A stretch of 64,000 nucleotides of DNA from Christiangramia sp. OXR-203. GTDB lineage: Bacteria; Bacteroidota; Bacteroidia; Flavobacteriales; Flavobacteriaceae. Under the pieces are notes generated by a model. It was not told the DNA's origin, made no database searches, and saw only the letters and a program-made list of their open reading frames with translations. Positions within the stretch are counted from its first letter, which is position 1, and the number at the start of each line of letters is the position of its first letter. Location of the stretch: assembly GCF_034372165.1 (NCBI RefSeq), contig NZ_CP139698.1, positions 434,001 to 498,000 of the forward strand, in the 5' to 3' direction. The position numbers were made by a program, and so were the translations under genes. Shown piece after piece: positions 1 through 64,000 of the stretch.

Positions 1-211
1 CGCCTACGGAATTTTTATTGCCACCTTCTTAACTTTACTGGTGTTGCCATTGTTGCTTTCTATTACCAATTCAGGTAAAGCCAGAGCAAAATGGTTAAAA
101 ACCGGGAATAAAGTGAGTCGGGAATCTGTAGAGAGAGCGATCAAGGAGAAAAATGATGAAGATGAGCGCCAGAGTGAGCTTGATGAGGCGAATAAGAATC
201 AGAATTACTAG
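1..211 (+). CDS. RND efflux transporter permease, C-terminal end (partial)
   Basis: The frame is open from the window edge (first full codon at base 2) to a TAG at 209-211, giving about 69 residues. They form one strongly hydrophobic helix (YGIFIATFLTLLVLPLLLSI) followed by a highly charged cytoplasmic tail rich in Glu, Lys and Asn. This matches the last transmembrane helix and tail of an inner-membrane RND (AcrB-like) pump. The identity rests mainly on position: a TolC-type outer-membrane partner starts 33 bases downstream on the same strand, the usual order of tripartite efflux operons. The substrate cannot be inferred, and the 5' part lies outside the window. Confidence 0.72.
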   Translation, partial: AYGIFIATFLTLLVLPLLLSITNSGKARAKWLKTGNKVSRESVERAIKEKNDEDERQSELDEANKNQNY

Positions 212-244
212 AAGATAATTGAACTTCAGAATAAATAATTTCGA

Positions 245-1579
245 ATGAGATTGAGAAAATTTATCCTTAGCATTTTGATCGCACTTTTTTGGAGTGTTGG
301 TGCTGTTGCGCAGGATAGCCTGCTCACTAAACAGGAAGTTATATCCAGAGCACTGGCTGAGAACTTTGGAATAAGGATCGCTGAGAATAATGTCGAAATT
401 GCCGATAACAACCAGAATATTTTAAACTCAGGCTATTTGCCGACACTTACGGGGCTCGCCGGAGCGAATTACGACCTGAATGATCGTGTTACTGAACCTG
501 AAAATGGTGAAACCGTAGATCAACGCGGGATCGAAAGTAACCGTTATAATGCTTCCATAAATTTAGGATATACATTGTTTGATGGTCTGGGTCGTTTGTA
601 TAATTATAAAAGTCTTCAGGAGCAATATGATCTCTCTCAACTAGAAGCCCGGGAAACTATAGAAAATACCATTCTACAGATCATGAGCGTGTATTATGAG
701 GTCGCCAGACTTTCAGAAAACATCAATGTTCTTGAGGAGACTCTGGAAATATCCAAGAATCGTGTAACGCGTGCTCAATATCAATTTGAATATGGGCAGG
801 CGAACAATCTTGTGGTTCTAAATGCAAGGGTAGACGTAAACAACGATAGTATTTCTTTGATAGAAACCGAACAATTGCTGAAGAATACCAAGCGGGATCT
901 AAATGTACTTCTGAATAGAGAAATTACCGCAAACGATTTTTCCGTAGATACAACAGTAACATTTATAAGTGACCTTGAGCTGGATAGTTTTGTTACTGAA
1001 GCTGAAATTAACAATGTTTCATTGCTGCAGATCGAGCAAAGTCTGGAAATTAGTGACTATGATATCAAGATCAATAAGAGCGGTTATTTGCCTTCCATAG
1101 ACCTTACCGGATCATATGGATGGAACCTGAACCGAAGTGCTGCAACCGCCTTCTTTCCGGGTAGTACAACTACTACAGATGGACTTGCTGCTGGAGTTAG
1201 TTTACGCTGGGATTTGTTTGATGGAGGTTTTAGAAATATTCAGGTTAGAAACTCTAAAATAAGATATGAGAATCAGAAAATTCAGAAAGAACAATTGATC
1301 AGTCAGGTTCAACGGGATATCGCGAATTCCCTCGGAAATTATCGAAATAAACTGTTTATTCTCAAAGTACAGGAAGAGAATGTTGAAACGAATTTGAATA
1401 ACTTCAATCGATCTGAAGAGCAATATAAACTTGGAAGAATTTCTTCGATAGAATTCAGGCAGGCACAGATCAATCTTTTAGATGCCAGAACCAGTCTCAA
1501 CCTTGCCAAGTATGATGCGAAACTGGCAGAGCTACAAGTTTTGCAGTTAACTGGTCAATTGTTGAATGTAAATCTCTAG
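245..1579 (+). CDS. TolC-family outer membrane efflux protein
   Basis: This 444-residue protein is the outer-membrane channel component of a tripartite efflux or secretion system. Residues 1-23 form a signal peptide ending near AVAQ. The mature part has the duplicated OEP pattern of long amphipathic helices (for example residues 135-230 and 345-440) alternating with beta-strand segments such as INLGYTLFDGL and VSLRWDLFDGG, the two repeat halves that form the barrel and periplasmic tunnel. Length is typical for TolC. It lies 33 bases behind the RND pump end and is presumably cotranscribed with it. The substrate is not deducible. Confidence 0.9.
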   Translation: MRLRKFILSILIALFWSVGAVAQDSLLTKQEVISRALAENFGIRIAENNVEIADNNQNILNSGYLPTLTGLAGANYDLNDRVTEPENGETVDQRGIESNRYNASINLGYTLFDGLGRLYNYKSLQEQYDLSQLEARETIENTILQIMSVYYEVARLSENINVLEETLEISKNRVTRAQYQFEYGQANNLVVLNARVDVNNDSISLIETEQLLKNTKRDLNVLLNREITANDFSVDTTVTFISDLELDSFVTEAEINNVSLLQIEQSLEISDYDIKINKSGYLPSIDLTGSYGWNLNRSAATAFFPGSTTTTDGLAAGVSLRWDLFDGGFRNIQVRNSKIRYENQKIQKEQLISQVQRDIANSLGNYRNKLFILKVQEENVETNLNNFNRSEEQYKLGRISSIEFRQAQINLLDARTSLNLAKYDAKLAELQVLQLTGQLLNVNL

Positions 1580-1581
1580 CC

Positions 1582-1764
1582 ATGTACGAACATTTCTTTC
1601 AATGTCCTTACTGTTGGGAAGAAGTCTCTGTACTTCTGGATCCTTCTGTGCGAAAACAAACTTATATCGAGGATTGTGAGACTTGTTGCAACCCTATAGA
1701 ATTCAAGGTAGAATTTGACTCGAATGAACTGCAGATGTTCGAAGCTCAGCCAATCGAGCAATAA
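1582..1764 (+). CDS. CPXCG motif-containing cysteine-rich protein
   Basis: This is a 60-residue acidic protein with two cysteine pairs, C8-P-Y-C11 and C32-E-T-C35 (plus C36), spaced as in a small zinc ribbon. It matches the CPXCG cysteine-rich family, whose function is unknown. The ATG is two bases after the TAG of the TolC gene, so the two are almost certainly cotranscribed. There is no signal peptide, so it is probably cytoplasmic. The link to efflux is positional only. Confidence 0.8.
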   Translation: MYEHFFQCPYCWEEVSVLLDPSVRKQTYIEDCETCCNPIEFKVEFDSNELQMFEAQPIEQ

Positions 1765-1832
1765 AACTTTGTAGCTTAGCGAACCAGAAGTCTTTTTCGG
1801 CTATCTTAGTAGCTAACCCTACACCATCAACC

Positions 1833-2186
1833 ATGTTAGCAACTTTCGATCTTCCAGGTCATGTGATCGGGATTATTATAGACTCAGATCTTACAGATGA
1901 GGTTTTAGACGAAGTAATTCTAGAGATCAAAGCTCGTTTTGATCAATACGATAAGGTCAATGTTTACTTAGAGCTTGAAAAAGATCATGATATCGGTTTT
2001 AATGCACTTTTTAAAGGAATAAAATTTAAATATTCCAACGCAGATCTTTTCGGCAAAATAGCTATCGTGACAGATAGTTCTTGGTTCCAAAATGCTGTGA
2101 ATGTGAGCGATATATTTCTGGATGTAGAGGTGAGGACGTATGATGTCAAAGATAGGCTGGATGGTCTCCAATGGATTTCAATATAA
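1833..2186 (+). CDS. STAS/SEC14 domain-containing protein (SpoIIAA-like)
   Basis: This 117-residue soluble protein alternates strands and helices as in the SpoIIAA/SEC14-like family: an N-terminal strand pair (HVIGIIIDSDLTDEV), a helix, a central strand (VNVYLELEKD), and a C-terminal half with KIAIVTDSSWFQNAV. Proteins of this fold have been proposed to bind lipids or act as regulatory partners; no enzymatic residues are evident. It lies 68 bases after the CPXCG gene on the same strand and may belong to the same unit. A tRNA follows it. The precise role is unknown. Confidence 0.75.
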   Translation: MLATFDLPGHVIGIIIDSDLTDEVLDEVILEIKARFDQYDKVNVYLELEKDHDIGFNALFKGIKFKYSNADLFGKIAIVTDSSWFQNAVNVSDIFLDVEVRTYDVKDRLDGLQWISI

Positions 2187-2199
2187 TTTTTTAAAAAAG

Positions 2200-2232
2200 T
2201 TTGGTTAGAAACTAAAAAACGTCTTATATTTG
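2200..2232 (+). promoter_or_regulatory. Bacteroidota-type promoter of the initiator tRNA
   Basis: A TTTG at 2200-2203 (-33 box) is followed after 21 bases by TATATTTG at 2225-2232, an exact match to the TAnnTTTG -7 consensus. Transcription would begin around 2238-2240, just before the tRNA 5' end at 2244. It starts only 14 bases after the stop of the preceding gene, so the tRNA has its own promoter. Confidence 0.7.
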
Positions 2233-2243
2233 CCGTCCAATAG

Positions 2244-2316
<73 letters not shown>

Positions 2317-2322
2317 CTAAGC

Positions 2323-2351
2323 AAAAAGCCATTCATTCGAATGGCTTTTTT
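2323..2351. terminator. Bidirectional intrinsic terminator
   Basis: A hairpin with AAAGCCATT and AATGGCTTT arms is flanked by an A run on the left and a T run on the right. It can end the tRNA transcript on the plus strand and the MdaB-like gene coming from the right on the minus strand. Confidence 0.8.
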
Positions 2352-2379
2352 CATTTCTATTATCGTCCTTGTTTGAATC

Positions 2380-2976
2380 TCAAATTTCATCAAATATCTT
2401 ATGCAGAAACTGATCGTATCTTTTTAGCTCCCTGGGAACATCTGCGTTCTTTTCCATATCATGAAAATGCGTTGAAGCAATAAATTCCAGACCAATAAAT
2501 TTGTTCATTTTATGAAAAGCATAAAGTGGTCCTTCATCAACACTCTTCTGGTCGAAAAATTCTCCCTCGAGTTTAAAAGCGTCTTCCGGGGCGTTCCAGC
2601 TAGTAGTTAATAGATACTTCTTCCCTTGCAGACTTCCTCCTGTTCCATAATTAGTAGAAGGATTCTTCCTGCTTCTTCCATCGCTTGTATATATTCCATT
2701 TTGATGCCCTGCAGTAAAGACCTTGTCTATGTACTCCTTAAATTTAAAAGGAACCTGAAACCACCAGATGGGAGTATGATAAATTATAATGTCTGCCCAT
2801 TTATACTTCGTGACTTCTTCTTCTAAATTGTATTTTTCCCCAACATTAGTCGTCCTAACATCAAAACCAGGTCTATTTGTGAAATAATTGGTGGTATTCT
2901 GTAATAGTGTTTTATTGAAACGGCCGGGAGAGTGTGCGAAAGTATGTCCACCGTTTATCACAAAAATATTCTTCAT
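2380..2976 (-). CDS. mdaB: NAD(P)H-dependent quinone reductase, MdaB-like flavodoxin-fold protein
   Basis: This 198-residue cytoplasmic protein has the flavodoxin-like fold of NAD(P)H quinone oxidoreductases. It begins with strand KNIFVINGGHTFAHSPGRFN, which carries the phosphate-binding loop for FMN/FAD. It continues with WADIIIYHTPIWWFQVPFKFKEYIDKVF, the isoalloxazine-contacting signature of the MdaB/KefF group, and has GKKYLLTTSWNAPEDAF in the second half. Length fits MdaB (about 190-200). Such enzymes make two-electron reductions of quinones and protect against oxidative or electrophile stress. It is divergent from a LysR regulator and shares a 94-base intergenic region with it, so LysR-dependent induction is likely. 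Confidence 0.85.
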   Translation of the reverse strand: MKNIFVINGGHTFAHSPGRFNKTLLQNTTNYFTNRPGFDVRTTNVGEKYNLEEEVTKYKWADIIIYHTPIWWFQVPFKFKEYIDKVFTAGHQNGIYTSDGRSRKNPSTNYGTGGSLQGKKYLLTTSWNAPEDAFKLEGEFFDQKSVDEGPLYAFHKMNKFIGLEFIASTHFHDMEKNADVPRELKRYDQFLHKIFDEI

Positions 2977-3001
2977 AGCTTTTTAAATTATTAGTTCGGA
3001 A

Positions 3002-3009
3002 CAAAATTA
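3002..3009 (-). promoter_or_regulatory. -7 promoter box of the MdaB-like gene
   Basis: Read on the minus strand this is TAATTTTG, an exact TAnnTTTG match, 26 bases from the ATG at 2976. It faces away from the LysR promoter box at 3046-3053. Confidence 0.5.
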
Positions 3010-3015
3010 AAGGCT

Positions 3016-3042
3016 ATCGTATTATTATAAAAATAGTATGAT
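3016..3042. promoter_or_regulatory. Imperfect palindrome, candidate LysR operator
   Basis: ATCGTATTAT, a 7-base AT spacer, then ATAGTATGAT gives ten-base arms with 8 of 10 positions complementary. It lies between the two divergent -7 boxes. LysR-type regulators usually bind an imperfect dyad of T-N11-A type in exactly such a place, serving both autorepression and activation of the divergent gene. Confidence 0.5.
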
Positions 3043-3045
3043 TTA

Positions 3046-3053
3046 TACCTTTG
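3046..3053 (+). promoter_or_regulatory. -7 promoter box of the LysR gene
   Basis: TACCTTTG matches TAnnTTTG exactly and ends 17 bases before the ATG at 3071, leaving a very short leader. Confidence 0.55.
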
Positions 3054-3070
3054 TATTAAAATAGTAATAG

Positions 3071-3979
3071 ATGGTGAATATGGAATGGTATCGCACCTTT
3101 GTAGCGATCTATGAGAAAAGTACCTTAACAAAGGCTGCTGAGACTCTATTTACAAGTCAGCCGGGCGTAAGCGTTCATTTAAATGCACTGGAATCCTATA
3201 TAGGTCGTAAACTATTCGAAAGAACATCGCGGAGAATGATCCCGACAGAAGAAGGTAAACAACTTTACAATTTTGTTCTGGATGCGGTTAAGAACCTGGA
3301 AAAAGCTGAACAACATTTTAAGAAAACTTCGCATGAAGAAATTCCTTCCATTAATATTGGCATGTGTACGGAAACCTTTCAAACGATACTGGAACCTGAA
3401 ATTTCAAGTTTGAACTTTAACCTGCTGGCAAAGTTTGGAGATCATCAGGAATTGATTAAAGATCTAAATAGTGGCATCCTGGATTTAGTCATAACTCCTA
3501 AGTTTGACACTAAAAACTCACTGGCAGATTACGAACCTTTTACGAAAGAGAATATCGTAATGATTGCTGGAAAAAATTCGGCATTAAAGGATATAAACAC
3601 TTTAATCGACAATGAAAGTTTCGGTGAGCTGGAGAAGATATTAAAAAATCAAACCTGGTATAGCGCTTCTAATGAGATGGACCACTTTAGACGTTTTTGG
3701 TACGAAAACTTTAAAAAGAGGGTAGATTTTAAGCCGAATTATATTTTACCAAATTTTGGTTCTATTATAAGATCTATAGAGAATAATAAAGGGTTTGCAA
3801 TAGTGCCTGATTTCTTAGTAAATGATTCACTCAGAGATGCTAAGATTAAACTAGTGTGGTCTGGTAAAAAAGAAGTTAGTAATATTCTCTACTTTGCTAC
3901 TCGAAGTGATCTAAAGCATAAAGAAGAGACTGCAGTTATTAAGAGCATATTTAGAAGAAAAATGGTAAAGTTGAATTGA
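3071..3979 (+). CDS. LysR-family transcriptional regulator
   Basis: This 302-residue protein begins with a winged helix-turn-helix (residues 4-63) containing the LysR pattern STLTKAAETLFTSQPGVSVHLNALESYIGRKLFERTSRR. A linker helix and a LysR substrate-binding (periplasmic-binding-protein-like) effector domain follow, from about residue 95 to 290. It is transcribed away from the MdaB-like gene, the classic arrangement in which the regulator controls its neighbour in response to a small molecule, here perhaps a quinone. The start at 3071 and an in-frame ATG at 3080 are both compatible with the promoter; the second places the first helix as in most family members. Confidence 0.9.
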   Translation: MVNMEWYRTFVAIYEKSTLTKAAETLFTSQPGVSVHLNALESYIGRKLFERTSRRMIPTEEGKQLYNFVLDAVKNLEKAEQHFKKTSHEEIPSINIGMCTETFQTILEPEISSLNFNLLAKFGDHQELIKDLNSGILDLVITPKFDTKNSLADYEPFTKENIVMIAGKNSALKDINTLIDNESFGELEKILKNQTWYSASNEMDHFRRFWYENFKKRVDFKPNYILPNFGSIIRSIENNKGFAIVPDFLVNDSLRDAKIKLVWSGKKEVSNILYFATRSDLKHKEETAVIKSIFRRKMVKLN

Positions 3980-4154
3980 GGTGAATGCAATGAAATTTCA
4001 AGCTTCAAGTATTAAAAGCTTCTCGTGCTGCAATGTCTATAATCTAAATCTGCCAAAGCGTAGACATCCCTAAATTCCGGTTTCTTTAGTCAGATTCTAC
4101 TATGTAGATAATTTAAACAGACAGTAATCGATTCGATGCTGAAAAGTATGGACA

Positions 4155-4185
4155 TAAAAAAACCGACCCTAAGGTCGGTTTTTAA
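4155..4185. terminator. Bidirectional intrinsic terminator
   Basis: AAACCGACC, a short loop and GGTCGGTTT form a strong hairpin flanked by A and T runs. It lies between the convergent LysR and SYLF genes and can serve both. Confidence 0.8.
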
Positions 4186-4205
4186 CTAGTTTATAATATC
4201 CAATA

Positions 4206-4751
4206 TTACATTTCGGTATATCCAAATCTCTGTCCTGCAACAGATACTCCAACCATCGCGCCTGCTTTGGGCATGGTTGCTACAGCTGTACCATCAGTAA
4301 ACTTAATAGTTTTAGACTTTCCTTTCTCTAAAATTACTGCAGTAGCATTTCCAGATAATTCGTAATCTCCAGCTTTAAACTTGTTGAGATCTTCTTCATT
4401 TTCGAAGAAAATTACTTCTCGGTAAGCTTTTCCTCCAACCTGCAGTCCTACATCAACTTGCTTTAAGTTAGCGTATCCTACCATTGTTCCGTTTTCGTAG
4501 ACAATTCCATTTCCGGATGCACCACCTATAATATAAGCACCTTTTCCAACATTAGGGAAAATTGCATATCCAGCTGAAGTTGTAAATAGTTCAGCAAGAT
4601 TTGGTTCTGCCGCGGTCATCGCAGCTTTAGCTTCAGTAGCATCGGCTTTAAGATCGGTCATATCTCCCGTCTTAGTGGATCCACAACTAACTATTCCTAT
4701 AAATAGCATTAGTAATCCGGTCTTCTTTAAGTAAACATTTAAATTTTTCAT
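4206..4751 (-). CDS. SYLF/Ysc84-domain lipoprotein
   Basis: This 181-residue protein has an N-terminal lipoprotein signal (hydrophobic stretch then GIVSCGS, acylated Cys about residue 23). A short linker follows, then a SYLF (Ysc84-like) domain from about residue 50: FTTSAGYAIFPNVGKGAYIIGGASGNGIVYENG, with KAGAMVGVSVAGQRFGY at the end. SYLF domains are associated with lipid binding; bacterial members are envelope proteins of unknown exact function. A -7 box is visible upstream and a terminator downstream, so it is probably monocistronic. Confidence 0.85.
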   Translation of the reverse strand: MKNLNVYLKKTGLLMLFIGIVSCGSTKTGDMTDLKADATEAKAAMTAAEPNLAELFTTSAGYAIFPNVGKGAYIIGGASGNGIVYENGTMVGYANLKQVDVGLQVGGKAYREVIFFENEEDLNKFKAGDYELSGNATAVILEKGKSKTIKFTDGTAVATMPKAGAMVGVSVAGQRFGYTEM

Positions 4752-4771
4752 GACTTATTTTTTTGGTGATT

Positions 4772-4779
4772 CAAAACTA
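4772..4779 (-). promoter_or_regulatory. -7 promoter box of the SYLF lipoprotein gene
   Basis: Read on the minus strand this is TAGTTTTG, an exact TAnnTTTG match, 21 bases before the ATG at 4751. Confidence 0.5.
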
Positions 4780-5022
4780 AATGAATCATATAACAAGTCC
4801 TGTTAAGCTCAAGTTATTTGGGAATATCTTAAAACCTAACCTAAATATGATGTTAAAAAATGCTCTGGAATCTTAACAATTAAGGTACTGAAAATTATTC
4901 ATAACTAATTAGTAAATAGTGCACTACAAAAAGTCCATGTTGAATTGAGCTAATAATAAAAGCTATTGAGTTAAGTTGTACTCCACTTTCTGAATACTTT
5001 AGCTGCTGAATTTAGTTAAATA

Positions 5023-5058
5023 TTAGGGGCTCGACTTGTAGGGAATCGGCCCCTTTTT
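5023..5058. terminator. Hairpin with plus-strand T run, possible terminator
   Basis: GGGGC and GCCCC arms close a roughly 20-base loop, followed on the plus strand by seven T. No plus-strand gene lies upstream. On the minus strand, downstream of the XRE gene, the hairpin is followed only by a mixed TAATATTT. It may be a weak terminator of the minus-strand operon or the end of an unrecognised plus-strand RNA. Confidence 0.4.
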
Positions 5059-5064
5059 TTATGC

Positions 5065-5259
5065 TTAGAGTTCAGCTTCAAAAATTTCTTCAATCGTTTT
5101 GTCAAACAGGTGGGAGAGTTTGAAGGCTAGAGGTAAACTGGGGTCAAACTTTCCCTTCTCTATAGCATTAATGGTTTGCCTGGATACGTTCAGTCTTTTT
5201 GCGAGTTCAGCCTGGGTCAAATCATGCTCTGCTCTTAAGATCTTGATTCTGTTTTTCAT
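5065..5259 (-). CDS. XRE-family helix-turn-helix regulator (small, YozG-like)
   Basis: This 64-residue protein consists almost entirely of one lambda-repressor-like helix-turn-helix. LTQAELAKRLNVSRQTINAIEKGKFDPSLPLAFKLSHLF is the recognition part, typical of the small Cro/YozG-like regulators that have no effector domain. Its ATG overlaps the TGA of the upstream membrane-protein gene by four bases, so the two are translationally coupled. Such pairs usually let the regulator control its own operon; repeated TTTAC/GTAAA half-sites lie at the operon promoter. Confidence 0.88.
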   Translation of the reverse strand: MKNRIKILRAEHDLTQAELAKRLNVSRQTINAIEKGKFDPSLPLAFKLSHLFDKTIEEIFEAEL

Positions 5260-5666
5260 CGATACCTGTATTGTCCAATTACTACTCCGGCGAAATAGCT
5301 TAGACCAATCACTATTACCAGATGCGAAATTTCAGCATCGAAATTAATAAGGTTCGTCACATCCATTGTCGAGTAGCTAATTCCAAGGATGAGCGCAATC
5401 CCAAGTGATAGGCCCATGGCTTCGAGATGGATCTTTCTTTGTAACTCATCCAGGCTTTCCAGGTGCTTTATATTTGCGATGATCATTCCTACTCCAATTA
5501 TTAGATTAATAATTAGTAAAATGGTCGTGATCGTGTTATTGCCTGTCCATAAATAAAGATTTCCAAATACCACCACTGCCAGGGATGTGACCCATAGTAT
5601 GGTCCACAAAGCCAGTAGCTTTGTGCGCCCGGTTGCACAGTTTTTACTTGTTGATGTATTTCCCAT
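5256..5666 (-). CDS. Four-helix membrane protein paired with XRE regulator
   Basis: The protein is about 136 residues, with four hydrophobic helices (LLALWTILWVTSLAVVVFGN, TTILLIINLIIGVGMIIA, GLSLGIALILGISY, LVIVIGLSYFAGVVIGQY) and a charged central loop HLESLDELQRKIHLEA. I do not recognise a named family with confidence. Small membrane proteins coupled to XRE regulators are common, and in some the membrane partner modulates the regulator. I chose the ATG at 5666: an upstream in-frame GTG at 5687 overlaps the last base of the -7 promoter box (5687-5694) and would not be in the transcript. Confidence 0.75.
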   Translation of the reverse strand: MGNTSTSKNCATGRTKLLALWTILWVTSLAVVVFGNLYLWTGNNTITTILLIINLIIGVGMIIANIKHLESLDELQRKIHLEAMGLSLGIALILGISYSTMDVTNLINFDAEISHLVIVIGLSYFAGVVIGQYRYR

Positions 5667-5686
5667 GATGTAAAGTTTATTTGACA

Positions 5687-5694
5687 CAAATATA
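5687..5694 (-). promoter_or_regulatory. -7 promoter box of the XRE/membrane-protein operon
   Basis: On the minus strand the sequence reads TATATTTG, an exact TAnnTTTG match, 20 bases before the ATG at 5666. Confidence 0.6.
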
Positions 5695-5722
5695 GGAAAA
5701 GATTTAAATTGGAATGGTTTGT

Positions 5723-5737
5723 TTTACAAAAAGTAAA
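5723..5737. promoter_or_regulatory. TTTAC-N5-GTAAA dyad, candidate XRE operator
   Basis: TTTAC, five A, GTAAA is a perfect dyad 28 bases upstream of the -7 box. A further TTTAC half-site lies at 5744-5748 and a GTAAA at 5670-5674. The longer stretches 5668-5682 and 5735-5750 are inverted repeats of each other apart from one extra A, so the half-sites bracket the promoter. Confidence 0.45.
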
Positions 5738-5863
5738 TAAAACTTTACATTTTAATTATTTAAGCCCTACCTCTAACATGATAAGATTTTGCTAAACTGA
5801 TCCTGTTTCCATTCTTAAACCTAAGTTTTCTATATCTTCGAATCTCTCAAATCATCGAAAATA

Positions 5864-6496
5864 ATGACTGACACAAACCGAAAAATTTCTGAAGCCGACT
5901 TTGATATTACCATTCCTATCAAGATTGGTTATCCTGCGCTAAATGATTTTTTAAAGCAGAAATTGGTTGGGGAGATCATCAGTAAAGAGAATGAGGATGG
6001 CGAAAAGTCTAACTATGTCCAGATTCTGGACATTACTATTGAGAAAAGTGAAATTCCAGAGTACGATCTTTGTCTGCCAGTTACCGTGCAAACGCTTACC
6101 AGTTTCTTTAAGAATAAGCAGGTTAAATTTCTGTTCTACGCGAGTTTACACCTGGATCGTGAACTACAAAAAATTGAACTGGCAAATTATGAGATCGATG
6201 GACAGAACAACAACTGGCTTGTAAATCAGGCTTTAGAAACTGTAGTCAATAAATGGTTGTATGCTAAGTTGAAGGAAAAGATGAATTTTAATTTCATGCC
6301 TCAACTGGAAGAGCAGATGAATTCTTTGAACAATAAACTGGAAAATAAAATAGAAGCCAAGGAAGGTATCAATCTCATTGGCTTCCTCGAAGACCTTGAA
6401 GTTGCTCAGTTTAAGGCAGATGAGAATGACCTCTGGATCTCTATGCGTTTAAAAGCGAATGGTGTGGTTGAAATAGAAAAAATTAAACTTCCCTAA
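5864..6496 (+). CDS. Short DUF4403-like protein
   Basis: This 210-residue soluble protein has no signal peptide. It resembles DUF4403 proteins (ADFDITIPIKIGYPALNDFLKQKLVGE near the N-terminus, and repeated strand patterns as in tubular lipid-binding folds), but those usually run to about 450 residues and are exported. The region around residues 120-165 is a charged helix (LKEKMNFNFMPQLEEQMNSLNNKLENKI). The stop is one base before the deoC ATG, so the two genes are cotranscribed. The family assignment is tentative and the function unknown. Confidence 0.6.
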   Translation: MTDTNRKISEADFDITIPIKIGYPALNDFLKQKLVGEIISKENEDGEKSNYVQILDITIEKSEIPEYDLCLPVTVQTLTSFFKNKQVKFLFYASLHLDRELQKIELANYEIDGQNNNWLVNQALETVVNKWLYAKLKEKMNFNFMPQLEEQMNSLNNKLENKIEAKEGINLIGFLEDLEVAQFKADENDLWISMRLKANGVVEIEKIKLP

Positions 6497-6497
6497 G

Positions 6498-7139
6498 ATG
6501 AACCTAAATCAATATATCGATCATACACTTTTAAAACCGGATGCTAGTCCTCAGGCAATTATAAAACTTTGTCAGGAGGCGATCAAATATGAGTTCTATG
6601 CGGTTTGTGTTTCCGGATGTTATGCCAACTTAGCCGCAGAGCAAGTTGGGTTATCTAATGTAAAGCTAGCCGTTACTATAGGCTTTCCATTGGGTTCTTC
6701 AACTTCGGAAGCAAAAGTGCACGAGGCCAGGATTGCGGTGGAACAAGGTGCAGATGAGATCGACATGGTTCTGAATATTGGTTTTCTTAAAGCTGGTTTG
6801 ACTGAAGAAGTTGAAGAGGAAATAAGATCAGTAAAGTCGGTAATGGGAGAAAAGATATTGAAGGTCATTCTGGAAACCTGTTATTTAAGTAATTCAGAAA
6901 TTGCAACAGCCTGTAAGATATCAGAAAAAGCTGGTGCCGATTTCGTAAAAACATCTACTGGTTTTGGAACTGGTGGCGCAAGTATCGAACATATTAAACT
7001 CATGAAACAAAGCGTTGATGATCATATAAAAATCAAAGCTTCAGGAGGAATTCGAGATAAAGAGACAGCGATAACATATGTAAATGCTGGCGCAGATCGC
7101 ATTGGAACCTCTTCCGGGATTCAAATTGTTTCCAGCTAA
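6498..7139 (+). CDS. deoC: Deoxyribose-phosphate aldolase
   Basis: This 213-residue class I aldolase cleaves 2-deoxy-D-ribose 5-phosphate to glyceraldehyde 3-phosphate and acetaldehyde in deoxynucleoside catabolism. The TIM-barrel landmarks are all present: the N-terminal DHTLLKPDA, the EIDMVLNIG strand, the Schiff-base lysine K151 in DFVKTSTGFG, the second active-site lysine in IKASGGIRD, and the phosphate-binding GADRIGTSSG at the C-terminus. Length is normal. It is preceded by the DUF4403-like gene with no room for a promoter. Confidence 0.96.
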   Translation: MNLNQYIDHTLLKPDASPQAIIKLCQEAIKYEFYAVCVSGCYANLAAEQVGLSNVKLAVTIGFPLGSSTSEAKVHEARIAVEQGADEIDMVLNIGFLKAGLTEEVEEEIRSVKSVMGEKILKVILETCYLSNSEIATACKISEKAGADFVKTSTGFGTGGASIEHIKLMKQSVDDHIKIKASGGIRDKETAITYVNAGADRIGTSSGIQIVSS

Positions 7140-7276
7140 TAGCTCTCATAAGATTTTTCTTACTTTATTTTGTTCATATCGTCTTAATAACTAGGTTCTA
7201 AAGTCTTTATTTACAGAGCTTTAATAAGTCGTTTTTTGCCTAAATTATTCCTGCTTAACTTTTAATTACTAGTGAT

Positions 7277-10200
7277 TTGAGACTATCTAATTTAGTGTTC
7301 CGGTTATTCCTTGCAGTATTTATGGGAATGATTGTGAAGGGTACGGCGCAGGTTCATAAATCCTTGCAGGAAGTCAGCATGATCAATAGCTTTACAAATG
7401 CTGAAAATGTCCATATACAGCAGGCTAACGGGGATCATCTCTGGATCACTACGCCACTCAAAGTCATTCGATATAACTCTGCGGAAGTAGAGGATTACAA
7501 TAAATTTCGGGGTATTCCATCTGAAATCGGGAAACAATATAGTGCTACTTTGACAGATTCCAGGGGTCAGGTGTGGCTTACCGGAGACAAAGGTATAGCT
7601 ATTCTCGAGAGCGGAAAACAGGATTTTAGATATGTTAGTTCCATGCCCGGGAAGGTCTATGAGATGCTGGAGGACCCGGCGGGTCAGTTATGGCTGGCTG
7701 CAGAAAACGGTGTTTTCAAGCTGAACGTCGATTCTAAAGCAAAGGATTTTGGACTGTCAAGATTTGTTTCTGAAAATACTCAGGCAAGCACATCCACTAT
7801 TTTTAACGATGAAATCATCTTTGCCGGGCCAAATGCTGTTATTGCCATTAATAGAAAATCCGGTAAATTCAGACGTCTTAAAACTTCGTATTATGAAAAT
7901 TTGGAGTTTACAGCACTTTTACCACTCAGCAATAAATTGTTGCTGGCTACCAACAGGCAGGGGATGTTTGAATTCGATGCACAACTGGACAGATTTCAGA
8001 AAATCTACAGGTTACCATTCGATCTTACTAGGGGTCATATAACAGATTTACTCAAGACCAACGAAAAGATCATTGCCCTAACCCGTGACAATGGCGTGTA
8101 CAAATTTGATGAGGAACTAAAATTTATTAAAAAAGAAGAAAGTTTTCCGAAGCAATTATTTGCAGCCCAGTTAAATGATGAAAATTTACTCTGGTTAGTT
8201 GGAAATGACGGACTCTATCTGAAAAATCTATCTTCAGAATCCATTTGGCAGCTACACCATGATCCTGCGAAATATTCGAGTCTGGCAGGCAATAGGTTGA
8301 GTGCCATGGCCACAGATTCTCGTGGATACGTGTGGTTTGGAACCAGTGAAGGCCTGAGTATCTGGAATCCTGAGACCGATCGCTATAGTCATATCAAAAA
8401 TTTAAACTATAAAAAGGCCCGACAGAATCCCGATAAGATAACTTCCATTGCTGCTAACGGGCAATATGTTTGGGTGGCGACCAGTGAAGATGGCGTGTAT
8501 AAGATTAATATCAATACACTTCTTAGAGCTCATTATGCACCAACCGCACTTTACAAAACAGAGGTTCTGGAAGCTAATACCTTATTTATTGATTCTTCTG
8601 AAAATACATGGATTGGTGGCGAGGCCGGCTATTTGACCAGGATTAGTACTTCCAATGAGATTAAAACCTTTCCTCTAAAAGAAGTTCAGGCAATTGCAGA
8701 ACTCGGACCCAGGAAACTGATCGTCGCAACCAGGAATCGTGTTCATTCCATAGATCCCATTAGTGGTCGTATTAGCGATCTTGATAAGCTTACTGCCAGC
8801 GAAACGATGCATTATTATGCGATCAATCAATTGTACATCACGCAGGAGGGTATGGGCTTGTTTGCAACAGAAGGAACAGGTTTGATCGCGTACAATTTCG
8901 AAACGGAAGCTTTAGAGATCTTTGATGAAGACTTTGGGTTACCGTCTAATAATGTGGAAGGAGTGATCGTGGAGGATGAAAATTACTGGATCTCTACAGA
9001 AGAAGGTCTTGCCAGTTATGATCCAAGCGAAAAGAGCCTGAGAGTTTTTAGTGAATTGAACGGACTTACAACTTCTGAACTAACTACAGGTTTTACTAAA
9101 ATGACGAACGGATCCCTTGTCCTGGGGACAGCGAAAGGGGTTAATATTTTTAAGCCGAAAAGTATGCTGGCGCAGCAGGAGCTGAAACCTGAAGTGGAAT
9201 TTAGAACTCTTATGCAGGCTTCAGTTCATAATGAAAAGCAAAGAAGAATCTCATTGTTGAGTGGTTCGATCATCGAAGTAAAAGAAAATACTGGTTTTCA
9301 GGTAGCCTTCCAGGGATTATCATTCTGGTCGCCAGAGGATTTGTTATATAGCTGGAGAATGCAGGGAATTGAAGATGAATGGTCCAAACCTTCAAAAGTG
9401 AATTCAGCCAGTTATGCCGGTCTTCCGCCGGGCAATTACATGTTCGAAGTAAGGTCAAAACTACCAAATTCCAGTTGGTCTGAAGTTAAACAGATTCCCG
9501 TAGAAGTTGCTGCAGTATCAGGAGGAATTGGGGTTGTGTATTTATTTATGGGAATTGGAATTATAGCGGCCGTGATCATATTTGCATATGTATTCGTGCT
9601 TCGTTCGAGAAATGCCGACAGGCAGGCCAGGGAAGAACTTAGAGCAAAACTGCAACAGGAGTTTAAGAAACCTGTAGAAAGCGCGGTACAATCCTTAAGT
9701 AAGATCTCAGCTTCCACCGATGCCGACAAACAGGAGGATTTACAACGATATGCTGCAAGGTTTGATGATCTTTTCAACCAGATCCTGAATTTCAATTATG
9801 AAGAATCTGTTTTTGAAATTTCCAGTATAAAATTAGACGCACATCTTCCAGAGGTAGTAAATGAGATCGAACCGGTCTACAAATTGAAAGATCTTGATTT
9901 GATCGTTAATAACCATTGGGGAGAAGAACCTTTTTATTACAATCTCGAGATGCTGGATAAGATCTTTTTTAGTTTGATATCGGGCAGTGCCGGCTATTCG
10001 GTTAAAAAAGGAAAGGTTATTGTAAATCTTATTCGCACTGGAGTTGGAGATTTAAAAATTCAGATCACAGATACAGGAAAAGGAATCCCTGAGCAGGATA
10101 TTAAAGTGCTGGAAAAGAAGCGTAGTCTGGATCAACGAATGAAATTTAGAGATAAGAGCGGACTTCGTTATATCCTCAAAGCTATGGAACTCATTAATAA

Positions 10201-11125
10201 AGCAGGGGGAAGCTTCAATTTTGAAACGCAGAGTAATGAAGGTTCCACATACACGGCTGTATTAAAGAACAGGCAGGAAGATTATCGCAGGGTGCCACAA
10301 CGTGCTGCCGGTATCCTGCAGTCTAAAAACACTCAGAAGGCAATTTCTGAATCTCTTCCGAAGGAAATTGAGAATATTAGTGGCAGTAAGATATTGATCA
10401 TTGATTCTGAAACTTCTTCCAGGGAGATATTAGCGAATTCCATAGGGCAGCATTGCCAGGTTTATCAGGCTGTAACGGCTGAAGAGGGCATTGAAAAAGC
10501 AAGCATGATCTTCCCAGATATCATTATTGCAGCGAGTATGCTATCAGATATGAACACTATTCAGCTATCTAAAATGCTTAGGCGTAATCCTGCACTCAAT
10601 CATATCAATATTTTTATGATCACTAGCGAGGGACAGCAATTTGATACAGAACAGGTAGCTGAAATCTCAGAACTTATCAGTGAACCTTTGAATATGTCAT
10701 TACTCATGAAAAAGATCGCTTCAACTTTGAAAAGTCAGCAGGAATTTCGAGAAGGCTTTATCAACAGTCATTTGCAAAGTGGTGACATAGTATACAAGTC
10801 TGAACGTGATAGAAAATTTATTCAGGAATCAAAACAGACTATCCTTGATAATATCGAAAAAGATAATTTCACAGTGCACGATCTTAGCGCATCCTTAGGT
10901 ATTTCGAGTAACACATTGTTTATGAAACTTAAAAGTCTGGTGAATCTTTCGCCTCAGGAATTTATAGAATTCGTACACGCAGAATACGGTAGAGAATTGC
11001 TGAACGATGGAGATTTTACTACAATGGAGGTTGCCTACAAGGCTGGATTTTCGAGTCCAAAACGCCTTCAGGAAAGTCTGAAAAAGTTCTACGGAAAAGA
11101 TTATAACTCTATTGTAGAGCGATAA
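7277..11125 (+). CDS. Hybrid two-component-like regulator with degenerate kinase and receiver
   Basis: This 1282-residue inner-membrane protein has the full HTCS layout. It starts with a signal/anchor (1-25), then periplasmic two-component-regulator propeller repeats (30-650) and a Y_Y_Y domain (670-745). A transmembrane helix (756-775), HisKA-like helices (785-850), HATPase (888-998), receiver (1036-1155) and AraC helix-turn-helix (1180-1282) follow. Key residues are missing. The H-box reads Q794-EFKKP where His is expected, the N-box reads S899-LISGS, the receiver phospho-Asp is A1086 (PDIIIAASM), and the conserved receiver Lys is E1136. The ATP-lid DTGKGIP motif survives. The start is a TTG, the only codon that includes the whole signal helix. 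It converges on a GH31/glgB operon, suggesting control of alpha-glucan use. Confidence 0.9.
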   Translation: MRLSNLVFRLFLAVFMGMIVKGTAQVHKSLQEVSMINSFTNAENVHIQQANGDHLWITTPLKVIRYNSAEVEDYNKFRGIPSEIGKQYSATLTDSRGQVWLTGDKGIAILESGKQDFRYVSSMPGKVYEMLEDPAGQLWLAAENGVFKLNVDSKAKDFGLSRFVSENTQASTSTIFNDEIIFAGPNAVIAINRKSGKFRRLKTSYYENLEFTALLPLSNKLLLATNRQGMFEFDAQLDRFQKIYRLPFDLTRGHITDLLKTNEKIIALTRDNGVYKFDEELKFIKKEESFPKQLFAAQLNDENLLWLVGNDGLYLKNLSSESIWQLHHDPAKYSSLAGNRLSAMATDSRGYVWFGTSEGLSIWNPETDRYSHIKNLNYKKARQNPDKITSIAANGQYVWVATSEDGVYKININTLLRAHYAPTALYKTEVLEANTLFIDSSENTWIGGEAGYLTRISTSNEIKTFPLKEVQAIAELGPRKLIVATRNRVHSIDPISGRISDLDKLTASETMHYYAINQLYITQEGMGLFATEGTGLIAYNFETEALEIFDEDFGLPSNNVEGVIVEDENYWISTEEGLASYDPSEKSLRVFSELNGLTTSELTTGFTKMTNGSLVLGTAKGVNIFKPKSMLAQQELKPEVEFRTLMQASVHNEKQRRISLLSGSIIEVKENTGFQVAFQGLSFWSPEDLLYSWRMQGIEDEWSKPSKVNSASYAGLPPGNYMFEVRSKLPNSSWSEVKQIPVEVAAVSGGIGVVYLFMGIGIIAAVIIFAYVFVLRSRNADRQAREELRAKLQQEFKKPVESAVQSLSKISASTDADKQEDLQRYAARFDDLFNQILNFNYEESVFEISSIKLDAHLPEVVNEIEPVYKLKDLDLIVNNHWGEEPFYYNLEMLDKIFFSLISGSAGYSVKKGKVIVNLIRTGVGDLKIQITDTGKGIPEQDIKVLEKKRSLDQRMKFRDKSGLRYILKAMELINKAGGSFNFETQSNEGSTYTAVLKNRQEDYRRVPQRAAGILQSKNTQKAISESLPKEIENISGSKILIIDSETSSREILANSIGQHCQVYQAVTAEEGIEKASMIFPDIIIAASMLSDMNTIQLSKMLRRNPALNHINIFMITSEGQQFDTEQVAEISELISEPLNMSLLMKKIASTLKSQQEFREGFINSHLQSGDIVYKSERDRKFIQESKQTILDNIEKDNFTVHDLSASLGISSNTLFMKLKSLVNLSPQEFIEFVHAEYGRELLNDGDFTTMEVAYKAGFSSPKRLQESLKKFYGKDYNSIVER

Positions 11126-11146
11126 TTTATTCTGTCGATTACATAG

Positions 11147-11176
11147 AAAAGCCTGTTCGTCAAGAACAGGCTTTTT
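11147..11176. terminator. Bidirectional intrinsic terminator
   Basis: AAAAGCCTGTTC, a five-base loop and GAACAGGCTTTTT form a strong hairpin between the convergent regulator and alpha-glucosidase genes, with A and T runs for both directions. Confidence 0.85.
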
Positions 11177-11195
11177 ACATTCCAATTATAGTAAT

Positions 11196-13595
11196 TTATC
11201 CTACCAGTTGTAGTTCACTAAAATCCTTCTTTATGATCATACTTTTTTCTTCAGCATTGTATTGAAGTGTTTCTAACGGCACTTCTTCATTTTCGTAGAA
11301 TACTCGTCTAATTTCAAATGGAAGTCCGTGTAAATTCAGTTTAAAGGTGTCATAGGAAGCTGAGAACTTTCCGCTCTTATGCTGCTGGATGATCACCTCA
11401 TCTTCCTTACCAGTCAGCTTGAATGTGCGAAGGCTATAAATATTTTGTCGGTATTCATACCCATCATGCGCATCTTCATAAAATTCGGAATTCTCTTTTC
11501 CCAGTTTGTAATATACATCAAGCGTCATTTGTTCGATCTCTACCTGATCTACATATTGCTGGATTGGGTATTTAGGAATTATCGCTCCGGCCTTGATAAA
11601 TATTGGTACGATATCAAGTGGTGCGTCAACCCAAATTTCCTTACCACCATTTACCAGGTCGTCGCTCCAGAAGTTGTACCACTGGCCTCTTGGAATATAC
11701 ATTCTACGTCCCTGTACATTTGGTTCCTGAATTGGGCATACGAGGATCTGATTTCCAAAGATAAATTCATCAGCTCTATAGTGGGTTTGCACATCTTCCT
11801 GGTCAAAATACACCAGAGGTTTTAGAATTGGCTGACCTTCCTGTACATAGTTATAGAACGCGGTATATAAATATGGCAATAGCTGATAACGTAATTCTAC
11901 GAACTTCCTGCTAATATCAAGTACGTCCTCACCAAAAAACCATGGTTCCTGTTCGCCATGATCTCCCGAGGAATGAACCCGGCAGAAAGGATGAAAAATT
12001 CCAAGTTGTATCCATCTGGTATAAAGTTCTCCGGAAGGCTGCTCGGCAAAACCGCCAATATCAGATCCGGCAAAGCTCATTCCGCTCATACAAAGTCTTT
12101 GTATCTGGACATTTGCAAGCCATAAATGTTCCCAGGTAGCTACGTTGTCACCTGTCCAGGTCGAAGTATAGCGCTGTCCTCCAGAATAATTTGCTCTGGT
12201 GATAATAAACGGACGCTTCGGGAAATTGAACTTTTTAACTCCTTCATAGGTAGCTCTCGCCATCTGCATTCCGTAGATATTATGAGCTTTTCTATGGCTA
12301 CATGCATGACCATCATAATCATGTCTAACATCCAGCGGAAACGTTTTTCCTGGAACCTCCATTACTGCAGGTTCGTTCATATCGTTCCAGACTCCTTTTA
12401 CTCCAATTTCACCAATAAGTTCCCTGTATAAACCGCTCCACCATTCACGTACATCTGGATTGGTGAAATCTGGGAAGTAACACTCTCCCGGCCAAACCTT
12501 ACCTCGCATATATGGTCCATCTGCCCGGCGGCAGAAATAGTCTTTGTCTAAAGCTTCTTTAAAAACATCATAGTTCAGGTCTATTTTAATCCCTGGATCA
12601 ATGATGGCAACGGTTTTAAAACCGTCTTCTTCCAGTTCACGAACCATTCGTTTAGGATCTGGAAAAAATTCTTTGTTCCAGGTGAAGCAACGGAAACCTT
12701 CCATGTAGTCAATATCCAAATAGATCGCATCACATGGAAAATTCAATTCCCTGAATTTTGAGGTGATCTCCTTGACCTTGCTTTCAGGATAATAACTCCA
12801 TTTACACTGGTGAAATCCTAATGCCCACATTGGTGGCAATTCCGGTTTACCGGTAAGATCTGTATATGTTGTGAGGACATCAGTCATTTGCGGACCGTAA
12901 ATGAAGTAATAATTCATCTCCCCGCCATCTGCCCAGAAGCTGGTTACATTTCTACGTTCACTACAAAAATCAAAATGTGTTTTAAATGTGTTGTCGAAAA
13001 ATATTCCGTAGGAAATATTCTGTTGTAGCCCCATGTAGAAAGGAACAGCTTTATAAAGTTCGTTCGTATCTTTTCCGTAAGCATATTGATCTGTATTCCA
13101 GAGGCTTAGCCTTTTACCCTTCAAATTGAAGTTGGTAGGCTTGTCTCCAAGTCCGAAAAAGCTTTCCTGGTCTTTCGAAGATTTGCTCATTTTCACAAAG
13201 TTCCCTCCAAACTCAAAACTTTCTTCCCAGTGAAAACCTAGTTCGTCTTCCAGAATGATTTTGCCACTATGTTCATACATACCCACACGCAGATCGTCCT
13301 TTGCCACTTTACAAATGAACTTTTCAGTCTTTACGACCACGTGTGTGTCGTCTTCTGAAATTTCCAGGTGGTTAAAACCATGAGGATGGTTTTGATCTAC
13401 TGCATATGAAAAGTCATTCTCAAAAATACCATTCGTGGTATATCGAAAACGCATCATGTTATCCCGAAGTATCGTTAGCTGCAGCCTTACACCATTTTTA
13501 GTGATAAAATTGACGGTATCCTGATCGTGTTCGTGAGATATCAGGCCCGAAGGGTATAAATTCCCCTTATGTTCAAGTTCTGTATTCGTAATCAT
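11196..13595 (-). CDS. Glycoside hydrolase family 31 alpha-glucosidase
   Basis: This 799-residue retaining alpha-glucosidase has an N-terminal galactose-mutarotase-like beta domain (about 20-230), a catalytic TIM barrel (about 245-590) and C-terminal beta domains. The nucleophile is D405 in the GH31 signature WNDMNEP and the acid/base is D483 in STWTGDN; DAIYLDIDYMEGFRCFTW, typical of the active-site entrance, is also present. No signal peptide is seen, so it probably acts in the cytoplasm on malto-oligosaccharides or glycogen fragments. The gene lies 64 bases after glgB on the same strand and is probably its operon partner. Alpha-xylosidase activity cannot be excluded from sequence alone, but the glgB context favours alpha-glucan. 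Confidence 0.93.
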   Translation of the reverse strand: MITNTELEHKGNLYPSGLISHEHDQDTVNFITKNGVRLQLTILRDNMMRFRYTTNGIFENDFSYAVDQNHPHGFNHLEISEDDTHVVVKTEKFICKVAKDDLRVGMYEHSGKIILEDELGFHWEESFEFGGNFVKMSKSSKDQESFFGLGDKPTNFNLKGKRLSLWNTDQYAYGKDTNELYKAVPFYMGLQQNISYGIFFDNTFKTHFDFCSERRNVTSFWADGGEMNYYFIYGPQMTDVLTTYTDLTGKPELPPMWALGFHQCKWSYYPESKVKEITSKFRELNFPCDAIYLDIDYMEGFRCFTWNKEFFPDPKRMVRELEEDGFKTVAIIDPGIKIDLNYDVFKEALDKDYFCRRADGPYMRGKVWPGECYFPDFTNPDVREWWSGLYRELIGEIGVKGVWNDMNEPAVMEVPGKTFPLDVRHDYDGHACSHRKAHNIYGMQMARATYEGVKKFNFPKRPFIITRANYSGGQRYTSTWTGDNVATWEHLWLANVQIQRLCMSGMSFAGSDIGGFAEQPSGELYTRWIQLGIFHPFCRVHSSGDHGEQEPWFFGEDVLDISRKFVELRYQLLPYLYTAFYNYVQEGQPILKPLVYFDQEDVQTHYRADEFIFGNQILVCPIQEPNVQGRRMYIPRGQWYNFWSDDLVNGGKEIWVDAPLDIVPIFIKAGAIIPKYPIQQYVDQVEIEQMTLDVYYKLGKENSEFYEDAHDGYEYRQNIYSLRTFKLTGKEDEVIIQQHKSGKFSASYDTFKLNLHGLPFEIRRVFYENEEVPLETLQYNAEEKSMIIKKDFSELQLVG

Positions 13596-13659
13596 TTTTC
13601 TTAGCTTCTAATTATTCCGGCGATCAATATTTGAGGCCAGAGGATGTTTTTTTTTGATA

Positions 13660-15567
13660 TTATGCTAGTTTGAAGACCACTGTTGCGAGTGGAGGAATAG
13701 TAATTTTTGCTGAATATTCTTTCCCGTGGAAAGCTTCTTTATCGATCTTAATAGCATTATTCGTCACTCCAGATCCGCCGTATTTCGCAGCATCTGAATT
13801 GAATATTTCTTTTAGCCTTCCATTCTTCGGAAGACCAATAGTATATTCTTTCAAAACAGTGGGAGTAAAATTACAGACAACGGCCAGAATTTCTTTTTCT
13901 GAAGTTCCCTTTCTCAGATAACTGATTACCGAATTCTGATTGTCATCAAATGAGATCCATTCAAATCCTTCTTCACTGAACTGATTATCATATAATGCAG
14001 GTTGTTTTTTATAAAGTATGTTGAGGTCGGTAAGTGCTTTCTTGATACCATGATGAGAATCCTGCTCCAGCAAGTGCCAGTCCAGGCTACTATTGTAGTT
14101 CCATTCTGCATACTGTCCTAGCTCAGCTCCCATGAATAAAAGTTTCGCTCCGGGATGGGTATACATATAACTATACATCAATCTCAAATTTGCAAATCGC
14201 TGCCAGTCGTCAGCCGGCATTCTGCTAAGTAATGATTTTTTCCCGTAGACAACTTCATCGTGACTTAAAGGCAATACAAAGTTCTCACTAAATGTATAGG
14301 TCATACTAAAAGTGATATCATTTTGGTGATACCTGCGATGAATAGGATCCTTTTTAAAATATTCCAGTGTATCGTGCATCCAGCCCATCATCCATTTCAT
14401 TCCAAAACCTAAACCTCCATGACTTACCGGTCTGGAAACTTTCGGAAATGAGGTGGATTCTTCAGCAATTGTTTGTACTCCCTGGAAGCTGCTATATACT
14501 TCAGTATTGAGATCTTTTATAAAGCTAATGGCATCAAGGTTTTCTCTTCCGCCTTCAGCATTAGGTTCCCACTCACCATCTTCTCTTGAGTAATCGAGGT
14601 ATAACATACTAGCTACGGCGTCTACTCGAAGCCCGTCAATATGATATTTATCCAGCCAGAAAACTGCGTTGCTTATCAAAAAGGACCGAACTTCATTTCT
14701 GCCATAATTAAAAATTAGACTTTTCCAGTCCTGGTGATAACCTTTGCGGGGATCTGGGTGTTCGTATAGATGTGAACCATCAAATCTTCCTAGACCATGT
14801 TTGTCTTCAGGGAAATGGGATGGTACCCAATCCAGAATGACTCCAATTCCAGCTTTGTGAAAGGCATCCAGCAGTTGCATGAATTCCTGGGGATCGCCAA
14901 ACCTGGAGGTAGGGGCAAAGTATCCGGTTAATTGATAACCCCAGCTCGGGTCATAAGGGAATTCCATTATTGGCATGAATTCTACATGCGTAAACTCCAT
15001 TTCCTTTACATAACTTACCAATTCATCTGCCATTTCAAGGTAAGTAAGAGAACGGTTTTCAAGGGTGTTCTTTCTCCAGGAGCCAAGATGAACTTCATAA
15101 ACAGAATAAGGCTTATCCAGTGCATTTACCTCTTCACGACGAGACATGAACTTCTTGTCATTCCATTTGTAATCCAGATCCCAGACAATAGAAGCCGTAT
15201 TTGGTGGATGTTCACATCTTAAAGCGTAAGGATCAGCCTTTTCAAGAATTTCTCCGTTGTTATTTGATATTATTCTGAATTTATATTTATCTCCTTTCTT
15301 AGCACCCGGAATAAAACCTTCCCAGATGCCACTTTCATCCCAGCGTACATTTAAAGGATGGTCATCAATATTCCAGTAATTAAAATCTCCAATTACAGAA
15401 ACCGACTTTGCTGAGGGAGCCCAGACAGAAAAGTAAACTCCTTCCTGTCCTTCATGTGTTATTAAATGAGCGCCGAACTTTTCGTACAGTCTGTAATGTT
15501 TACCCGATCTAAAAAGTGAAATGTCAAATTCTGTAAATAATGAGTAAACCTGTACTTCCTGTTTCAT
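13660..15567 (-). CDS. glgB: 1,4-alpha-glucan branching enzyme
   Basis: This 635-residue GH13 enzyme introduces alpha-1,6 branches into glycogen. It has an N-terminal CBM48 module (about 45-130, FSVWAPSAKSVSVIGDFNYW), the barrel with the substrate-binding EFMPIMEFPYDPSWGYQ signature, the nucleophile D316 in GLRVDAVASM, the acid/base Glu in IAEEST (E369/E370), the third acid in LSHDEVV, and a C-terminal all-beta domain. Length is typical of GlgB without the extra N-terminal module. It is the first gene of a pair with the GH31 alpha-glucosidase; no glycogen synthase or GlgC is in the window. Confidence 0.96.
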   Translation of the reverse strand: MKQEVQVYSLFTEFDISLFRSGKHYRLYEKFGAHLITHEGQEGVYFSVWAPSAKSVSVIGDFNYWNIDDHPLNVRWDESGIWEGFIPGAKKGDKYKFRIISNNNGEILEKADPYALRCEHPPNTASIVWDLDYKWNDKKFMSRREEVNALDKPYSVYEVHLGSWRKNTLENRSLTYLEMADELVSYVKEMEFTHVEFMPIMEFPYDPSWGYQLTGYFAPTSRFGDPQEFMQLLDAFHKAGIGVILDWVPSHFPEDKHGLGRFDGSHLYEHPDPRKGYHQDWKSLIFNYGRNEVRSFLISNAVFWLDKYHIDGLRVDAVASMLYLDYSREDGEWEPNAEGGRENLDAISFIKDLNTEVYSSFQGVQTIAEESTSFPKVSRPVSHGGLGFGMKWMMGWMHDTLEYFKKDPIHRRYHQNDITFSMTYTFSENFVLPLSHDEVVYGKKSLLSRMPADDWQRFANLRLMYSYMYTHPGAKLLFMGAELGQYAEWNYNSSLDWHLLEQDSHHGIKKALTDLNILYKKQPALYDNQFSEEGFEWISFDDNQNSVISYLRKGTSEKEILAVVCNFTPTVLKEYTIGLPKNGRLKEIFNSDAAKYGGSGVTNNAIKIDKEAFHGKEYSAKITIPPLATVVFKLA

Positions 15568-15640
15568 ACGTCGTTTTTAATTGTATTTACGGTTAAATTT
15601 AATTTCTGAAAATTCTCTGTTGAATTAGACCCAGATTTGA

Positions 15641-15663
15641 TTCCTGAAATTACCGATCAGGAA
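15641..15663. promoter_or_regulatory. TTCCTGA/TCAGGAA inverted repeat upstream of glgB
   Basis: Perfect seven-base arms are separated by nine bases, 74 bases upstream of the glgB ATG. There is no T run on either side, so it is more likely an operator than a terminator. Which protein binds is unknown. Confidence 0.35.
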
Positions 15664-15836
15664 ATAAAAATAACAAACTGATATTTAAAAATACCGGCAA
15701 TCCTAAAGTTGTTTCAGTTTTAGAGCTTTAATTGAGGAGTTTATAGTGAAATCTTGTATTCGTTTATAATTTGCTGAGGATTAAGTTCTAAACGGTTAAA
15801 TTATTGCAGATTTCCGAATAATATCGCTGCATAGAA

Positions 15837-16463
15837 TCAGGTATTCTGGAGGCTATCTAATTTATTAGGTGCCACCGGAGTGGGCACGGCATTTTCAACT
15901 GGCTTTGTGGACTTCAAATAACGAAAAATCGACTCTAGATCTTTATCGGTCAGCTCGCGATAATTTTGCCATGGCATTGGAGGTAGGATCATCCTGCCGC
16001 CGGAATCTCCTTTGAGTTTCCCTTCTCTTATGGCAGTTTTAAACCTTTTCATGCTCCAGTTACCGAGTCCCGTGTCACTCGAGGTAAGATTTGAAGCATA
16101 ACTAATTCCCCATGGACCTATGGCAACGGTAAGATCGCCGCTCATTTGTATCCATCCATTTTTTATCGCTTCTGAAGAAAACGGAGGAAGACTATCTCCT
16201 GACTGGTAACCTGAGAGTGCCAGCTCTGGTATAATCTCTGGACCTCTTTCTGTCATTCGTTTTGGAGAATGGCAATCATGGCAACCTATGGTGTTTACGA
16301 GGTATTCCCCGTGCGAAATACTGTCCTGAAGACTAAGTTCTTCAACTGGAACTTCAGCGTATTCCTTACTATCCTGGCAGGATATAAGTACAATATTTAA
16401 AGCTAAGAAGCCAGTAATTATAAACTTGAATAAGGTCGGTGAGATTTTTTTAGGAATTTTCAT
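15837..16463 (-). CDS. c-type cytochrome lipoprotein
   Basis: This 208-residue exported protein has a lipoprotein signal (FLALNIVLISCQ, acylated Cys about residue 29). One heme-attachment motif follows, CHDCH in GEYLVNTIGCHDCHSPK, and the likely distal methionine ligand is in MILPPMPWQNYRELTDKDLESIFRYLKS, the C-terminal helix of class I cytochromes c. Related proteins shuttle electrons to dehydrogenases or oxidases in the periplasm. No redox enzyme is encoded next to it, so the partner is unknown. Confidence 0.85.
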   Translation of the reverse strand: MKIPKKISPTLFKFIITGFLALNIVLISCQDSKEYAEVPVEELSLQDSISHGEYLVNTIGCHDCHSPKRMTERGPEIIPELALSGYQSGDSLPPFSSEAIKNGWIQMSGDLTVAIGPWGISYASNLTSSDTGLGNWSMKRFKTAIREGKLKGDSGGRMILPPMPWQNYRELTDKDLESIFRYLKSTKPVENAVPTPVAPNKLDSLQNT

Positions 16464-16583
16464 AAGATTACAATTAGTTGATTGTCAGTACTTAAAAATA
16501 ATAAATTTCCCATTACTATCTGATTTTCTGATGATTGCACTACTGAATTTATACTTCTATTCTGAAATATGGAGCGCTAATAT

Positions 16584-16591
16584 TATCTTTG
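16584..16591 (+). promoter_or_regulatory. -7 promoter box of the TrmH-like gene
   Basis: TATCTTTG matches TAnnTTTG exactly and ends only four bases before the ATG at 16596, implying a leaderless or nearly leaderless mRNA. Confidence 0.55.
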
Positions 16592-16595
16592 CAAA

Positions 16596-17060
16596 ATGAC
16601 AACAAACAACCTCGAACAGGGATTTTTTGGAATTGGAATTCAAAATGGTAAAACGCCTGAAAATCTTGGAGTTTTATGGCGTTCAGCTCAAAATATGGGA
16701 GCGAGTTTTATTTTCACCATAGGAAACAGGTATGCGAAACAGGCTTGTGATACTCATAAAGCGGTAGGTGCAATGCCTTATTTTCATTATGAAACTTTCG
16801 AGGAATTCTATAAGCATTTACCAAAGGGTGCAATGCTTGTAGGCGTGGAACTTGCTGAAAGCGCAGTTCATCTGGAAACTTTCAAACATCCAAGACGCTG
16901 CGTCTATCTGCTTGGGGCTGAGGATCATGGTCTCTCCAATGAAGCGATCGAAAAATCACATCATCTGGTAAAGTTTAGTTCTACTTTAAGTTTGAATGTT
17001 TCGGTAGCCGGAAGTATTGTAATGTATGACCGCGGAATGAAATCTGAATTTTCTACCTAA
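16596..17060 (+). CDS. TrmH-family (SpoU) RNA 2'-O-methyltransferase
   Basis: This 154-residue protein is a minimal SPOUT methyltransferase. Motif 1 is GIQNGKTPENLGVLWRSAQNMGA (the N-P-x-N-x-G-x-x-x-R equivalent), motif 2 is CVYLLGAEDHGLSNEAIEKS and motif 3 is LNVSVAGSIVMYDR, which together build the trefoil-knot SAM site. It probably methylates a ribose in tRNA or rRNA; there is no additional RNA-binding domain and the target is unknown. Its stop codon overlaps the stop of the convergent 481-residue gene. Confidence 0.9.
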   Translation: MTTNNLEQGFFGIGIQNGKTPENLGVLWRSAQNMGASFIFTIGNRYAKQACDTHKAVGAMPYFHYETFEEFYKHLPKGAMLVGVELAESAVHLETFKHPRRCVYLLGAEDHGLSNEAIEKSHHLVKFSSTLSLNVSVAGSIVMYDRGMKSEFST

Positions 17061-18502
17061 GCTTCATTTTCTGATGCTCGTTCTTTACTGAATAAATTCT
17101 TCTCCTTGATCATTTTAGCGGTAAGGCCTGGAACCATTTCTTCCCATTGCGGATTACCTTCCCGTATCATTTCATAGACTTTTCTAGGATGAATTTCTAG
17201 AGAATCTCTATCATACTCGGTAATATCGATTACCTTGTTATTGTCTATAAAGAAATTATAGAGCTCTCGCATTCTTGGATGCACTTTTAAATTCGAGCTA
17301 TCGATGATTTCCCCAGTTTTTTCATCAAGCATCGGGTAGAGGTATACCTTCAGACTTTTAAAGAAAAGTTTACCAAAGGCTTCCAGGATTCCACCGCTTA
17401 GGTGTCGGTAATATTTTTCATTGAAAATGTCCACGAGATTATCTGCACCCATGGCCAGACCCAGTTCTTTCTTGGTATGCTGCGCAAAATATTCCACAAC
17501 TTTATAATATTCCTGAAAATTGGAGATCATTACTGTCTGTCCCGAAGCACATAGAAGATCTGCACGATCCAGAAAATCTTTTTCGTTTATTTCACCTTCA
17601 GCTTTAAGATTGTTCAGGGTCATCTCAAAAATGGTGACCGTATTTTCAGGATCGACCTCTTCCTGTTCCAGAAACAGCTTCCGCGAGGTCATGTACATAT
17701 TTAGATTCAGATTGGTTACTGGACGAAAACTACCTCTAAGTGTAAGAATGTTCTTTTTATATAGTGCATTTGCAGGTAGAATATTGTTTCCGTCCTTGGA
17801 GAACATCACCGCATCTGTAATACCATCCTTGACAAGTTCCAGGCTCATCAGTCGGTTATCAACATCTTTAAAAACCGGACCGCGAAAGTTGATAGAATCA
17901 ATTTCGATCTTATCTGTACTTAAATGATCATATAGTTTTTTGATAAGCACCTTAGGATCATTACTCTGGTAAAATGCAGCATAAATAAGGTTTACACCCA
18001 TGATTCCCAGGCTAATTTGCTGTTGGGAAGCATTATTTTCATGAAACTGAACATGAAGTATAATCTCGCTATATTCCTGCTTTGGTTCTCGCTGAAATTT
18101 TATTCCCAGCCACCCGTGACCTTTGTATTTCTTTGCCCAGTCTATAGTAGCTACCGTATTAGCATAGCTGAAAAATAATTTATCTGGATATTTTTTTCTG
18201 GAAAGCCGCTTTTCGATCAAAGTTGCTTCATAATCGATCATGCCTTTTAATCGTGCCTCGGTAACATATCGGTTTTGAGGATCGAGTCCGTAGATCGCGT
18301 CACTAAAATCCTTATCGTAGGCACTAAGCGTTTTTGCAATTGTACCTTTAGGGTTTCTTGCTCTAAAAAAATGACGAACAGTTTCCTGTCCCGCTCCAAT
18401 TTCAGCGAAAGTTCCATAGATGTTTTCGTTGAGATTCAGGCGTGTGCACTTATTCTCTACGGAAAGTATATTTTGGAATTCATCCTCGCTTAATTCGGCC
18501 AT
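17057..18502 (-). CDS. Conserved-looking 481-residue cytosolic protein of unknown function
   Basis: I do not recognise a characterised family. The protein has no signal peptide or transmembrane helix and is rich in alternating helices and strands. Notable stretches are NENIYGTFAEIGAGQETVRHFFRA near the N-terminus, KLFFSYANTVATIDWAKKYKGHGWLGIKF at about 105-135, and QTVMISNFQEYYKVVEYFAQHTKKELGLAMG in the C-terminal third, a mixed alpha/beta pattern suggestive of an enzyme or nucleotide-binding protein. There is no P-loop or HxGH motif. Codon use resembles the neighbours. The gene is monocistronic and convergent with the methyltransferase. Confidence 0.75.
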   Translation of the reverse strand: MAELSEDEFQNILSVENKCTRLNLNENIYGTFAEIGAGQETVRHFFRARNPKGTIAKTLSAYDKDFSDAIYGLDPQNRYVTEARLKGMIDYEATLIEKRLSRKKYPDKLFFSYANTVATIDWAKKYKGHGWLGIKFQREPKQEYSEIILHVQFHENNASQQQISLGIMGVNLIYAAFYQSNDPKVLIKKLYDHLSTDKIEIDSINFRGPVFKDVDNRLMSLELVKDGITDAVMFSKDGNNILPANALYKKNILTLRGSFRPVTNLNLNMYMTSRKLFLEQEEVDPENTVTIFEMTLNNLKAEGEINEKDFLDRADLLCASGQTVMISNFQEYYKVVEYFAQHTKKELGLAMGADNLVDIFNEKYYRHLSGGILEAFGKLFFKSLKVYLYPMLDEKTGEIIDSSNLKVHPRMRELYNFFIDNNKVIDITEYDRDSLEIHPRKVYEMIREGNPQWEEMVPGLTAKMIKEKNLFSKERASENEA

Positions 18503-18675
18503 TTGCAGATTGTTTTGGTTGGTAGCTGAAAGTTAGGAATATTAAAACAACCGACTGCCCGTTTTAAGTAATGTTTAAAAGAATTTAACTCGATAAAGCT
18601 TCAGTAGAACGCCTAATTTTTACAGTTGAAAATTGCATTGAAATTTAAGTAACTTGAACTTCAAATAATTTTTCC

Positions 18676-19122
18676 ATGAAGAAACTTCTAATTATCCTGA
18701 TTGCATTTCTGGGTTACAACTGCAGTGCTCAGACTAATAACTTCAGTTTTAACAAGGATCATGACGCATTGCTTGTAAAAGATCTCTCTCGCTCGGCAAA
18801 ATTTTATTCCGAAGTATTAGGACTGGAAGAAATAGATAATGGAGGATTGGCTGCCAGTATCAGGTGGTTTCAGCTTAAAGATTCCGTACAGATTCATTTG
18901 ATCGAGAGCGAGGAAACTCCTGCTACCCACAAAGGTGTACACATGAACTTAAATACTTCGGAATTGGATAAGTTCATGAAGTTTCTACACGAGCAGAATA
19001 TTCCGTTTGAAAACTGGCCGGGCATAAGTAATACAACAAATACCCGCCCGGATGGAGTTAAGCAGATCTACCTGCAGGATCCAGACGGTTACTGGATCGA
19101 GATCAACGACAATCAGCTTTAA
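18676..19122 (+). CDS. Exported VOC (glyoxalase/bleomycin-resistance fold) protein
   Basis: This 148-residue protein has a signal peptide (MKKLLIILIAFLGYNCSAQ) followed by one vicinal-oxygen-chelate domain: DHDALLVKDLSRSAKFYSEVLGLEEI, then VQIHLIESEE and IYLQDPDGYWIEIND, with the metal-ligand-like His and Glu in these strands. VOC proteins with an export signal are less common than cytosolic ones, so it would act in the periplasm or as a surface protein. Substrate unknown. Its TAA overlaps the stop of the convergent SulP gene. Confidence 0.85.
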   Translation: MKKLLIILIAFLGYNCSAQTNNFSFNKDHDALLVKDLSRSAKFYSEVLGLEEIDNGGLAASIRWFQLKDSVQIHLIESEETPATHKGVHMNLNTSELDKFMKFLHEQNIPFENWPGISNTTNTRPDGVKQIYLQDPDGYWIEINDNQL

Positions 19123-20657
19123 GATTCATCTGCCGCCACTTTGTAATCAGGATCTTCCAGAATATTAACTTCTATGATTGCATCTGCATTTTTTAGTAAT
19201 CTAATGCAGTCATCGCTTAAATGTCTAAGATGAACTTTTTTGCCCACCTTGCTATATTTCTGAGTCACGGCATTCAAGGCTTCAATCGCCGACATATCAG
19301 AAACGCGACTGTCTTTAAAGTCGATAATGATCTCTTCTGGATCGTTCAGAGCATCAAATTTTTCAGCAAAATTAGTGGTAGAAGCAAAGAATAAAGGTCC
19401 GTAGATCTCGTAATGCTTTACCCTATTTTCATCTATAAATTTTCTAGCTCTAATTCTTTTCGCACTTTCCCAGGCAAAGAATAGTGCAGAAAGGATCACG
19501 CCTACCAGAACTGCCAGGGCAAGGTTATGCAGGAATACGGTAATTAACGCCACGATAACTACTAGGAAAATATCCTTTTTAGGTACCTTATTAAAGATCT
19601 TCAAACTAACCCATTCAAAAGTTCCTATAGCCACCATGATCATTACACCAACCAGTGCTGCCATTGGTAGTTTTTCGATAATAGGAGCACCAAATAAAAT
19701 GATCGCAAGAATTGTAAAAGCTGCAATAATACCAGATAAACGGGCTCTTGATCCAGCAGAAAGGTTTACAAGAGTTTGAGCGATCATTGGGCAACCACCC
19801 ATTCCGAAGAAAAATCCGTTTAGAATATTAGAACCACCCTGGGCGATACATTCTCTGTTACCATTTCCTTTAGTTTCAGTGATCTCATCTACCAGGTTTA
19901 GGGTTAACAAACCTTCAGTTAAACCAACTGCTGCCATGATCATGGAATAAGGAGCAATCAATTCTATGGTTTCCCAGGTTAGAGGAATTTGAGGAATATG
20001 GAATGGAGGAAAACCACCACTTACAGAGGCGATGTCTTTTACTGTTTTAGTGTCTATTCCGAAGAAATATACCAGCAGAAACACTACAATAATGGCGACT
20101 AAAGAAGAAGGAACAGCTTTAGTGACTTTAGGCAAAAGCACAACGATGGCAATTGTTAAAGCGACCAGGCCACCCATTATATAAAGTGCAGTTCCAGAAA
20201 GCCATTCTATATCACCGTTCACCACGGTTTTAAACTGATCCAGCTGAGACATGAAGATCACGATAGCCAGACCATTCACAAACCCGAACATTACGGGATG
20301 AGGTACCAGTCTTATAAATTTACCAAGCTTGAATACACCAATAATTATCTGAAATACTCCTGCTAATGCTACTGCTGCAAGAACATATTCTAGTCCGTCT
20401 GACTTCATTAAGGCGATTAAAACAATGACTGTTGCACCGGCACCTCCAGAGATCATTCCCGGTCTGCCACCAAATATTGCGGTAACTAAGCCAGCAATGA
20501 AAGAAGCGTAAAGACCCATTAGCGGAGGAAAACCAGCCAGAATAGCGAAGGAAAGTGACTCGGGAATCATGGTCATAGCAACCGTTAATCCAGCAAGCAC
20601 TTCAGTTTTGTAATTAACCTGTTGTTTGAAGTCGAATAAGTTCAGAACTTTTTTCAT
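19119..20657 (-). CDS. SulP-family inorganic anion transporter with STAS domain
   Basis: This 512-residue inner-membrane protein has the SulP N-terminal signature (VNYKTEVLAGLTVAMTMIPESLSFAILAGFPPLMGLYASF), about 12-14 hydrophobic helices (residues 20-400) and a C-terminal cytoplasmic STAS domain (about 405-500, IIDFKDSRVSDMSAIEALNAV). SulP members move sulfate, bicarbonate or dicarboxylates coupled to Na+ or H+; no carbonic anhydrase or sulfate gene is adjacent, so the anion is undetermined. Dyads containing TGATT lie just upstream of its promoter. Confidence 0.92.
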   Translation of the reverse strand: MKKVLNLFDFKQQVNYKTEVLAGLTVAMTMIPESLSFAILAGFPPLMGLYASFIAGLVTAIFGGRPGMISGGAGATVIVLIALMKSDGLEYVLAAVALAGVFQIIIGVFKLGKFIRLVPHPVMFGFVNGLAIVIFMSQLDQFKTVVNGDIEWLSGTALYIMGGLVALTIAIVVLLPKVTKAVPSSLVAIIVVFLLVYFFGIDTKTVKDIASVSGGFPPFHIPQIPLTWETIELIAPYSMIMAAVGLTEGLLTLNLVDEITETKGNGNRECIAQGGSNILNGFFFGMGGCPMIAQTLVNLSAGSRARLSGIIAAFTILAIILFGAPIIEKLPMAALVGVMIMVAIGTFEWVSLKIFNKVPKKDIFLVVIVALITVFLHNLALAVLVGVILSALFFAWESAKRIRARKFIDENRVKHYEIYGPLFFASTTNFAEKFDALNDPEEIIIDFKDSRVSDMSAIEALNAVTQKYSKVGKKVHLRHLSDDCIRLLKNADAIIEVNILEDPDYKVAADES

Positions 20658-20691
20658 AATGAGGCTTTTTCAGCTTAATTTTAAGAAGCGG

Positions 20692-20699
20692 CAAAAATA
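20692..20699 (-). promoter_or_regulatory. -7 promoter box of the SulP gene
   Basis: Read on the minus strand this is TATTTTTG, an exact TAnnTTTG match, 34 bases before the ATG at 20657. Confidence 0.55.
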
Positions 20700-20722
20700 G
20701 TCATTAAAAACAGAAGCGCAAC

Positions 20723-20769
20723 TCAATCAGATTTTTGATTGAAATTTTTACTAAATTTTGATTATCAAA
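20723..20769. promoter_or_regulatory. Two TGATT-containing dyads upstream of the SulP promoter
   Basis: TCAATCA-N6-TGATTGA (20723-20742) and TTTGAT-T-ATCAAA (20757-20769) are perfect inverted repeats sharing the TGATT/AATCA core, lying upstream of the SulP -7 box. They could be sites for one regulator. The facing era promoter is over 110 bases away. Confidence 0.35.
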
Positions 20770-20882
20770 TGATTATATTCATAATATCATACTAGAAAGG
20801 TGAGCTAAATAGCAAATTTCAGTGGGCTGAACGCCGAATGTTAGAAAATGAACAAACATTAGGTAACAGTTTACAAATGAAA

Positions 20883-20890
20883 TACCTTTG
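20883..20890 (+). promoter_or_regulatory. -7 promoter box of era
   Basis: TACCTTTG matches TAnnTTTG exactly, 14 bases before the era ATG at 20905. No clear -33 TTTG is seen at the expected distance. Confidence 0.55.
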
Positions 20891-20904
20891 CAAAAATTTT
20901 CATT

Positions 20905-21792
20905 ATGGCACATAAGGCCGGTTTCGTAAATATCATAGGTAACCCCAATGTTGGGAAATCCACTTTAATGAATGCTTTCGTAGGTGAAAGGCTTTCAATA
21001 ATTACTTCAAAAGCACAAACAACCCGTCATAGGATTCTGGGTATTGTGAATGGAGAAGATTTCCAGATGATCTTGAGTGATACACCCGGGATCATTAAAC
21101 CAGCTTACGAGCTACAGGCTTCCATGATGGATTTTGTGAAATCTGCCTTTGAAGATGCAGATGTTCTGATCTATATTGTTGAAATTGGAGAAGAAGGATT
21201 AAAGGATGAAGCATTCTTTAAAAAGATCGAAAACTCTGAAGTACCGGTTTTATTATTACTGAATAAGATCGATAAATCAAACCAGGATCAACTTGAAGAA
21301 CAGGTTAAGTACTGGAGTGAAAAAGTACCAACAGCCGAAATTCACCCAATTTCAGCATTGGAAGGTTTCAATGTTGCAGAGGTATTTAACAGGATCATCG
21401 AGTTATTACCAGAATCTCCGGCTTTTTACCCTAAAGATACGCTTACCGATAAGCCTGAACGATTTTTCGTGAACGAGATCATTCGTGAAAAGATTCTTAT
21501 GCATTACAAAAAGGAAATTCCTTATAGTGTAGAGATCGAAACTGGAGAATTCTTTGAAGAGGAGAAGATCATCAGGATGCGTAGCGTGATTATGGTAGAA
21601 CGAGATACCCAGAAGGGGATCATTATTGGTCATAAAGGTGCTGCATTAAAAAGAGTAGGAGTAGAGGCTAGAAAGGATCTGGAGAAATTCTTCGGAAAAC
21701 AGGTTCATTTAGAACTTTATGTAAAAGTGAATAAGAACTGGAGAAGTGATGCCAGGCAGCTGAAGAGATTTGGCTATACAGATAAGAAGTAA
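20905..21792 (+). CDS. era: GTPase Era
   Basis: This 295-residue Ras-like GTPase assists 16S rRNA processing and 30S assembly. The G1 motif is GNPNVGKST, G2 includes TTRHRILG, G3 is DTPG, G4 is NKID, G5 is SALEG, and the C-terminal KH RNA-binding domain (about 205-290) carries GIIIGHKGAALKRVG. Length matches Era. Its own -7 box lies 14 bases upstream, and the related GTPase gene der follows 78 bases downstream with a separate promoter. Confidence 0.97.
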   Translation: MAHKAGFVNIIGNPNVGKSTLMNAFVGERLSIITSKAQTTRHRILGIVNGEDFQMILSDTPGIIKPAYELQASMMDFVKSAFEDADVLIYIVEIGEEGLKDEAFFKKIENSEVPVLLLLNKIDKSNQDQLEEQVKYWSEKVPTAEIHPISALEGFNVAEVFNRIIELLPESPAFYPKDTLTDKPERFFVNEIIREKILMHYKKEIPYSVEIETGEFFEEEKIIRMRSVIMVERDTQKGIIIGHKGAALKRVGVEARKDLEKFFGKQVHLELYVKVNKNWRSDARQLKRFGYTDKK

Positions 21793-21815
21793 CTACATTT
21801 CAAGAATACGGGAAG

Positions 21816-21847
21816 TTGAGCTAATTAGCTTAAAATCATTAATTTTG
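21816..21847 (+). promoter_or_regulatory. Promoter of der with palindrome in the spacer
   Basis: TTG at 21816-21818 and TAATTTTG at 21840-21847 are 21 bases apart, the same spacing as the tRNA promoter. Between them AGCTAATTAGCT (21819-21830) is a perfect 12-base palindrome in the spacer, in a position where a bound protein would block RNA polymerase. Confidence 0.5.
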
Positions 21848-21870
21848 CTTCCTGAAATCAATATCATATT

Positions 21871-23175
21871 ATGGGCAATATTGTCGCCATTGTAGGGAGA
21901 CCAAACGTTGGTAAATCTACTTTTTTTAACAGGCTTATACAGCGTAGAGAAGCCATCATCGATTCTGTTAGTGGTGTGACCAGGGACAGACATTATGGAA
22001 AATCTGACTGGAACGGTCATAAATTCTCCCTTATCGATACCGGTGGGTATGTGAAAGGTAGCGACGATGTTTTTGAAGCTGAAATCGATAAGCAAGTAGA
22101 ACTTGCGATCGAAGAAGCAGATGCGATCATTTTTATTGTAGATGTGGAAACAGGAGTGACATCTATGGATGAAGAAGTAGCCAACCTACTTCGTAGAGTG
22201 GACAAGCCCGTTTTACTTGCAGTGAATAAAGTGGATAATAACAAACGTCTTGCAAACGCGGTAGAATTTTACTCGCTTGGTCTGGGTGATTATTTTCCAA
22301 TTGCCAGTACAAATGGTAGTGGAACCGGAGATCTTCTGGATGCACTTGTAGAAGCTCTGCCAGTAATTGAGGAAGAGGAAGATACAGAATTACCAAGATT
22401 TGCGGTCGTTGGCCGTCCAAATGCAGGGAAATCATCATTTATTAATTCCCTTATTGGGGAAGATCGATATATCGTAACCGATATTGCCGGGACTACCCGT
22501 GACTCTATCGATACAAGGTATAACAGGTTTGGTTTTGAATTTAACCTTGTTGATACTGCCGGAATTCGTAGAAAATCAAAGGTTAAGGAAAACCTGGAAT
22601 TTTATTCAGTAATGCGTTCTGTACGTGCGATCGAGAACTGTGATGTTTGTCTTTTAGTACTCGATGCAACCCGTGGATTTGATGGTCAGGTTCAGAATAT
22701 CTTCTGGCTAGCTCAGAGAAACTCTAAGGGAATCGTAATTCTGGTAAATAAGTGGGATCTTCTGGATAAGGAGACCAATACGCTTAAGGATTATGAAGCC
22801 ATGATTCGTCGTGAGATCGAACCATTTACAGATGTGCCGATTGTATTTATTTCTGTTCTAACTAAACAACGAGTTTTCAAAGCAATTGAAACTGCTGTAA
22901 AAGTCTTTGAAAACAGAAGTAAAAAGATCAAGACCCGTTTGCTTAACGATATCATGCTGGCGATCATTGAAAAGAATCCGCCACCGGCTTATAAAGGGAA
23001 ATACGTAAAGATCAAGTTCTGTACACAATTACCAACACCACATCCACAGTTTGCATTTTTCTGTAACCTGCCACAGTATGTACGTGATCCATATAAACGT
23101 TTCTTAGAGAATAAGTTGCGTCAGGAATTCGATTTTCAAGGGGTGCCTATCAGCATATTTTTTAGAAAAAAGTAA
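21871..23175 (+). CDS. der: GTPase Der (EngA)
   Basis: This 434-residue protein has two tandem GTPase domains followed by a KH-like domain, the defining arrangement of Der, required for 50S ribosome assembly. G1 motifs are GRPNVGKST (first domain) and GRPNAGKSS (second), with DTGG and DTAG G3 motifs and NKVD/NKWD G4 motifs. The C-terminal KH-like domain spans about residues 350-434. Length is typical. Confidence 0.97.
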
Positions 23176-23218
23176 AAGAAACCTTAAACTTTTAACGTTG
23201 TAGGTAGTCTAAATCTCA

Positions 23219-23246
23219 AACCAATGTTCAGTAATGAGCATTGGTT
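23219..23246 (+). terminator. Hairpin after der, possible terminator
   Basis: AACCAATG and CATTGGTT form a perfect eight-base stem around a 12-base loop, followed by CAATTTTT. It probably ends der transcription. An ATG at 23224 lies inside the stem, so it is unlikely to be a start codon. Confidence 0.55.
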
Positions 23247-23265
23247 CAATTTTTATACTATTTAT

Positions 23266-26025
23266 ATGCGAAATTATTTCAGCTTAATGCTACTTTTAGT
23301 GAGTGCGCTAAGCTTTGCTCAGGAATTCGAAGTATCCGGAAAGATCGTTGATACAGAATCCAATCCTCTTGAATCTGCCACTGTTTATGTTGAAAAGATT
23401 GCTGATAGCAGTCTGGTCACCTACACGATTTCTGAAAAGGACGGGAGTTTCCTTCTTAAGGGAAATACCGAAAATAAAGCTGTAAATCTTTACGTAAGCT
23501 ACGCTGGTTTTAAACCTTACCGTAAGCAAATAGAAATTACCAAAAAGCAGGATGTAGGTGCTATTTCTCTGGAAATTCTGGATAACGCGCTGGATGAGGT
23601 TACACTAACCGCTACAAGAGCACCTATATCTGTTAAACAGGATACGCTGGAGTTCAATGCGAATTCTTTCAATACCAGACAGGATGCTAATCTGGAAGAG
23701 CTCATGAAAAAGCTGCCGGGAGTAGAAGTGGATAGTGATGGTAATATTACCGTGAACGGAAAGCCTGTTTCGAGAATCCTGGTAAACGGTAAGGAATTCT
23801 TCGGAAATGATCCCAAGATCGCTACGAAAAACCTTCCGAAGGAAATCATAGATAAGATCCAGGTAGTAGACACCAAGACAAGAAGCGAAGAATTTACCGG
23901 AAAGGCGGGAGATTCAGAAAACAAAACCATCAATATTGAACTGAAGGAAGACAAGAACAAAGGCTGGTTTTCACGGGCAACTGCCGGTGGTGGTACAGAT
24001 GACCGATATGAGCTTAGTGGTATCGCCAATTATTTTAAGGATGACCTCAGGGTAAGTGTACTTGCAAGTTCCAATAATATCAATAGTTCCGGATTTAGTT
24101 TTGATGAGGTTTTCGACATGATGGGTGGAAATGCCCGAAGTGTCAGGATCAACGGGAACGGAAGTTTCAGTATCAATGGAACCGGTTTTGGATCTAATAA
24201 TGGGATTACGAAATCCGAAACTGGCGGATTCAACTTTGTAAATGAATGGGCCAATGGGATGGAGCTCACTGCCGATTACTTCTATGGAGGATCAGATACA
24301 GAGACCAGAACCAGGGTCGAACGAGAGAATATTCTTCCAGATTCCAGATATTTCACTAATTCCACTAGCTCCAGTAATTTACTGAATGATAGTCACAGAG
24401 CGACACTTCGATACGAAGTAGAATTTGATACTCTTACCAGGCTCTCTATTGCACCAAAATTTAATGCCAACATTGGGACGTCCTTTCGAGATAGATTTGA
24501 AGAAAATCTTGATGAAAACATGCAACTTCAGAATACCACACTTATTGATGAAACTGAAGATCTTACGAGTCTGGATTTTAGTAACGACATCAATTTTATT
24601 AAACGTTTTGGAAGCAGGGGTTCTTATCTTCAACTGGATCTGGACCATGCCCACAGCAAACAGGAGAATGAGAACATTTACTTTTCTGAAAGTACGTTCA
24701 TAAATAATCCTGAAAATGATATCGTTCAGGATCAATTTATAGATCAGGATGAAAATTCCAATTCTTTTAGCGTTGGAGCTTCGAAAAGAAGTGTATTGGC
24801 AGATAAATTCTTTCTGGACATAAATTATGAGTTCGATACTCAAAAAAGTAGCAATACCAGAAGTGTTTTTGATGCTGTTGATGGTGAGTATACCAATTTC
24901 AATGAGCTGTTGAGTAATGATTTTGAATTCCGTAGTTTCAAACATACTCCAAACGTCGGTCTTAATTATGAAGGTGAGAAATGGCGCATTAGTTCTGAGG
25001 TTGGATTACTTAGTACAACTTTAAAAACTGAGAACTTTATGGAAGATATTCGCTTTGACAATACTTTTAATAATGTATATGTGGATGCCGATCTTCGTTA
25101 TTCTCCGGAAAGATCCAAAAGTATAAGTATTGGTTACAGCACGAATGCCGATGTACCTTCGGTGAGACAATTGCAACCTGTGGTGGATAGAACAAATCCT
25201 ACAAATATCATCATTGGTAACCCTGAGCTGGAACCAACTTTTAATCAGCGCGTGAACTTAAATTATAGAAACTTCGATTTTGCTTCACGAAGCGGAATCT
25301 TTGCATATGCCTATTTCAATTTCACAGATAACCAGGTGGCGGCAACCAGCAGCGTGGATAATTTTGTTAGAACTACAACTTATACCAATGTAGATGGAGT
25401 TATTAACGGAAATCTTGGAGCTTCTTACAGTAAAAGCTATAAGAAGGACGCTACAGAGTTTAGATATCGGATTGGAGCAAATGGAGGTTACAACAGGAAT
25501 GTAGGCTTTATTAATGCTGTACAGTATGAATCTGATCAATTTACAGTAACTCCTACTTTGAGACTTACTTACGCGATCGATGAAGTTTTGGAGATCGAGC
25601 CAGGCTATTCGGCGACATTTAACGATATTCAGTACGATATCAATAGTGGAAGAGATCAAAATTATGTAAATCATAGTTTATCTCTTGAAACTACCACGTA
25701 CTGGCCAAAGAACGTGGTTTTTGGAAATGATATTTCGTATAATAAATTCGGAAATGTTGCACCGGGATTCGACAGTACGAGTCTATTGTGGAATATGAGT
25801 CTTGGATACCAGTTCTTGAAAGACAATGCGACTGTCAAAGTAAAAGTGTATGATTTACTGGATCAAAATGTGGATACAAGAAGACTGGTAGGGGACGATT
25901 ATATTCAGGATGTGAACAACCTCGTGCTGCAACGATATGCAATGCTAAGCTTTACTTATAAGCTAAGTAGTTTTGGAGGGGGTAAGGCGCCATCAAGAAG
26001 AGGAAGTAGAATGATACGTATGTAA
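23266..26025 (+). CDS. Outer-membrane beta-barrel protein with carboxypeptidase-like plug (TonB-receptor-like)
   Basis: The protein is about 919 residues: signal peptide (RNYFSLMLLLVSALSFAQ), a carboxypeptidase-regulatory-like beta-sandwich (VSGKIVDTESNPLESATVYVE), a plug-like region (LEELMKKLPGVEVDSDGNITVNGKPVSRILVNGKEFFG), and a long barrel of alternating strands that ends in a strongly basic tail. This is the large flavobacterial 'outer membrane beta-barrel' family related to TonB-dependent receptors. No TonB box or SusD partner is recognisable, so substrate uptake is unproven. I chose the ATG at 23266 because it gives a normal signal peptide; the longer frame begins in a hairpin. Confidence 0.88.
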   Translation: MRNYFSLMLLLVSALSFAQEFEVSGKIVDTESNPLESATVYVEKIADSSLVTYTISEKDGSFLLKGNTENKAVNLYVSYAGFKPYRKQIEITKKQDVGAISLEILDNALDEVTLTATRAPISVKQDTLEFNANSFNTRQDANLEELMKKLPGVEVDSDGNITVNGKPVSRILVNGKEFFGNDPKIATKNLPKEIIDKIQVVDTKTRSEEFTGKAGDSENKTINIELKEDKNKGWFSRATAGGGTDDRYELSGIANYFKDDLRVSVLASSNNINSSGFSFDEVFDMMGGNARSVRINGNGSFSINGTGFGSNNGITKSETGGFNFVNEWANGMELTADYFYGGSDTETRTRVERENILPDSRYFTNSTSSSNLLNDSHRATLRYEVEFDTLTRLSIAPKFNANIGTSFRDRFEENLDENMQLQNTTLIDETEDLTSLDFSNDINFIKRFGSRGSYLQLDLDHAHSKQENENIYFSESTFINNPENDIVQDQFIDQDENSNSFSVGASKRSVLADKFFLDINYEFDTQKSSNTRSVFDAVDGEYTNFNELLSNDFEFRSFKHTPNVGLNYEGEKWRISSEVGLLSTTLKTENFMEDIRFDNTFNNVYVDADLRYSPERSKSISIGYSTNADVPSVRQLQPVVDRTNPTNIIIGNPELEPTFNQRVNLNYRNFDFASRSGIFAYAYFNFTDNQVAATSSVDNFVRTTTYTNVDGVINGNLGASYSKSYKKDATEFRYRIGANGGYNRNVGFINAVQYESDQFTVTPTLRLTYAIDEVLEIEPGYSATFNDIQYDINSGRDQNYVNHSLSLETTTYWPKNVVFGNDISYNKFGNVAPGFDSTSLLWNMSLGYQFLKDNATVKVKVYDLLDQNVDTRRLVGDDYIQDVNNLVLQRYAMLSFTYKLSSFGGGKAPSRRGSRMIRM

Positions 26026-26117
26026 TTATTGAATGTGGTAGGTATTTCGGTACAGATTTTCGGGAATTTAACCAGATAAGTCCGTTCAACGATTATTCAA
26101 TGACATAGCCGAAAAAA

Positions 26118-26172
26118 TTATGATTTAACTACTTAAGTGTTTATATTATAGTGAGTTAAGTATAAATCATAA
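26118..26172. repeat. Long AT-rich inverted repeat (stem-loop) before a small ORF
   Basis: Arms 26118-26136 (TTATGATTTA, AC, TACTTAA) and 26156-26172 (TTAAGTA, TAAATCATAA) pair over 17 bases with a two-base bulge, around a 19-base loop. It ends 12 bases before the ATG of the 49-residue gene. No T tract follows, so it is not a normal intrinsic terminator. Confidence 0.6.
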
Positions 26173-26184
26173 AACAACAGGCGT

Positions 26185-26334
26185 ATGGAAATCTTTACTG
26201 AATTTGTGGACAACTACAAGATGAGTATTCATGGCCTGAACATTATCGCAAAGATACTGGTCACGCTTACCCTGCTATTTATTTTTGCCGCCATTGTTGG
26301 TGCAGTAATAAACGTAGTACTTCACACTGTTTGA
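26185..26334 (+). CDS. 49-residue single-span membrane peptide
   Basis: ATG to TGA gives 49 residues: a short acidic/basic N-terminus (MEIFTEFVDNYKMS) and a hydrophobic segment (LVTLTLLFIFAAIVGAVINVVL) compatible with a membrane helix. The frame uses the same codon habits as neighbours, stands alone between flanking genes, and is followed 35 bases later by an intrinsic terminator at 26370-26398. No family recognised; function unknown. A longer stem-loop lies just upstream. Confidence 0.55.
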   Translation: MEIFTEFVDNYKMSIHGLNIIAKILVTLTLLFIFAAIVGAVINVVLHTV

Positions 26335-26369
26335 TAACACTGTATTCTGAGGAATCAGGTTATTATGCG

Positions 26370-26398
26370 AAAAGCCGGAATGCTAATTCCGGCTTTTT
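26370..26398 (+). terminator. Intrinsic terminator after the small membrane peptide gene
   Basis: AAAAGCCGGAA and TTCCGGCTTTTT form a strong hairpin followed by a T run. Confidence 0.75.
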
Positions 26399-26426
26399 GT
26401 ATTTTATATATTTCAGTTACATGCAT

Positions 26427-26459
26427 AAAAAAACCCGATTCATCTGAATCGGGTTTTTA
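26427..26459. terminator. Strong hairpin terminator for tRNA-Phe
   Basis: AAACCCGATTCA and TGAATCGGGTTT pair perfectly over 12 bases with a two-base loop and A/T runs on both sides. It lies directly 3' of the tRNA-Phe on the minus strand. Confidence 0.8.
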
Positions 26460-26463
26460 AAGG

Positions 26464-26536
26464 TGGTGCCTCCAGGAATCGAACCAGGGACACAAGGATT
26501 TTCAGTCCTTTGCTCTACCAACTGAGCTAAGGCACC
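26464..26536 (-). tRNA. tRNA-Phe (GAA)
   Basis: Read on the minus strand, acceptor arms GGTGCCT/AGGCACC, D arm GCTC/GAGC, anticodon stem AAGGA/TCCTT with loop CTGAAAA (anticodon GAA) and T arm CCTGG/CCTGG-type with TTCGATT make a full cloverleaf with discriminator A; CCA is not encoded. A strong terminator follows on the minus strand. Confidence 0.95.
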
Positions 26537-26613
26537 AGTTGCTTTGTTAAGCGGTGGCAAATATAATTTCATTTTTAGGAACTGGCAAAGGAAATTTTAA
26601 AAAAATGCTTTTG

Positions 26614-26621
26614 TATTTTTG
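26614..26621 (+). promoter_or_regulatory. -7 promoter box of the coaX operon
   Basis: TATTTTTG matches TAnnTTTG exactly, 19 bases before the ATG at 26641. Confidence 0.5.
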
Positions 26622-26640
26622 AAGTTGAACAAAATCAAGC

Positions 26641-27372
26641 ATGAATTTAGTACTCGATGCCGGGAATACTTCAGTAAAAGCCGCTGTTTATCAAAACGAT
26701 ACACTTCAGAAGAAACTTGTGTTTAAAAAAGAATTTTTTTTACAGGAACTAGAAAAAATTTTCGAAGACTATCCGCATATCACTCATTCGATACTTTCCG
26801 AAGTGACAATAATTGACGAACAGGTCATTTTTGAACTGGAAAAAGCTACAGAATTTGTTCAATTAAGACATGATACACACGTACCTTTTCAGAATGAGTA
26901 TCATACTCCACATACACTGGGGCTGGATAGAATTGCATTGGTGGCCGCGGCTGTAGATCAATTTCCGAAGAAAAATGTGCTAATCATTGATGCTGGCACT
27001 TGTATCACTTTTGATCTAAAAACGGCTAAGGAGAAGTACTTCGGCGGAGCAATTTCTCCAGGATTACAGATGAGATTTAAAAGTCTGCACAAGTTTACAG
27101 CAAATTTACCGTTAGTATCTGCGAAGCCGGATGTTGATCTTATTGGCAAAACGACCGAGAGCAGCATACAATCCGGAATTATTAACGGACTCAAAATGGA
27201 ATTAAAAGGGGTTGTAGAAACCTATGCTTCTGAATTTGAAGATTTAACAGTAATATTTACAGGAGGGGACAGTCAACTTTTGTCTATACCAACTAAAAAT
27301 AGCATATTTGCCAACTCAAATTTTTTGTTAGAAGGACTTAATTTCATTCTAGAATTTAACAAGACTCAATGA
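26641..27372 (+). CDS. coaX: Type III pantothenate kinase
   Basis: This 243-residue protein phosphorylates pantothenate in the first step of coenzyme A synthesis. It shows the ASKHA-type motifs of CoaX: N-terminal LVLDAGNTSVKAAVY (phosphate loop 1), HTLGLDRIALVAAA, the catalytic VLIIDAGTCITFDL with the Asp base, and GGAISPGLQMRFKSLH. It heads an operon: the next gene overlaps by four bases (ATGA). Confidence 0.94.
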   Translation: MNLVLDAGNTSVKAAVYQNDTLQKKLVFKKEFFLQELEKIFEDYPHITHSILSEVTIIDEQVIFELEKATEFVQLRHDTHVPFQNEYHTPHTLGLDRIALVAAAVDQFPKKNVLIIDAGTCITFDLKTAKEKYFGGAISPGLQMRFKSLHKFTANLPLVSAKPDVDLIGKTTESSIQSGIINGLKMELKGVVETYASEFEDLTVIFTGGDSQLLSIPTKNSIFANSNFLLEGLNFILEFNKTQ

Positions 27373-28613
27373 TTAAACGATTTATAGTAATCGTAGCTTT
27401 ATTTACAGGATTTATCGCTGAAGCTCAGGAAAATGTTTCTTCGCCTTATTCATATTACGGTATTGGTTTGACCAATTTCCAGGGAACTGTGGAAAACAGG
27501 TCTATGGGAGGTTTAAGCGTATTTATGGATAGTATCCACGTGAATTTGCAGAACCCTGCAAGTTATGGTCGATTAAAGCTTACAGATTTCACTATTGGTG
27601 CAAGTCACGATAGAGTAAAACTCGAAACTGATGGAGCCTCAGATAATTCAAAGATCTCATCTCTGGATTATTTAGCACTGGCATTTCCAATTAGCGATAA
27701 GATCGGGATTGGTCTTGGAGTGATGCCGTATACTTCTGTAGGATACAGAATTCTGGATGTAGAAGATGATGCTTCAAGTTTACTTACAGGTAGAGGAGGT
27801 ATGAACAGAGTGTTCTTATCTGCGGGTTATGCCGTAAATGAGCACTTAAGTCTGGGTGTTGATGCTGACTATAACTTCGGAAATTTCCAGAATACGCAAA
27901 GTATCAATACTGAAGGATTACAATACGGAACCAGCGATGTGAACAGATCAGACATCAAAGGTTTTACTTTTAACTTTGGAGCCAATTACCAGCGCCCAAT
28001 TTCAGAAAAGTTGAATCTTCATGTTTCCACTACATACGCACCAGAAATGGATCTTGATTCTGAAAATTTCAGAACAATTTCTACTATAGATTTTGCGAGT
28101 GGTACAGGAAGAACCATAGATCAGCGAGAACTTGACCTTAGTGAAACTCAATTCACATTTCCTTCAAAATACAGCCTTGGAGCCGGAATTGGTCAAACGA
28201 ATAAATGGTTTGTTGGAGCTGAGTATTCCAATGTAGGTTCAAGTTCTTACCAGGATAGCTTTAGCTTCAGAAATGATGGAGGAGAGTATGAGGATGCGTC
28301 TCAATTTAGTCTGGGAGGATTCTATATTCCAGATTATAATTCTTTTACAAGTTACCTGGAGAGAGTGGTTTACCGTGCTGGATTCAGGTATGACGAGACC
28401 GGTCTTATAGTCAATGGTGAATCTATCAATGAGTTTGGCATGTCTTTTGGATTAGGATTACCGATTGGACAATTGTTCTCCAATGCAAACTTCGGAATCG
28501 AGCTTGGACAAAGAGGTACAAGAGATGCCGGACTAGTTCAGGAGAAGTTTTTAAGACTGTCTGTAGGACTCTCTTTAAACGACAAATGGTTCACGAAAAG
28601 AAAATTTGATTAA
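27369..28613 (+). CDS. Outer-membrane beta-barrel protein of unknown function
   Basis: The protein has 414 residues with signal peptide (MIKRFIVIVALFTGFIAEAQ). The mature part is rich in amphipathic beta strands separated by Gly/Asn turns (for example VMPYTSVGYRIL, GMSFGLGLPIGQLFSNANFGIELGQRG), with a C-terminal strand ending in LSLNDKWFTKRKFD. It overlaps coaX by four bases and is followed 18 bases later by a TPR gene, so it is cotranscribed with an LPS-export gene cluster. Similar FadL/PorV-like barrels occur in flavobacteria; no specific function is assigned. Confidence 0.7.
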   Translation: MIKRFIVIVALFTGFIAEAQENVSSPYSYYGIGLTNFQGTVENRSMGGLSVFMDSIHVNLQNPASYGRLKLTDFTIGASHDRVKLETDGASDNSKISSLDYLALAFPISDKIGIGLGVMPYTSVGYRILDVEDDASSLLTGRGGMNRVFLSAGYAVNEHLSLGVDADYNFGNFQNTQSINTEGLQYGTSDVNRSDIKGFTFNFGANYQRPISEKLNLHVSTTYAPEMDLDSENFRTISTIDFASGTGRTIDQRELDLSETQFTFPSKYSLGAGIGQTNKWFVGAEYSNVGSSSYQDSFSFRNDGGEYEDASQFSLGGFYIPDYNSFTSYLERVVYRAGFRYDETGLIVNGESINEFGMSFGLGLPIGQLFSNANFGIELGQRGTRDAGLVQEKFLRLSVGLSLNDKWFTKRKFD

Positions 28614-28631
28614 CCACAATAAACTACAACG

Positions 28632-29999
28632 ATGAAAAAGAATTTCTTAGCACTTTTGACAGTTGCCATGGTAGGAACTGGAGCTGTTAGTGCACAGGAT
28701 TGTACAACTACCGCAGCTTTAGCTTATGATGCTGCTAAAGCAAAAAATTACGAAGCAGCTTATCCAAAACTTATGGAAGTGATGGAAGACTGTCCAAAAT
28801 ATAGTCTTGCAACTTACCAGTATTTGGAAAGAGCAATCGAATCCAAGATTGATAAAGCTGAAGAAGGTGATAAAGGCGAATTAGTAAAGGAATTAATCAA
28901 AGTATGGGAAACCAGACTTGAATTATATCCTGAAAAAACGAAAGCTGGAAAAGTATATTCAGATATCGCTCAGTTAAAATATGATAACAAACTAGGGGAT
29001 AAAGAAGAACTTTACGTGGCTTACGACAAAGCCTGGGAAGAAGATGTAGAGAATTTCACCAGCCCTAAAGCATTATATGCATATTTTGACCTTGTAGTTG
29101 ATATGCAGGATGCAGGAGATAGAAACCTTCAAGATGTTTTCGATCAGTATGATAAAGTATACGCTAAGATTGAGAAGGAAGAGAACGATGCTGCAGAGGC
29201 GCTGGCTCCACTTTTGAAAAAGCAGGAAGATGGTGAAGAGCTTACTGCCAAGGAAGAAAAGAAGATCAAGAATGCAGAGATCAACCTGAAAAACTACAGT
29301 ATGGTTAGAAATGCATTGAACGGAAAATTAGGTGCAAGAGCAGATTGTAGTAACCTTATTCCACTATACAAGAAAGATTTCGAAGAAAAGCAGGGTGATG
29401 TGAAGTGGTTGCAGAATGCGAATGCTAGACTTTCTGCTAAGGATTGTACTGAAGATCCACTATTTATCCAGGTTTCTGAAGCTTTACACAAGTTAGAGCC
29501 TTCTGCGAAGTCTGCTTATTCTTTAGGTCAGTTAGCTGAAGCTAATGGAAATGCTTCAAAAGCTTTAGAGTATTACAACCAGGCGGCAGAGCTTGAAACT
29601 AATAAGTCTGATCAAGCGAAGATCTACTATAGAATCGCTGGTAACTATAAAGATAAAGGTCAGTATGGGCAGGCTAGAAACTTTTATAATAAAGCGATAG
29701 CAGCTAAGCCATCCCTTGGTAGCGCTTACTTACAGATCGCAAACATGTATGCTAAAAGTGCAAACAGCTGTGGTACAGATACATTCACTAAAAGAGCAGT
29801 ATATTGGTTAGCAGCAGACTATGCTTCGAGAGCAGCGAGAGTTGATCCATCGATCGCATCTAACGCAAATCAGGCAGCAGCTTCTTATAAAGGTCTTGCT
29901 CCACAGAAGTCTGATATCTTCCAGTCTAAATACAAGCCTGGACAATCAATCACTTTTGGATGTTGGATTGGTACATCGGTAAAAGTGCCGAATCTATAA
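28632..29999 (+). CDS. Exported TPR-repeat protein
   Basis: This 455-residue protein has an N-terminal signal peptide (KKNFLALLTVAMVGTGAVSAQ), then helical repeats: an acidic-rich N-terminal half and TPR motifs in the C-terminal half (PSAKSAYSLGQLAEANGNASKALEYYNQAAELE, AKIYYRIAGNYKDKGQYGQARNFYNKAIAAKP, GSAYLQIANMYAKS). It is likely periplasmic or outer-membrane associated and mediates protein interactions. It lies between an outer-membrane protein and LptC, one base before the lptC ATG, implying a role linked to the envelope. Confidence 0.82.
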   Translation: MKKNFLALLTVAMVGTGAVSAQDCTTTAALAYDAAKAKNYEAAYPKLMEVMEDCPKYSLATYQYLERAIESKIDKAEEGDKGELVKELIKVWETRLELYPEKTKAGKVYSDIAQLKYDNKLGDKEELYVAYDKAWEEDVENFTSPKALYAYFDLVVDMQDAGDRNLQDVFDQYDKVYAKIEKEENDAAEALAPLLKKQEDGEELTAKEEKKIKNAEINLKNYSMVRNALNGKLGARADCSNLIPLYKKDFEEKQGDVKWLQNANARLSAKDCTEDPLFIQVSEALHKLEPSAKSAYSLGQLAEANGNASKALEYYNQAAELETNKSDQAKIYYRIAGNYKDKGQYGQARNFYNKAIAAKPSLGSAYLQIANMYAKSANSCGTDTFTKRAVYWLAADYASRAARVDPSIASNANQAAASYKGLAPQKSDIFQSKYKPGQSITFGCWIGTSVKVPNL

Positions 30000-30000
30000 G

Positions 30001-30573
30001 ATGAAGCTAACATATAGCAATATAATTTCAGGCATTGTCACGCTCTTAGGCGTGACAATGCTTTTTTCATGCGAAGGTAATCTTCGTGAGGTACGTGCGT
30101 TTAGCATGGAAGAAGATGCACCGCAGGCTACAGCCGAGGGTATCAATTTGAAGTTCACAGATTCCGGCAGACTGGTTGCGACCTTAAAAAGTCCGCGCAT
30201 GCTGGATTTCACAAATAAAAGCTTTCCTTACCGTGAATTTCCCGATGGAGTGGAAGTAGAGTTCTTTGATGAGAAGGATGAAAAAAATACCGTGGTGGCA
30301 GATTACGGGATCGTTTATGAGGATACGAAACTAATCGATCTTCAGGGAAATGTGGTTATAATCACTGCCGATAGTACTAAGCTGGAAGCTAGTCAGCTAT
30401 TCTGGGATCAGGACAGAAGCTGGGTTTTTACAGACAAACCAAACAAGATTAGATTCCCTGATGGTTCATATACTGAAGATCTCGGTTTTGATTCTAATCA
30501 GGATTTCAGTAATTTTCGTTCTAGAACCAATACGGGAATTCAAATTGTAGAAGAAGAAAAAGAAGATGAGTAA
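30001..30573 (+). CDS. lptC: LPS export ABC transporter periplasmic protein LptC
   Basis: This 190-residue protein has a lipoprotein-like or membrane-anchor N-terminus (VTLLGVTMLFSCEG), followed by the LptC/OstA beta-jellyroll region with repeating short strands (LVATLKSPRMLDFTN, VEVEFFDEKDEKNTVVADYGIVYEDTKLIDLQGNVVIITADSTKLEASQLFWDQ). LptC receives LPS from LptBFG at the inner membrane and passes it to LptA. The C-terminus is acidic. Starts one base after the TPR gene stop and overlaps the next small gene by eight bases. Confidence 0.85.
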   Translation: MKLTYSNIISGIVTLLGVTMLFSCEGNLREVRAFSMEEDAPQATAEGINLKFTDSGRLVATLKSPRMLDFTNKSFPYREFPDGVEVEFFDEKDEKNTVVADYGIVYEDTKLIDLQGNVVIITADSTKLEASQLFWDQDRSWVFTDKPNKIRFPDGSYTEDLGFDSNQDFSNFRSRTNTGIQIVEEEKEDE

Positions 30574-30757
30574 GTTTTTCAAATATTTTGAATATGCATA
30601 TTTGCTGTTCGCTGCATTCTTTCTTTTTGAAGCAGTGCGCATCTGGAATGACCAGCGTCAAAGGGCTTATGTATTTCTGTTCTTTGTGGCCATTGCAATA
30701 TTCATGTTCTTCTTCAAACGGCGATTTAGGCGTCGCTACGAAGAGCGTAATAAGTAG
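30566..30757 (+). CDS. 63-residue two-span membrane protein
   Basis: The protein has two hydrophobic segments (FEYAYLLFAAFFLFEAVRIW and AYVFLFFVAIAIFMFFF) and a strongly basic C-terminal tail (KRRFRRRYEERNK), which by the positive-inside rule places both ends in the cytoplasm. It starts inside the end of lptC and ends five bases before the CNNM gene, so it belongs to this operon. Family not recognised. Confidence 0.75.
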   Translation: MSKFFKYFEYAYLLFAAFFLFEAVRIWNDQRQRAYVFLFFVAIAIFMFFFKRRFRRRYEERNK

Positions 30758-30762
30758 CCTGA

Positions 30763-32049
30763 ATGGAGGTTGAAATACTAATCATAGTTTGCTCTTTAAT
30801 TCTTTCTGCGTTTTTCTCAGGAATGGAAATCGCTTATGTTTCCTCCAATAAGATCTTTATAGAGATAGAAAAGCGTCAGAATGATTTTCTGGCGACCGTT
30901 TTAAAACGTCTTACCAAGAAACCTTCAAAATTCATAGCAACCATGCTTGTTGGAAACAATATAGCTTTGGTGGTTTATGGTTTTTTTATGGGTGACCTTT
31001 TGATGTACTGGCTTAGCGGTCTCGATCCGCAAAACAGTATCATAAATTATATTGTAGTAGATCTAAGTCTGCTTACTCAAACTGTTATTTCTACACTGGT
31101 AATTTTGCTGACTGCGGAATTTCTTCCGAAGGTATTTTTCCAGATCTACGCGAACAGCATGTTGAAATTATTCGCAGTTCCTGCCTATATTTTCTACCTG
31201 CTATTCAGTTTTGTGTCCTCTTTTGTCATCTGGATCTCAGATATTATTCTGAAGAGGTTTTTCAAAACCGATGGAGATGAAGTTCAATTAGCCTTCAGTA
31301 AAGTAGAATTAGGCAACTTCATTAGCGAGCAAATGGAAACCGTTGAAGAGCACGAAGATGTAGATAGTGAAATACAGATCTTTCAGAATGCCCTTTCATT
31401 TTCAGATATCAAAGCCAGGGAGGTGATGATCCCAAGAACCGAGATCATAGCCGTGGATCAAAACCAGGCGCCAAGTGATCTTGTGCAAACCTTTACTGAA
31501 ACGGGACTTTCGAAATTATTGGTTTATAATGATACCATAGATGACATTATTGGTTATGTTCATTCCTTCGAATTATTTAAAAGACCTCGATCTATAAAAT
31601 CCATATTACTTCCGGTGATATTTGTACCCGAAACCATGTGGATCAAGGATGTTCTGAATATTCTTATCAAAAAAAGAAAGAGTATTGCAGTGGTAATCGA
31701 TGAGTATGGTGGAACAAGTGGTATGATGACCGTGGAAGATATTGTGGAAGAGCTTTTCGGGGAGATTGAAGATGAGCATGATTCAGCAGTTCTGATCGAA
31801 GAGAAGCTGGGTGACGATCATTACAAGTTTTCAGCAAGGCTGGAAGTGGATTACTTAAATGAGAATTACAGGACTGAAATTCCGGAGGGTGAAAACTACG
31901 AGACCCTGAGCGGATTTATAGTAAATCATACCGAAGAAATTCCGCAGCAGGGAGAGGTTATTAAGATCGAGGATTTCGAGATCAAAATCCTGGAAACTTC
32001 CAACACCAAAATCGAATTGGTTGAGCTGAAAATCAATCCGGAAGACTAA
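30763..32049 (+). CDS. CNNM/CorC-type membrane protein (hemolysin family)
   Basis: This 428-residue protein has three or four N-terminal transmembrane helices of the DUF21/CNNM domain (about 1-190), a pair of CBS domains (about 200-330, REVMIPRTEIIAVDQNQAP and SIAVVIDEYGGTSGMMTVEDIVEELFGEIEDEHD), and a C-terminal CorC_HlyC transporter-associated domain (about 345-425). This family is linked to Mg2+/Co2+ homeostasis. Operon position after lptC suggests envelope-related cotranscription. The hemolysin label is historical only. Confidence 0.88.
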   Translation: MEVEILIIVCSLILSAFFSGMEIAYVSSNKIFIEIEKRQNDFLATVLKRLTKKPSKFIATMLVGNNIALVVYGFFMGDLLMYWLSGLDPQNSIINYIVVDLSLLTQTVISTLVILLTAEFLPKVFFQIYANSMLKLFAVPAYIFYLLFSFVSSFVIWISDIILKRFFKTDGDEVQLAFSKVELGNFISEQMETVEEHEDVDSEIQIFQNALSFSDIKAREVMIPRTEIIAVDQNQAPSDLVQTFTETGLSKLLVYNDTIDDIIGYVHSFELFKRPRSIKSILLPVIFVPETMWIKDVLNILIKKRKSIAVVIDEYGGTSGMMTVEDIVEELFGEIEDEHDSAVLIEEKLGDDHYKFSARLEVDYLNENYRTEIPEGENYETLSGFIVNHTEEIPQQGEVIKIEDFEIKILETSNTKIELVELKINPED

Positions 32050-32143
32050 ATATCGAAAGTTAAGAATTTGCTAATTTTAAATTTTATTATTAGCCTAAAA
32101 ACCTTATTTTCGCCCCCTATATTTTGACAAATTTTATATTCAA

Positions 32144-34264
32144 ATGGCAGTATTAAACAAAATCAGACAGCGGTCTGTTTTCTTGATTATTATCATTGCA
32201 CTGGCTCTTTTCTCTTTTGTATTGGCCGATGTGATTAGAAACGGAGGCTTTAGTGGCCAGGATTCTCAAAATGTTATCGCTACCGTGAATGGGAACGATG
32301 TAGATAGAGAGGAATTCGCCCGTGAAGTTGAGGCTTTCGAAAGAAATATGGGTAATAATATTAGTACTACTCAGGCTGTAAACCGTATCTGGGACCAGAA
32401 ATTACGCCAGGTGATTCTTGAAGAAGAAGTTGAAAAGCTTGGACTAAGAGCTGGAGAGGATCAGGTTACTGAACTTGTGCGTACTCAAATGGCTGGAAAT
32501 CCAAACTTCTCTAATGAAGCTGGGATGTTTGACGAAAACAGATTGAGAGAGTATGTTGCTAATTTGAAAGAAACCTCTCCAGAAGCTTATGCTCAATGGC
32601 AGCAGTTTACTTCCAATCTTGCACAAACTGCCAAAATGAATGCTTACTACAATATGGTAAGTGCTGGTGTTGGGGCTACTCTACTGGAAGGTGAGCAGGC
32701 TTACAAGATGCAGAACGATAATATCAATATGAAATTCGTTCAGATTCCTTATTCTTCAATTCCAGATAGCGAAGTTGAAGTTTCTAAATCTGATATCAAG
32801 AATTATATCGAGAATCGTGCCTCAAGGTTCGAATCTGATGCTTCCAGAAGCATGCAATATGTGATCTTTGAAGAAGCTGCCTCTACAGATGATGAATCTG
32901 AAGCTAAAGAAGCACTATCTAAATTGAGAAGCCAAAGAGTTGAATATAATGCTGCGGTTGGTGCAAATGACACACTTCCTGGTTTTGACAGCACAGATAA
33001 CTATGCAGATTTTATAGCCAACAATTCAGATCTTCCTTACCAGAACATTTTTAGATTTAGAAATGATCTGAAAGGCGAAAATGCTGAGCAGATCTTCAAT
33101 CTTAATAAAGGTGAATCTTTTGGTCCTTATAAAGAAAACGGATTCTGGAAACTTAGTAAAGTTGTTGAGACTAAGAATATTCCAGATTCAGTAAAAGCAA
33201 GTCATATTCTTATTAGCTACACTGGATCTCAGTTGGGAGCTCCCGGGAATAGAACCAAAGCTGAAGCTGAAGCTTTAGCTGATAGTCTTGCTGGAGTTGT
33301 AAGATCAGATTCTGATAAATTTGCAGCTCTTGCTTCTGAATTTTCTGCGGATACTTCAAACAAAGAACAGGCTGGAGATCTTGGATATTTTGTTCCTGGA
33401 ATGATGATCCCAGCATTTGAAAACTATGTATTTGATAATAAAACGGGAGATATAGGTGTTGTGGAGACACCTCTTGGGTTCCACGTAATCTCTATAGATG
33501 ATCAAACTGAAGCTGCTAAAGCGGTAAAGGTAGCAACGATCGCAAGAGAGATCCAGGCTTCAGAAAAAACAATGAACGAACAGTTTAACGAAGTAACGAA
33601 GTTTGAGATCGCTGCTGCTGAAGGTGACTTTAGCAAAGTGGCAAAAGAAAGCAACTACGAAGTGCGTACGGTAAAAGATGTTAAAGCACTTGACGAAAAT
33701 ATTCCTGGTGCTGGTGCTCAAAGAAGAGTGATCCAATGGGTTTTTGAAGATGACGCTAAAGTTGGAGATGTAAGAAGATTTGACACTAATAATGGGTACG
33801 TAGTAGCACAACTAACAGCTAAGCAGGATAAGGGCTTGATGAGCGTAGAAGAAGCTTCAGCTGAAGTCACTCCAATTTTGATTAAGCAAAAGAAAGCGGA
33901 ACTTATTAAGGAAAGACTTAAAGGAAACTCTCTACAGGAAATCGCCGGAAATCAAGGTGTAAGTGTTCAAACTGCAGATGCGGTAAATCTTAACAATCCT
34001 ACTCTGGCAGGAGCAGGTGAAGAGCCGGAAGTAGTTGGAACTGTTTTTTCTCTTGAAAAAGGAGAGATGAGCGAACCGATTGCAGGAGAAAAAGGTGTTT
34101 ATATAGCTGAACTTGTAAGTAAGTTTGAAGCTCCAAAGATGGAATCTTATAAAGCTTTCGCAAACCAGGAAAGTGCTTCCAGAAGAGCTCAGGCAACTAC
34201 AAGAGTATTTGAAGCTTTGAAGAAAAAAGCAGATATTCAGGATAACAGAGCTAAGTTCTACTAA
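32144..34264 (+). CDS. PpiD/SurA-like membrane-anchored peptidyl-prolyl isomerase
   Basis: This 706-residue protein starts with a membrane anchor (VFLIIIIALALFSFVLADVI), then a SurA_N-like chaperone region (about 35-250), a parvulin (PPIC) domain at about 345-440 (VKASHILISYTGSQ, FAALASEFSADTSNKEQAGDLGYFVPGMMIPAFENYVFDNKTGDIGVVETPLGFHVI) and a C-terminal chaperone-like region. It is tethered to the inner membrane facing the periplasm and would help fold outer-membrane proteins. 94 bases separate it from the CNNM gene and a near-consensus TATATTTTG precedes it, so it may have its own promoter. A strong terminator follows. Confidence 0.9.
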   Translation: MAVLNKIRQRSVFLIIIIALALFSFVLADVIRNGGFSGQDSQNVIATVNGNDVDREEFAREVEAFERNMGNNISTTQAVNRIWDQKLRQVILEEEVEKLGLRAGEDQVTELVRTQMAGNPNFSNEAGMFDENRLREYVANLKETSPEAYAQWQQFTSNLAQTAKMNAYYNMVSAGVGATLLEGEQAYKMQNDNINMKFVQIPYSSIPDSEVEVSKSDIKNYIENRASRFESDASRSMQYVIFEEAASTDDESEAKEALSKLRSQRVEYNAAVGANDTLPGFDSTDNYADFIANNSDLPYQNIFRFRNDLKGENAEQIFNLNKGESFGPYKENGFWKLSKVVETKNIPDSVKASHILISYTGSQLGAPGNRTKAEAEALADSLAGVVRSDSDKFAALASEFSADTSNKEQAGDLGYFVPGMMIPAFENYVFDNKTGDIGVVETPLGFHVISIDDQTEAAKAVKVATIAREIQASEKTMNEQFNEVTKFEIAAAEGDFSKVAKESNYEVRTVKDVKALDENIPGAGAQRRVIQWVFEDDAKVGDVRRFDTNNGYVVAQLTAKQDKGLMSVEEASAEVTPILIKQKKAELIKERLKGNSLQEIAGNQGVSVQTADAVNLNNPTLAGAGEEPEVVGTVFSLEKGEMSEPIAGEKGVYIAELVSKFEAPKMESYKAFANQESASRRAQATTRVFEALKKKADIQDNRAKFY

Positions 34265-34284
34265 GACCTAGCGATTATACTTAT

Positions 34285-34317
34285 AAAAAATCCTCATCGA
34301 ACGATGAGGATTTTTTT
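34285..34317. terminator. Bidirectional intrinsic terminator
   Basis: AAAAAATCCTCATCG, AA and CGATGAGGATTTTTTT form a very strong hairpin with A and T runs between the convergent PPIase and GHMP kinase genes. Its right end overlaps the GHMP kinase stop. Confidence 0.85.
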
Positions 34318-35239
34318 ATTTGATCATTTCAGAATAACTGAGAATATCATGATAGCCCTTATTTCTGAAGTAACTTTTGGAAGCTTCATTCCCGGTGGCA
34401 AGCATGAAATCCCCTCCCCAGCCGCCAAGACTTTTTATGAGTCCGTCATAATCTGGAAATAATTGATCCTGGATTCTCGGACTATTGATTGCTTTAGATA
34501 TAAGGATCTCGTGAGCTTTTAGAAGCATTTTAAACTCCATTAAATGCTCACACTGCAATATTTGTTCGGTGATGCCAGAGATCTTCTCAATAAGCTGTGA
34601 TCTGTTCGTCTGGCTTTGTTTACGATAATGTGCTATGGCCTCGCGACTGTTCTGCTTCCGATTTAGGTAAACGAAGAGCAGTTCCTCCTTAAATGGAGGA
34701 TCAAAATCTACCGTGAAAACTGAAGCTGCTTCGTTTTTACGTTGAAAGCTGATGGGGTGGTCGTGCCTTGCTGCAGCAATATCGTAACCACTGCCACCAA
34801 AAGTTTCAGCTAGTAGTTTATAGGCATCGATTTCAAGCCAGTTCGCGATATTATTAATAAGCGTGGAGGAAGTTCCAAGTCCCCATTTTCTATTAAAATC
34901 CTGATATGTTTTAATGTCATATCCAGACTTAAACTTCTCTGGTTTTAAAGAATAACAGTATTTCAGGATTTGTTTTAAACGTTTCGCAATTTCTTGTTGT
35001 TCAGGGCTCTCCAGGGAGGAAGCTTCGGTTAAGAACTCACCTTTATTTATTTGAAAATTAGCTTTGAACCAGGTCTTGTTATTTTCATCAAGACTTTCCC
35101 AGGAAATGACTACAGACTCATTTGCCTCAATTTCCAACGACTGACCCTTCTTTGTGGGTAAGGCTAAAGATTTAGCGCCATCCAAAATGGCATATTCTCC
35201 GGTTAGTAATAATTTACCGTTGCTGTGATATTTCTGCAT
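34316..35239 (-). CDS. GYDIA-family GHMP kinase (putative mevalonate-pathway kinase)
   Basis: This 307-residue protein has the GHMP kinase fold: N-terminal GKLLLTGEYAILDGAKSLALP (homologous to the GHMP N-terminal motif), phosphate loop KWGLGTSSTLINNIANWL in place of the canonical PxxxGLGSSA, and the family-name motif GYDIAAARHDHPI. Family members in Bacteroidota sit with mevalonate genes and probably act on mevalonate or phosphomevalonate; the substrate is inferred. Its ATG overlaps the stop of the upstream HMG-CoA reductase gene (TAATG), implying translational coupling. Confidence 0.88.
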   Translation of the reverse strand: MQKYHSNGKLLLTGEYAILDGAKSLALPTKKGQSLEIEANESVVISWESLDENNKTWFKANFQINKGEFLTEASSLESPEQQEIAKRLKQILKYCYSLKPEKFKSGYDIKTYQDFNRKWGLGTSSTLINNIANWLEIDAYKLLAETFGGSGYDIAAARHDHPISFQRKNEAASVFTVDFDPPFKEELLFVYLNRKQNSREAIAHYRKQSQTNRSQLIEKISGITEQILQCEHLMEFKMLLKAHEILISKAINSPRIQDQLFPDYDGLIKSLGGWGGDFMLATGNEASKSYFRNKGYHDILSYSEMIK

Positions 35240-36555
35240 TAGCTTCTTATTCTTTCAAGTTGTTCGATCACTCCGCTATGTGTAATAGTGTTTTTGGTGA
35301 AGTAGGTGATCATTTGTTGTTTCTCGTCTTCGGTAGCCTGTTGCTGGTTGAGAATGTTCATCAAGTGCATTTTCATGTGTCCTTGCTGAATTCCCGTAGT
35401 AGTAAGTGATTTTACAGCAGCAAAATTTTGGGCTAACCCGGCAACGGCGGTGATTTTCATTAGCTCTTCCGCAGAAGGATCCTGTAGCATATTTAGTGCA
35501 AGTTTTACTAATGGATGCAGTGAGGTAAGGCCTCCAACTGTTCCCAATGCAAGCGGAATTTCCATCCAGAAATGGAAAATGCCCTCTTCGACCTTAGCGT
35601 GAGTCAGGCTTGTGTATTTTCCATTTCTGGAAGCATACGCATGAATTCCGGCTTCAACAGCACGAAAATCATTTCCGGTAGCCAGTACAACGGCGTCAAT
35701 ACCGTTCATAATCCCTTTGTTATGGGTAACTGCCCGATAAGGCTCGATTTCTGCAATTTTAATAGCTTGAATAAACTTTTCTGCGAAATCTTCTCCCTGT
35801 ATTTCAGGATTGTCTGATAGTTGATCTACCGGACAGGAAACTTCTGCTCTAACAATACACTCTGGAACATAATTCGAAAGAATGCTCATAACAATTTCCA
35901 GCTGCTTTTCTTCTTCTGAAAAATAATCGGTCTCTCTGGCCTGTTTGCGCAGCACTTCTGCAAATTTCTCCAGGCAGGAATTAATGAAATTCGCACCCAT
36001 AGAATCACGCGTATCGAATTTTACAAATAGCTGGTAGTAATTATCAAGGTCTGAAGTTTTATCTATTAATTCAAGATCCAGAATACCACCACCACGTTTT
36101 TCCATATTCCTGGTGATTGGAGCTACTGCGTCGATCATTTTTTGACGGTTTTCTTCAAAAAATTGATGCAGATGTTCCTTCCTGCCCTTGAACATAAAAT
36201 GGACTTGACCAATTTTGGTCATATTGATAACTTCAGCTTTAAAGCCTCCGCGTTCTCCCCAGAATTTAGCAGCCTTGCTCGCTGCAGCAACTACCGAGCT
36301 TTCTTCAATAGCCATTGGAATAGCATAAAGACGATCATTGATCTCGAAATTGGGTGCGATCCCAAATGGAAGATAATAGTTGGAGATCGTATTCTCTATA
36401 AATTCGTCATGAAGCTTTTGAAGACTTTCATCTGTATTCCAGTAGTTCTGGAGAATGGCTACAGCTTCAGGAGTTTTTGAGAGATAGTTGTCAGCTAGCC
36501 ATTCGATCTTTTGTTGCTTACTGAGTTTGGAAAATCCGTTAACGGGTTTGGTCAT
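35239..36555 (-). CDS. mvaA: Hydroxymethylglutaryl-CoA reductase, class II (degradative-type)
   Basis: This protein of about 438 residues shows class II HMG-CoA reductase motifs: ENTISNYYLPFGIAPNFEINDR, the nucleotide-binding DSMGANFINSCLEKF, and catalytic NKGIMNGIDAVVLATGNDFRAVEAGIHAYA. Though called degradative, in Bacteroidota it normally makes mevalonate for isoprenoids, as the coupled kinase gene suggests. I chose the ATG at 36555; the frame runs on upstream to 36648 but crosses a TATCTTTG promoter box at 36576-36583. Confidence 0.92.
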   Translation of the reverse strand: MTKPVNGFSKLSKQQKIEWLADNYLSKTPEAVAILQNYWNTDESLQKLHDEFIENTISNYYLPFGIAPNFEINDRLYAIPMAIEESSVVAAASKAAKFWGERGGFKAEVINMTKIGQVHFMFKGRKEHLHQFFEENRQKMIDAVAPITRNMEKRGGGILDLELIDKTSDLDNYYQLFVKFDTRDSMGANFINSCLEKFAEVLRKQARETDYFSEEEKQLEIVMSILSNYVPECIVRAEVSCPVDQLSDNPEIQGEDFAEKFIQAIKIAEIEPYRAVTHNKGIMNGIDAVVLATGNDFRAVEAGIHAYASRNGKYTSLTHAKVEEGIFHFWMEIPLALGTVGGLTSLHPLVKLALNMLQDPSAEELMKITAVAGLAQNFAAVKSLTTTGIQQGHMKMHLMNILNQQQATEDEKQQMITYFTKNTITHSGVIEQLERIRS

Positions 36556-36575
36556 CTTAGTAGTTTTCAGGAGCA

Positions 36576-36608
36576 CAAAGATACGAAGCTTGATTAACAC
36601 CTGTACAA
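36576..36608 (-). promoter_or_regulatory. Promoter of the HMG-CoA reductase/GHMP kinase pair
   Basis: On the minus strand TTG (36606-36608) is followed after 22 bases by TATCTTTG (36576-36583), matching the -33/-7 consensus. The ATG at 36555 is 20 bases downstream. Confidence 0.65.
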
Positions 36609-36733
36609 GACTGTTTTGATCATTCACTTTGAGTGATTTCTTTAACACTTACTTAGTAATTTACAAGAATCGATAGTCATTTTTTGGTTAAATTTTAGTA
36701 AACTTGGCCTGCATTAAATATTCTACAAATTTT

Positions 36734-38905
36734 ATGAAATTCCCCTATACTTTTGTTGCCTTTCTACTCATGGCGACTTCAGTGCTATCTGCACAAAAAA
36801 AAGAAGTTAGTCTTGAAGAGATCTGGAGTGGTAGCTTCCGCCAGGAAAGACTTCAGTCCCTACAATCTTTGAATAATGGCGAGGAATATGTGGTGATGAA
36901 TCGCGATCGCGAAACCGGTACGGTGAGCATCGATATCTACAGCTATAAAACTGGTAAAAAGACCCGTACACTTCTCAACAGTAAAGATCTTACCGAGATC
37001 AAAAGTTTTCAAAGTTTCAAATTCAGCGAAGACGAGAGCAAAATTTTACTTTCTACTGAAATTGAGCCTATTTACAGGCGTTCTTCCAGAGAAGTTGTTC
37101 ATATCTACGATGTAGCTTCTAAGAAGCTTACAAAAGTTAGCGATGACAAAATTCAGGAGGCTTCTTTTTCTCCAGATAATTCCAAGCTTGCCTATGTTTT
37201 TGAAAACAACATTTATATTCTGGATCTTAAGTCTATGGAACGCACGCAGGTGACCATGGATGGGGAGATCAATAGTATCATTAACGGAATTACAGACTGG
37301 GTTTATGAAGAAGAATTTTCTTTTGTAAAAGCTTTTGCATGGAATCCAACCGGTGAAAAGATCGCTTACTTAAGGTTTGATGAATCGGCAGTTCCTGAAT
37401 TCTCTATGGATCTCTTCGGAAAAGACCTTTACCCAACACAACAGGTTTTTAAATATCCAAAGGCAGGTGAGTCTAATTCAGAAGTTAGTCTGCATATGTA
37501 CGATGTAGAAGCGAACTCTTCCGAAGAAATTAAACTGGGAGATTATGCCGACTTCTATATCCCAAGAATTAAATGGTCTTCAAAAGATATGCTGCTAAGC
37601 GTTCAGGTTTTGAACAGGCACCAGAATAATCTTGACCTTATTTTCGTGAATGCTGAAAATAATGAAGCCAGTGTTGTCTTGAATGAAACTGACAAGGCTT
37701 ATGTTGATATTACCGATAATCTAACTTTTCTTGAAGACAATAGCTTTATCTGGACCAGCGAAAAAGATGGCTGGAATCATATTTACCACTATGCTGAAGA
37801 TGGGAAGCTGATCAACCAGATTACTTCAGGGCAATGGGAAGTGACCAACTATTACGGCTATGATAAGAAAGCTAAACGCATCTATTTTCAAAGTACTGAA
37901 AATGGAAGTGTGAATCGTGATGTATATGCTATTAAGCCGAACGGTAAATCTAAAACCAGGCTTACAGAAAAGGATGGTACGAATTCTGCCGATTTCAGTG
38001 CAGATTACACCTATTTCATCAACACATTTACGAATGTAAATACTCCGCCGGTTTATACTTTGCACAAAGCAAAGGATGGTAAGCAGGTGCGTGAGATCCT
38101 GAATAATAACGAGCTTCTAAAAAATAATGAAGCTTACCAATTTTCTCCAAAAGAACTTTCCAGTATTGAAGTAAACGGCAACGAACTGAATATGTGGACT
38201 ATTAAACCGGCGAACTTTGATGAAAATAAGGAGTACCCGGTATTGATGTTTCAGTATTCAGGACCCGGTTCACAGTCGGTTTCTAATTCATATTTTGGAA
38301 GTAATGATTACTGGTATCAATTATTGGCAAACAAAGGTTATATGATCGTTTGTATTGATGGTAGAGGAACCGGATTTAAAGGCGCCGACTTCAAAAAAGT
38401 GACTTACCAGGAACTTGGAAAATTTGAAGTAGAGGATCAAATCGCAGCAGCGAAACAATTAGCTGAAAAAAGTTATGTGGATGCAGATCGTATTGGAATC
38501 TGGGGTTGGTCTTATGGCGGCTTTATGTCTACCAATGCAATCCTGAAAGGAAACGATGTATTTTCTATGGCGATTGCTGTGGCTCCGGTTACAAGCTGGA
38601 GATTTTACGATACTGTTTATACTGAAAGATACATGCGTACTCCGCAGGAAAATGCATCTGGATATGATGAGAATTCCCCGCTAAGTCATGCAGAAAAGCT
38701 CGAAGGTGATTACCTGCTTATTCACGGTGGCGGAGATGACAATGTACATGTGCAAAACTCCATGCGCATGGTGGAAGAACTGGTGCAGGCAAATAAACAA
38801 TTTGACTGGGCGATCTACCCGGATAGAAATCATGGAATTTACGGTGGAAACACCAGGCTTCATCTTTACCAGATGATGACAGACTTTATACTCGAAAAAC
38901 TTTAA
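36734..38905 (+). CDS. Dipeptidyl peptidase IV-like S9 protease
   Basis: The protein has about 723 residues: signal peptide (MKFPYTFVAFLLMATSVLSAQ), an eight-bladed DPPIV_N beta-propeller (about 40-470) and an alpha/beta-hydrolase catalytic domain. The nucleophile is S593 in GWSYGGF, the acid is in GGGDDNVHVQ and the base in DRNHGI. Such enzymes remove dipeptides ending in proline from peptides in the periplasm. Two peptide transporter genes follow with only 18 and 12 bases between, so the three form a peptide-use operon. The longer frame starts at a TTG inside a TAAACTTG promoter-like box, so the ATG at 36734 is preferred. Confidence 0.92.
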   Translation: MKFPYTFVAFLLMATSVLSAQKKEVSLEEIWSGSFRQERLQSLQSLNNGEEYVVMNRDRETGTVSIDIYSYKTGKKTRTLLNSKDLTEIKSFQSFKFSEDESKILLSTEIEPIYRRSSREVVHIYDVASKKLTKVSDDKIQEASFSPDNSKLAYVFENNIYILDLKSMERTQVTMDGEINSIINGITDWVYEEEFSFVKAFAWNPTGEKIAYLRFDESAVPEFSMDLFGKDLYPTQQVFKYPKAGESNSEVSLHMYDVEANSSEEIKLGDYADFYIPRIKWSSKDMLLSVQVLNRHQNNLDLIFVNAENNEASVVLNETDKAYVDITDNLTFLEDNSFIWTSEKDGWNHIYHYAEDGKLINQITSGQWEVTNYYGYDKKAKRIYFQSTENGSVNRDVYAIKPNGKSKTRLTEKDGTNSADFSADYTYFINTFTNVNTPPVYTLHKAKDGKQVREILNNNELLKNNEAYQFSPKELSSIEVNGNELNMWTIKPANFDENKEYPVLMFQYSGPGSQSVSNSYFGSNDYWYQLLANKGYMIVCIDGRGTGFKGADFKKVTYQELGKFEVEDQIAAAKQLAEKSYVDADRIGIWGWSYGGFMSTNAILKGNDVFSMAIAVAPVTSWRFYDTVYTERYMRTPQENASGYDENSPLSHAEKLEGDYLLIHGGGDDNVHVQNSMRMVEELVQANKQFDWAIYPDRNHGIYGGNTRLHLYQMMTDFILEKL

Positions 38906-38923
38906 TCTAATACTCTCATATTA

Positions 38924-40825
38924 ATGGCAACTGAAGACGTACGCGCTAATCAAAAGGAATTATTTGGCCACCCGGTTGGTCTCTATATTTTATTTTTCAC
39001 TGAAATGTGGGAGCGTTTTTCCTATTACGGAATGCGTGCTATTCTGGTACTGTATCTTGTAAGTGCTACTACAGGAGGAAATGCAGGTTTAGGCTGGACA
39101 GGTGGAGAAGCCATCGCGCTTTATGGCTGGTACACCATGCTGGTATATGTAGCATCCATTCCCGGTGGTATCATTGCAGATAAGCTATTAGGACAGAAGA
39201 AAACCGTGCTGGTGGGAGGTATTGTGCTGGTGGTAGGACATGGTATTCTTGCAGTGGAAGAAATGTGGGCTTTTTACTCAGGTCTTGCTTTGATCATCGC
39301 CGGAGTTGGAATGCTAAAACCGAATATTTCTACAATGGTTGGTGGACTTTATAAGGAAGGTGATATTAGAAGAGATAAAGGTTTTACCATATTTTATATC
39401 GGGATCAATCTTGGAGCTTTTCTTTCCAGTTTGATCGTAGGATATGTTGGAGAAGAAATAGGATGGCACTGGGGATTTGGTCTTGCGGGAATCGCAATGG
39501 CTTTAGGGCTTTTGGTTTATCTATGGGGACAGAAATATCTTGTGAATGTTGGTAACCTACTTTCTAAAGCAGAGCGTAGTGAAGGAGCTTCTCTTGGGAA
39601 CATGTTCAGTAAATTGCTGAAATCACCATTACAACTGGGAATTACAGCTGTATTAATGGCAGGATCTGTATACTACCTGATCTTTGAATCCTTGCCTTAC
39701 GGTTTACTTTATATCTTCCTTACCCTGGTTACAGCGTTAATGTTGATGGTCTACAAAGACCTTACTACCCAAATAATGAAAGATCGTTACGTAGTAATGA
39801 TCTTATCATTTCTTTTAGTAGTTGTATTCTGGGGAGCTTTTGAGCAGGCTGGTGGATTGATGAATATTTACGCGCTGGATAAAACTGACAGATCGATCCC
39901 ATTCGATTTACCTTTAATTGGTAGCGAAGTTCCGGCGACATGGTTCCAGTCATTAAATGCCATGTTCATTATCATATTTGGAGTGGTCATCGCAAACTTC
40001 TGGGCTAAGAGAAAACTTAAGAATAAAGAGGCATCATCTATTTTCAAAATGGCGACCGGTGTGATCATAATGGGTCTTGGATTCATCTTTATGGCTATGG
40101 CTGCGAAAAGCTATACTCCTTACGATGAAAAGGCTGCAATGTACTGGTTGGTTCTTGCTTATTTACTGCATACTATTGGGGAGCTTTGTTCTTCACCAGT
40201 TGCGCTTTCATTCATTACTAAACTTGCTCCGGTCAAATATGCTTCCCTTATGATGGGTGTTTATTTTGCAGCGACAGGTCTGGGGAATAAAGTTGCTGGT
40301 GTGATTGGAGAATTTTCACAGGGAGAGCCTATGGTGGTAAATCTTAATGCTACTGGTTCACAGATGACGCAGAATCTTCAGATCAATGATTCTGTAGTGG
40401 ACCAACAACAGGATTTCCGACTTGCAGGAAATGTGTATGAAGAAAATGGGGAATTGAAACTTACCACGCTGGAAGGGAATGAGCCAATACTTGATTTCAT
40501 TCAGTTTAAGGATAGTGAAAGAAGCAACGAAGTAATTGAAACCTTACAAGAAGAAAATGTAACTGCTGAAGATCCTTATCACGTATTAATAGATTTCAAA
40601 CAAGGTGATGAGAAAAAAGGATGGAGTGGAAACTTCATAGTGGAAGAAATTCAAACCGATATGGAATACAAAACCTTCTGGGGTATTACCATATTTACGG
40701 CGATCTTCGGTTTACTTGTGATTCTATTATTGAAACCATTGAAAAGACTTACTCATGGAGTTGAGGATAATGAAGCTGAACTACCACAGCAGGAGAATTT
40801 TGAACTTGGTGATACGCAGTCTTAA
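38924..40825 (+). CDS. POT-family proton-coupled peptide transporter (with large insertion)
   Basis: This 633-residue inner-membrane protein carries the PTR2/POT signature EMWERFSYYGMRAILVLYL (ExxER proton/peptide motif) and about 12-14 helices, taking di- and tripeptides from the periplasm. Between the last two hydrophobic regions (about residues 465-585) sits a roughly 120-residue hydrophilic insertion (for example LTTLEGNEPILDFIQFK) absent from the neighbouring paralogue. It lies 18 bases behind the dipeptidyl peptidase gene. Confidence 0.93.
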   Translation: MATEDVRANQKELFGHPVGLYILFFTEMWERFSYYGMRAILVLYLVSATTGGNAGLGWTGGEAIALYGWYTMLVYVASIPGGIIADKLLGQKKTVLVGGIVLVVGHGILAVEEMWAFYSGLALIIAGVGMLKPNISTMVGGLYKEGDIRRDKGFTIFYIGINLGAFLSSLIVGYVGEEIGWHWGFGLAGIAMALGLLVYLWGQKYLVNVGNLLSKAERSEGASLGNMFSKLLKSPLQLGITAVLMAGSVYYLIFESLPYGLLYIFLTLVTALMLMVYKDLTTQIMKDRYVVMILSFLLVVVFWGAFEQAGGLMNIYALDKTDRSIPFDLPLIGSEVPATWFQSLNAMFIIIFGVVIANFWAKRKLKNKEASSIFKMATGVIIMGLGFIFMAMAAKSYTPYDEKAAMYWLVLAYLLHTIGELCSSPVALSFITKLAPVKYASLMMGVYFAATGLGNKVAGVIGEFSQGEPMVVNLNATGSQMTQNLQINDSVVDQQQDFRLAGNVYEENGELKLTTLEGNEPILDFIQFKDSERSNEVIETLQEENVTAEDPYHVLIDFKQGDEKKGWSGNFIVEEIQTDMEYKTFWGITIFTAIFGLLVILLLKPLKRLTHGVEDNEAELPQQENFELGDTQS

Positions 40826-40837
40826 TATCATTTTAAT

Positions 40838-42625
40838 ATGGCAGCCAGCGGAGAAGTTAATGTAGAAAATGACTTTTTTAAAAGTAAAGTTCTAGGCCAT
40901 CCTGCAGGACTTTTTGTCCTCTTCTTTACCGAAATGTGGGAACGCTTTTCGTTCTACGGAATGCGGGTACTTTTGGTGAATTTCCTAACGATGGCTATCG
41001 TAGGAGTCGATAATCCCGGTTGGGGATGGACAGCAGAGAATGCCGGAGCTCTCTTCGGAACTTATGCAGGACTGCTTTATTTAACTCCAATTCTGGGCGG
41101 ACTCATCGCAGATAAATTTACTGGCTACCGTTGGGCAGTGATCATTGGTGCAGCAATAATGACCCTTGGTCATGCATCCATGGCGCTGGAAACTGAAACA
41201 TCCCTTTACCTGGGACTTGGTTTACTGGTGATTGGAACTGGTTTCTTTAAACCGAATATCACCTCCATCATTTCTGAAATGTATGAGGGCAAACCTGACA
41301 AAAAAGATGGTGCATACACTATCTTTTATATGGGCGTAAATGCCGGAGCATTTTTTGGAATGATGCTTTGCGGATATCTTGCTGAAAAAATAGGATGGAG
41401 CTGGGGATTTGGCCTTGCCGGAATCTTTATGCTTCTAGGAACTTTACAATTCTGGCTTGCTAAACCTCTATTTGGAAAAATAGGTGGAGTGCCAGACAAG
41501 GAGTTAGAGGCAAAACACCTGCGAGAAGAAGAAAGCAAAGGAGTTAGTCATAAACCTAATCCATTTACATTACTCGATAAAATTCTTGTATTCGCATCTG
41601 CCACCATAGGATTGCTATATCTTATTAACGATCCAGTTTCGAGAATCGGTGATCTAAACTTACTGCCGGTCGTGATGCCTTTTGATCTTGGAGGTGAACC
41701 ATTTTCAGGGCCAATTGGAATGGCAATGATCGGTCTCGTATTATTCCTGGTGCTGGTTATTTCAAGAATTTCTCGTTATGCGCCGATTGTTAGGGACAGA
41801 TTGATCGCAGTGATCATCTTTGCCGTGTTTACCGTGTTTTTCTTCCTGGCATTTGAACAGGGAGCCTCATCACTTATCATCTTTGCAAGAGATAATGTAG
41901 ACAGGGTACTTACCGGAAACTCAGCAATGATCTTTAATGTTATTAATGCACTGCTCACTGTAGTTCCGCTGGCAATCATTACCTGGGTACTTTATCTTTT
42001 ATGGAAACAGACTTTTTCAAAAATACCCGGTTCTAATATCATCCTGGGAATATGCTTTGCGGGGATCTGGGCTCTGGTGATCTGGATGTTAGTGCGTGAA
42101 TTTTCAGCTACAACGACCGAGATCACCGTATCATGGTTTAGTATTTTGAACTCCTTCTTTATAATAGTATTTGCCTCTTTCTTCTCGAAATGGTGGGAAA
42201 GTAAATACAATCCTTCTGCGGCTTACAAATATTGCTTCGGGCTTGTGCTTCTCGGACTCGGATTTGGGTTATTAGCTCTTGGGTCAAGCGGATTGGCAGA
42301 AGGAGCGAAAGTGAGCATGATCTGGCTTATTCTGGCTTACTTATTACATACACTGGGTGAATTATGTCTATCGCCGCTTGGACTATCTTATGTAAGTAAA
42401 CTGGTGCCAGCAAGAATGATCGCCTTTATGTTTGGAATGTGGTACCTGGCAATAGCTATTGGAAACAAACTTGCCGGATCACTTGGAGGTATGATCGATT
42501 CTGTTACAGAACAATATGATCTTTCTACTTTCTTCTTAATATTTACAATAGTTCCTATCGCCGGTGGATTGCTAGTAGCGTTGCTAAATCCATTGCTGAA
42601 GAATTTAATGCACGGAATCAAATAA
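40838..42625 (+). CDS. POT-family proton-coupled peptide transporter (second copy)
   Basis: This 595-residue paralogue of the preceding transporter keeps the ExxER signature (TEMWERFSFYGMRVLLVNFL) and about 12-14 membrane helices. It lacks the long hydrophilic insertion but has a short charged loop at about 220-245 (DKELEAKHLREEESKGVSH). It starts 12 bases after the first, so the two are probably translated from one mRNA and may differ in substrate range. Peptide preference cannot be read from the sequence. Confidence 0.93.
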   Translation: MAASGEVNVENDFFKSKVLGHPAGLFVLFFTEMWERFSFYGMRVLLVNFLTMAIVGVDNPGWGWTAENAGALFGTYAGLLYLTPILGGLIADKFTGYRWAVIIGAAIMTLGHASMALETETSLYLGLGLLVIGTGFFKPNITSIISEMYEGKPDKKDGAYTIFYMGVNAGAFFGMMLCGYLAEKIGWSWGFGLAGIFMLLGTLQFWLAKPLFGKIGGVPDKELEAKHLREEESKGVSHKPNPFTLLDKILVFASATIGLLYLINDPVSRIGDLNLLPVVMPFDLGGEPFSGPIGMAMIGLVLFLVLVISRISRYAPIVRDRLIAVIIFAVFTVFFFLAFEQGASSLIIFARDNVDRVLTGNSAMIFNVINALLTVVPLAIITWVLYLLWKQTFSKIPGSNIILGICFAGIWALVIWMLVREFSATTTEITVSWFSILNSFFIIVFASFFSKWWESKYNPSAAYKYCFGLVLLGLGFGLLALGSSGLAEGAKVSMIWLILAYLLHTLGELCLSPLGLSYVSKLVPARMIAFMFGMWYLAIAIGNKLAGSLGGMIDSVTEQYDLSTFFLIFTIVPIAGGLLVALLNPLLKNLMHGIK

Positions 42626-42700
42626 TTACAGCTTTATCAAAGTGTTTCTATTAGCTTAGGAACGCTTTTTGCTTTTAGCTAAATTCAGTAATTTTAGCTT

Positions 42701-43243
42701 ATGAAAAAACTAATATTCTTTCTAACGTTTTTATCGGCTGTTTCAGCGGTACAGGCTCAGGAGATTAACTGGATGAGCATGAACGAAGCTTTGGAAGCTC
42801 AGAAGAAAGAGCCAAGAAAGATCTTCGTAGATGCCTACACTACCTGGTGTGGCCCGTGTAAACTTTTGGATAAAAATACCTTTGGGAATAAAGATGTTGC
42901 TAACTATATCAATAAACACTATTATGCCGTAAAGTTTAATGCAGAAGGTAATGAGGTAGTAAAATACAACGATAAGGTATTCAAGAATCCAAATTACCAG
43001 GCAGATAAAAAAGGTAGAAATTCAGTACATGAATTTGCTCTGGCGATGGGAGTGAATGCTTACCCAACGATGGTGTTCTTCGATGAAAAAGGCAAGTTTC
43101 TTTCTCCTCTTAAAGGATATCTTACTCCTCAAAAACTGGAGATCTTTTTGAAGGTTTTTGCTTCCAATGACTACAAAAATGTAACTACAGAGGAAGACTG
43201 GAAAGCTTACCAGGAAAACTTCGAAAGTAAATTCTCTGGTTAG
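42701..43243 (+). CDS. Periplasmic thioredoxin-like protein (WCGPC)
   Basis: This 180-residue protein has a signal peptide (KKLIFFLTFLSAVSAVQAQ) and a thioredoxin-fold domain with active site WCGPCKLLD at about residues 48-56 and a cis-Pro-like NAYPTMVFF. A TAATTTTA box resembling the -7 consensus lies shortly before the start. It would exchange disulfides in the periplasm. The partner is unknown; the C-terminal part (LKVFASNDYKNVTTEEDWKAY) is hydrophilic. Confidence 0.87.
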   Translation: MKKLIFFLTFLSAVSAVQAQEINWMSMNEALEAQKKEPRKIFVDAYTTWCGPCKLLDKNTFGNKDVANYINKHYYAVKFNAEGNEVVKYNDKVFKNPNYQADKKGRNSVHEFALAMGVNAYPTMVFFDEKGKFLSPLKGYLTPQKLEIFLKVFASNDYKNVTTEEDWKAYQENFESKFSG

Positions 43244-43250
43244 AAATTCA

Positions 43251-45275
43251 TTACCTCATCATATAAGCTCCCTTTTCAGCAGTTGCATGGAAAGGGATTT
43301 TTTTATGCCTGGCAGTAGCTTTCCATTTCCTGATCATATATGGATAATTACTTCCATCGGCTATGATCTGTTTCGGTTGAGCATTCAATAACAACCTGTC
43401 GAAATTTACCTTTGGAGAATTCCGAAGTAAAAGAATTTCGGGATGAATTTCCATTTCTGGAAATGTAATGCTGTCACTTTGGATGTAAAGCAGACCTTGC
43501 GGAGTCATATAAAAATCCTCTAACTGGGTTTTCTCAAGCTTCTTTATTTTCCGTTCCCTGATATAATCAATTAGTTCGGGTGCTTCGGAAGTGCTTGTAG
43601 CCACTACTAAATTCTTGTTGTTCTTAAAAGTGATCAGACTTTCCTTGTAGCGATGCATGATCACTATTTCAGCTGAAGGATTCGAAAATTTATCTGCAAT
43701 AAAACTAAGCTGAAGTATAATAATCCCTATGGCAAAGGCGATCAGGTTTCTGTAGTTTAATTTCTTCCAGATCATCATGATCCCAGCTAATAGTAAATAG
43801 AGGGCGATCGTTTGGAAAATGCTCAAATCAATATTGGAAAAAACGAATGGTTTGATAGAAGCAATTTCCGTTACTACCCAATTCATGACCGACAGCAGTT
43901 TGTTGAATAGCCACACCAAAAAATCTGGTAACCATCCAACATATGCTAGGATTAGTACAAGAATTCCGGAAATAAGTAGAACGCCCAGAAAAGGTAGAAT
44001 AAATAGATTGGTGAGCAGGAATAGCCCGGGAAACTGATGAAAATAATAGATGCTAAGCGGCAGAACGCCTATTTGTGCAGCAATACTTACCGAACTTAGT
44101 TTCCAGAAATAATCAAAAACCTTATTATCGATGTTTACTAATTGATAAACTTTTGGCTGAATCAATAAAATACTGAATACCGCGAGATAACTCAGCTGAA
44201 AGCCTACTTGCAAAATATAATAGGGGTCTATAAGTAACATGAAAAAGAATGATAAGGCCAGGCTATTAAAAGCTCCAGTTTTCCTTTTTAGGTTAAGACC
44301 GACTGCAAGGAGGCTAAACATCGTTACTGCTCTTACAACCGATGGTTGCAACCCTGTTAGCACCGCGAAACCCCATAGTAATACGATGCAGAGCAATAGA
44401 CTTAACCATTTACCAGCTTTACTTCTTTTAAGAGGTTTTAAAAGCCAGTTGAGCATCAATAGAAGGATACCAATATGAAGTCCGCTAATGGCTAGGATAT
44501 GTACAGCTCCCGCAGCAGCGTAATCTTTGTAAAGTTTGTCGTTCAAATCGCTGCGTTGACCAAGAATTAAAGCTTGAAAAACTGCAAGCTCATCTTTCGA
44601 AAAATTATAATTACGAACATTGCCGATGAGGTTATTTCTAAAAGATCTGGAATAACTGTGTAAACTCCTATTAAAAGAAAGTACCTCTACTTGTGAAGGA
44701 GTTAATTGCACTTGGCGGTGGATCTTCAAACCTTTCAGGTATTCCCGGTAACTAAACATGAATGGATTGGCTGGTGATTTAACAAACTCCGGTATAAAGG
44801 GTAGCAACAGTATATCACCAGGCTTTAAACTTTCAGCTTCGTTTAAGTTTCTCCGTATGCTGAGAAGGATCTTTCCGGAAACTTGTTGATATTCATCTTT
44901 ATTCTGAAGTGATATGGCTTCAATGATGTATCTGGAATTATACTGATTCGGTTTTAATTCTTCTGAAACTTCAGCTTTAAGAATTTGCCTTGCTTCAATT
45001 TTAAAATTGGTATAATGTGAACTAATGTTTTCCGGTTGCCTAAGCTGAACCGCAGTAAATCCTACACTTGCAATCAATAGAAAAGTGGCTATTCCGAAGA
45101 AAATATCAGGAAAGAGTAATTTCGCGCTTCTGTAATATGCAATGAAAAAGAGCAGGAGGCAGATCGTAGTTATCACTAAGCTCCAACGCAAATCGACATT
45201 AATAGAGAAGCCTAGCAGTATGCCTGCTAACAGATACAGGCTAAGCCTTATAAAAACGAATCCGGAACTTTTCAA
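43251..45275 (-). CDS. comEC: ComEC/Rec2-family DNA-uptake channel protein
   Basis: This 674-residue membrane protein has N-terminal helices (residues 1-75), a DUF4131-like extracytoplasmic domain (about 90-210), and the Competence domain helices from about 225 to 530, with the signature DLNDKLYKDYAAAGAVHILAISGLHIGILL. The C-terminal segment (about 560-674) is soluble but lacks the HxHxDH metal-binding motif of the metallo-beta-lactamase nuclease domain found in long ComEC proteins. It is expected to pass single-stranded DNA through the inner membrane during natural transformation. It is the last gene of the surE-lpxB-NlpC-comEC minus-strand group. Confidence 0.88.
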   Translation of the reverse strand: MKSSGFVFIRLSLYLLAGILLGFSINVDLRWSLVITTICLLLFFIAYYRSAKLLFPDIFFGIATFLLIASVGFTAVQLRQPENISSHYTNFKIEARQILKAEVSEELKPNQYNSRYIIEAISLQNKDEYQQVSGKILLSIRRNLNEAESLKPGDILLLPFIPEFVKSPANPFMFSYREYLKGLKIHRQVQLTPSQVEVLSFNRSLHSYSRSFRNNLIGNVRNYNFSKDELAVFQALILGQRSDLNDKLYKDYAAAGAVHILAISGLHIGILLLMLNWLLKPLKRSKAGKWLSLLLCIVLLWGFAVLTGLQPSVVRAVTMFSLLAVGLNLKRKTGAFNSLALSFFFMLLIDPYYILQVGFQLSYLAVFSILLIQPKVYQLVNIDNKVFDYFWKLSSVSIAAQIGVLPLSIYYFHQFPGLFLLTNLFILPFLGVLLISGILVLILAYVGWLPDFLVWLFNKLLSVMNWVVTEIASIKPFVFSNIDLSIFQTIALYLLLAGIMMIWKKLNYRNLIAFAIGIIILQLSFIADKFSNPSAEIVIMHRYKESLITFKNNKNLVVATSTSEAPELIDYIRERKIKKLEKTQLEDFYMTPQGLLYIQSDSITFPEMEIHPEILLLRNSPKVNFDRLLLNAQPKQIIADGSNYPYMIRKWKATARHKKIPFHATAEKGAYMMR

Positions 45276-45310
45276 GCAATGGAATTAATCGCCCGAAAGT
45301 AAGTAATTTT

Positions 45311-45868
45311 TCAAATCACGCGACGTGCCATCACAAAATTATCTTTCCAGTAAGTTTCTGATAATGAAGATATAATAACGCCTCTTGAGGTGGACGAATG
45401 AATGAAATAGATGTTATCTCGGTCCGCCTGCACAACCAAACCAACATGATTGATGACCTTTTTGTTCTTATTTGTTTCAAAAAAAAGCAGGTCACCCGTA
45501 CTAACTTCCTTTAAATACAATCTTTTTCCCTGCAGAGACATTGCCCGGGAAGTTCTGGGTAGTGATAAGCCTTCTTGCAGAAAGCTCACATAGACCAGCC
45601 CCGAACAGTCCATACCTTTTTTGGTCGTGCCACCAAATTTATACTTTGTGCCTTCAAAACCTTTGGCATGTTGTACGATCTTTTCAGCCACTCTAACATC
45701 AGCATATGACTCAGCAGCATCCCTCGGACTTTCAAACTTCTTATCACTTCTTGAAACCCTAGTTTGTGCTTCTTTAGTGGTGATTACTCTTGATCTGCTT
45801 CCGCAGGAGCTTAGGGTAGCAATCAACATACAGGCAATCATTACTTTTAGAAGTATCGCTTTCTTCAT
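45311..45868 (-). CDS. NlpC/P60 (C40) peptidoglycan endopeptidase lipoprotein
   Basis: This 185-residue lipoprotein (signal ending TLSSCGS) has an NlpC/P60 domain: catalytic Cys in GGTTKKGMDCSGLVYVSF, His in KVINHVGLVVQ and a C-terminal polar residue region. Such enzymes cut peptide cross-links in the cell wall. It lies three bases after the lpxB stop on the minus strand. Confidence 0.9.
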   Translation of the reverse strand: MKKAILLKVMIACMLIATLSSCGSRSRVITTKEAQTRVSRSDKKFESPRDAAESYADVRVAEKIVQHAKGFEGTKYKFGGTTKKGMDCSGLVYVSFLQEGLSLPRTSRAMSLQGKRLYLKEVSTGDLLFFETNKNKKVINHVGLVVQADRDNIYFIHSSTSRGVIISSLSETYWKDNFVMARRVI

Positions 45869-45871
45869 AGA

Positions 45872-46981
45872 TTATATGTTTTCCATGATGAGTTTGGCTG
45901 TATTTTTACTGGCACCAGCTCCACCAAGCTTCAATTCAAGTTCGTGGTACTCACTAAAAATCTTTTCACGTTTATCATCCTGAAGTATCTTAGTAAGTTC
46001 TTTTCTCAAATTTTCAGTATTGAGCTCACTTTGAATTAGCTCTTTCACAACCTCGCGATCCATGATCAAATTGACTAATGAGATATAATCCAGGTTAATG
46101 ATACGTTTGGCTATGTGATAAGAGATATAACTACCTTTATAACAAACTACTTCGGGAACTTTAAAAAGTGCGGTTTCCAGAGTTGCAGTTCCAGAAGTCA
46201 CTACAGCGGCATGCGCATGACTTAGCACATCGTAAGTTTTATTCATGATAAGACTTACATTCTTTCTGCGGGTAAATTCCTGGTAAAATTCACTATCCTG
46301 GCTGGGTGCTCCAGCAATCACGAATTGATAATCTTTAAAATGATCTGTAACACTAAGCATAATACTCAGCATTTTTTCAATCTCTTGTTTTCGGCTTCCG
46401 GGTAATAACGCAATAATAGGCTTATTACCTAAATTGTGTTCTTTTCTGAATTCTTCTGGTTGAGGGGGTTGCCTATCCTCTATGGCATCGAGCAGTGGAT
46501 GACCTACAAATTCTACCAGGAAGTCATGTTTCTCTTCGTAAAATTGTTTCTCAAAAGGCAGAATTACGTACATATGATCAACGTCTCTTTTGATCTTTTT
46601 AATTCGGTTTTCCTTCCATGCCCATATTTGTGGAGAAATATAATAGTGGTTCTGGTAACCTTGTTTCTTAGCCCATTCGGCTATAAGCATGTTAAATCCC
46701 GGGTAATCGATATAAAGGATCACATCGGGTTCGTAATTTTTAATATCCTCTTTACATAATTTGATATTACTAAAGATCGTACGAAGGTTCATAATGACTT
46801 CAGCAAAACCCATAAAGGCCAGTTCGCGATAATGTTTTACCATTTTGCCACCCTGAGCCTGCATAAGATCACCACCCCAGAATCTGAAATCTGCATCTGG
46901 ATCCTCTTGCTTCAGAGCTTTCATCAAATTCGATGCGTGCAGATCTCCGGAAGCTTCGCCGGCTATTATATAATACTTCAT
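45872..46981 (-). CDS. lpxB: Lipid-A-disaccharide synthase
   Basis: This 369-residue GT19 enzyme condenses UDP-2,3-diacylglucosamine and lipid X to the lipid A disaccharide. Visible landmarks are N-terminal YYIIAGEASGDLHASNLMKAL, the conserved YIDYPGFNMLIAEWAKK, YYISPQIWAWKENRIKKIKRDVDHMYVILPFE, LLPGSRKQEI and the C-terminal VTSGTATLETALFKVPEVVCY. Length is typical. It overlaps the preceding small membrane gene by four bases. Confidence 0.95.
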   Translation of the reverse strand: MKYYIIAGEASGDLHASNLMKALKQEDPDADFRFWGGDLMQAQGGKMVKHYRELAFMGFAEVIMNLRTIFSNIKLCKEDIKNYEPDVILYIDYPGFNMLIAEWAKKQGYQNHYYISPQIWAWKENRIKKIKRDVDHMYVILPFEKQFYEEKHDFLVEFVGHPLLDAIEDRQPPQPEEFRKEHNLGNKPIIALLPGSRKQEIEKMLSIMLSVTDHFKDYQFVIAGAPSQDSEFYQEFTRRKNVSLIMNKTYDVLSHAHAAVVTSGTATLETALFKVPEVVCYKGSYISYHIAKRIINLDYISLVNLIMDREVVKELIQSELNTENLRKELTKILQDDKREKIFSEYHELELKLGGAGASKNTAKLIMENI

Positions 46982-47262
46982 AACACGAATTTGTAAATCG
47001 CTACAGCGACTGCCACAGTAATAGTTGCTAATAGTACTCCGCGAGCATGGTAATTCTGTTTCTTCCTTAGAAATATATAAAATGGAAGGAAATTGAGAAT
47101 AGCACCTAACGCAATGACCTTTCCGAGGTAGTCGTTGGCAACAGCATCGGCTAGCGTAGCATCGATCCCGGCATTAGAGAATAGTCCTGTATATACCAGG
47201 ACACCGGCGATGTTGGCGGCCAGCCCGGTGATAAAGCCTGTTAGAATATTCTGTTTAATCAT
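46978..47262 (-). CDS. 94-residue membrane protein
   Basis: This small protein has three predicted hydrophobic segments (ILTGFITGLAANIAGVLVYTGLF, LGKVIALGAILNFLPFYIFL and GVLLATITVAVAVAIYKFVL). It overlaps both surE (eight bases) and lpxB (four bases), so the three genes are translated as one unit. Family unknown to me. Confidence 0.8.
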   Translation of the reverse strand: MIKQNILTGFITGLAANIAGVLVYTGLFSNAGIDATLADAVANDYLGKVIALGAILNFLPFYIFLRKKQNYHARGVLLATITVAVAVAIYKFVL

Positions 47263-48037
47263 TAAACTCCCAGTTATTCAGTTCTTTTAGAAAATGGTGA
47301 GCAGTAAGATCGAACTGCACGGGAACTATGGAAACATACCCATCTGCCAGCGCCTGCTCATCTGTATCCTTACCTTCATCTTTATTTACAAAGGTTCCTG
47401 TTAGCCAGTAATAATCACGGCCCTGCGGACTCCTTCTTTTATCGAACTCCTCTTCCCAGTGTGCATTTGCCTGCCTGCATACCTTCATACCTTTGATATC
47501 ACCAGATTCAAGTTTGGGAATATTCACGTTAAGAACAACCCCTTCTGGTAGACCATTTTTCAGTGTATTCCTAACGATCGCTTTTACATATTTCCTGGCA
47601 GGCTCAAAGTCGGCGTTTAATGAGTAGTCCAGAAGTGAAAAGCCAATTGCCGGTATTCCTTCAATTCCAGCTTCTACCGCTGCACTCATCGTACCAGAGT
47701 AAATAACATTGATAGAGCTGTTGGAGCCATGATTAATACCGCTTACACAAAGATCTGGCTTGCGGTCAAGAATCTCCTGGGTAGCGATCTTCACGCAGTC
47801 TGCCGGAGTTCCCGAGCAGCTATATTCTTTATGTTTGTAAGACTCCTTGATAGTGACCTGTTCGCAAAATAGAGTGTCGCTAATTGTAATGGCGTGACCC
47901 ATTCCGCTTTGAGGACTATCTGGAGCGACCACCACCACGTCACCAATTTCCTTCATTACTTCGATAAGAGTTCGAATTCCGGGAGCAGTGATTCCATCAT
48001 CATTAGTAACCAGAATCAGTGGTTTCTTCTTGTTCAT
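47255..48037 (-). CDS. surE: 5'-nucleotidase SurE
   Basis: This 260-residue metal-dependent phosphatase hydrolyses nucleoside 5'- and 3'-monophosphates. The N-terminal ILVTNDDGITAPGIRTL supplies the two metal-binding Asp residues; SGTPADCVKIA, the INHGSNSSINVIYSGTMSAAVEAG motif and EGVVLNVNIPKL are the other SurE signatures. It is the first gene of the surE-lpxB group. Confidence 0.96.
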   Translation of the reverse strand: MNKKKPLILVTNDDGITAPGIRTLIEVMKEIGDVVVVAPDSPQSGMGHAITISDTLFCEQVTIKESYKHKEYSCSGTPADCVKIATQEILDRKPDLCVSGINHGSNSSINVIYSGTMSAAVEAGIEGIPAIGFSLLDYSLNADFEPARKYVKAIVRNTLKNGLPEGVVLNVNIPKLESGDIKGMKVCRQANAHWEEEFDKRRSPQGRDYYWLTGTFVNKDEGKDTDEQALADGYVSIVPVQFDLTAHHFLKELNNWEFND

Positions 48038-48164
48038 GCAGTTTTATTTGGTTTAGCTAAAATAAGAATTTAAATAAGGAAACGTTATATTAGTGGTTTG
48101 ACAAATTAGTCGGTTTCTAAGTGTCTGTTGGCACAGTTTTTACTGTACTAGATGTAACCACGCG

Positions 48165-50339
48165 ATGACGAAATTAAAAAGAATTATGAAAAGGAATTTT
48201 AAATTACTGGCGGTCATGGTCTTCATGGCGGCTGCGTCCTGTAGTTTTACAACTAAGACTTTTGACGATCCAGATAAAGATAAATTATTGATTGACCTTA
48301 TAACCTATGTTCTTAACCAGGGACACTATGATGCCAAGGAGATAAATGATGAGTTTTCAGCGAACGTATATGAGGACTATCTAGAAGGAATGGATCCTTC
48401 AAAAAGATTTTTCTACAAGGAGGATATTGAAGACTTCAGTTCCTTTAAGGATCAGATCGACGATCAAATCAAGGGTAAGAATATCGAGTTTTTCAATCTT
48501 ACCTACGGAAGGCTTCAGCAACGAATGGAAGAGGCGAGATCTATCTACAAGGAAATACTTGCGGAGCCATTCGACTTTTCTGTTAATGAAAAGATCGATA
48601 CAGATTATGATAACCTGAAGTATGTTTCTTCAAAAGCTGAATTAACCAAAAGATGGAAAGAGCAGCTGAAATTTAATACATTGATCACTTATCATGATCT
48701 AAAGGAAGATGAAGCGACCAAGAAGGAGGCAGATGAATCATATGAAGTAAAAGATGATGCTGAGCTGGAAAAAGAAGCTAGGGAGTCTACGCTCTCCAAC
48801 ATGGAACGTTATTACGATTTTACTGATGATCTTGAAAGAGAAGATTATTTTTCAGTATATATCAACGCCATTGTGGAAGAATTTGATCCGCATACCTTCT
48901 ATTTCGCACCACAGGAAAAGGACAGGTTTGATATTGCCATGTCGGGTAAACTGGAAGGTATTGGTGCTAGATTGGTAAAAGACAGCGATAATATAACGAT
49001 TACTGAAGTGATCTCCGGAGGTCCGGCGTGGAGAAGTGATGAGATTACTGAGGGTGACGTGATCCTGAAGGTAAAGCAGGAAGATGAGAAAGATGCCGTG
49101 AGTATCGTGGGAATGAGACTGGATGATGCAGTAGATCTTATCAAGGGTCCTAAAGACACGAAAGTAACGCTTACGGTGCGTAAAAAAGTGATGGGAAATA
49201 TCGAAGATGTAACGCTGGTTAGAGATGTGATTGAGATCGAAGAAACGTACGCGAAGACTTCTATGGTGAAGAAAGACGGGAAGAACTTCGGAATTATTAA
49301 CCTGCCGAAATTCTATTTCGATATGGAAGATTACAATAGCAGGAATGCTGCTTCAGATATCAAAGAAGATATTATTAGACTGAAACAGGAGGGAATGGAA
49401 GGTCTGGTTCTTGACCTTAGAAATAACGGTGGTGGTTCACTAAAAACCGTAGTGGATATCGCCGGGATGTTTATTGAGGAAGGTCCAATTGTTCAGGTGA
49501 AATCTAACGGACAAAGAAAAGAAGTGCTTAAGGATGAAGATCCTCAGGTTTTATGGGATGGTCCTTTGGTAATCCTGGTAAACGAACTTTCAGCCTCAGC
49601 TTCAGAAATTTTAGCTGCTGCGATGCAGGACTATAAGAGAGCTATTATAATTGGAAGCAAGCAAACCTATGGTAAAGGAACGGTACAAAATGTGATCGAC
49701 CTGAACAGATGGTTACGAAATAATGAAATGGGCGATATGGGCGCTCTTAAGATCACCACCCAGAAGTTCTACCGTGTAAATGGTGGTTCTACCCAACTGG
49801 AAGGTGTGAAGAGTGATGTCGTGGTTCCAGATCGCTACAGTTTTGTTGATATTGGTGAGAAAGATCAGGAAAACCCATTACCATGGGATAAGATCGATGC
49901 GGCAGATTACGATATCTGGGATGGTTATGTTGGTTACGATGAAGCCATCGCTGCCAGTAAGGAACGAATGAGTTCTAACACTCAGTTAAAGATGATCGAG
50001 GAAAATGCTAAATGGGTAAAGACTCAGAGTGATGAAAGTACTTATCCATTAAATTATTCTGAATATGCTGCGCAAGCTGCGGAAGATAAAGAAATGGCGA
50101 AGCAGTTCGAATCTATTAGAGATTACAAAACAGATCTAACTTATAACTCATTACCTTTTGAAGAACAACTGTTCGCAACAGATACTATTCTTAAGGAAAA
50201 GAGACTGAGATGGCATGAAAGCCTTAGTAAAGATGTTTATATCGAGGAAGCTGTAAATGTACTTTCAGATATGAAAATGAACAACATCACCAGAAATAAA
50301 ATGGCAGGTGTTGATAAATCCAAGAAAGTGAAAAGCTAA
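48165..50339 (+). CDS. prc: Carboxy-terminal processing protease (Prc/Tsp, S41)
   Basis: This 724-residue periplasmic protease has a lipoprotein signal (FKLLAVMVFMAAASCSF), an N-terminal helical DUF3340-like domain (about 45-230), a PDZ domain (about 255-345, GKLEGIGARLVKDSDNITITEVISGGPAWRSDEITEGDVILKV) and the S41 catalytic domain. The nucleophile Ser lies in LVNELSASASEILAAAMQ and the Lys in GSKQTYGKGTVQ. A C-terminal DUF3340 region follows. It degrades or trims envelope proteins from the C-terminus. An alternative ATG at 48186 would also give a proper signal. It has its own terminator. Confidence 0.93.
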   Translation: MTKLKRIMKRNFKLLAVMVFMAAASCSFTTKTFDDPDKDKLLIDLITYVLNQGHYDAKEINDEFSANVYEDYLEGMDPSKRFFYKEDIEDFSSFKDQIDDQIKGKNIEFFNLTYGRLQQRMEEARSIYKEILAEPFDFSVNEKIDTDYDNLKYVSSKAELTKRWKEQLKFNTLITYHDLKEDEATKKEADESYEVKDDAELEKEARESTLSNMERYYDFTDDLEREDYFSVYINAIVEEFDPHTFYFAPQEKDRFDIAMSGKLEGIGARLVKDSDNITITEVISGGPAWRSDEITEGDVILKVKQEDEKDAVSIVGMRLDDAVDLIKGPKDTKVTLTVRKKVMGNIEDVTLVRDVIEIEETYAKTSMVKKDGKNFGIINLPKFYFDMEDYNSRNAASDIKEDIIRLKQEGMEGLVLDLRNNGGGSLKTVVDIAGMFIEEGPIVQVKSNGQRKEVLKDEDPQVLWDGPLVILVNELSASASEILAAAMQDYKRAIIIGSKQTYGKGTVQNVIDLNRWLRNNEMGDMGALKITTQKFYRVNGGSTQLEGVKSDVVVPDRYSFVDIGEKDQENPLPWDKIDAADYDIWDGYVGYDEAIAASKERMSSNTQLKMIEENAKWVKTQSDESTYPLNYSEYAAQAAEDKEMAKQFESIRDYKTDLTYNSLPFEEQLFATDTILKEKRLRWHESLSKDVYIEEAVNVLSDMKMNNITRNKMAGVDKSKKVKS

Positions 50340-50357
50340 TACAGAGAAACAAATATG

Positions 50358-50383
50358 ACCCGGGAGAAATTCCGGGTTTTTTT
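50358..50383 (+). terminator. Intrinsic terminator of prc
   Basis: ACCCGGGA, a GAAA tetraloop and TTCCGGGT form a hairpin (one G-T pair) followed by a run of T. Confidence 0.75.
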
Positions 50384-50479
50384 ATGCGCAATACTGAAAT
50401 TATGAAACGAAAATATATCTATCCCTTTATCATTCTTCTAGTAGCAGCGATCCTGCTATTGGTAGAGCAGTGTACTTAA
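50384..50479 (+). CDS. Possible 31-residue single-span membrane peptide
   Basis: ATG at 50384 (or in-frame ATG at 50402) to TAA encodes a basic N-terminus (KRKYIY) and a hydrophobic helix (PFIILLVAAILLLVE). It begins in the T tract of the prc terminator and its last bases overlap the end of rodA on the other strand by four bases. No promoter is visible, so the coding status is uncertain. Confidence 0.3.
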   Translation: MRNTEIMKRKYIYPFIILLVAAILLLVEQCT

Positions 50480-51726
50480 TAAGATAACCGGTCGCTATCG
50501 AGTTTGATGAAAATAAACAGCAGGATAGTGAATCCCCACAAGCCTGAGCCACCATAACTAAAGAAAGGCAATGGAATACCAACTGTTGGAAAAATACCTA
50601 TCACCATCCCTATATTCACCAGAAAGTGAATGAATAGGATACCAATAACCGAGTAACCGTAAATTCGGTAGAATTGATCTCTTTGTCTTTCTGCCAGAAC
50701 GATAAGTCTCAACAATAAGCCTACGAACAGGAATACAACCATTGCGCTACCTAAGAAGCCCCATTCTTCTCCAACCGTACTGAATATATAATCTGTATGT
50801 TGCTCTGGCACAAAATGACCTTTTGTTTGAGTTCCTTCGGTCCAGCCTTTGCCAAACCATCCACCACTTCCAATTGCGATCTCACTCTGGTTGGTGTTAT
50901 AACCAATTCCCCTTGCATCAACTTCTTTCCCGAGAACAATGTTGAAACGATCCCGGTGACGCTGTTCAAAGACATTCTCAAAAATATAACTTACTGAAAA
51001 GCTTAATGCAATGGATATGATCGCAAATACGCTGATAAGGACTTTGCCTGGACCCTTTCTGGACTTCATGAAGAACATTATTAAGGCAATGGTGGCAACT
51101 ACTACACTAACCCATATAGGACCAATAATTAGCGTTAAAATGAATACTGCAACCGCCGAGAGTCCGGTTATAAGATAAAAGCCAGAAAGACCTTCACGAT
51201 ATAATGGGAAAAAGAAAGCAGCATAGACCAAGGCACTTCCTGGATCTGGCTGAGGTACAATTAGAATTGCAGGTATCGCGATTATAATAAAGGCTTTGAC
51301 CTGGTGATCAAGTCTTTTAATGTTGGTTTGAATATCACTAAGGTATTTCGCCAGCGCTAGGGCAGTAGCAAATTTGGCAAATTCAGATGGTTGCAGTCCA
51401 AAGCTTCCAAAGGAATACCAGGAGGTTGCTCCTGAAATTGTTTTTCCGAAGACAAAGAGTCCGGCCAGTGAGAGAAGCGATACTAAATATATAATACTCG
51501 AAAAGCGTTGATAAAATTTCGCTTCTATAGACAAAATGATAATAACGAGAAAAATACTAAGACCAACGAACAGAGCCTGCTTTCCATAAGGCTGTTCAAG
51601 GTCAAAAAAAGAACCGCTGGTAGATCCCAATGAGGCAGAGTAAATATTGGCCCAGCCAAAAAGTATAAGTGCTAAATAGATTAAGATACTTATCCAGTCG
51701 AAACTGGCTCCATTGCTTCTCGCCAT
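50476..51726 (-). CDS. rodA: Rod-shape-determining SEDS glycosyltransferase RodA
   Basis: This 416-residue SEDS protein polymerises peptidoglycan for cell elongation. It has about ten transmembrane helices and the family motifs GATSWYSFGSFGLQPSEFAKFATALALAKYLS and the C-terminal QHTDYIFSTVGEEWGFLGS and GIPLPFFSYGGSG. Its start follows the penicillin-binding protein stop directly, so the pair is coupled. Length and motif order fit RodA rather than FtsW because of the neighbouring mreBCD/PBP2 genes. Confidence 0.94.
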   Translation of the reverse strand: MARSNGASFDWISILIYLALILFGWANIYSASLGSTSGSFFDLEQPYGKQALFVGLSIFLVIIILSIEAKFYQRFSSIIYLVSLLSLAGLFVFGKTISGATSWYSFGSFGLQPSEFAKFATALALAKYLSDIQTNIKRLDHQVKAFIIIAIPAILIVPQPDPGSALVYAAFFFPLYREGLSGFYLITGLSAVAVFILTLIIGPIWVSVVVATIALIMFFMKSRKGPGKVLISVFAIISIALSFSVSYIFENVFEQRHRDRFNIVLGKEVDARGIGYNTNQSEIAIGSGGWFGKGWTEGTQTKGHFVPEQHTDYIFSTVGEEWGFLGSAMVVFLFVGLLLRLIVLAERQRDQFYRIYGYSVIGILFIHFLVNIGMVIGIFPTVGIPLPFFSYGGSGLWGFTILLFIFIKLDSDRLSY

Positions 51727-53595
51727 TTATCTGTTAATTATGAAGGGTTCGCCGCTTAATGGCTTGGCATATTCGTCTTCGAGGCTGTGTGACAGGATCC
51801 AGTCTTCCATATCTGTTCTGGTAATAGTTCCCTTCAGATATTTTTCGATCATCAAACTGGCAATTCTTCCGGCATAACGACCACCCCAATATCCATTTTC
51901 CACAAACACTGCAATTGCGATCTTAGGATTATCTACAGGAGCGAAAGCTACAAATATCGAGTGATCTGTAAGCTGTACCCTCTTTCCATCGATCTTGGTA
52001 AAGTTTTCCGCAGTTCCAGTTTTACCGGCTATTTCTATTCCCGGGATTCTAAGAGCAGAAGCTGTTCCGCTTTTGTAAACCTCGTGCATTCCTTCTACTA
52101 CAGGTTCGAAATGTCTTTCCTCAATAGTGGTTATATTTTTCGTGGTGTATTTCTCCTCCTTAATTGGTTGCCCGTTAACCTCTTTCAGGATATGCGGAGT
52201 GTAGTACCAGCCTTTATTTCCAATAGTAGCCGCCATGTTTGCCAGTTGAATTGGTGTCATTAGAACCTCTCCCTGTCCAATCGCATTGGAAAGTGTAGCT
52301 GTCGCATACCATTTGTAAGTTGGATAATCGTAGATCTTATTATAATACTCAGAATCTGGGATTTTACCTGATCTTCCTGTACTAAGGTCTGATCCCAGAT
52401 AATCTCCGAGGCCAAAGCTTTTTAAATGTGCATTCCAGGCATCCATTCCTTCCTGCGGACTAGGATATTTCTCTATGATTCTGCGATAAACGTTTGCAAA
52501 GTAAGCATTACAGGATTGCGCAATTCCGGGAATCATACTTAGCGGACTTTTATGTGCGTGACACCCCAGTTTCCTTCCGCGGCCATATGGATACCCATGA
52601 TTACAGGAGAAAGAATCATCTACATCCACTACATTCTCCTGAAGTCCGATCAATGCATTCAAGGTTTTGAAAGGAGATCCGGGAGGATATTCAGCTAAAA
52701 GCCCACGGTCATAAAGTGGTTTTGCGTCTTCATCAAGGTATAATTTTGTGAAATTTGGAGAGCGTTTTCTTCCTACCAGATCTGCCGGATCATAAGTTGG
52801 AGCAGTGATCAGGGTTAGGATCTCCCCGGTATTAGGTTCCAGCGCAACAATACCTCCGCGTTTGTTTTCCATTAATTTTGTACCGTAATCCTGCAGTACC
52901 GCATCAATGGTCAAAGTGATATCCTTACCTTTCTCAGGCAAAGAGTCGAAAATACCTTCTTTATAGGGGCCAATATCTCTGTTGAATCTATCCTTTTGAA
53001 TATATTTTACACCTTTCTCACCTCTTAAAAGTTCTTCATAATAACTTTCCACACCAGCCCGGCCTATAAGGTCGCCAGAAATATAATATGGGTTGTCATT
53101 AACGATCTTCTGGTTTACTTCAGCAATATATCCAAGCACGTTCGCGCTGTGATTAACCTGGTAATCTCTTAAAGATCTCTTCTGAATATAAAATCCCTGG
53201 TAGTTTCTCATTTTCTCCTGAAGTATCGCGTACTCACTTTTGGTAAGTTGCGGTATAACTACTGAAGGTAACATGGGAGAGTAAATTTTTGCCTTATCCA
53301 GTTTCTTTTCCAGGTCTTCGCGGGAAAGGTTCAGAATATTACAAAATTCGGTGGTGTCAAAAGGTTTGAGGTTTCTCGGGATAACCATGACATCATATGA
53401 CGGCTGATTACTGACCATGAGTTCCCCATTACGATCGTAAATATATCCACGCTGCGGGTAATCGTAAATAACTTTAATGGCGTTATCCTGTGAGCGTATG
53501 GCAAGGGAGGTATCGATTACCTGTAGATAGAACAATCTCCCCAGGAATATAAGACCTGTGGTAAGGATCGTAATATACAGCAATAATTTTCTCAT
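51727..53595 (-). CDS. mrdA: Penicillin-binding protein 2
   Basis: This 622-residue transpeptidase has an N-terminal membrane anchor (LLLYITILTTGLIFLGRLFYL), a dimerisation/pedestal domain (about 40-200) and a transpeptidase domain with the SxxK motif in YPPGSPFKTLNAL, the SxN motif in AQSCNAYF and KTG in IAGKTGTAENF. It cross-links side-wall peptidoglycan together with RodA. The four-base overlap with mreD and close rodA fix it in the mre operon. Confidence 0.95.
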   Translation of the reverse strand: MRKLLLYITILTTGLIFLGRLFYLQVIDTSLAIRSQDNAIKVIYDYPQRGYIYDRNGELMVSNQPSYDVMVIPRNLKPFDTTEFCNILNLSREDLEKKLDKAKIYSPMLPSVVIPQLTKSEYAILQEKMRNYQGFYIQKRSLRDYQVNHSANVLGYIAEVNQKIVNDNPYYISGDLIGRAGVESYYEELLRGEKGVKYIQKDRFNRDIGPYKEGIFDSLPEKGKDITLTIDAVLQDYGTKLMENKRGGIVALEPNTGEILTLITAPTYDPADLVGRKRSPNFTKLYLDEDAKPLYDRGLLAEYPPGSPFKTLNALIGLQENVVDVDDSFSCNHGYPYGRGRKLGCHAHKSPLSMIPGIAQSCNAYFANVYRRIIEKYPSPQEGMDAWNAHLKSFGLGDYLGSDLSTGRSGKIPDSEYYNKIYDYPTYKWYATATLSNAIGQGEVLMTPIQLANMAATIGNKGWYYTPHILKEVNGQPIKEEKYTTKNITTIEERHFEPVVEGMHEVYKSGTASALRIPGIEIAGKTGTAENFTKIDGKRVQLTDHSIFVAFAPVDNPKIAIAVFVENGYWGGRYAGRIASLMIEKYLKGTITRTDMEDWILSHSLEDEYAKPLSGEPFIINR

Positions 53596-54098
53596 CGATG
53601 TTTTCTACTGAAAAGTGTTAACGACAGTAATATTAGAATTACTGAAAAGATACTTGAAAAAAGAGTTTTCTTGAGTATTAGAAGTATATGATTTACACTA
53701 AACATTTCCAAAGAAAAAAATACGAAATGGTGGATTAGTACGATCAGGGAAACATAACTGAATTTTGCTCCAAAAGGGGTAAAGGCCAGTCTGATATTCT
53801 GGTGATCATAACTTATTCCGAAGGAGAACCGAAGCAGATTAGGTCGGGCAAAAGCAGCGACCAAACATGCAGCTGCATTGATCCCGCCACTATCCTCAAA
53901 AATATCGATACTTAATCCCAGCAAAAAAGATAAGATGAGGAACAGGCTTTGGTTTCCGGCAAAGGGATAAAGTAGAATGAATAACACGTATAGATACGGA
54001 TTGATATATCCCAGAAAGTTGATGTTATTCAGAATTAGAACCTGTAAAAATATCAGGATCACGAAGCGGGCAATATTTGATACTAATTTACTGTTCAT
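53592..54098 (-). CDS. mreD: Rod shape-determining protein MreD
   Basis: This 168-residue protein has about five membrane helices (for example LFILLYPFAGNQSLFLILSFLLGLSIDIFEDSGG, ILKKTLFSSIFSVILILLSLTLFS) and MreD-like size. It overlaps mreC by 11 bases and mrdA by four bases. MreD anchors and stabilises the MreC/MreB elongation complex. Confidence 0.85.
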   Translation of the reverse strand: MNSKLVSNIARFVILIFLQVLILNNINFLGYINPYLYVLFILLYPFAGNQSLFLILSFLLGLSIDIFEDSGGINAAACLVAAFARPNLLRFSFGISYDHQNIRLAFTPFGAKFSYVSLIVLIHHFVFFSLEMFSVNHILLILKKTLFSSIFSVILILLSLTLFSRKHR

Positions 54099-54912
54099 CT
54101 GGCTCCTGTAATTCCTTGATTTCGTCTTTATTGATGTTCTCTATTACATAAACATAACCAATATTAGTCATGTCATTAAATAGTTTGATGTTGATGGTGT
54201 AATAGCTTTGAGTTTGATCCAATGTAAAATCTTCGATACTACCAATTGGTAATCCTTCAGGAAAAATTAGCGACCGTCCACCCGTAATGATTGTATCTCC
54301 TTTTTGAACCGGTGCCTGCCTGGGAACATCGATTAGCTGAACGATATTTGGATCTTCTCCATTCCACACTAGGCTTCCAAAATGATTGGTGCTGCTTAAT
54401 TGCGCATTGATCCTGGATCTGCTATTTAGTATAGAAATGACCCGGGAATACTTATTATTGGCTCTATCTACGATCCCAACAATTCCCTGGCTGGTAATTA
54501 CTCCAAACTCTTTCTGAATTCCTGAATTTTCACCCCTGTTTAGAGTCAGGTAATTATCAATTTTTGCGAAGTTGTTATTGATAACACGAGAAGGTCTGAA
54601 AATATAATCTCCTTCAAATGATGTACTGTCCAGCTGTTTTGAAATCGAAATACTATCATTCATATTAGAAATGATATTTCGAAGCTCGTTGTTTTCAGTG
54701 ATCAGTCGTTCATTATACTCTTCCAGGTTTAAGTAGGTGTTGATACCATTGGACCATGAATATATACCACCGGTTACCCAGTTCGCAGAACTTATAAACC
54801 TGCTTTTATGGAAGGAATGATTTTGAACTGTGAGAAAAATAGAAACAGCAAACAGGAACAGGAATAGAATTGAATTCTTATTCCTAATAAGAAAATTGAA
54901 AATCTGCTGCAT
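54088..54912 (-). CDS. mreC: Rod shape-determining protein MreC
   Basis: This 274-residue protein has a single N-terminal membrane helix (SILFLFLFAVSIFLTVQ), a coiled-coil (LEEYNERLITENNELRNIISNM) and the periplasmic MreC beta-domain pair (EFGVITSQGIVGIVDRANNKYSRVISILNSRSRINAQL). It links MreB inside with PBP2 outside. It starts 15 bases after mreB. Confidence 0.92.
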   Translation of the reverse strand: MQQIFNFLIRNKNSILFLFLFAVSIFLTVQNHSFHKSRFISSANWVTGGIYSWSNGINTYLNLEEYNERLITENNELRNIISNMNDSISISKQLDSTSFEGDYIFRPSRVINNNFAKIDNYLTLNRGENSGIQKEFGVITSQGIVGIVDRANNKYSRVISILNSRSRINAQLSSTNHFGSLVWNGEDPNIVQLIDVPRQAPVQKGDTIITGGRSLIFPEGLPIGSIEDFTLDQTQSYYTINIKLFNDMTNIGYVYVIENINKDEIKELQEPDEQ

Positions 54913-54926
54913 AAACTAAGCTTCTC

Positions 54927-55955
54927 CTACTTGATCAAAATGCCTTTATAGCGATTCAGTGTTTTTAAGGTAATTCCGGTACCACGAACTACGGCTCTAA
55001 GAGGATCTTCAGCAATATAAACCGGAAGGTCTGTTTTTTGAGAAAGACGTTTGTCCAGTCCTCTAAGCATAGAACCACCACCGGCAAGGTAAATACCTGT
55101 GTTGTAAATATCGGCAGCTAATTCTGGCGGTGTTTGGGAAAGAGTTTCCATTACGGCATCCTCGATCCTAAGAATGGATTTGTCCAGCGCTTTGGCAATC
55201 TCACGATAAGAAATATTAACCTGCTTAGGCTTCCCTGTTAGCAAGTCCCGTCCCTGAACGCTCATTTCGTCTGGCGGGACTTCAAGATCTTCAGTCGCAG
55301 CACCAATCTGGATTTTAATTTTTTCCGCAGTACGCTCACCAACATAAAGGTTGTGCTGTGTACGCATGTAGTACACGATGTCATTGGTGAATACATCTCC
55401 TGCGATCTTTACAGATTTATCACATACGATCCCTCCAAGAGCGATCACAGCAATTTCAGTAGTACCACCTCCTATATCAACGATCATGTTTCCTTTTGGT
55501 TGCATGATGTCTACTCCAATACCAATGGCCGCTGCCATTGGTTCATGGATCAAGTATACTTCTTTTCCATTTACCCTCTCTGCACTTTCTTTTACAGCAC
55601 GCATTTCAACCTCTGTAATTCCGGATGGAATACAGATTACCATTCGAAGTGCTGGAGTAAAAAGTTTCTTTTTAAGCGCCGGGATCTCTTTAATGAACAT
55701 CGTGAGCATTTTCTCACTGGCATCAAAGTCGGCGATCACCCCATCTTTTAGTGGCCTAATGGTTTTAATATTCTCATGAGTTTTTCCCTGCATCATCGCA
55801 GCTTCTTTACCTACTGCGGTAATTTTACCAGAGGTTCTGTCCCTGGCAACGATCGATGGGCTATCCACAACTACCTTATCATTGTGTATGATCAAAGTGT
55901 TGGCGGTCCCTAAATCGATTGCAATTTCTTCAATGAGAAAGTCAAAAAATCCCAT
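54927..55955 (-). CDS. mreB: Rod shape-determining actin-like protein MreB
   Basis: This 342-residue actin homologue polymerises along the membrane to guide cell-wall elongation. Motifs are EIAIDLGTANTLIIHNDKVVVDSPSIVARD (phosphate 1), GNMIVDIGGGTTEIAVIALGGIV (phosphate 2) and GIYLAGGGSMLRGLDKRL (adenosine). It is followed by mreC, mreD, mrdA and rodA, and preceded 41 bases upstream by purH. Confidence 0.96.
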   Translation of the reverse strand: MGFFDFLIEEIAIDLGTANTLIIHNDKVVVDSPSIVARDRTSGKITAVGKEAAMMQGKTHENIKTIRPLKDGVIADFDASEKMLTMFIKEIPALKKKLFTPALRMVICIPSGITEVEMRAVKESAERVNGKEVYLIHEPMAAAIGIGVDIMQPKGNMIVDIGGGTTEIAVIALGGIVCDKSVKIAGDVFTNDIVYYMRTQHNLYVGERTAEKIKIQIGAATEDLEVPPDEMSVQGRDLLTGKPKQVNISYREIAKALDKSILRIEDAVMETLSQTPPELAADIYNTGIYLAGGGSMLRGLDKRLSQKTDLPVYIAEDPLRAVVRGTGITLKTLNRYKGILIK

Positions 55956-55996
55956 AGTGTTTATTAAGTGTTGAGGTTTGGGTAAATGTAATGAAT

Positions 55997-57529
55997 TTAA
56001 TGTTTAAAATGGCGTGTCCCGGTCATCACCATTGCGATATTATTTTCGTTGCAATAGTTGATGCTCAGTTCATCCTTGATGCTTCCACCTGGCTGGATAA
56101 CCGCAGTGATTCCGGCATTTCCCGCAATTTCCACACAATCTGGAAATGGAAAGAATGCGTCGCTGGCCATTACGGCACCATTAAGGTCAAAATCAAATGA
56201 TTTCGCTTTGGCAATACTATGTGTAAGAGCGTCTACTCTGGACGTTTGCCCGGTACCACTTGCACATAATTGTTTGTTTTTCGCCAGTACGATCGTATTT
56301 GATTTTGTATGCTTGCAGATCTTGGAAGCAAATATCATGTCAGATAACTCAGAATCTGTTGCTTTATTGCTGGTTGCCAGCTTGAGATCTTCGATAGCAT
56401 CGGTTTTTAGATCTTTATCCTGAACGAGAACACCGTTAAGACATGTTCTCACCTGATTCTTCGGAAGTTCAACTTCTTTCTGGATAAGCAGGATTCTGTT
56501 CTTTTTGCCTTTTAAAATTTCTTCAGCTTCCGAAGAGAATGAAGGGGCAATGACCACTTCACAGAATAGTTTGTGGATTTCTTCAGCAGTTTCGGCGTCT
56601 ATTTCCACATTGCTAATTAAAATTCCTCCAAAAGCTGAAACAGGATCGCCGGCGAGGGCATCCACATAAGCCTGGTGGATCGAATCTCTTTGTGCGAGAC
56701 CACAGGCATTGTTATGTTTTAAAATCGCGAATGTTGGAGCTTCACCTTTGAATTCGTCCATGAGGTTCACAGCAGCATCTACATCAAGTAGGTTATTATA
56801 ACTTAATTCTTTCCCATGAAGCTGATCGAATATTGCCTCGAAATCACCGAAAAACGTTCCTTTTTGATGAGGATTTTCTCCGTATCTAAGTTCTTTGCCT
56901 TTCAGTTCGCTTTGTTTGAAAGAATTGATATCACCTTCAGCATTGAAATAATTAAAAATTGCCGAATCGTAGTGGGAAGAAATATTAAAAGCTTTGGCAG
57001 CGAATTTTTTACGATCAGCTAATTCAGTATTACCAGATTTTTCATTCAGTAACTCTAAAAATTCTGCATAATCATCTACGGAAGAAACGCAGGTTACATC
57101 CTTGAAATTCTTAGCCGCGGCTCTAATCAAAGAAATACCTCCAATATCGATCTTTTCTATAATATCCTGTTCCGCAGCGCCTGAAGCAACTGTTTTCTCA
57201 AAAGGATACAGATCTACAATCACAATGTCTATCTGCGGAATTTCATATTGTTCCAGTTCTTTTGCATCACCTTCATGATCCTGGCGATTAAGTATCCCTC
57301 CGAAAACTTTTGGATGAAGAGTTTTTACCCGGCCACCCAGTATAGAAGGGTAGGAGGTAACATCCTCTACAGGAACCACTTCTATCCCAAGATCCTTGAT
57401 AAATTTCTCGGTTCCACCTGTGGAATAAATGGTAATGCCCAGCTCATCCAGCTTTCTCACGATAGGCTCAAGACCATCTTTACTGAAGACTGAAATTAAA
57501 GCAGACTTTGCTTGTTTTAATTCGCTCAT
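55997..57529 (-). CDS. purH: Bifunctional AICAR transformylase/IMP cyclohydrolase
   Basis: This 510-residue protein catalyses the last two steps of IMP synthesis: an N-terminal MGS-like cyclohydrolase domain (about 1-145, SVFSKDGLEPIVRKL, STGGTEKFI, GGRVKTLHPKVFGGIL) and a C-terminal AICAR transformylase domain (LRYGENPHQKG, KHNNACGLA, DAFFPFPDCVEIAGNAGITAVIQPGGSIKDE). A -7 box is visible 23 bases upstream of the ATG. The gene heads the cluster that continues into mreB. Confidence 0.96.
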   Translation of the reverse strand: MSELKQAKSALISVFSKDGLEPIVRKLDELGITIYSTGGTEKFIKDLGIEVVPVEDVTSYPSILGGRVKTLHPKVFGGILNRQDHEGDAKELEQYEIPQIDIVIVDLYPFEKTVASGAAEQDIIEKIDIGGISLIRAAAKNFKDVTCVSSVDDYAEFLELLNEKSGNTELADRKKFAAKAFNISSHYDSAIFNYFNAEGDINSFKQSELKGKELRYGENPHQKGTFFGDFEAIFDQLHGKELSYNNLLDVDAAVNLMDEFKGEAPTFAILKHNNACGLAQRDSIHQAYVDALAGDPVSAFGGILISNVEIDAETAEEIHKLFCEVVIAPSFSSEAEEILKGKKNRILLIQKEVELPKNQVRTCLNGVLVQDKDLKTDAIEDLKLATSNKATDSELSDMIFASKICKHTKSNTIVLAKNKQLCASGTGQTSRVDALTHSIAKAKSFDFDLNGAVMASDAFFPFPDCVEIAGNAGITAVIQPGGSIKDELSINYCNENNIAMVMTGTRHFKH

Positions 57530-57551
57530 TGTGTTGTGTTTGTTAAAGCTG

Positions 57552-57559
57552 CAAAAGTA
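57552..57559 (-). promoter_or_regulatory. -7 promoter box of purH and the mre operon
   Basis: Read on the minus strand this is TACTTTTG, an exact TAnnTTTG match, 22 bases before the purH ATG. Confidence 0.5.
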
Positions 57560-57675
57560 ACCAATAAAGCGAAAAATTTAAAAGTGCATCTAATGAATTA
57601 TCGATAAATTTTGTAACGAAAATTTGGATCCTGCGTCCTATCTTAAATTCATGAGTTAATAGCAGATTTTAAATT

Positions 57676-58932
57676 ATGCTGATCTATTTACGGGTACTTA
57701 AAGAGAGCTTCAATTTTGCAATTAGCGCTCTTACAAATAATAAGCTGAGAACCTTTCTATCCCTACTAGGGGTGACCATTGGTATCTTCTCCATTATCGC
57801 TGTGCTTGCAGCGGTAGATTCATTAAAAAAGGATATTACCGGAAGTCTGAGTTCACTGGACAATAGTACGGTGATTGTGATGAGGTTCAAATTTGGACCT
57901 AGTGATATACCCAGATGGAAGAGTCAGCAGTTTCCAGATGTAACTTATGAGGAATACCAGAATCTAAAGAAGAGCTTACCAGATCTTGATAATATTAGTT
58001 TTGCTCTGGGAATTCCCGGAGGAGCCGCGCTTAAATATCAGGATGTTACGAGTAGTGGTGTGGATATAGGAGCAGTTACTCATGAATATTATGACATTGA
58101 AGCACTGGAACTCGCAGAAGGACGGTTTTTTAACGAATCTGAATCTGTAAGCGGTTCAGGTGTTGTTGTTCTGGGTCATGAAGTAGCGCAAACGCTGTTT
58201 GGTGGTTCGAATGGAATTGGTGAAGAAATACGAATTTTTGGACGTAGAGCAACAGTGATTGGAGTGCTTAAGAAACAGGGGCAGTCCTTGTTTACTGGTT
58301 CCAGGGATGGGCAGGCTTTCGTGCCGGCGAACTTTGCACGACTGGTTTACGGAACTACGAAAGGAACGGTCTTTCCACAATTGGTGATGAAGCCTGAAAG
58401 TGGAGCAGATAGCGATGAATTTATCGCCTTACTGGAACAAAACCTTCGGAATATGCGCGGAATCAAGCCTGGAGAAATCAATAACTTTTTCGTTAATGAA
58501 CTAAAGGGTCTTACAGAGTTTGTAGACAATATTACTGGCCAGCTGAATATTATTGGTTTAGTAATTAGCGGATTCTCTTTACTGGTTGGAGGTTTCGGAA
58601 TTGCGAATATTATGTTCGTTAGTGTTAAGGAAAGAACTAACCTCATAGGTATCCAGAAATCTCTGGGAGCTAAAAACAAATTTATTCTCTCTCAATTCTT
58701 ATTTGAAGCTGTCATACTCTCCGTGATTGGAGGATTGGTAGGATTGTTCTTTGTCTGGCTGGTTTCTATTGTGGCTTCACAGTTTACCGGTGACTTTGAA
58801 TTTGTCCTTTCTCCGTATAATATGTTTATAGGAACACTAGTTTCGGCAATCATAGGATTAGTGTCGGGAATTATTCCAGCAATGTCGGCCTCAAAACTTG
58901 ATCCTGTGGAAGCTATTCGAACCGGGATGTAA
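57676..58932 (+). CDS. ABC transporter permease, MacB/FtsX-type
   Basis: This 418-residue inner-membrane protein has the MacB layout: N-terminal helix (LRTFLSLLGVTIGIFSIIAVLAAVDSL), a periplasmic MacB_PCD domain (about 50-260) and three C-terminal FtsX helices ending in VSGIIPAMSASKLDPVEAIRTGM. MacB-type exporters move peptides or lipoproteins outward, coupling to an ATPase subunit. No ATPase gene is adjacent, so its partner is encoded elsewhere. Confidence 0.88.
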   Translation: MLIYLRVLKESFNFAISALTNNKLRTFLSLLGVTIGIFSIIAVLAAVDSLKKDITGSLSSLDNSTVIVMRFKFGPSDIPRWKSQQFPDVTYEEYQNLKKSLPDLDNISFALGIPGGAALKYQDVTSSGVDIGAVTHEYYDIEALELAEGRFFNESESVSGSGVVVLGHEVAQTLFGGSNGIGEEIRIFGRRATVIGVLKKQGQSLFTGSRDGQAFVPANFARLVYGTTKGTVFPQLVMKPESGADSDEFIALLEQNLRNMRGIKPGEINNFFVNELKGLTEFVDNITGQLNIIGLVISGFSLLVGGFGIANIMFVSVKERTNLIGIQKSLGAKNKFILSQFLFEAVILSVIGGLVGLFFVWLVSIVASQFTGDFEFVLSPYNMFIGTLVSAIIGLVSGIIPAMSASKLDPVEAIRTGM

Positions 58933-59055
58933 ATATTATCTTAACGAAAAGCGATTTTCAGAGGTTATTTCACATAAATTATTCTAAAAAAAATTAAAGT
59001 TCGTTAAAGGTCTGATAGCGAAGACATAGCTTGTGTAATTTTAAAACAAAAAGCT

Positions 59056-59157
59056 ATGGAAATGGGAAATGAGATCGAAAAGAACTACCTGCTATCTATA
59101 TTACAATTAGTAGGATTTTTTGCATTTCTTTTCTTTATAATCGCACTTCAAATGTAA
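59056..59157 (+). CDS. 33-residue single-span membrane peptide
   Basis: ATG to TAA encodes a short charged start (MEMGNEIEKNYLLS) and a helix rich in Phe and Leu (VGFFAFLFFIIAL). A strong terminator with T run follows 21 bases later, and the stretch between genes is otherwise empty. A TAATTTTA box resembling the -7 consensus lies about 13 bases upstream. No family known; function unknown. Confidence 0.45.
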   Translation: MEMGNEIEKNYLLSILQLVGFFAFLFFIIALQM

Positions 59158-59178
59158 TTTTGAATACGATATAAGAAC

Positions 59179-59210
59179 AAAAAAACTCCTGAGAAATCAG
59201 GAGTTTTTTT
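59179..59210. terminator. Bidirectional intrinsic terminator
   Basis: AAAAAACTCCTGA, a GAAA loop and TCAGGAGTTTTTTT form a strong hairpin with A and T runs, serving the 33-residue gene and the convergent sulfoxide reductase gene. Confidence 0.8.
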
Positions 59211-59231
59211 GTTTTGGTAATTTAATGTGTT

Positions 59232-59687
59232 CTATAAGATCTCTGCTACTTTCTCGTTCACCCAAACCAGGAACTCTTCATCTTCAGCAGTAAAAGGATC
59301 GGCTGTGTGGCTATCAATATCGATCTGTCCAACGTTTTCACCATTTACAAATAACGGAATTACGATTTCTGCTTTTACATTAATGCTGCAGGCAATATAA
59401 TTATCCTGTGCTTTTACATCTGGTACAACAAAATTCTGATTGCTTACTGCTACCTGTCCGCAAATCCCCTTCCCAAATGGAATGATCTCATGATCTGTTG
59501 GCTCTCCGGCAAAAGCCTTTAATTTTAGTTCTTCTTTATTTCCATTCTTGAAGTAAAATCCAACCCAGTCATAATAACTTATATTTTGCTCCAATAGTTC
59601 GCAAACCTGGGTCATTCGTTGTTTGACATCTATATTCGAGTCCTTTAGAATCTGTTCTACCTGTGGTCTTAATTCCTGAAAATTCAT
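59232..59687 (-). CDS. Free methionine-(R)-sulfoxide reductase, GAF-domain (fRMsr)
   Basis: The protein of about 151 residues is a single GAF domain with the fRMsr signature: FGKGICGQVAVSNQNFVVPDV (first Cys) and DNYIACSINVKAEIVIPLF (catalytic Cys region), as in E. coli MsrC/YebR. It reduces free methionine R-sulfoxide with thioredoxin. I chose the ATG at 59687; the longer frame reaches a TTG at 59717, but a TACTTTTG promoter box (59705-59712) overlaps that extension. Confidence 0.9.
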   Translation of the reverse strand: MNFQELRPQVEQILKDSNIDVKQRMTQVCELLEQNISYYDWVGFYFKNGNKEELKLKAFAGEPTDHEIIPFGKGICGQVAVSNQNFVVPDVKAQDNYIACSINVKAEIVIPLFVNGENVGQIDIDSHTADPFTAEDEEFLVWVNEKVAEIL

Positions 59688-59704
59688 ATTAACAATATTT
59701 GGTG

Positions 59705-59712
59705 CAAAAGTA
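59705..59712 (-). promoter_or_regulatory. -7 promoter box of the sulfoxide reductase gene
   Basis: On the minus strand the sequence is TACTTTTG, an exact TAnnTTTG match, 17 bases upstream of the ATG at 59687 and within the longer reading frame. Confidence 0.55.
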
Positions 59713-59776
59713 TTCAATTTGCTGTGTAAAGCATGGAGTCTAAATCTATAAATTTGTTAAAAACCAAGTCGCTACT

Positions 59777-60325
59777 TTGCTGAAACTCATCAAGAAATAC
59801 AGAACGGTATTGCGTTTTATTTTTGTATTCCTGGGAAGCTATTTTCTTTTTTCCAGCGCTTACAATGCATTTCTATTGTTCTATGAGCAAACTCAGCCCG
59901 TACCCGATGCGCTCACAAGACTGGTGGCCTACCAAAGCGGAGATGTAATGCACGCTCTTGGTTACGACAACGTGGAGGTGGTGATGCATTATACCGGTCT
60001 TTCCATGAAATTAATGGTGGAAGGTTATTTTCTAGCCGGGATTGTGGAAGGTTGTAACTCAGCAAGTATCATTATACTATTCACATCTTTTATTCTGGCA
60101 TTCTTTGGGAAAACCTCCACGACTCTAATCTATATTTTCGCAGGTGCCGCTCTTATCTATGCTACGAATATTTTACGAATCGTGATCCTCTCTGTGAGTA
60201 TTCTAGAATATCCGCAATATTCTGGTTTTATGCACACTGTATTTTTTCCACTGGCGATCTACGGAATGGTTTTCCTCCTCTGGCTTATATGGATTCGAAT
60301 TTTCACTAAATACAAAAAAGCATGA
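59777..60325 (+). CDS. xrtF: Exosortase family protein XrtF
   Basis: This 182-residue inner-membrane protein has about five or six helices and the exosortase catalytic triad: Cys93 in IVEGCNSASIIIL, Arg134 in ATNILRIVIL and His153 in YSGFMHTVFF. Exosortases cut C-terminal sorting signals (PEP-CTERM-like) and transfer the protein to another anchor. XrtF is a Bacteroidota-specific form. The start codon is a TTG (59777) inside a TACTTTG sequence that resembles a promoter box; no ATG gives the expected N-terminus. The next gene overlaps by four bases. Confidence 0.9.
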   Translation: MLKLIKKYRTVLRFIFVFLGSYFLFSSAYNAFLLFYEQTQPVPDALTRLVAYQSGDVMHALGYDNVEVVMHYTGLSMKLMVEGYFLAGIVEGCNSASIIILFTSFILAFFGKTSTTLIYIFAGAALIYATNILRIVILSVSILEYPQYSGFMHTVFFPLAIYGMVFLLWLIWIRIFTKYKKA

Positions 60326-60756
60326 AGAAAAGATATAAGATAATTCTTATTGGCTTCATGGTTTTACTACTAGTGGCGATACGTTTTTTTGAAGATAGTC
60401 TATTCTATGATCCATTAATCGCGTTTTTCAGGTCAGATTATCTATTGGGTATTATTCCACCTATGAACATGGCAGAACTCATGATTCACCTCAGTATACG
60501 CTATGCGCTTAATAGTGCGATCTCACTAGGGATCATATATATCGCTTTTCAGAACAAGAGCATGCTCAAATTCTCGGTTATCCTCTACGCCTTGCTTTAC
60601 CTGGGAGCTGTAAGCGCTTTTATATTTCTGGTCCTCAATATTGAAAGAGAGCATTATCTCGCCTTATTCTATGTAAGAAGATTTCTTATTCATCCATTAT
60701 TCCTGCTCATCCTGCTTCCCGCATTCTATTATTACCGGATAAGTAAAAGAACCTAG
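60322..60756 (+). CDS. Exosortase F system-associated membrane protein
   Basis: This 144-residue protein has about four membrane helices (ILIGFMVLLLVAIRFF, YALNSAISLGIIYIAFQN, VILYALLYLGAVSAFIFLVL, LFLLILLPAFYYYRISK) and a conserved-looking YDPLIAFFRSDY segment. It overlaps xrtF by four bases. In flavobacteria a protein of this kind regularly follows XrtF, hence the name; its function is not known. Confidence 0.85.
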   Translation: MKKRYKIILIGFMVLLLVAIRFFEDSLFYDPLIAFFRSDYLLGIIPPMNMAELMIHLSIRYALNSAISLGIIYIAFQNKSMLKFSVILYALLYLGAVSAFIFLVLNIEREHYLALFYVRRFLIHPLFLLILLPAFYYYRISKRT

Positions 60757-60827
60757 CCTACAAAGTGAATTGAAGCTATTTGAGAGTTCTTTAGAACATT
60801 TTAAGATCCCAGCTAAATTGAAATCTT

Positions 60828-60835
60828 TAATTTTG
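60828..60835 (+). promoter_or_regulatory. -7 promoter box of the DUF3347 lipoprotein gene
   Basis: TAATTTTG matches TAnnTTTG exactly, 15 bases before the ATG at 60851 and inside the longer reading frame. Confidence 0.5.
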
Positions 60836-60850
60836 TTTAAAACTTTAAAG

Positions 60851-61390
60851 ATGAAAATAAAATATATCATTTTAGGATTAGCGGTAATTACAGCTCTAGG
60901 AATTTCGTCCTGTGGGGATGCTGAAAAGAAATCTGAGAACGAATCTACTTCTGAAGTTGTAATAGATACTGAAGAAGACATGGAGGAAGTGCAGGCAGAA
61001 TTTGAAAACGATTCTGTGGCAAAAGTATACGAAGGCTACCTTGAATTAAAAGACGCACTGGTTCAAACTGATGCATCAGCAGCGGCAGAAGCGGCATCGA
61101 ATTTACAATCTAAACTGAATGCAATGGGTAGCGAAGTTGCCACGATCGCTGAAGCTATTGCAACTTCAGATGATGTGAATATTCAAAGGGAGAAATTCTC
61201 AGAACTTACTGCGGCAATGGACTCTCTGTTGAAAAATGCAATTTCCGGAGGTAAGATTTTCAAACAGTATTGCCCAATGGCTTTTGAAGGTAAAGGAGAT
61301 TACTGGTATTCATCTTCAGAAAAAATTAGAAATCCCTACTACGGTGATAAAATGCTGAAATGTGGCCGTGTTGAAGGGACCATTCAATAA
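60851..61390 (+). CDS. DUF3347-domain lipoprotein (copper-associated)
   Basis: The protein is about 179 residues: lipoprotein signal (KIKYIILGLAVITALGISSCGD), an acidic linker rich in Glu and Ser, then a DUF3347 domain (about 60-175) ending in IFKQYCPMAFEGKGDYWYSSSEKIRNPYYGDKMLKCGRV, whose Cys, Met and His-like residues suggest metal binding. DUF3347 proteins are often near copper-export genes, as here. I chose the ATG at 60851 because the promoter box lies within the longer frame. Confidence 0.85.
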   Translation: MKIKYIILGLAVITALGISSCGDAEKKSENESTSEVVIDTEEDMEEVQAEFENDSVAKVYEGYLELKDALVQTDASAAAEAASNLQSKLNAMGSEVATIAEAIATSDDVNIQREKFSELTAAMDSLLKNAISGGKIFKQYCPMAFEGKGDYWYSSSEKIRNPYYGDKMLKCGRVEGTIQ

Positions 61391-61597
61391 ACACTATACT
61401 AGCCAGGTTGTATTCAGTTTTTAAACTACCAGGTTTCAGAAAATTTTTGACCAGTTGCTGTGGTAGATCCTAAAAGTTCTTAATCTATGGCTGCGTAAGT
61501 TAAAAAGCTTTAAAACTGAAAGAACTTAGCAAAACTTTAAAAGTCATCATGATACTTCCGTGGTAAATTGAGTTTCAACCTTAAAAATCAATTGATT

Positions 61598-61918
61598 ATG
61601 AGAAATGAGAAACTTATTAGCGCACTTGGAAATTGTATCAACCACTGTAACTATTGTGCAGATGCCTGTCTGGACGAGGAGAATGTCAAAAAGATGAAGG
61701 ATTGCATCAGGACAGATCGAGTTTGTGCAGAAGTGTGTTCTACATTAAACCAAGTACTTGCGACCAATTACCAGGATGTCCAGGGATTAATAGATTATTG
61801 TAAGAAAGTTTGCCAGGCTTGTGCAGATGAGTGCGGAAAGCACGAACATAAGCATTGTCAGGATTGTGCGAAAGCATGCCGGGAATGCGTAGAAGCCTGT
61901 GAAGCTTACGCAGCATAA
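61598..61918 (+). CDS. Four-helix bundle copper-storage protein (DUF326, Csp-like)
   Basis: The protein has 106 residues with sixteen Cys, mostly in helix-positioned pairs (NHCNYCADAC, DRVCAEVC, DYCKKVCQACADEC, HCQDCAKACREC). This is the pattern of cytosolic Csp3-type four-helix bundles that store many Cu(I) ions in their core. No signal peptide is present, so it acts in the cytoplasm. It lies between the DUF3347 lipoprotein and CopA. The ATG at 61598 is preferred over an upstream TTG in the same frame (61568). Confidence 0.9.
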   Translation: MRNEKLISALGNCINHCNYCADACLDEENVKKMKDCIRTDRVCAEVCSTLNQVLATNYQDVQGLIDYCKKVCQACADECGKHEHKHCQDCAKACRECVEACEAYAA

Positions 61919-61923
61919 ATTAT

Positions 61924-61953
61924 AAAGCTCTGTATAACGGCAGAGCTTTTTTT
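61924..61953 (+). terminator. Intrinsic terminator of the copper-storage gene
   Basis: AAAGCTCTG, TATAACGG loop and CAGAGCTTTTTTT form a hairpin with a T run. Confidence 0.75.
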
Positions 61954-62006
61954 AATTTCTGAAAGTTATTCGCATAGGATCGAAACTCACTTGAGACAAC
62001 TAGCCT

Positions 62007-62014
62007 TATTTTTG
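62007..62014 (+). promoter_or_regulatory. -7 promoter box of the CopA gene
   Basis: TATTTTTG matches TAnnTTTG exactly, 17 bases before the ATG at 62032. Confidence 0.55.
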
Positions 62015-62031
62015 CAAAGTAATGATGCCAT

Positions 62032-64000
62032 ATGAAAAGAACTTATAGAATTACGGGGATGAGCTGTAATGGCTGTCGACAGCACGTGGAAGAAACTCTG
62101 ATAGGGATCGAAGCTGTCGATCATGTGGATGTGAATTTGCATAATGAAACTGCGACTATAGCGGCAGAACAGGATCTGAATATTTCGGTACTGAGAAATA
62201 AACTGGAGTCGGAAGGCGGGAATTATGGTATCGAGGAATTCAAAACGAATGATGATGGAAAGATTGTGGAAAAATATGATGTTTATGGAATGACCTGCAA
62301 TGGTTGTAAGATGCATGTTCAAAAAGCACTCGGGAATCTTGATAAAATCGATTCTGCGGAAGTGGATCTTCATAATGAAGAAGCAATTCTTGAAATGAAA
62401 GAACCAGTTTCCCTGAAGGAATTACAAAATGCACTGGAAGAAGCAGGAGGGAACTATACGATCCATATGCCTGGTACAGAAAAACCAGTTGAAAATTCAG
62501 AAGTTAAAAAATCTGCTCAAAACGGGAAGGGTGTCTGGTATTGTCCTATGCATTGTGAGGGTGATAAAACCTACGATAAACCTGGTGATTGCCCTGTTTG
62601 TGGGATGGACCTTGTCGAGGAGGTAAATACCAATCAAAAGTCGGTTGAATTTACTTGCCCTATGCATCCCGAAGTAAGCAAGGATGAACCCGGAGATTGT
62701 CCAATTTGCGGGATGGATCTCGTGCCAAAGCAACCTGAACCTTCAGCCGAAGAAAAAGGTTATAAAAAACTACTTCGCAAATTCTGGATCGCCATAGGGT
62801 TTACACTCCCAATTTTTATTATTGCCATGTCAGACATGGTTCCGAATAATACCTTACAAAGCTGGTTTGATGCCAAGATCTGGAACTGGATCCAATTTGG
62901 ACTATCTCTTCCGGTAGTATTTTATGCGTGCTGGATGTTTTTTCAGCGTGCATGGAGGTCTATCGTAACGTGGAACCTCAATATGTTTACACTCATTGGA
63001 ATTGGAGCAGGAGTAGCCTGGATCTTTAGCGTTTTTGGAATGCTGGTGCCAGATTTTTTTCCGGCGCAATTCAGAACAGAATCGGGTACGGTACATGTCT
63101 ATTTTGAAGCCGCCACCGTCATCCTTACTTTGGTATTAATGGGACAGGTGCTGGAAGCCAGGGCACATAGCAAAACCAATTCGGCTATCAAGGAACTATT
63201 GAAGCTGCAGCCTAATACTGCGCTCAGAATCAGGAACGGTAAAGAAGAGAAAATTTCCACCAGCAAGATTGAAAAAGGCGATCTTTTAAAGATCAAGCCA
63301 GGAGATAAGATACCTGTAGATGGTAAGATTTCTGAAGGAGAAGGCAGTATCGATGAATCAATGATCTCTGGAGAACCCGTGCCGGTAGATAAAATGAAAG
63401 GAGATGAAGTTCGCTCTGGAACGATCAATGGAAATCAATCTTTCATCATGCAAGCTGAGAAAGTGGGAGATGATACTTTGCTTGCCCAGATCATTAAAAT
63501 GGTGAATGAAGCCAGTAGATCGCAGGCGCCAATTCAGAAATTAGCAGATAAAATTTCAGGATATTTTGTGCCAGTAGTGGTCATTATTTCGGTAATCACA
63601 TTTATAGTCTGGTCAATATTTGGACCAGAACCACAACTGGTTTACGCGCTCGTAAACGCAATTGCGGTATTAATTATCGCCTGTCCATGCGCACTTGGTC
63701 TGGCAACTCCAATGTCTGTAATGGTTGGAATTGGTCGTGGTGCCGGTAACGGGATATTGATAAAAAACGCAAAATCTCTGGAGCGACTGAACAAGGTCGA
63801 TACGCTCATAATCGATAAGACCGGAACCCTAACAGAAGGTAAGCCAAGTGTGGATAAAGTAGTTTCTGTTTCTTCGGAATATACTTCGGGAAGGTTAACA
63901 GCAATTATTGCCAGTCTGAACACGAACAGTGAACATCCGTTAGCACAGGCTACTGTAGACTATGCGGAAAAGCACGAAATAGAACTTTTAGAAACTTCAG
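62032..64000 (+). CDS. copA: Copper-translocating P1B-type ATPase CopA (partial)
   Basis: The frame stays open to the window end (656 codons seen). Domain order: two HMA metal-binding domains with GMSCNGC (C12, C15) and GMTCNGC (C89, C92), two heavy-metal-binding domains beginning YCPMH (C171) and TCPMH (C209) with CPVCGMDL and CPICGMDL, then transmembrane helices from about residue 245. The actuator motif ISGEPV, the CPC metal site C551-P-C553 in IIACPCALGLATP and the phosphorylation site D595 in DKTGTLT are visible. It exports Cu(I) (and perhaps Ag) from the cytosol. The C-terminal part of the P/N domain lies outside the window. Confidence 0.94.
   Translation, partial: MKRTYRITGMSCNGCRQHVEETLIGIEAVDHVDVNLHNETATIAAEQDLNISVLRNKLESEGGNYGIEEFKTNDDGKIVEKYDVYGMTCNGCKMHVQKALGNLDKIDSAEVDLHNEEAILEMKEPVSLKELQNALEEAGGNYTIHMPGTEKPVENSEVKKSAQNGKGVWYCPMHCEGDKTYDKPGDCPVCGMDLVEEVNTNQKSVEFTCPMHPEVSKDEPGDCPICGMDLVPKQPEPSAEEKGYKKLLRKFWIAIGFTLPIFIIAMSDMVPNNTLQSWFDAKIWNWIQFGLSLPVVFYACWMFFQRAWRSIVTWNLNMFTLIGIGAGVAWIFSVFGMLVPDFFPAQFRTESGTVHVYFEAATVILTLVLMGQVLEARAHSKTNSAIKELLKLQPNTALRIRNGKEEKISTSKIEKGDLLKIKPGDKIPVDGKISEGEGSIDESMISGEPVPVDKMKGDEVRSGTINGNQSFIMQAEKVGDDTLLAQIIKMVNEASRSQAPIQKLADKISGYFVPVVVIISVITFIVWSIFGPEPQLVYALVNAIAVLIIACPCALGLATPMSVMVGIGRGAGNGILIKNAKSLERLNKVDTLIIDKTGTLTEGKPSVDKVVSVSSEYTSGRLTAIIASLNTNSEHPLAQATVDYAEKHEIELLETS

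Follow-up and report, generated by a model that had tools for sequence, protein, structure and literature searches.

The window, a 64,000-nt stretch of DNA from Christiangramia sp. OXR-203 (NZ_CP139698.1, positions 434,001-498,000, forward strand), contains on its plus strand a gene referred to here as pseudo-HTCS, the product of which is laid out as follows.

7170..7190, + strand: 21-bp element TTGTTnATATCnTnTTnATAA ahead of the gene, conserved in a 24-genome comparison
7277..11125, + strand: pseudo-HTCS gene, 1282 codons, TTG start, with an orthologue in 24/24 genomes of the genus
7349..9166, + strand: periplasmic beta-propeller sensor (Reg_prop), residues ~25-630, from sequence matches to the solved HTCS sensors 3v9f and 4a2l, limits by eye
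9329..9508, + strand: Y_Y_Y domain, residues 685-744 (E 5e-15)
9533..9604, + strand: probable transmembrane helix, residues ~753-776, a hydrophobic stretch seen in the translation
9629..9826, + strand: pseudo-DHp region, residues ~785-850, His replaced by Q794 (9656-9658), from alignment, limits by eye
9956..10270, + strand: pseudo-CA, matching HATPase_c over residues 894-998, with S899/G903 at the N-box, G1 kept but G2 residues lost, from Pfam and alignment
10391..10717, + strand: pseudo-receiver, residues 1039-1147, with S1044, A1086 (10532-10534) and E1136 (10682-10684), from Pfam and alignment
10454-10456, + strand: invariant C1060 inside the pseudo-receiver, from alignment
10601-10603, + strand: latch His H1109 inside the pseudo-receiver, from alignment
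10808..10810, + strand: latch Asp D1178 at the first DBD helix, motif as given in the available part of PMC11253607, mapped via the 12aw_A alignment
10883..11095, + strand: AraC-type HTH_18, residues 1203-1273, with latch Lys K1217 (10925-10927), from Pfam

Reading frame and domain order

The open frame at 7277-11125 has no internal stop across its 1282 codons, which bears out the original prediction of an intact gene, and the aligned start codon is TTG in all 24 orthologues. The element TTGTTnATATCnTnTTnATAA lies 84-88 bp ahead of that start in 24/24 genomes, exact in 23 and with a single mismatch in the other, and has one exact copy in its own genome. Pfam matches above cut-offs are to Reg_prop, Y_Y_Y, HATPase_c (894-998), Response_reg (PF00072; 1039-1147, E 1.6e-7, 31.9 bits against a cut-off of 30.2) and HTH_18 (1203-1273, 37.4 bits against 33.6). 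In other words, the protein carries a periplasmic propeller, Y_Y_Y, kinase, receiver and AraC HTH on a single chain, the complete HTCS order, and the claim that every expected domain is kept holds, with the proviso that HisKA itself is absent from its Pfam matches at E<=1, as against 5.5e-10 in L038, the one canonical relative scanned. Among four pseudo members scanned with Pfam, Response_reg falls below its cut-off in two; HTH_18 is still recognised in all four, the window protein giving the weakest match.

Loss of the phosphorelay residues

The 24 orthologues (24/24 genomes of the genus) were compared with a canonical set, the 15 nearest homologues from other genera. At the positions numbered as in the window protein, all 15 canonical proteins have H at 794, N and N at 899 and 903, E-D at 1043-1044, D at 1086 and K at 1136. 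Each substitution predicted in the window protein at the H-box (Q794), the N-box (S899, G903) and the receiver pocket (A1086, and Ser after D1043) was confirmed against these residues. Indeed, the losses run through the genus: the H-box His is missing in every orthologue (K in 19, Q in 5), neither N-box Asn is present in any, and the receiver Asp is replaced by A in 21, T in 2 and G in 1. The DD1 position is acidic in 24/24 and the DD2 Asp is gone in 23/24. The predicted replacement of the catalytic Lys by E1136 stands for the window protein but not for the genus, where Lys is retained in 20/24 and lost only in the window's four-species subclade. As to the claim that only an ATP-lid motif, DTGKGIP, survives, the motif is indeed kept (D932-x-G934-x-G936, 24/24), but it is the G1 box and not the ATP lid; several residues of the G2 box, GTGLG in relatives, are gone in 24/24.

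The description of the protein as stripped of its phosphorelay residues is therefore supported, since the loss extends to 24/24 species and no close relative with the intact His and Asp exists among the genus genomes. The same losses in 24 genomes reject sequencing error. Likewise, an alignment shift hiding a nearby His is rejected, as none of the invariant cytoplasmic His residues lies in the DHp region: these are 856, which 11/15 canonical relatives also have as His, the latch residue 1109, and 1201 in the HTH region. The pattern goes beyond chance, for of the other hybrid kinases that were looked at within Christiangramia, 26 of 26 retain H, N, N, the DD2 Asp, the receiver Asp and Lys. The receiver of the window protein is a pseudo-receiver, matching PF00072 with D, DD2 and K absent and T present, and its kinase module would be classed as a pseudo-histidine kinase, with HATPase/DHp homology, no His and an apparently impaired ATP site.

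Phosphate could nevertheless be supplied by a separate kinase, as the original prediction allowed, or be carried on another residue. Retention of the Lys in 20/24, the acidic DD1 in 24/24 and Thr1116 in the window protein are consistent with this, and a Ser/Thr-phosphorylated atypical regulator is mentioned in the accessible part of PMC12632262. The separate kinase is disfavoured, however, because the acceptor Asp is absent in 24/24; the DD2 Asp is absent in 23/24, the DHp region has no conserved His, and the ORFs of window positions 1-22000, which were read and in part scanned, revealed no separate kinase. Both forms of the idea appear very improbable. In this regard, the switch Thr is retained in 4/24 orthologues and Tyr(K-3) in 2/24, the window protein having Thr1116 and not the Tyr; the keepers of Thr1116 are the window's own four-genome subclade, such that this protein still has a remnant of the switch.

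Age of the loss and selection on the dead domains

In the tree the 24 orthologues form one clade (SH-aLRT 100) with the 15 canonical homologues as sister group, from which the phosphorelay appears most simply to have been lost once, before the sampled Christiangramia species diverged. Estimates of dN/dS by NG86 over 8 pairs, most of them with dS >1, show purifying selection on the dead DHp, CA and REC domains at the level of sequence, with values of 0.018-0.193 (20/24 computable); in the two closest pairs, at dS 0.25-0.50, these domains give 0.063-0.193 and the whole protein 0.068 and 0.076. The propeller gives 0.041-0.083 over the 8 pairs. Such low values in dead domains argue for an old, fixed conversion and not for decay, and recent decay is rejected by both dN/dS and the tree.

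A decaying pseudogene retained by chance is accordingly barely credible, being strongly contradicted by a frame open in 24/24, by the whole-protein dN/dS and by the conserved upstream element, even if the window's four-species subclade has a long branch and has lost more than the others (Lys1136 and the Pro at D+4); the earlier rejection of a decayed pseudogene is thus upheld. A class-wide survey of 345 genomes at E<=1e-80, a threshold that distant or independently derived pseudo-HTCS proteins would escape, matched the protein's own genome alone.

Mean identity within the genus is 0.749 for DHp, 0.735 for HTH and 0.572 for the propeller. The DHp region is therefore as conserved as the HTH, yet its identity to the canonical group is 0.236, which points to a constraint of a new kind. 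A kept and highly conserved DHp-type region might also be expected of a partner or dominant-negative subunit forming mixed dimers with intact HTCS proteins. Such a role is highly unlikely, given how little the region resembles its canonical counterpart and given that the protein's own genome holds one other match (E<=0.001) spanning kinase, receiver and HTH, at 25% identity.

Latch, switch and an invariant cysteine

A latch between receiver and DNA-binding domain (S/CHIP-DK) has been described in Bacteroides HTCS, in which, according to the portion of PMC11253607 available, latch substitutions permit DNA binding without phosphorylation. The latch residues H1109, D1178 and K1217 are each present in 24/24 orthologues, the Asp also in 15/15 canonical relatives. 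The first latch position is N, as it is in 14/15 canonical relatives, and the latch Pro is substituted in 23/24 orthologues (Asn in 21), such that the latch may work differently or stand permanently open.

It might be supposed from this that loss of the latch Pro and the phospho-switch leaves the HTH free at all times and the protein binds DNA constitutively, control being exerted through its amount. The latch substitutions just cited, the replaced Pro, the TTG start and the conserved upstream element all agree with such an arrangement. Against it, latch H, D and K are invariant, and the propeller, needless in a constitutive protein, is under purifying selection, so that we regard it as unlikely. 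The recognition-region changes R1211S, T1212N and Y1215F are fixed in 24/24, which makes DNA binding by pseudo-HTCS less than certain.

The receiver alpha1-beta2 region contains C1060, the sole invariant Cys of the cytoplasmic part, found in 24/24 members of the pseudo clade against Phe in 15/15 canonical relatives. A Cys at DD+19 in the alpha1-beta2 loop is redox-active according to the part of PMC12632262 available, and C1060 could similarly join two subunits by a disulfide, in the manner of the HP1021-type atypical regulators. However, it lies 2-3 residues off DD+19 and may be a buried packing residue, and a redox switch leaves retention of the propeller unexplained; this too is a very unlikely account of the whole protein.

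The facing glucan operon

Downstream, the gene meets a convergent pair across a terminator-like hairpin.

11147..11176, strand not assigned: hairpin with flanking A and T runs, terminator-like, between the convergent genes, read from the sequence
11196..13595, - strand: GH31 alpha-glucosidase-type gene, convergent neighbour (PF01055, E 1.8e-124)
13660..15567, - strand: glgB, 1,4-alpha-glucan branching enzyme (NF003811, 973.7 bits, cut-off 741)
15671..15715, - strand: block upstream of glgB resembling part of a conserved block upstream of the relatives' glgE, by-eye comparison

GH31 is convergent with the pseudo-HTCS gene in 24/24 genomes and glgB in 23, that is, in all whose contigs extend to it. 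The original prediction that the regulator faces a GH31-glgB pair is correct as to position, but most relatives carry a longer operon, glgE-mak-glgB-GH31. A search of the 24 genus genomes did not find glgE in seven, including the window's own, and pseudo-HTCS is retained in 7/7 of these, from which it follows that glgE cannot be the sole target. A classical glgC/glgA operon is rejected, both genes being at 0/24 above curated cut-offs (glgA-like matches reach ~240-260 bits against 328 in 22/24 genomes). A gene divergent from glgE, present in 14/16 loci with glgE, reads as a lipoprotein and was rejected as a regulator.

We infer that the glgE-mak-glgB-GH31 operon, here glgB-GH31, is the candidate target of pseudo-HTCS. 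When the two promoters were compared by profile, 0, 0 and 1 of 60 block shuffles (widths 10, 14 and 18) reached or exceeded the observed score; with AT-rich DNA and three widths tried, an operator common to both promoters is weakly suggested.

A probable regulator without phosphate

The residues that carry phosphate have been lost, yet the gene is preserved by selection; hence it probably signals through shape change alone. Of the readings left, signalling by conformation, as originally proposed, fits best, and retention of the REC-DBD latch residues favours it. On balance, then, pseudo-HTCS is probably a phosphate-free, membrane-tethered one-component regulator, of which ligand, target and mechanism are put forward here as a model. 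Ligand binding by the propeller/Y_Y_Y dimer would move the pseudo-DHp/pseudo-CA module; this movement, in place of phosphate, would open the H1109-D1178-K1217 latch; and the AraC domain so freed could bind its own promoter and/or that of glgE-mak-glgB-GH31, the operon target in Christiangramia sp. OXR-203 being glgB-GH31. More tentatively, and with somewhat less than even confidence, a complete HTCS may have become a purely mechanical switch controlling the GlgE-pathway glucan operon, in which dead kinase and receiver transmit force, the latch is the lock and pseudo-DHp movement the key, possibly with nucleotide at G1 or redox at Cys1060 as a second input. We know of no GlgE-pathway glucan operon under HTCS control.

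Relation to known systems and significance

The HTCS of Bacteroidota, of BT4124 and BT4663 type (PMC3404733 and the accessible part of PMC11253607), share the propeller, Y_Y_Y and kinase-receiver-HTH_18 order and the latch H/D/K. Pseudo-HTCS differs from them in having no phosphorylatable His or Asp and no N-box Asn, in having lost the switch Tyr in 22/24 and Thr in 20/24, and in adjoining an alpha-glucan operon, not SusC-SusD genes. The 15 nearest homologues, HTCS by SusC/SusD-like genes in other Flavobacteriaceae genera, have a similar length and domain order at 27-32% identity, with phosphorelay residues all intact; within ~20 kb around each, GH31 or glgB matches were found near 0/15.

Like the pseudo-receivers and aspartate-less receivers covered in the available part of PMC12632262, the protein matches PF00072 without D (24/24) or DD2 (23/24), but its receiver sits on one chain together with an AraC output domain and a kinase that is dead as well. 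As in the pseudo-histidine kinases DivL and RcsD, a kinase-like module is retained without His; the best NCBIfam match of the window protein is in fact RcsD (58.3 bits, far under the cut-off of 634). DivL and RcsD act on other phosphorelay proteins, whereas pseudo-HTCS has its output domain on its own chain. The principle is likely that of the transmembrane one-component regulators, TTRs (PMC10269533, in the part available), in which an outside signal leads to DNA binding through one membrane protein and no phosphate, and the architecture agrees with this; pseudo-HTCS, by contrast, descends from a full HTCS and still carries its signalling domains. In such parts of the open-licence PMC literature as were available, no report was found of an HTCS without phospho-sites, nor of GlgE with maltokinase in Flavobacteria.

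In every Christiangramia species sampled, pseudo-HTCS combines a dead kinase module and a dead receiver, the two partners of a phosphorelay, within a single chain. With an intact sister group and a described latch, it offers a natural experiment on chemistry versus mechanics within HTCS, and it hints that HTCS proteins are able to move away from SusCD loci and join storage-type alpha-glucan metabolism.

The protein and its phosphorelay residues

The pseudo-HTCS, a hybrid two-component regulator (HTCS) without phosphorelay residues, is encoded by a single intact gene.

7277–11125, + strand: pseudo-HTCS gene, 1282 codons in one uninterrupted frame that begins with TTG

Pfam recognises the two-component propeller, Y_Y_Y, HATPase_c, Response_reg and HTH_18 in the product and does not recognise HisKA, while PDB sequence matches include the HTCS sensors 3v9f and 4a2l and the HTCS receiver–HTH chain 12aw. 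The original prediction had listed Q794, S899, G903, S1044, A1086 and E1136 as replacing the phosphorelay residues, an assignment that comparison with canonical homologues bears out, subject to two corrections. The DTGKGIP motif, which had been called the ATP lid, is instead the G1 box. The loss of the receiver Lys is real in the window protein and is limited to its four-species subclade rather than being genus-wide.

An orthologue is present in all 24 Christiangramia genomes (the organism's own and 23 others searched), none with an internal stop, the 23 others being 40–95% identical to the window protein.

Residues at the phosphorelay positions in the 24 orthologues (DD1 and DD2, receiver acidic pocket)
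H-box: K 19, Q 5
N-box, first position: S 22, G 2
N-box, second position: G 21, A 2, S 1
G1 box: D, G, G in 24
DD1: E 20, D 4
DD2: N 12, S 7, G 3, A 1, D 1
Receiver Asp: A 21, T 2, G 1
Receiver Lys: K 20, E 3, Q 1

Two sets of proteins serve as controls. A search of 397 family genomes at E ≤ 1e-90 matched 17, of which two belong to the genus (one being the organism's own) and 15 to other genera, an earlier, overlapping family draw having matched in 12 of 249 genomes at E ≤ 1e-120. The 15 other-genus proteins, the nearest homologues from outside the genus and hereafter the canonical relatives, are 27–32% identical to the pseudo-HTCS and all carry H, N, N, E-D, D and K. H, N, N, the DD2 Asp and the receiver Asp and Lys are also retained in every one of 26 further hybrid kinases from Christiangramia, picked among the matches listed in the genus search (six loci and 20 regions, one from the window's own genome; some lack a propeller, and one, L139, aligns poorly except at the scored sites). 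No further member of the pseudo-HTCS group appeared at E ≤ 1e-80 among 345 genomes drawn from the class. Four HTCS-like kinases of the genus (L127, L134, L135 and L138) have the reverse pattern, with His and Asp intact and a degenerate G1 box.

Since 722 of 76,471 HisKA domains (0.9%) lack the His and 3,111 of 152,269 receiver domains (2.0%) lack the Asp (PMC12632262), each loss is singly uncommon but known. A search of the open-licence PMC literature found no report of an HTCS in which both losses are fixed across a genus.

Selection and history

The 24 proteins group together as a single clade (SH-aLRT 100), whose stem measures 1.47 changes per column and whose sister group is the 15 canonical relatives (support 92); the tree comes from a quick method whose tool warned of long branches meeting. 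Whole-protein dN/dS is 0.068 and 0.076 in the two closest pairs. Over eight pairs, the pseudo-kinase His region (DHp), the pseudo-ATPase domain (CA) and the pseudo-receiver (REC) give 0.018–0.193 (20 of 24 values computable); dS exceeds 1 in many of these, such that the two closest pairs (0.063–0.193) weigh most. The linker between REC and the AraC-type DNA-binding domain (HTH) differs, with values reaching 0.45–0.49 in these same pairs. Within the genus DHp is conserved about as well as HTH (0.749 and 0.735), yet in likeness to the canonical group it is the lowest of the cytoplasmic domains (DHp 0.236, CA 0.343, REC 0.375, HTH 0.516). Taken with the low dN/dS, this pattern looks like re-tooling under a new constraint, and not decay.

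The latch between receiver and DNA-binding domain

In Bacteroides HTCS, as described by Gao, Wu and Stock (2024, PMC11253607), REC keeps HTH inactive via an S/CHIP motif in REC together with D and K in HTH, and substitutions in this latch are described as releasing DNA binding without phosphate. Placed through the 12aw alignment and by spacing, the counterparts in the pseudo-HTCS are H1109, D1178 and K1217, each invariant in 24/24; among the 26 other genus kinases, just 14 have D at the 1178 position. Only one of the 24 orthologues still has the latch Pro (21 have Asn there), the phosphate-reading Thr is present only in the four of the window's own subclade, and the Tyr at K-3 persists in two, the window protein not among them. 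In other words, with H, D and K invariant and Thr and Tyr mostly lost, the lock appears largely retained and the known key lost.

In the HTH region, substitutions fixed relative to the canonical group (R1211S, T1212N, Y1215F, K1250M and N1260S) suggest a new DNA target. A less likely suggestion is redox input through C1060 (10454–10456), a Cys in all 24 pseudo-receivers where the 15 canonical relatives have Phe.

Upstream region

One short element precedes the gene throughout the genus.

7170–7190, + strand: 21-bp element TTGTTnATATCnTnTTnATAA, lying 84–88 bp before the start codon in 24/24 (23 exact, one with one mismatch)

The exact element occurs once in the organism's own genome; allowing up to three mismatches, the window holds seven copies against 1.07 expected from shuffles, the other six all with three mismatches. 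A promoter is one possible role for it, an operator for autoregulation another. The start codon (7277–7279) is TTG in all 24 orthologues, immediately preceded in most by conserved AT-rich sequence, a combination that may indicate low or leaderless translation.

Genomic neighbourhood

In all 24 genomes (22 loci, the window and one cut contig) GH31 is the convergent neighbour of the gene, and glgB comes next after GH31 in all 23 whose contigs extend that far. In most relatives this place holds a GlgE-pathway operon, glgE-mak-glgB-GH31 (window 11196–15567 compared with L103–L121). glgE was detected in 17 of the 24 genomes, the GlgE assignment being supported by PF11896 and PF21702 above cut-off; the other seven, the window's included, gave no glgE at E ≤ 1e-60 and retain glgB-GH31. 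In the 16 glgE genomes with an extended locus, glgE is followed by a putative maltokinase, and each of these genomes, read by eye, has maltokinase-like coding sequence immediately upstream of glgB; the seventeenth (G021) has contigs too short to show what adjoins glgE. The maltokinase name is only probable, as its TIGR02457 score (360.5 bits) falls below the cut-off of 375.

A conserved block upstream of glgE is common to 15 of the 16 loci, the sixteenth (L120) having a doubtful start as extracted. By eye, the region upstream of the window's glgB looks like part of this block, a resemblance that would be explained if a deletion had removed glgE and mak and left their promoter in place. A conserved lipoprotein-like gene (L109:4000-4983, + strand) is divergent from glgE in 14 of the 16 glgE loci; it also occurs near glgB in three glgE-less loci (L104, L111 and L114) and has no match in the window.

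No glgC or glgA scored above curated cut-offs in the 24 genomes, with sub-cut-off glgA-like matches in 22. Judged from gene content, the genus may produce alpha-glucan via GlgE, and some members via neither known route despite glgB.

Among ten GH31-glgB loci from other genera (L088–L097), none has an HTCS directly adjoining the pair; in L089 a weak HTCS-like stretch lies about 6–8 kb from it. Thirteen of the 15 canonical relatives are directly followed by genes whose translations read as SusC- and SusD-like (L074 and L081 are not), after which mostly come genes that are presumably GH3- and sulfatase-like.

Proposed mode of action and classification

At the level of sequence, a protein without phosphorelay residues has been conserved together with its latch residues and its neighbourhood. 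We infer that its ligand would derive from a glucan, that the latch would be opened by movement passing through the pseudo-kinase, and that it would act on the neighbouring operon. The protein lacks the catalytic residues that define an HTCS and is more aptly classed as a pseudo-kinase/pseudo-receiver regulator of HTCS descent, one that probably works like the one-component transmembrane regulators described in PMC10269533. The pseudo-HTCS is a good natural experiment for separating the chemistry of an HTCS from its mechanics.
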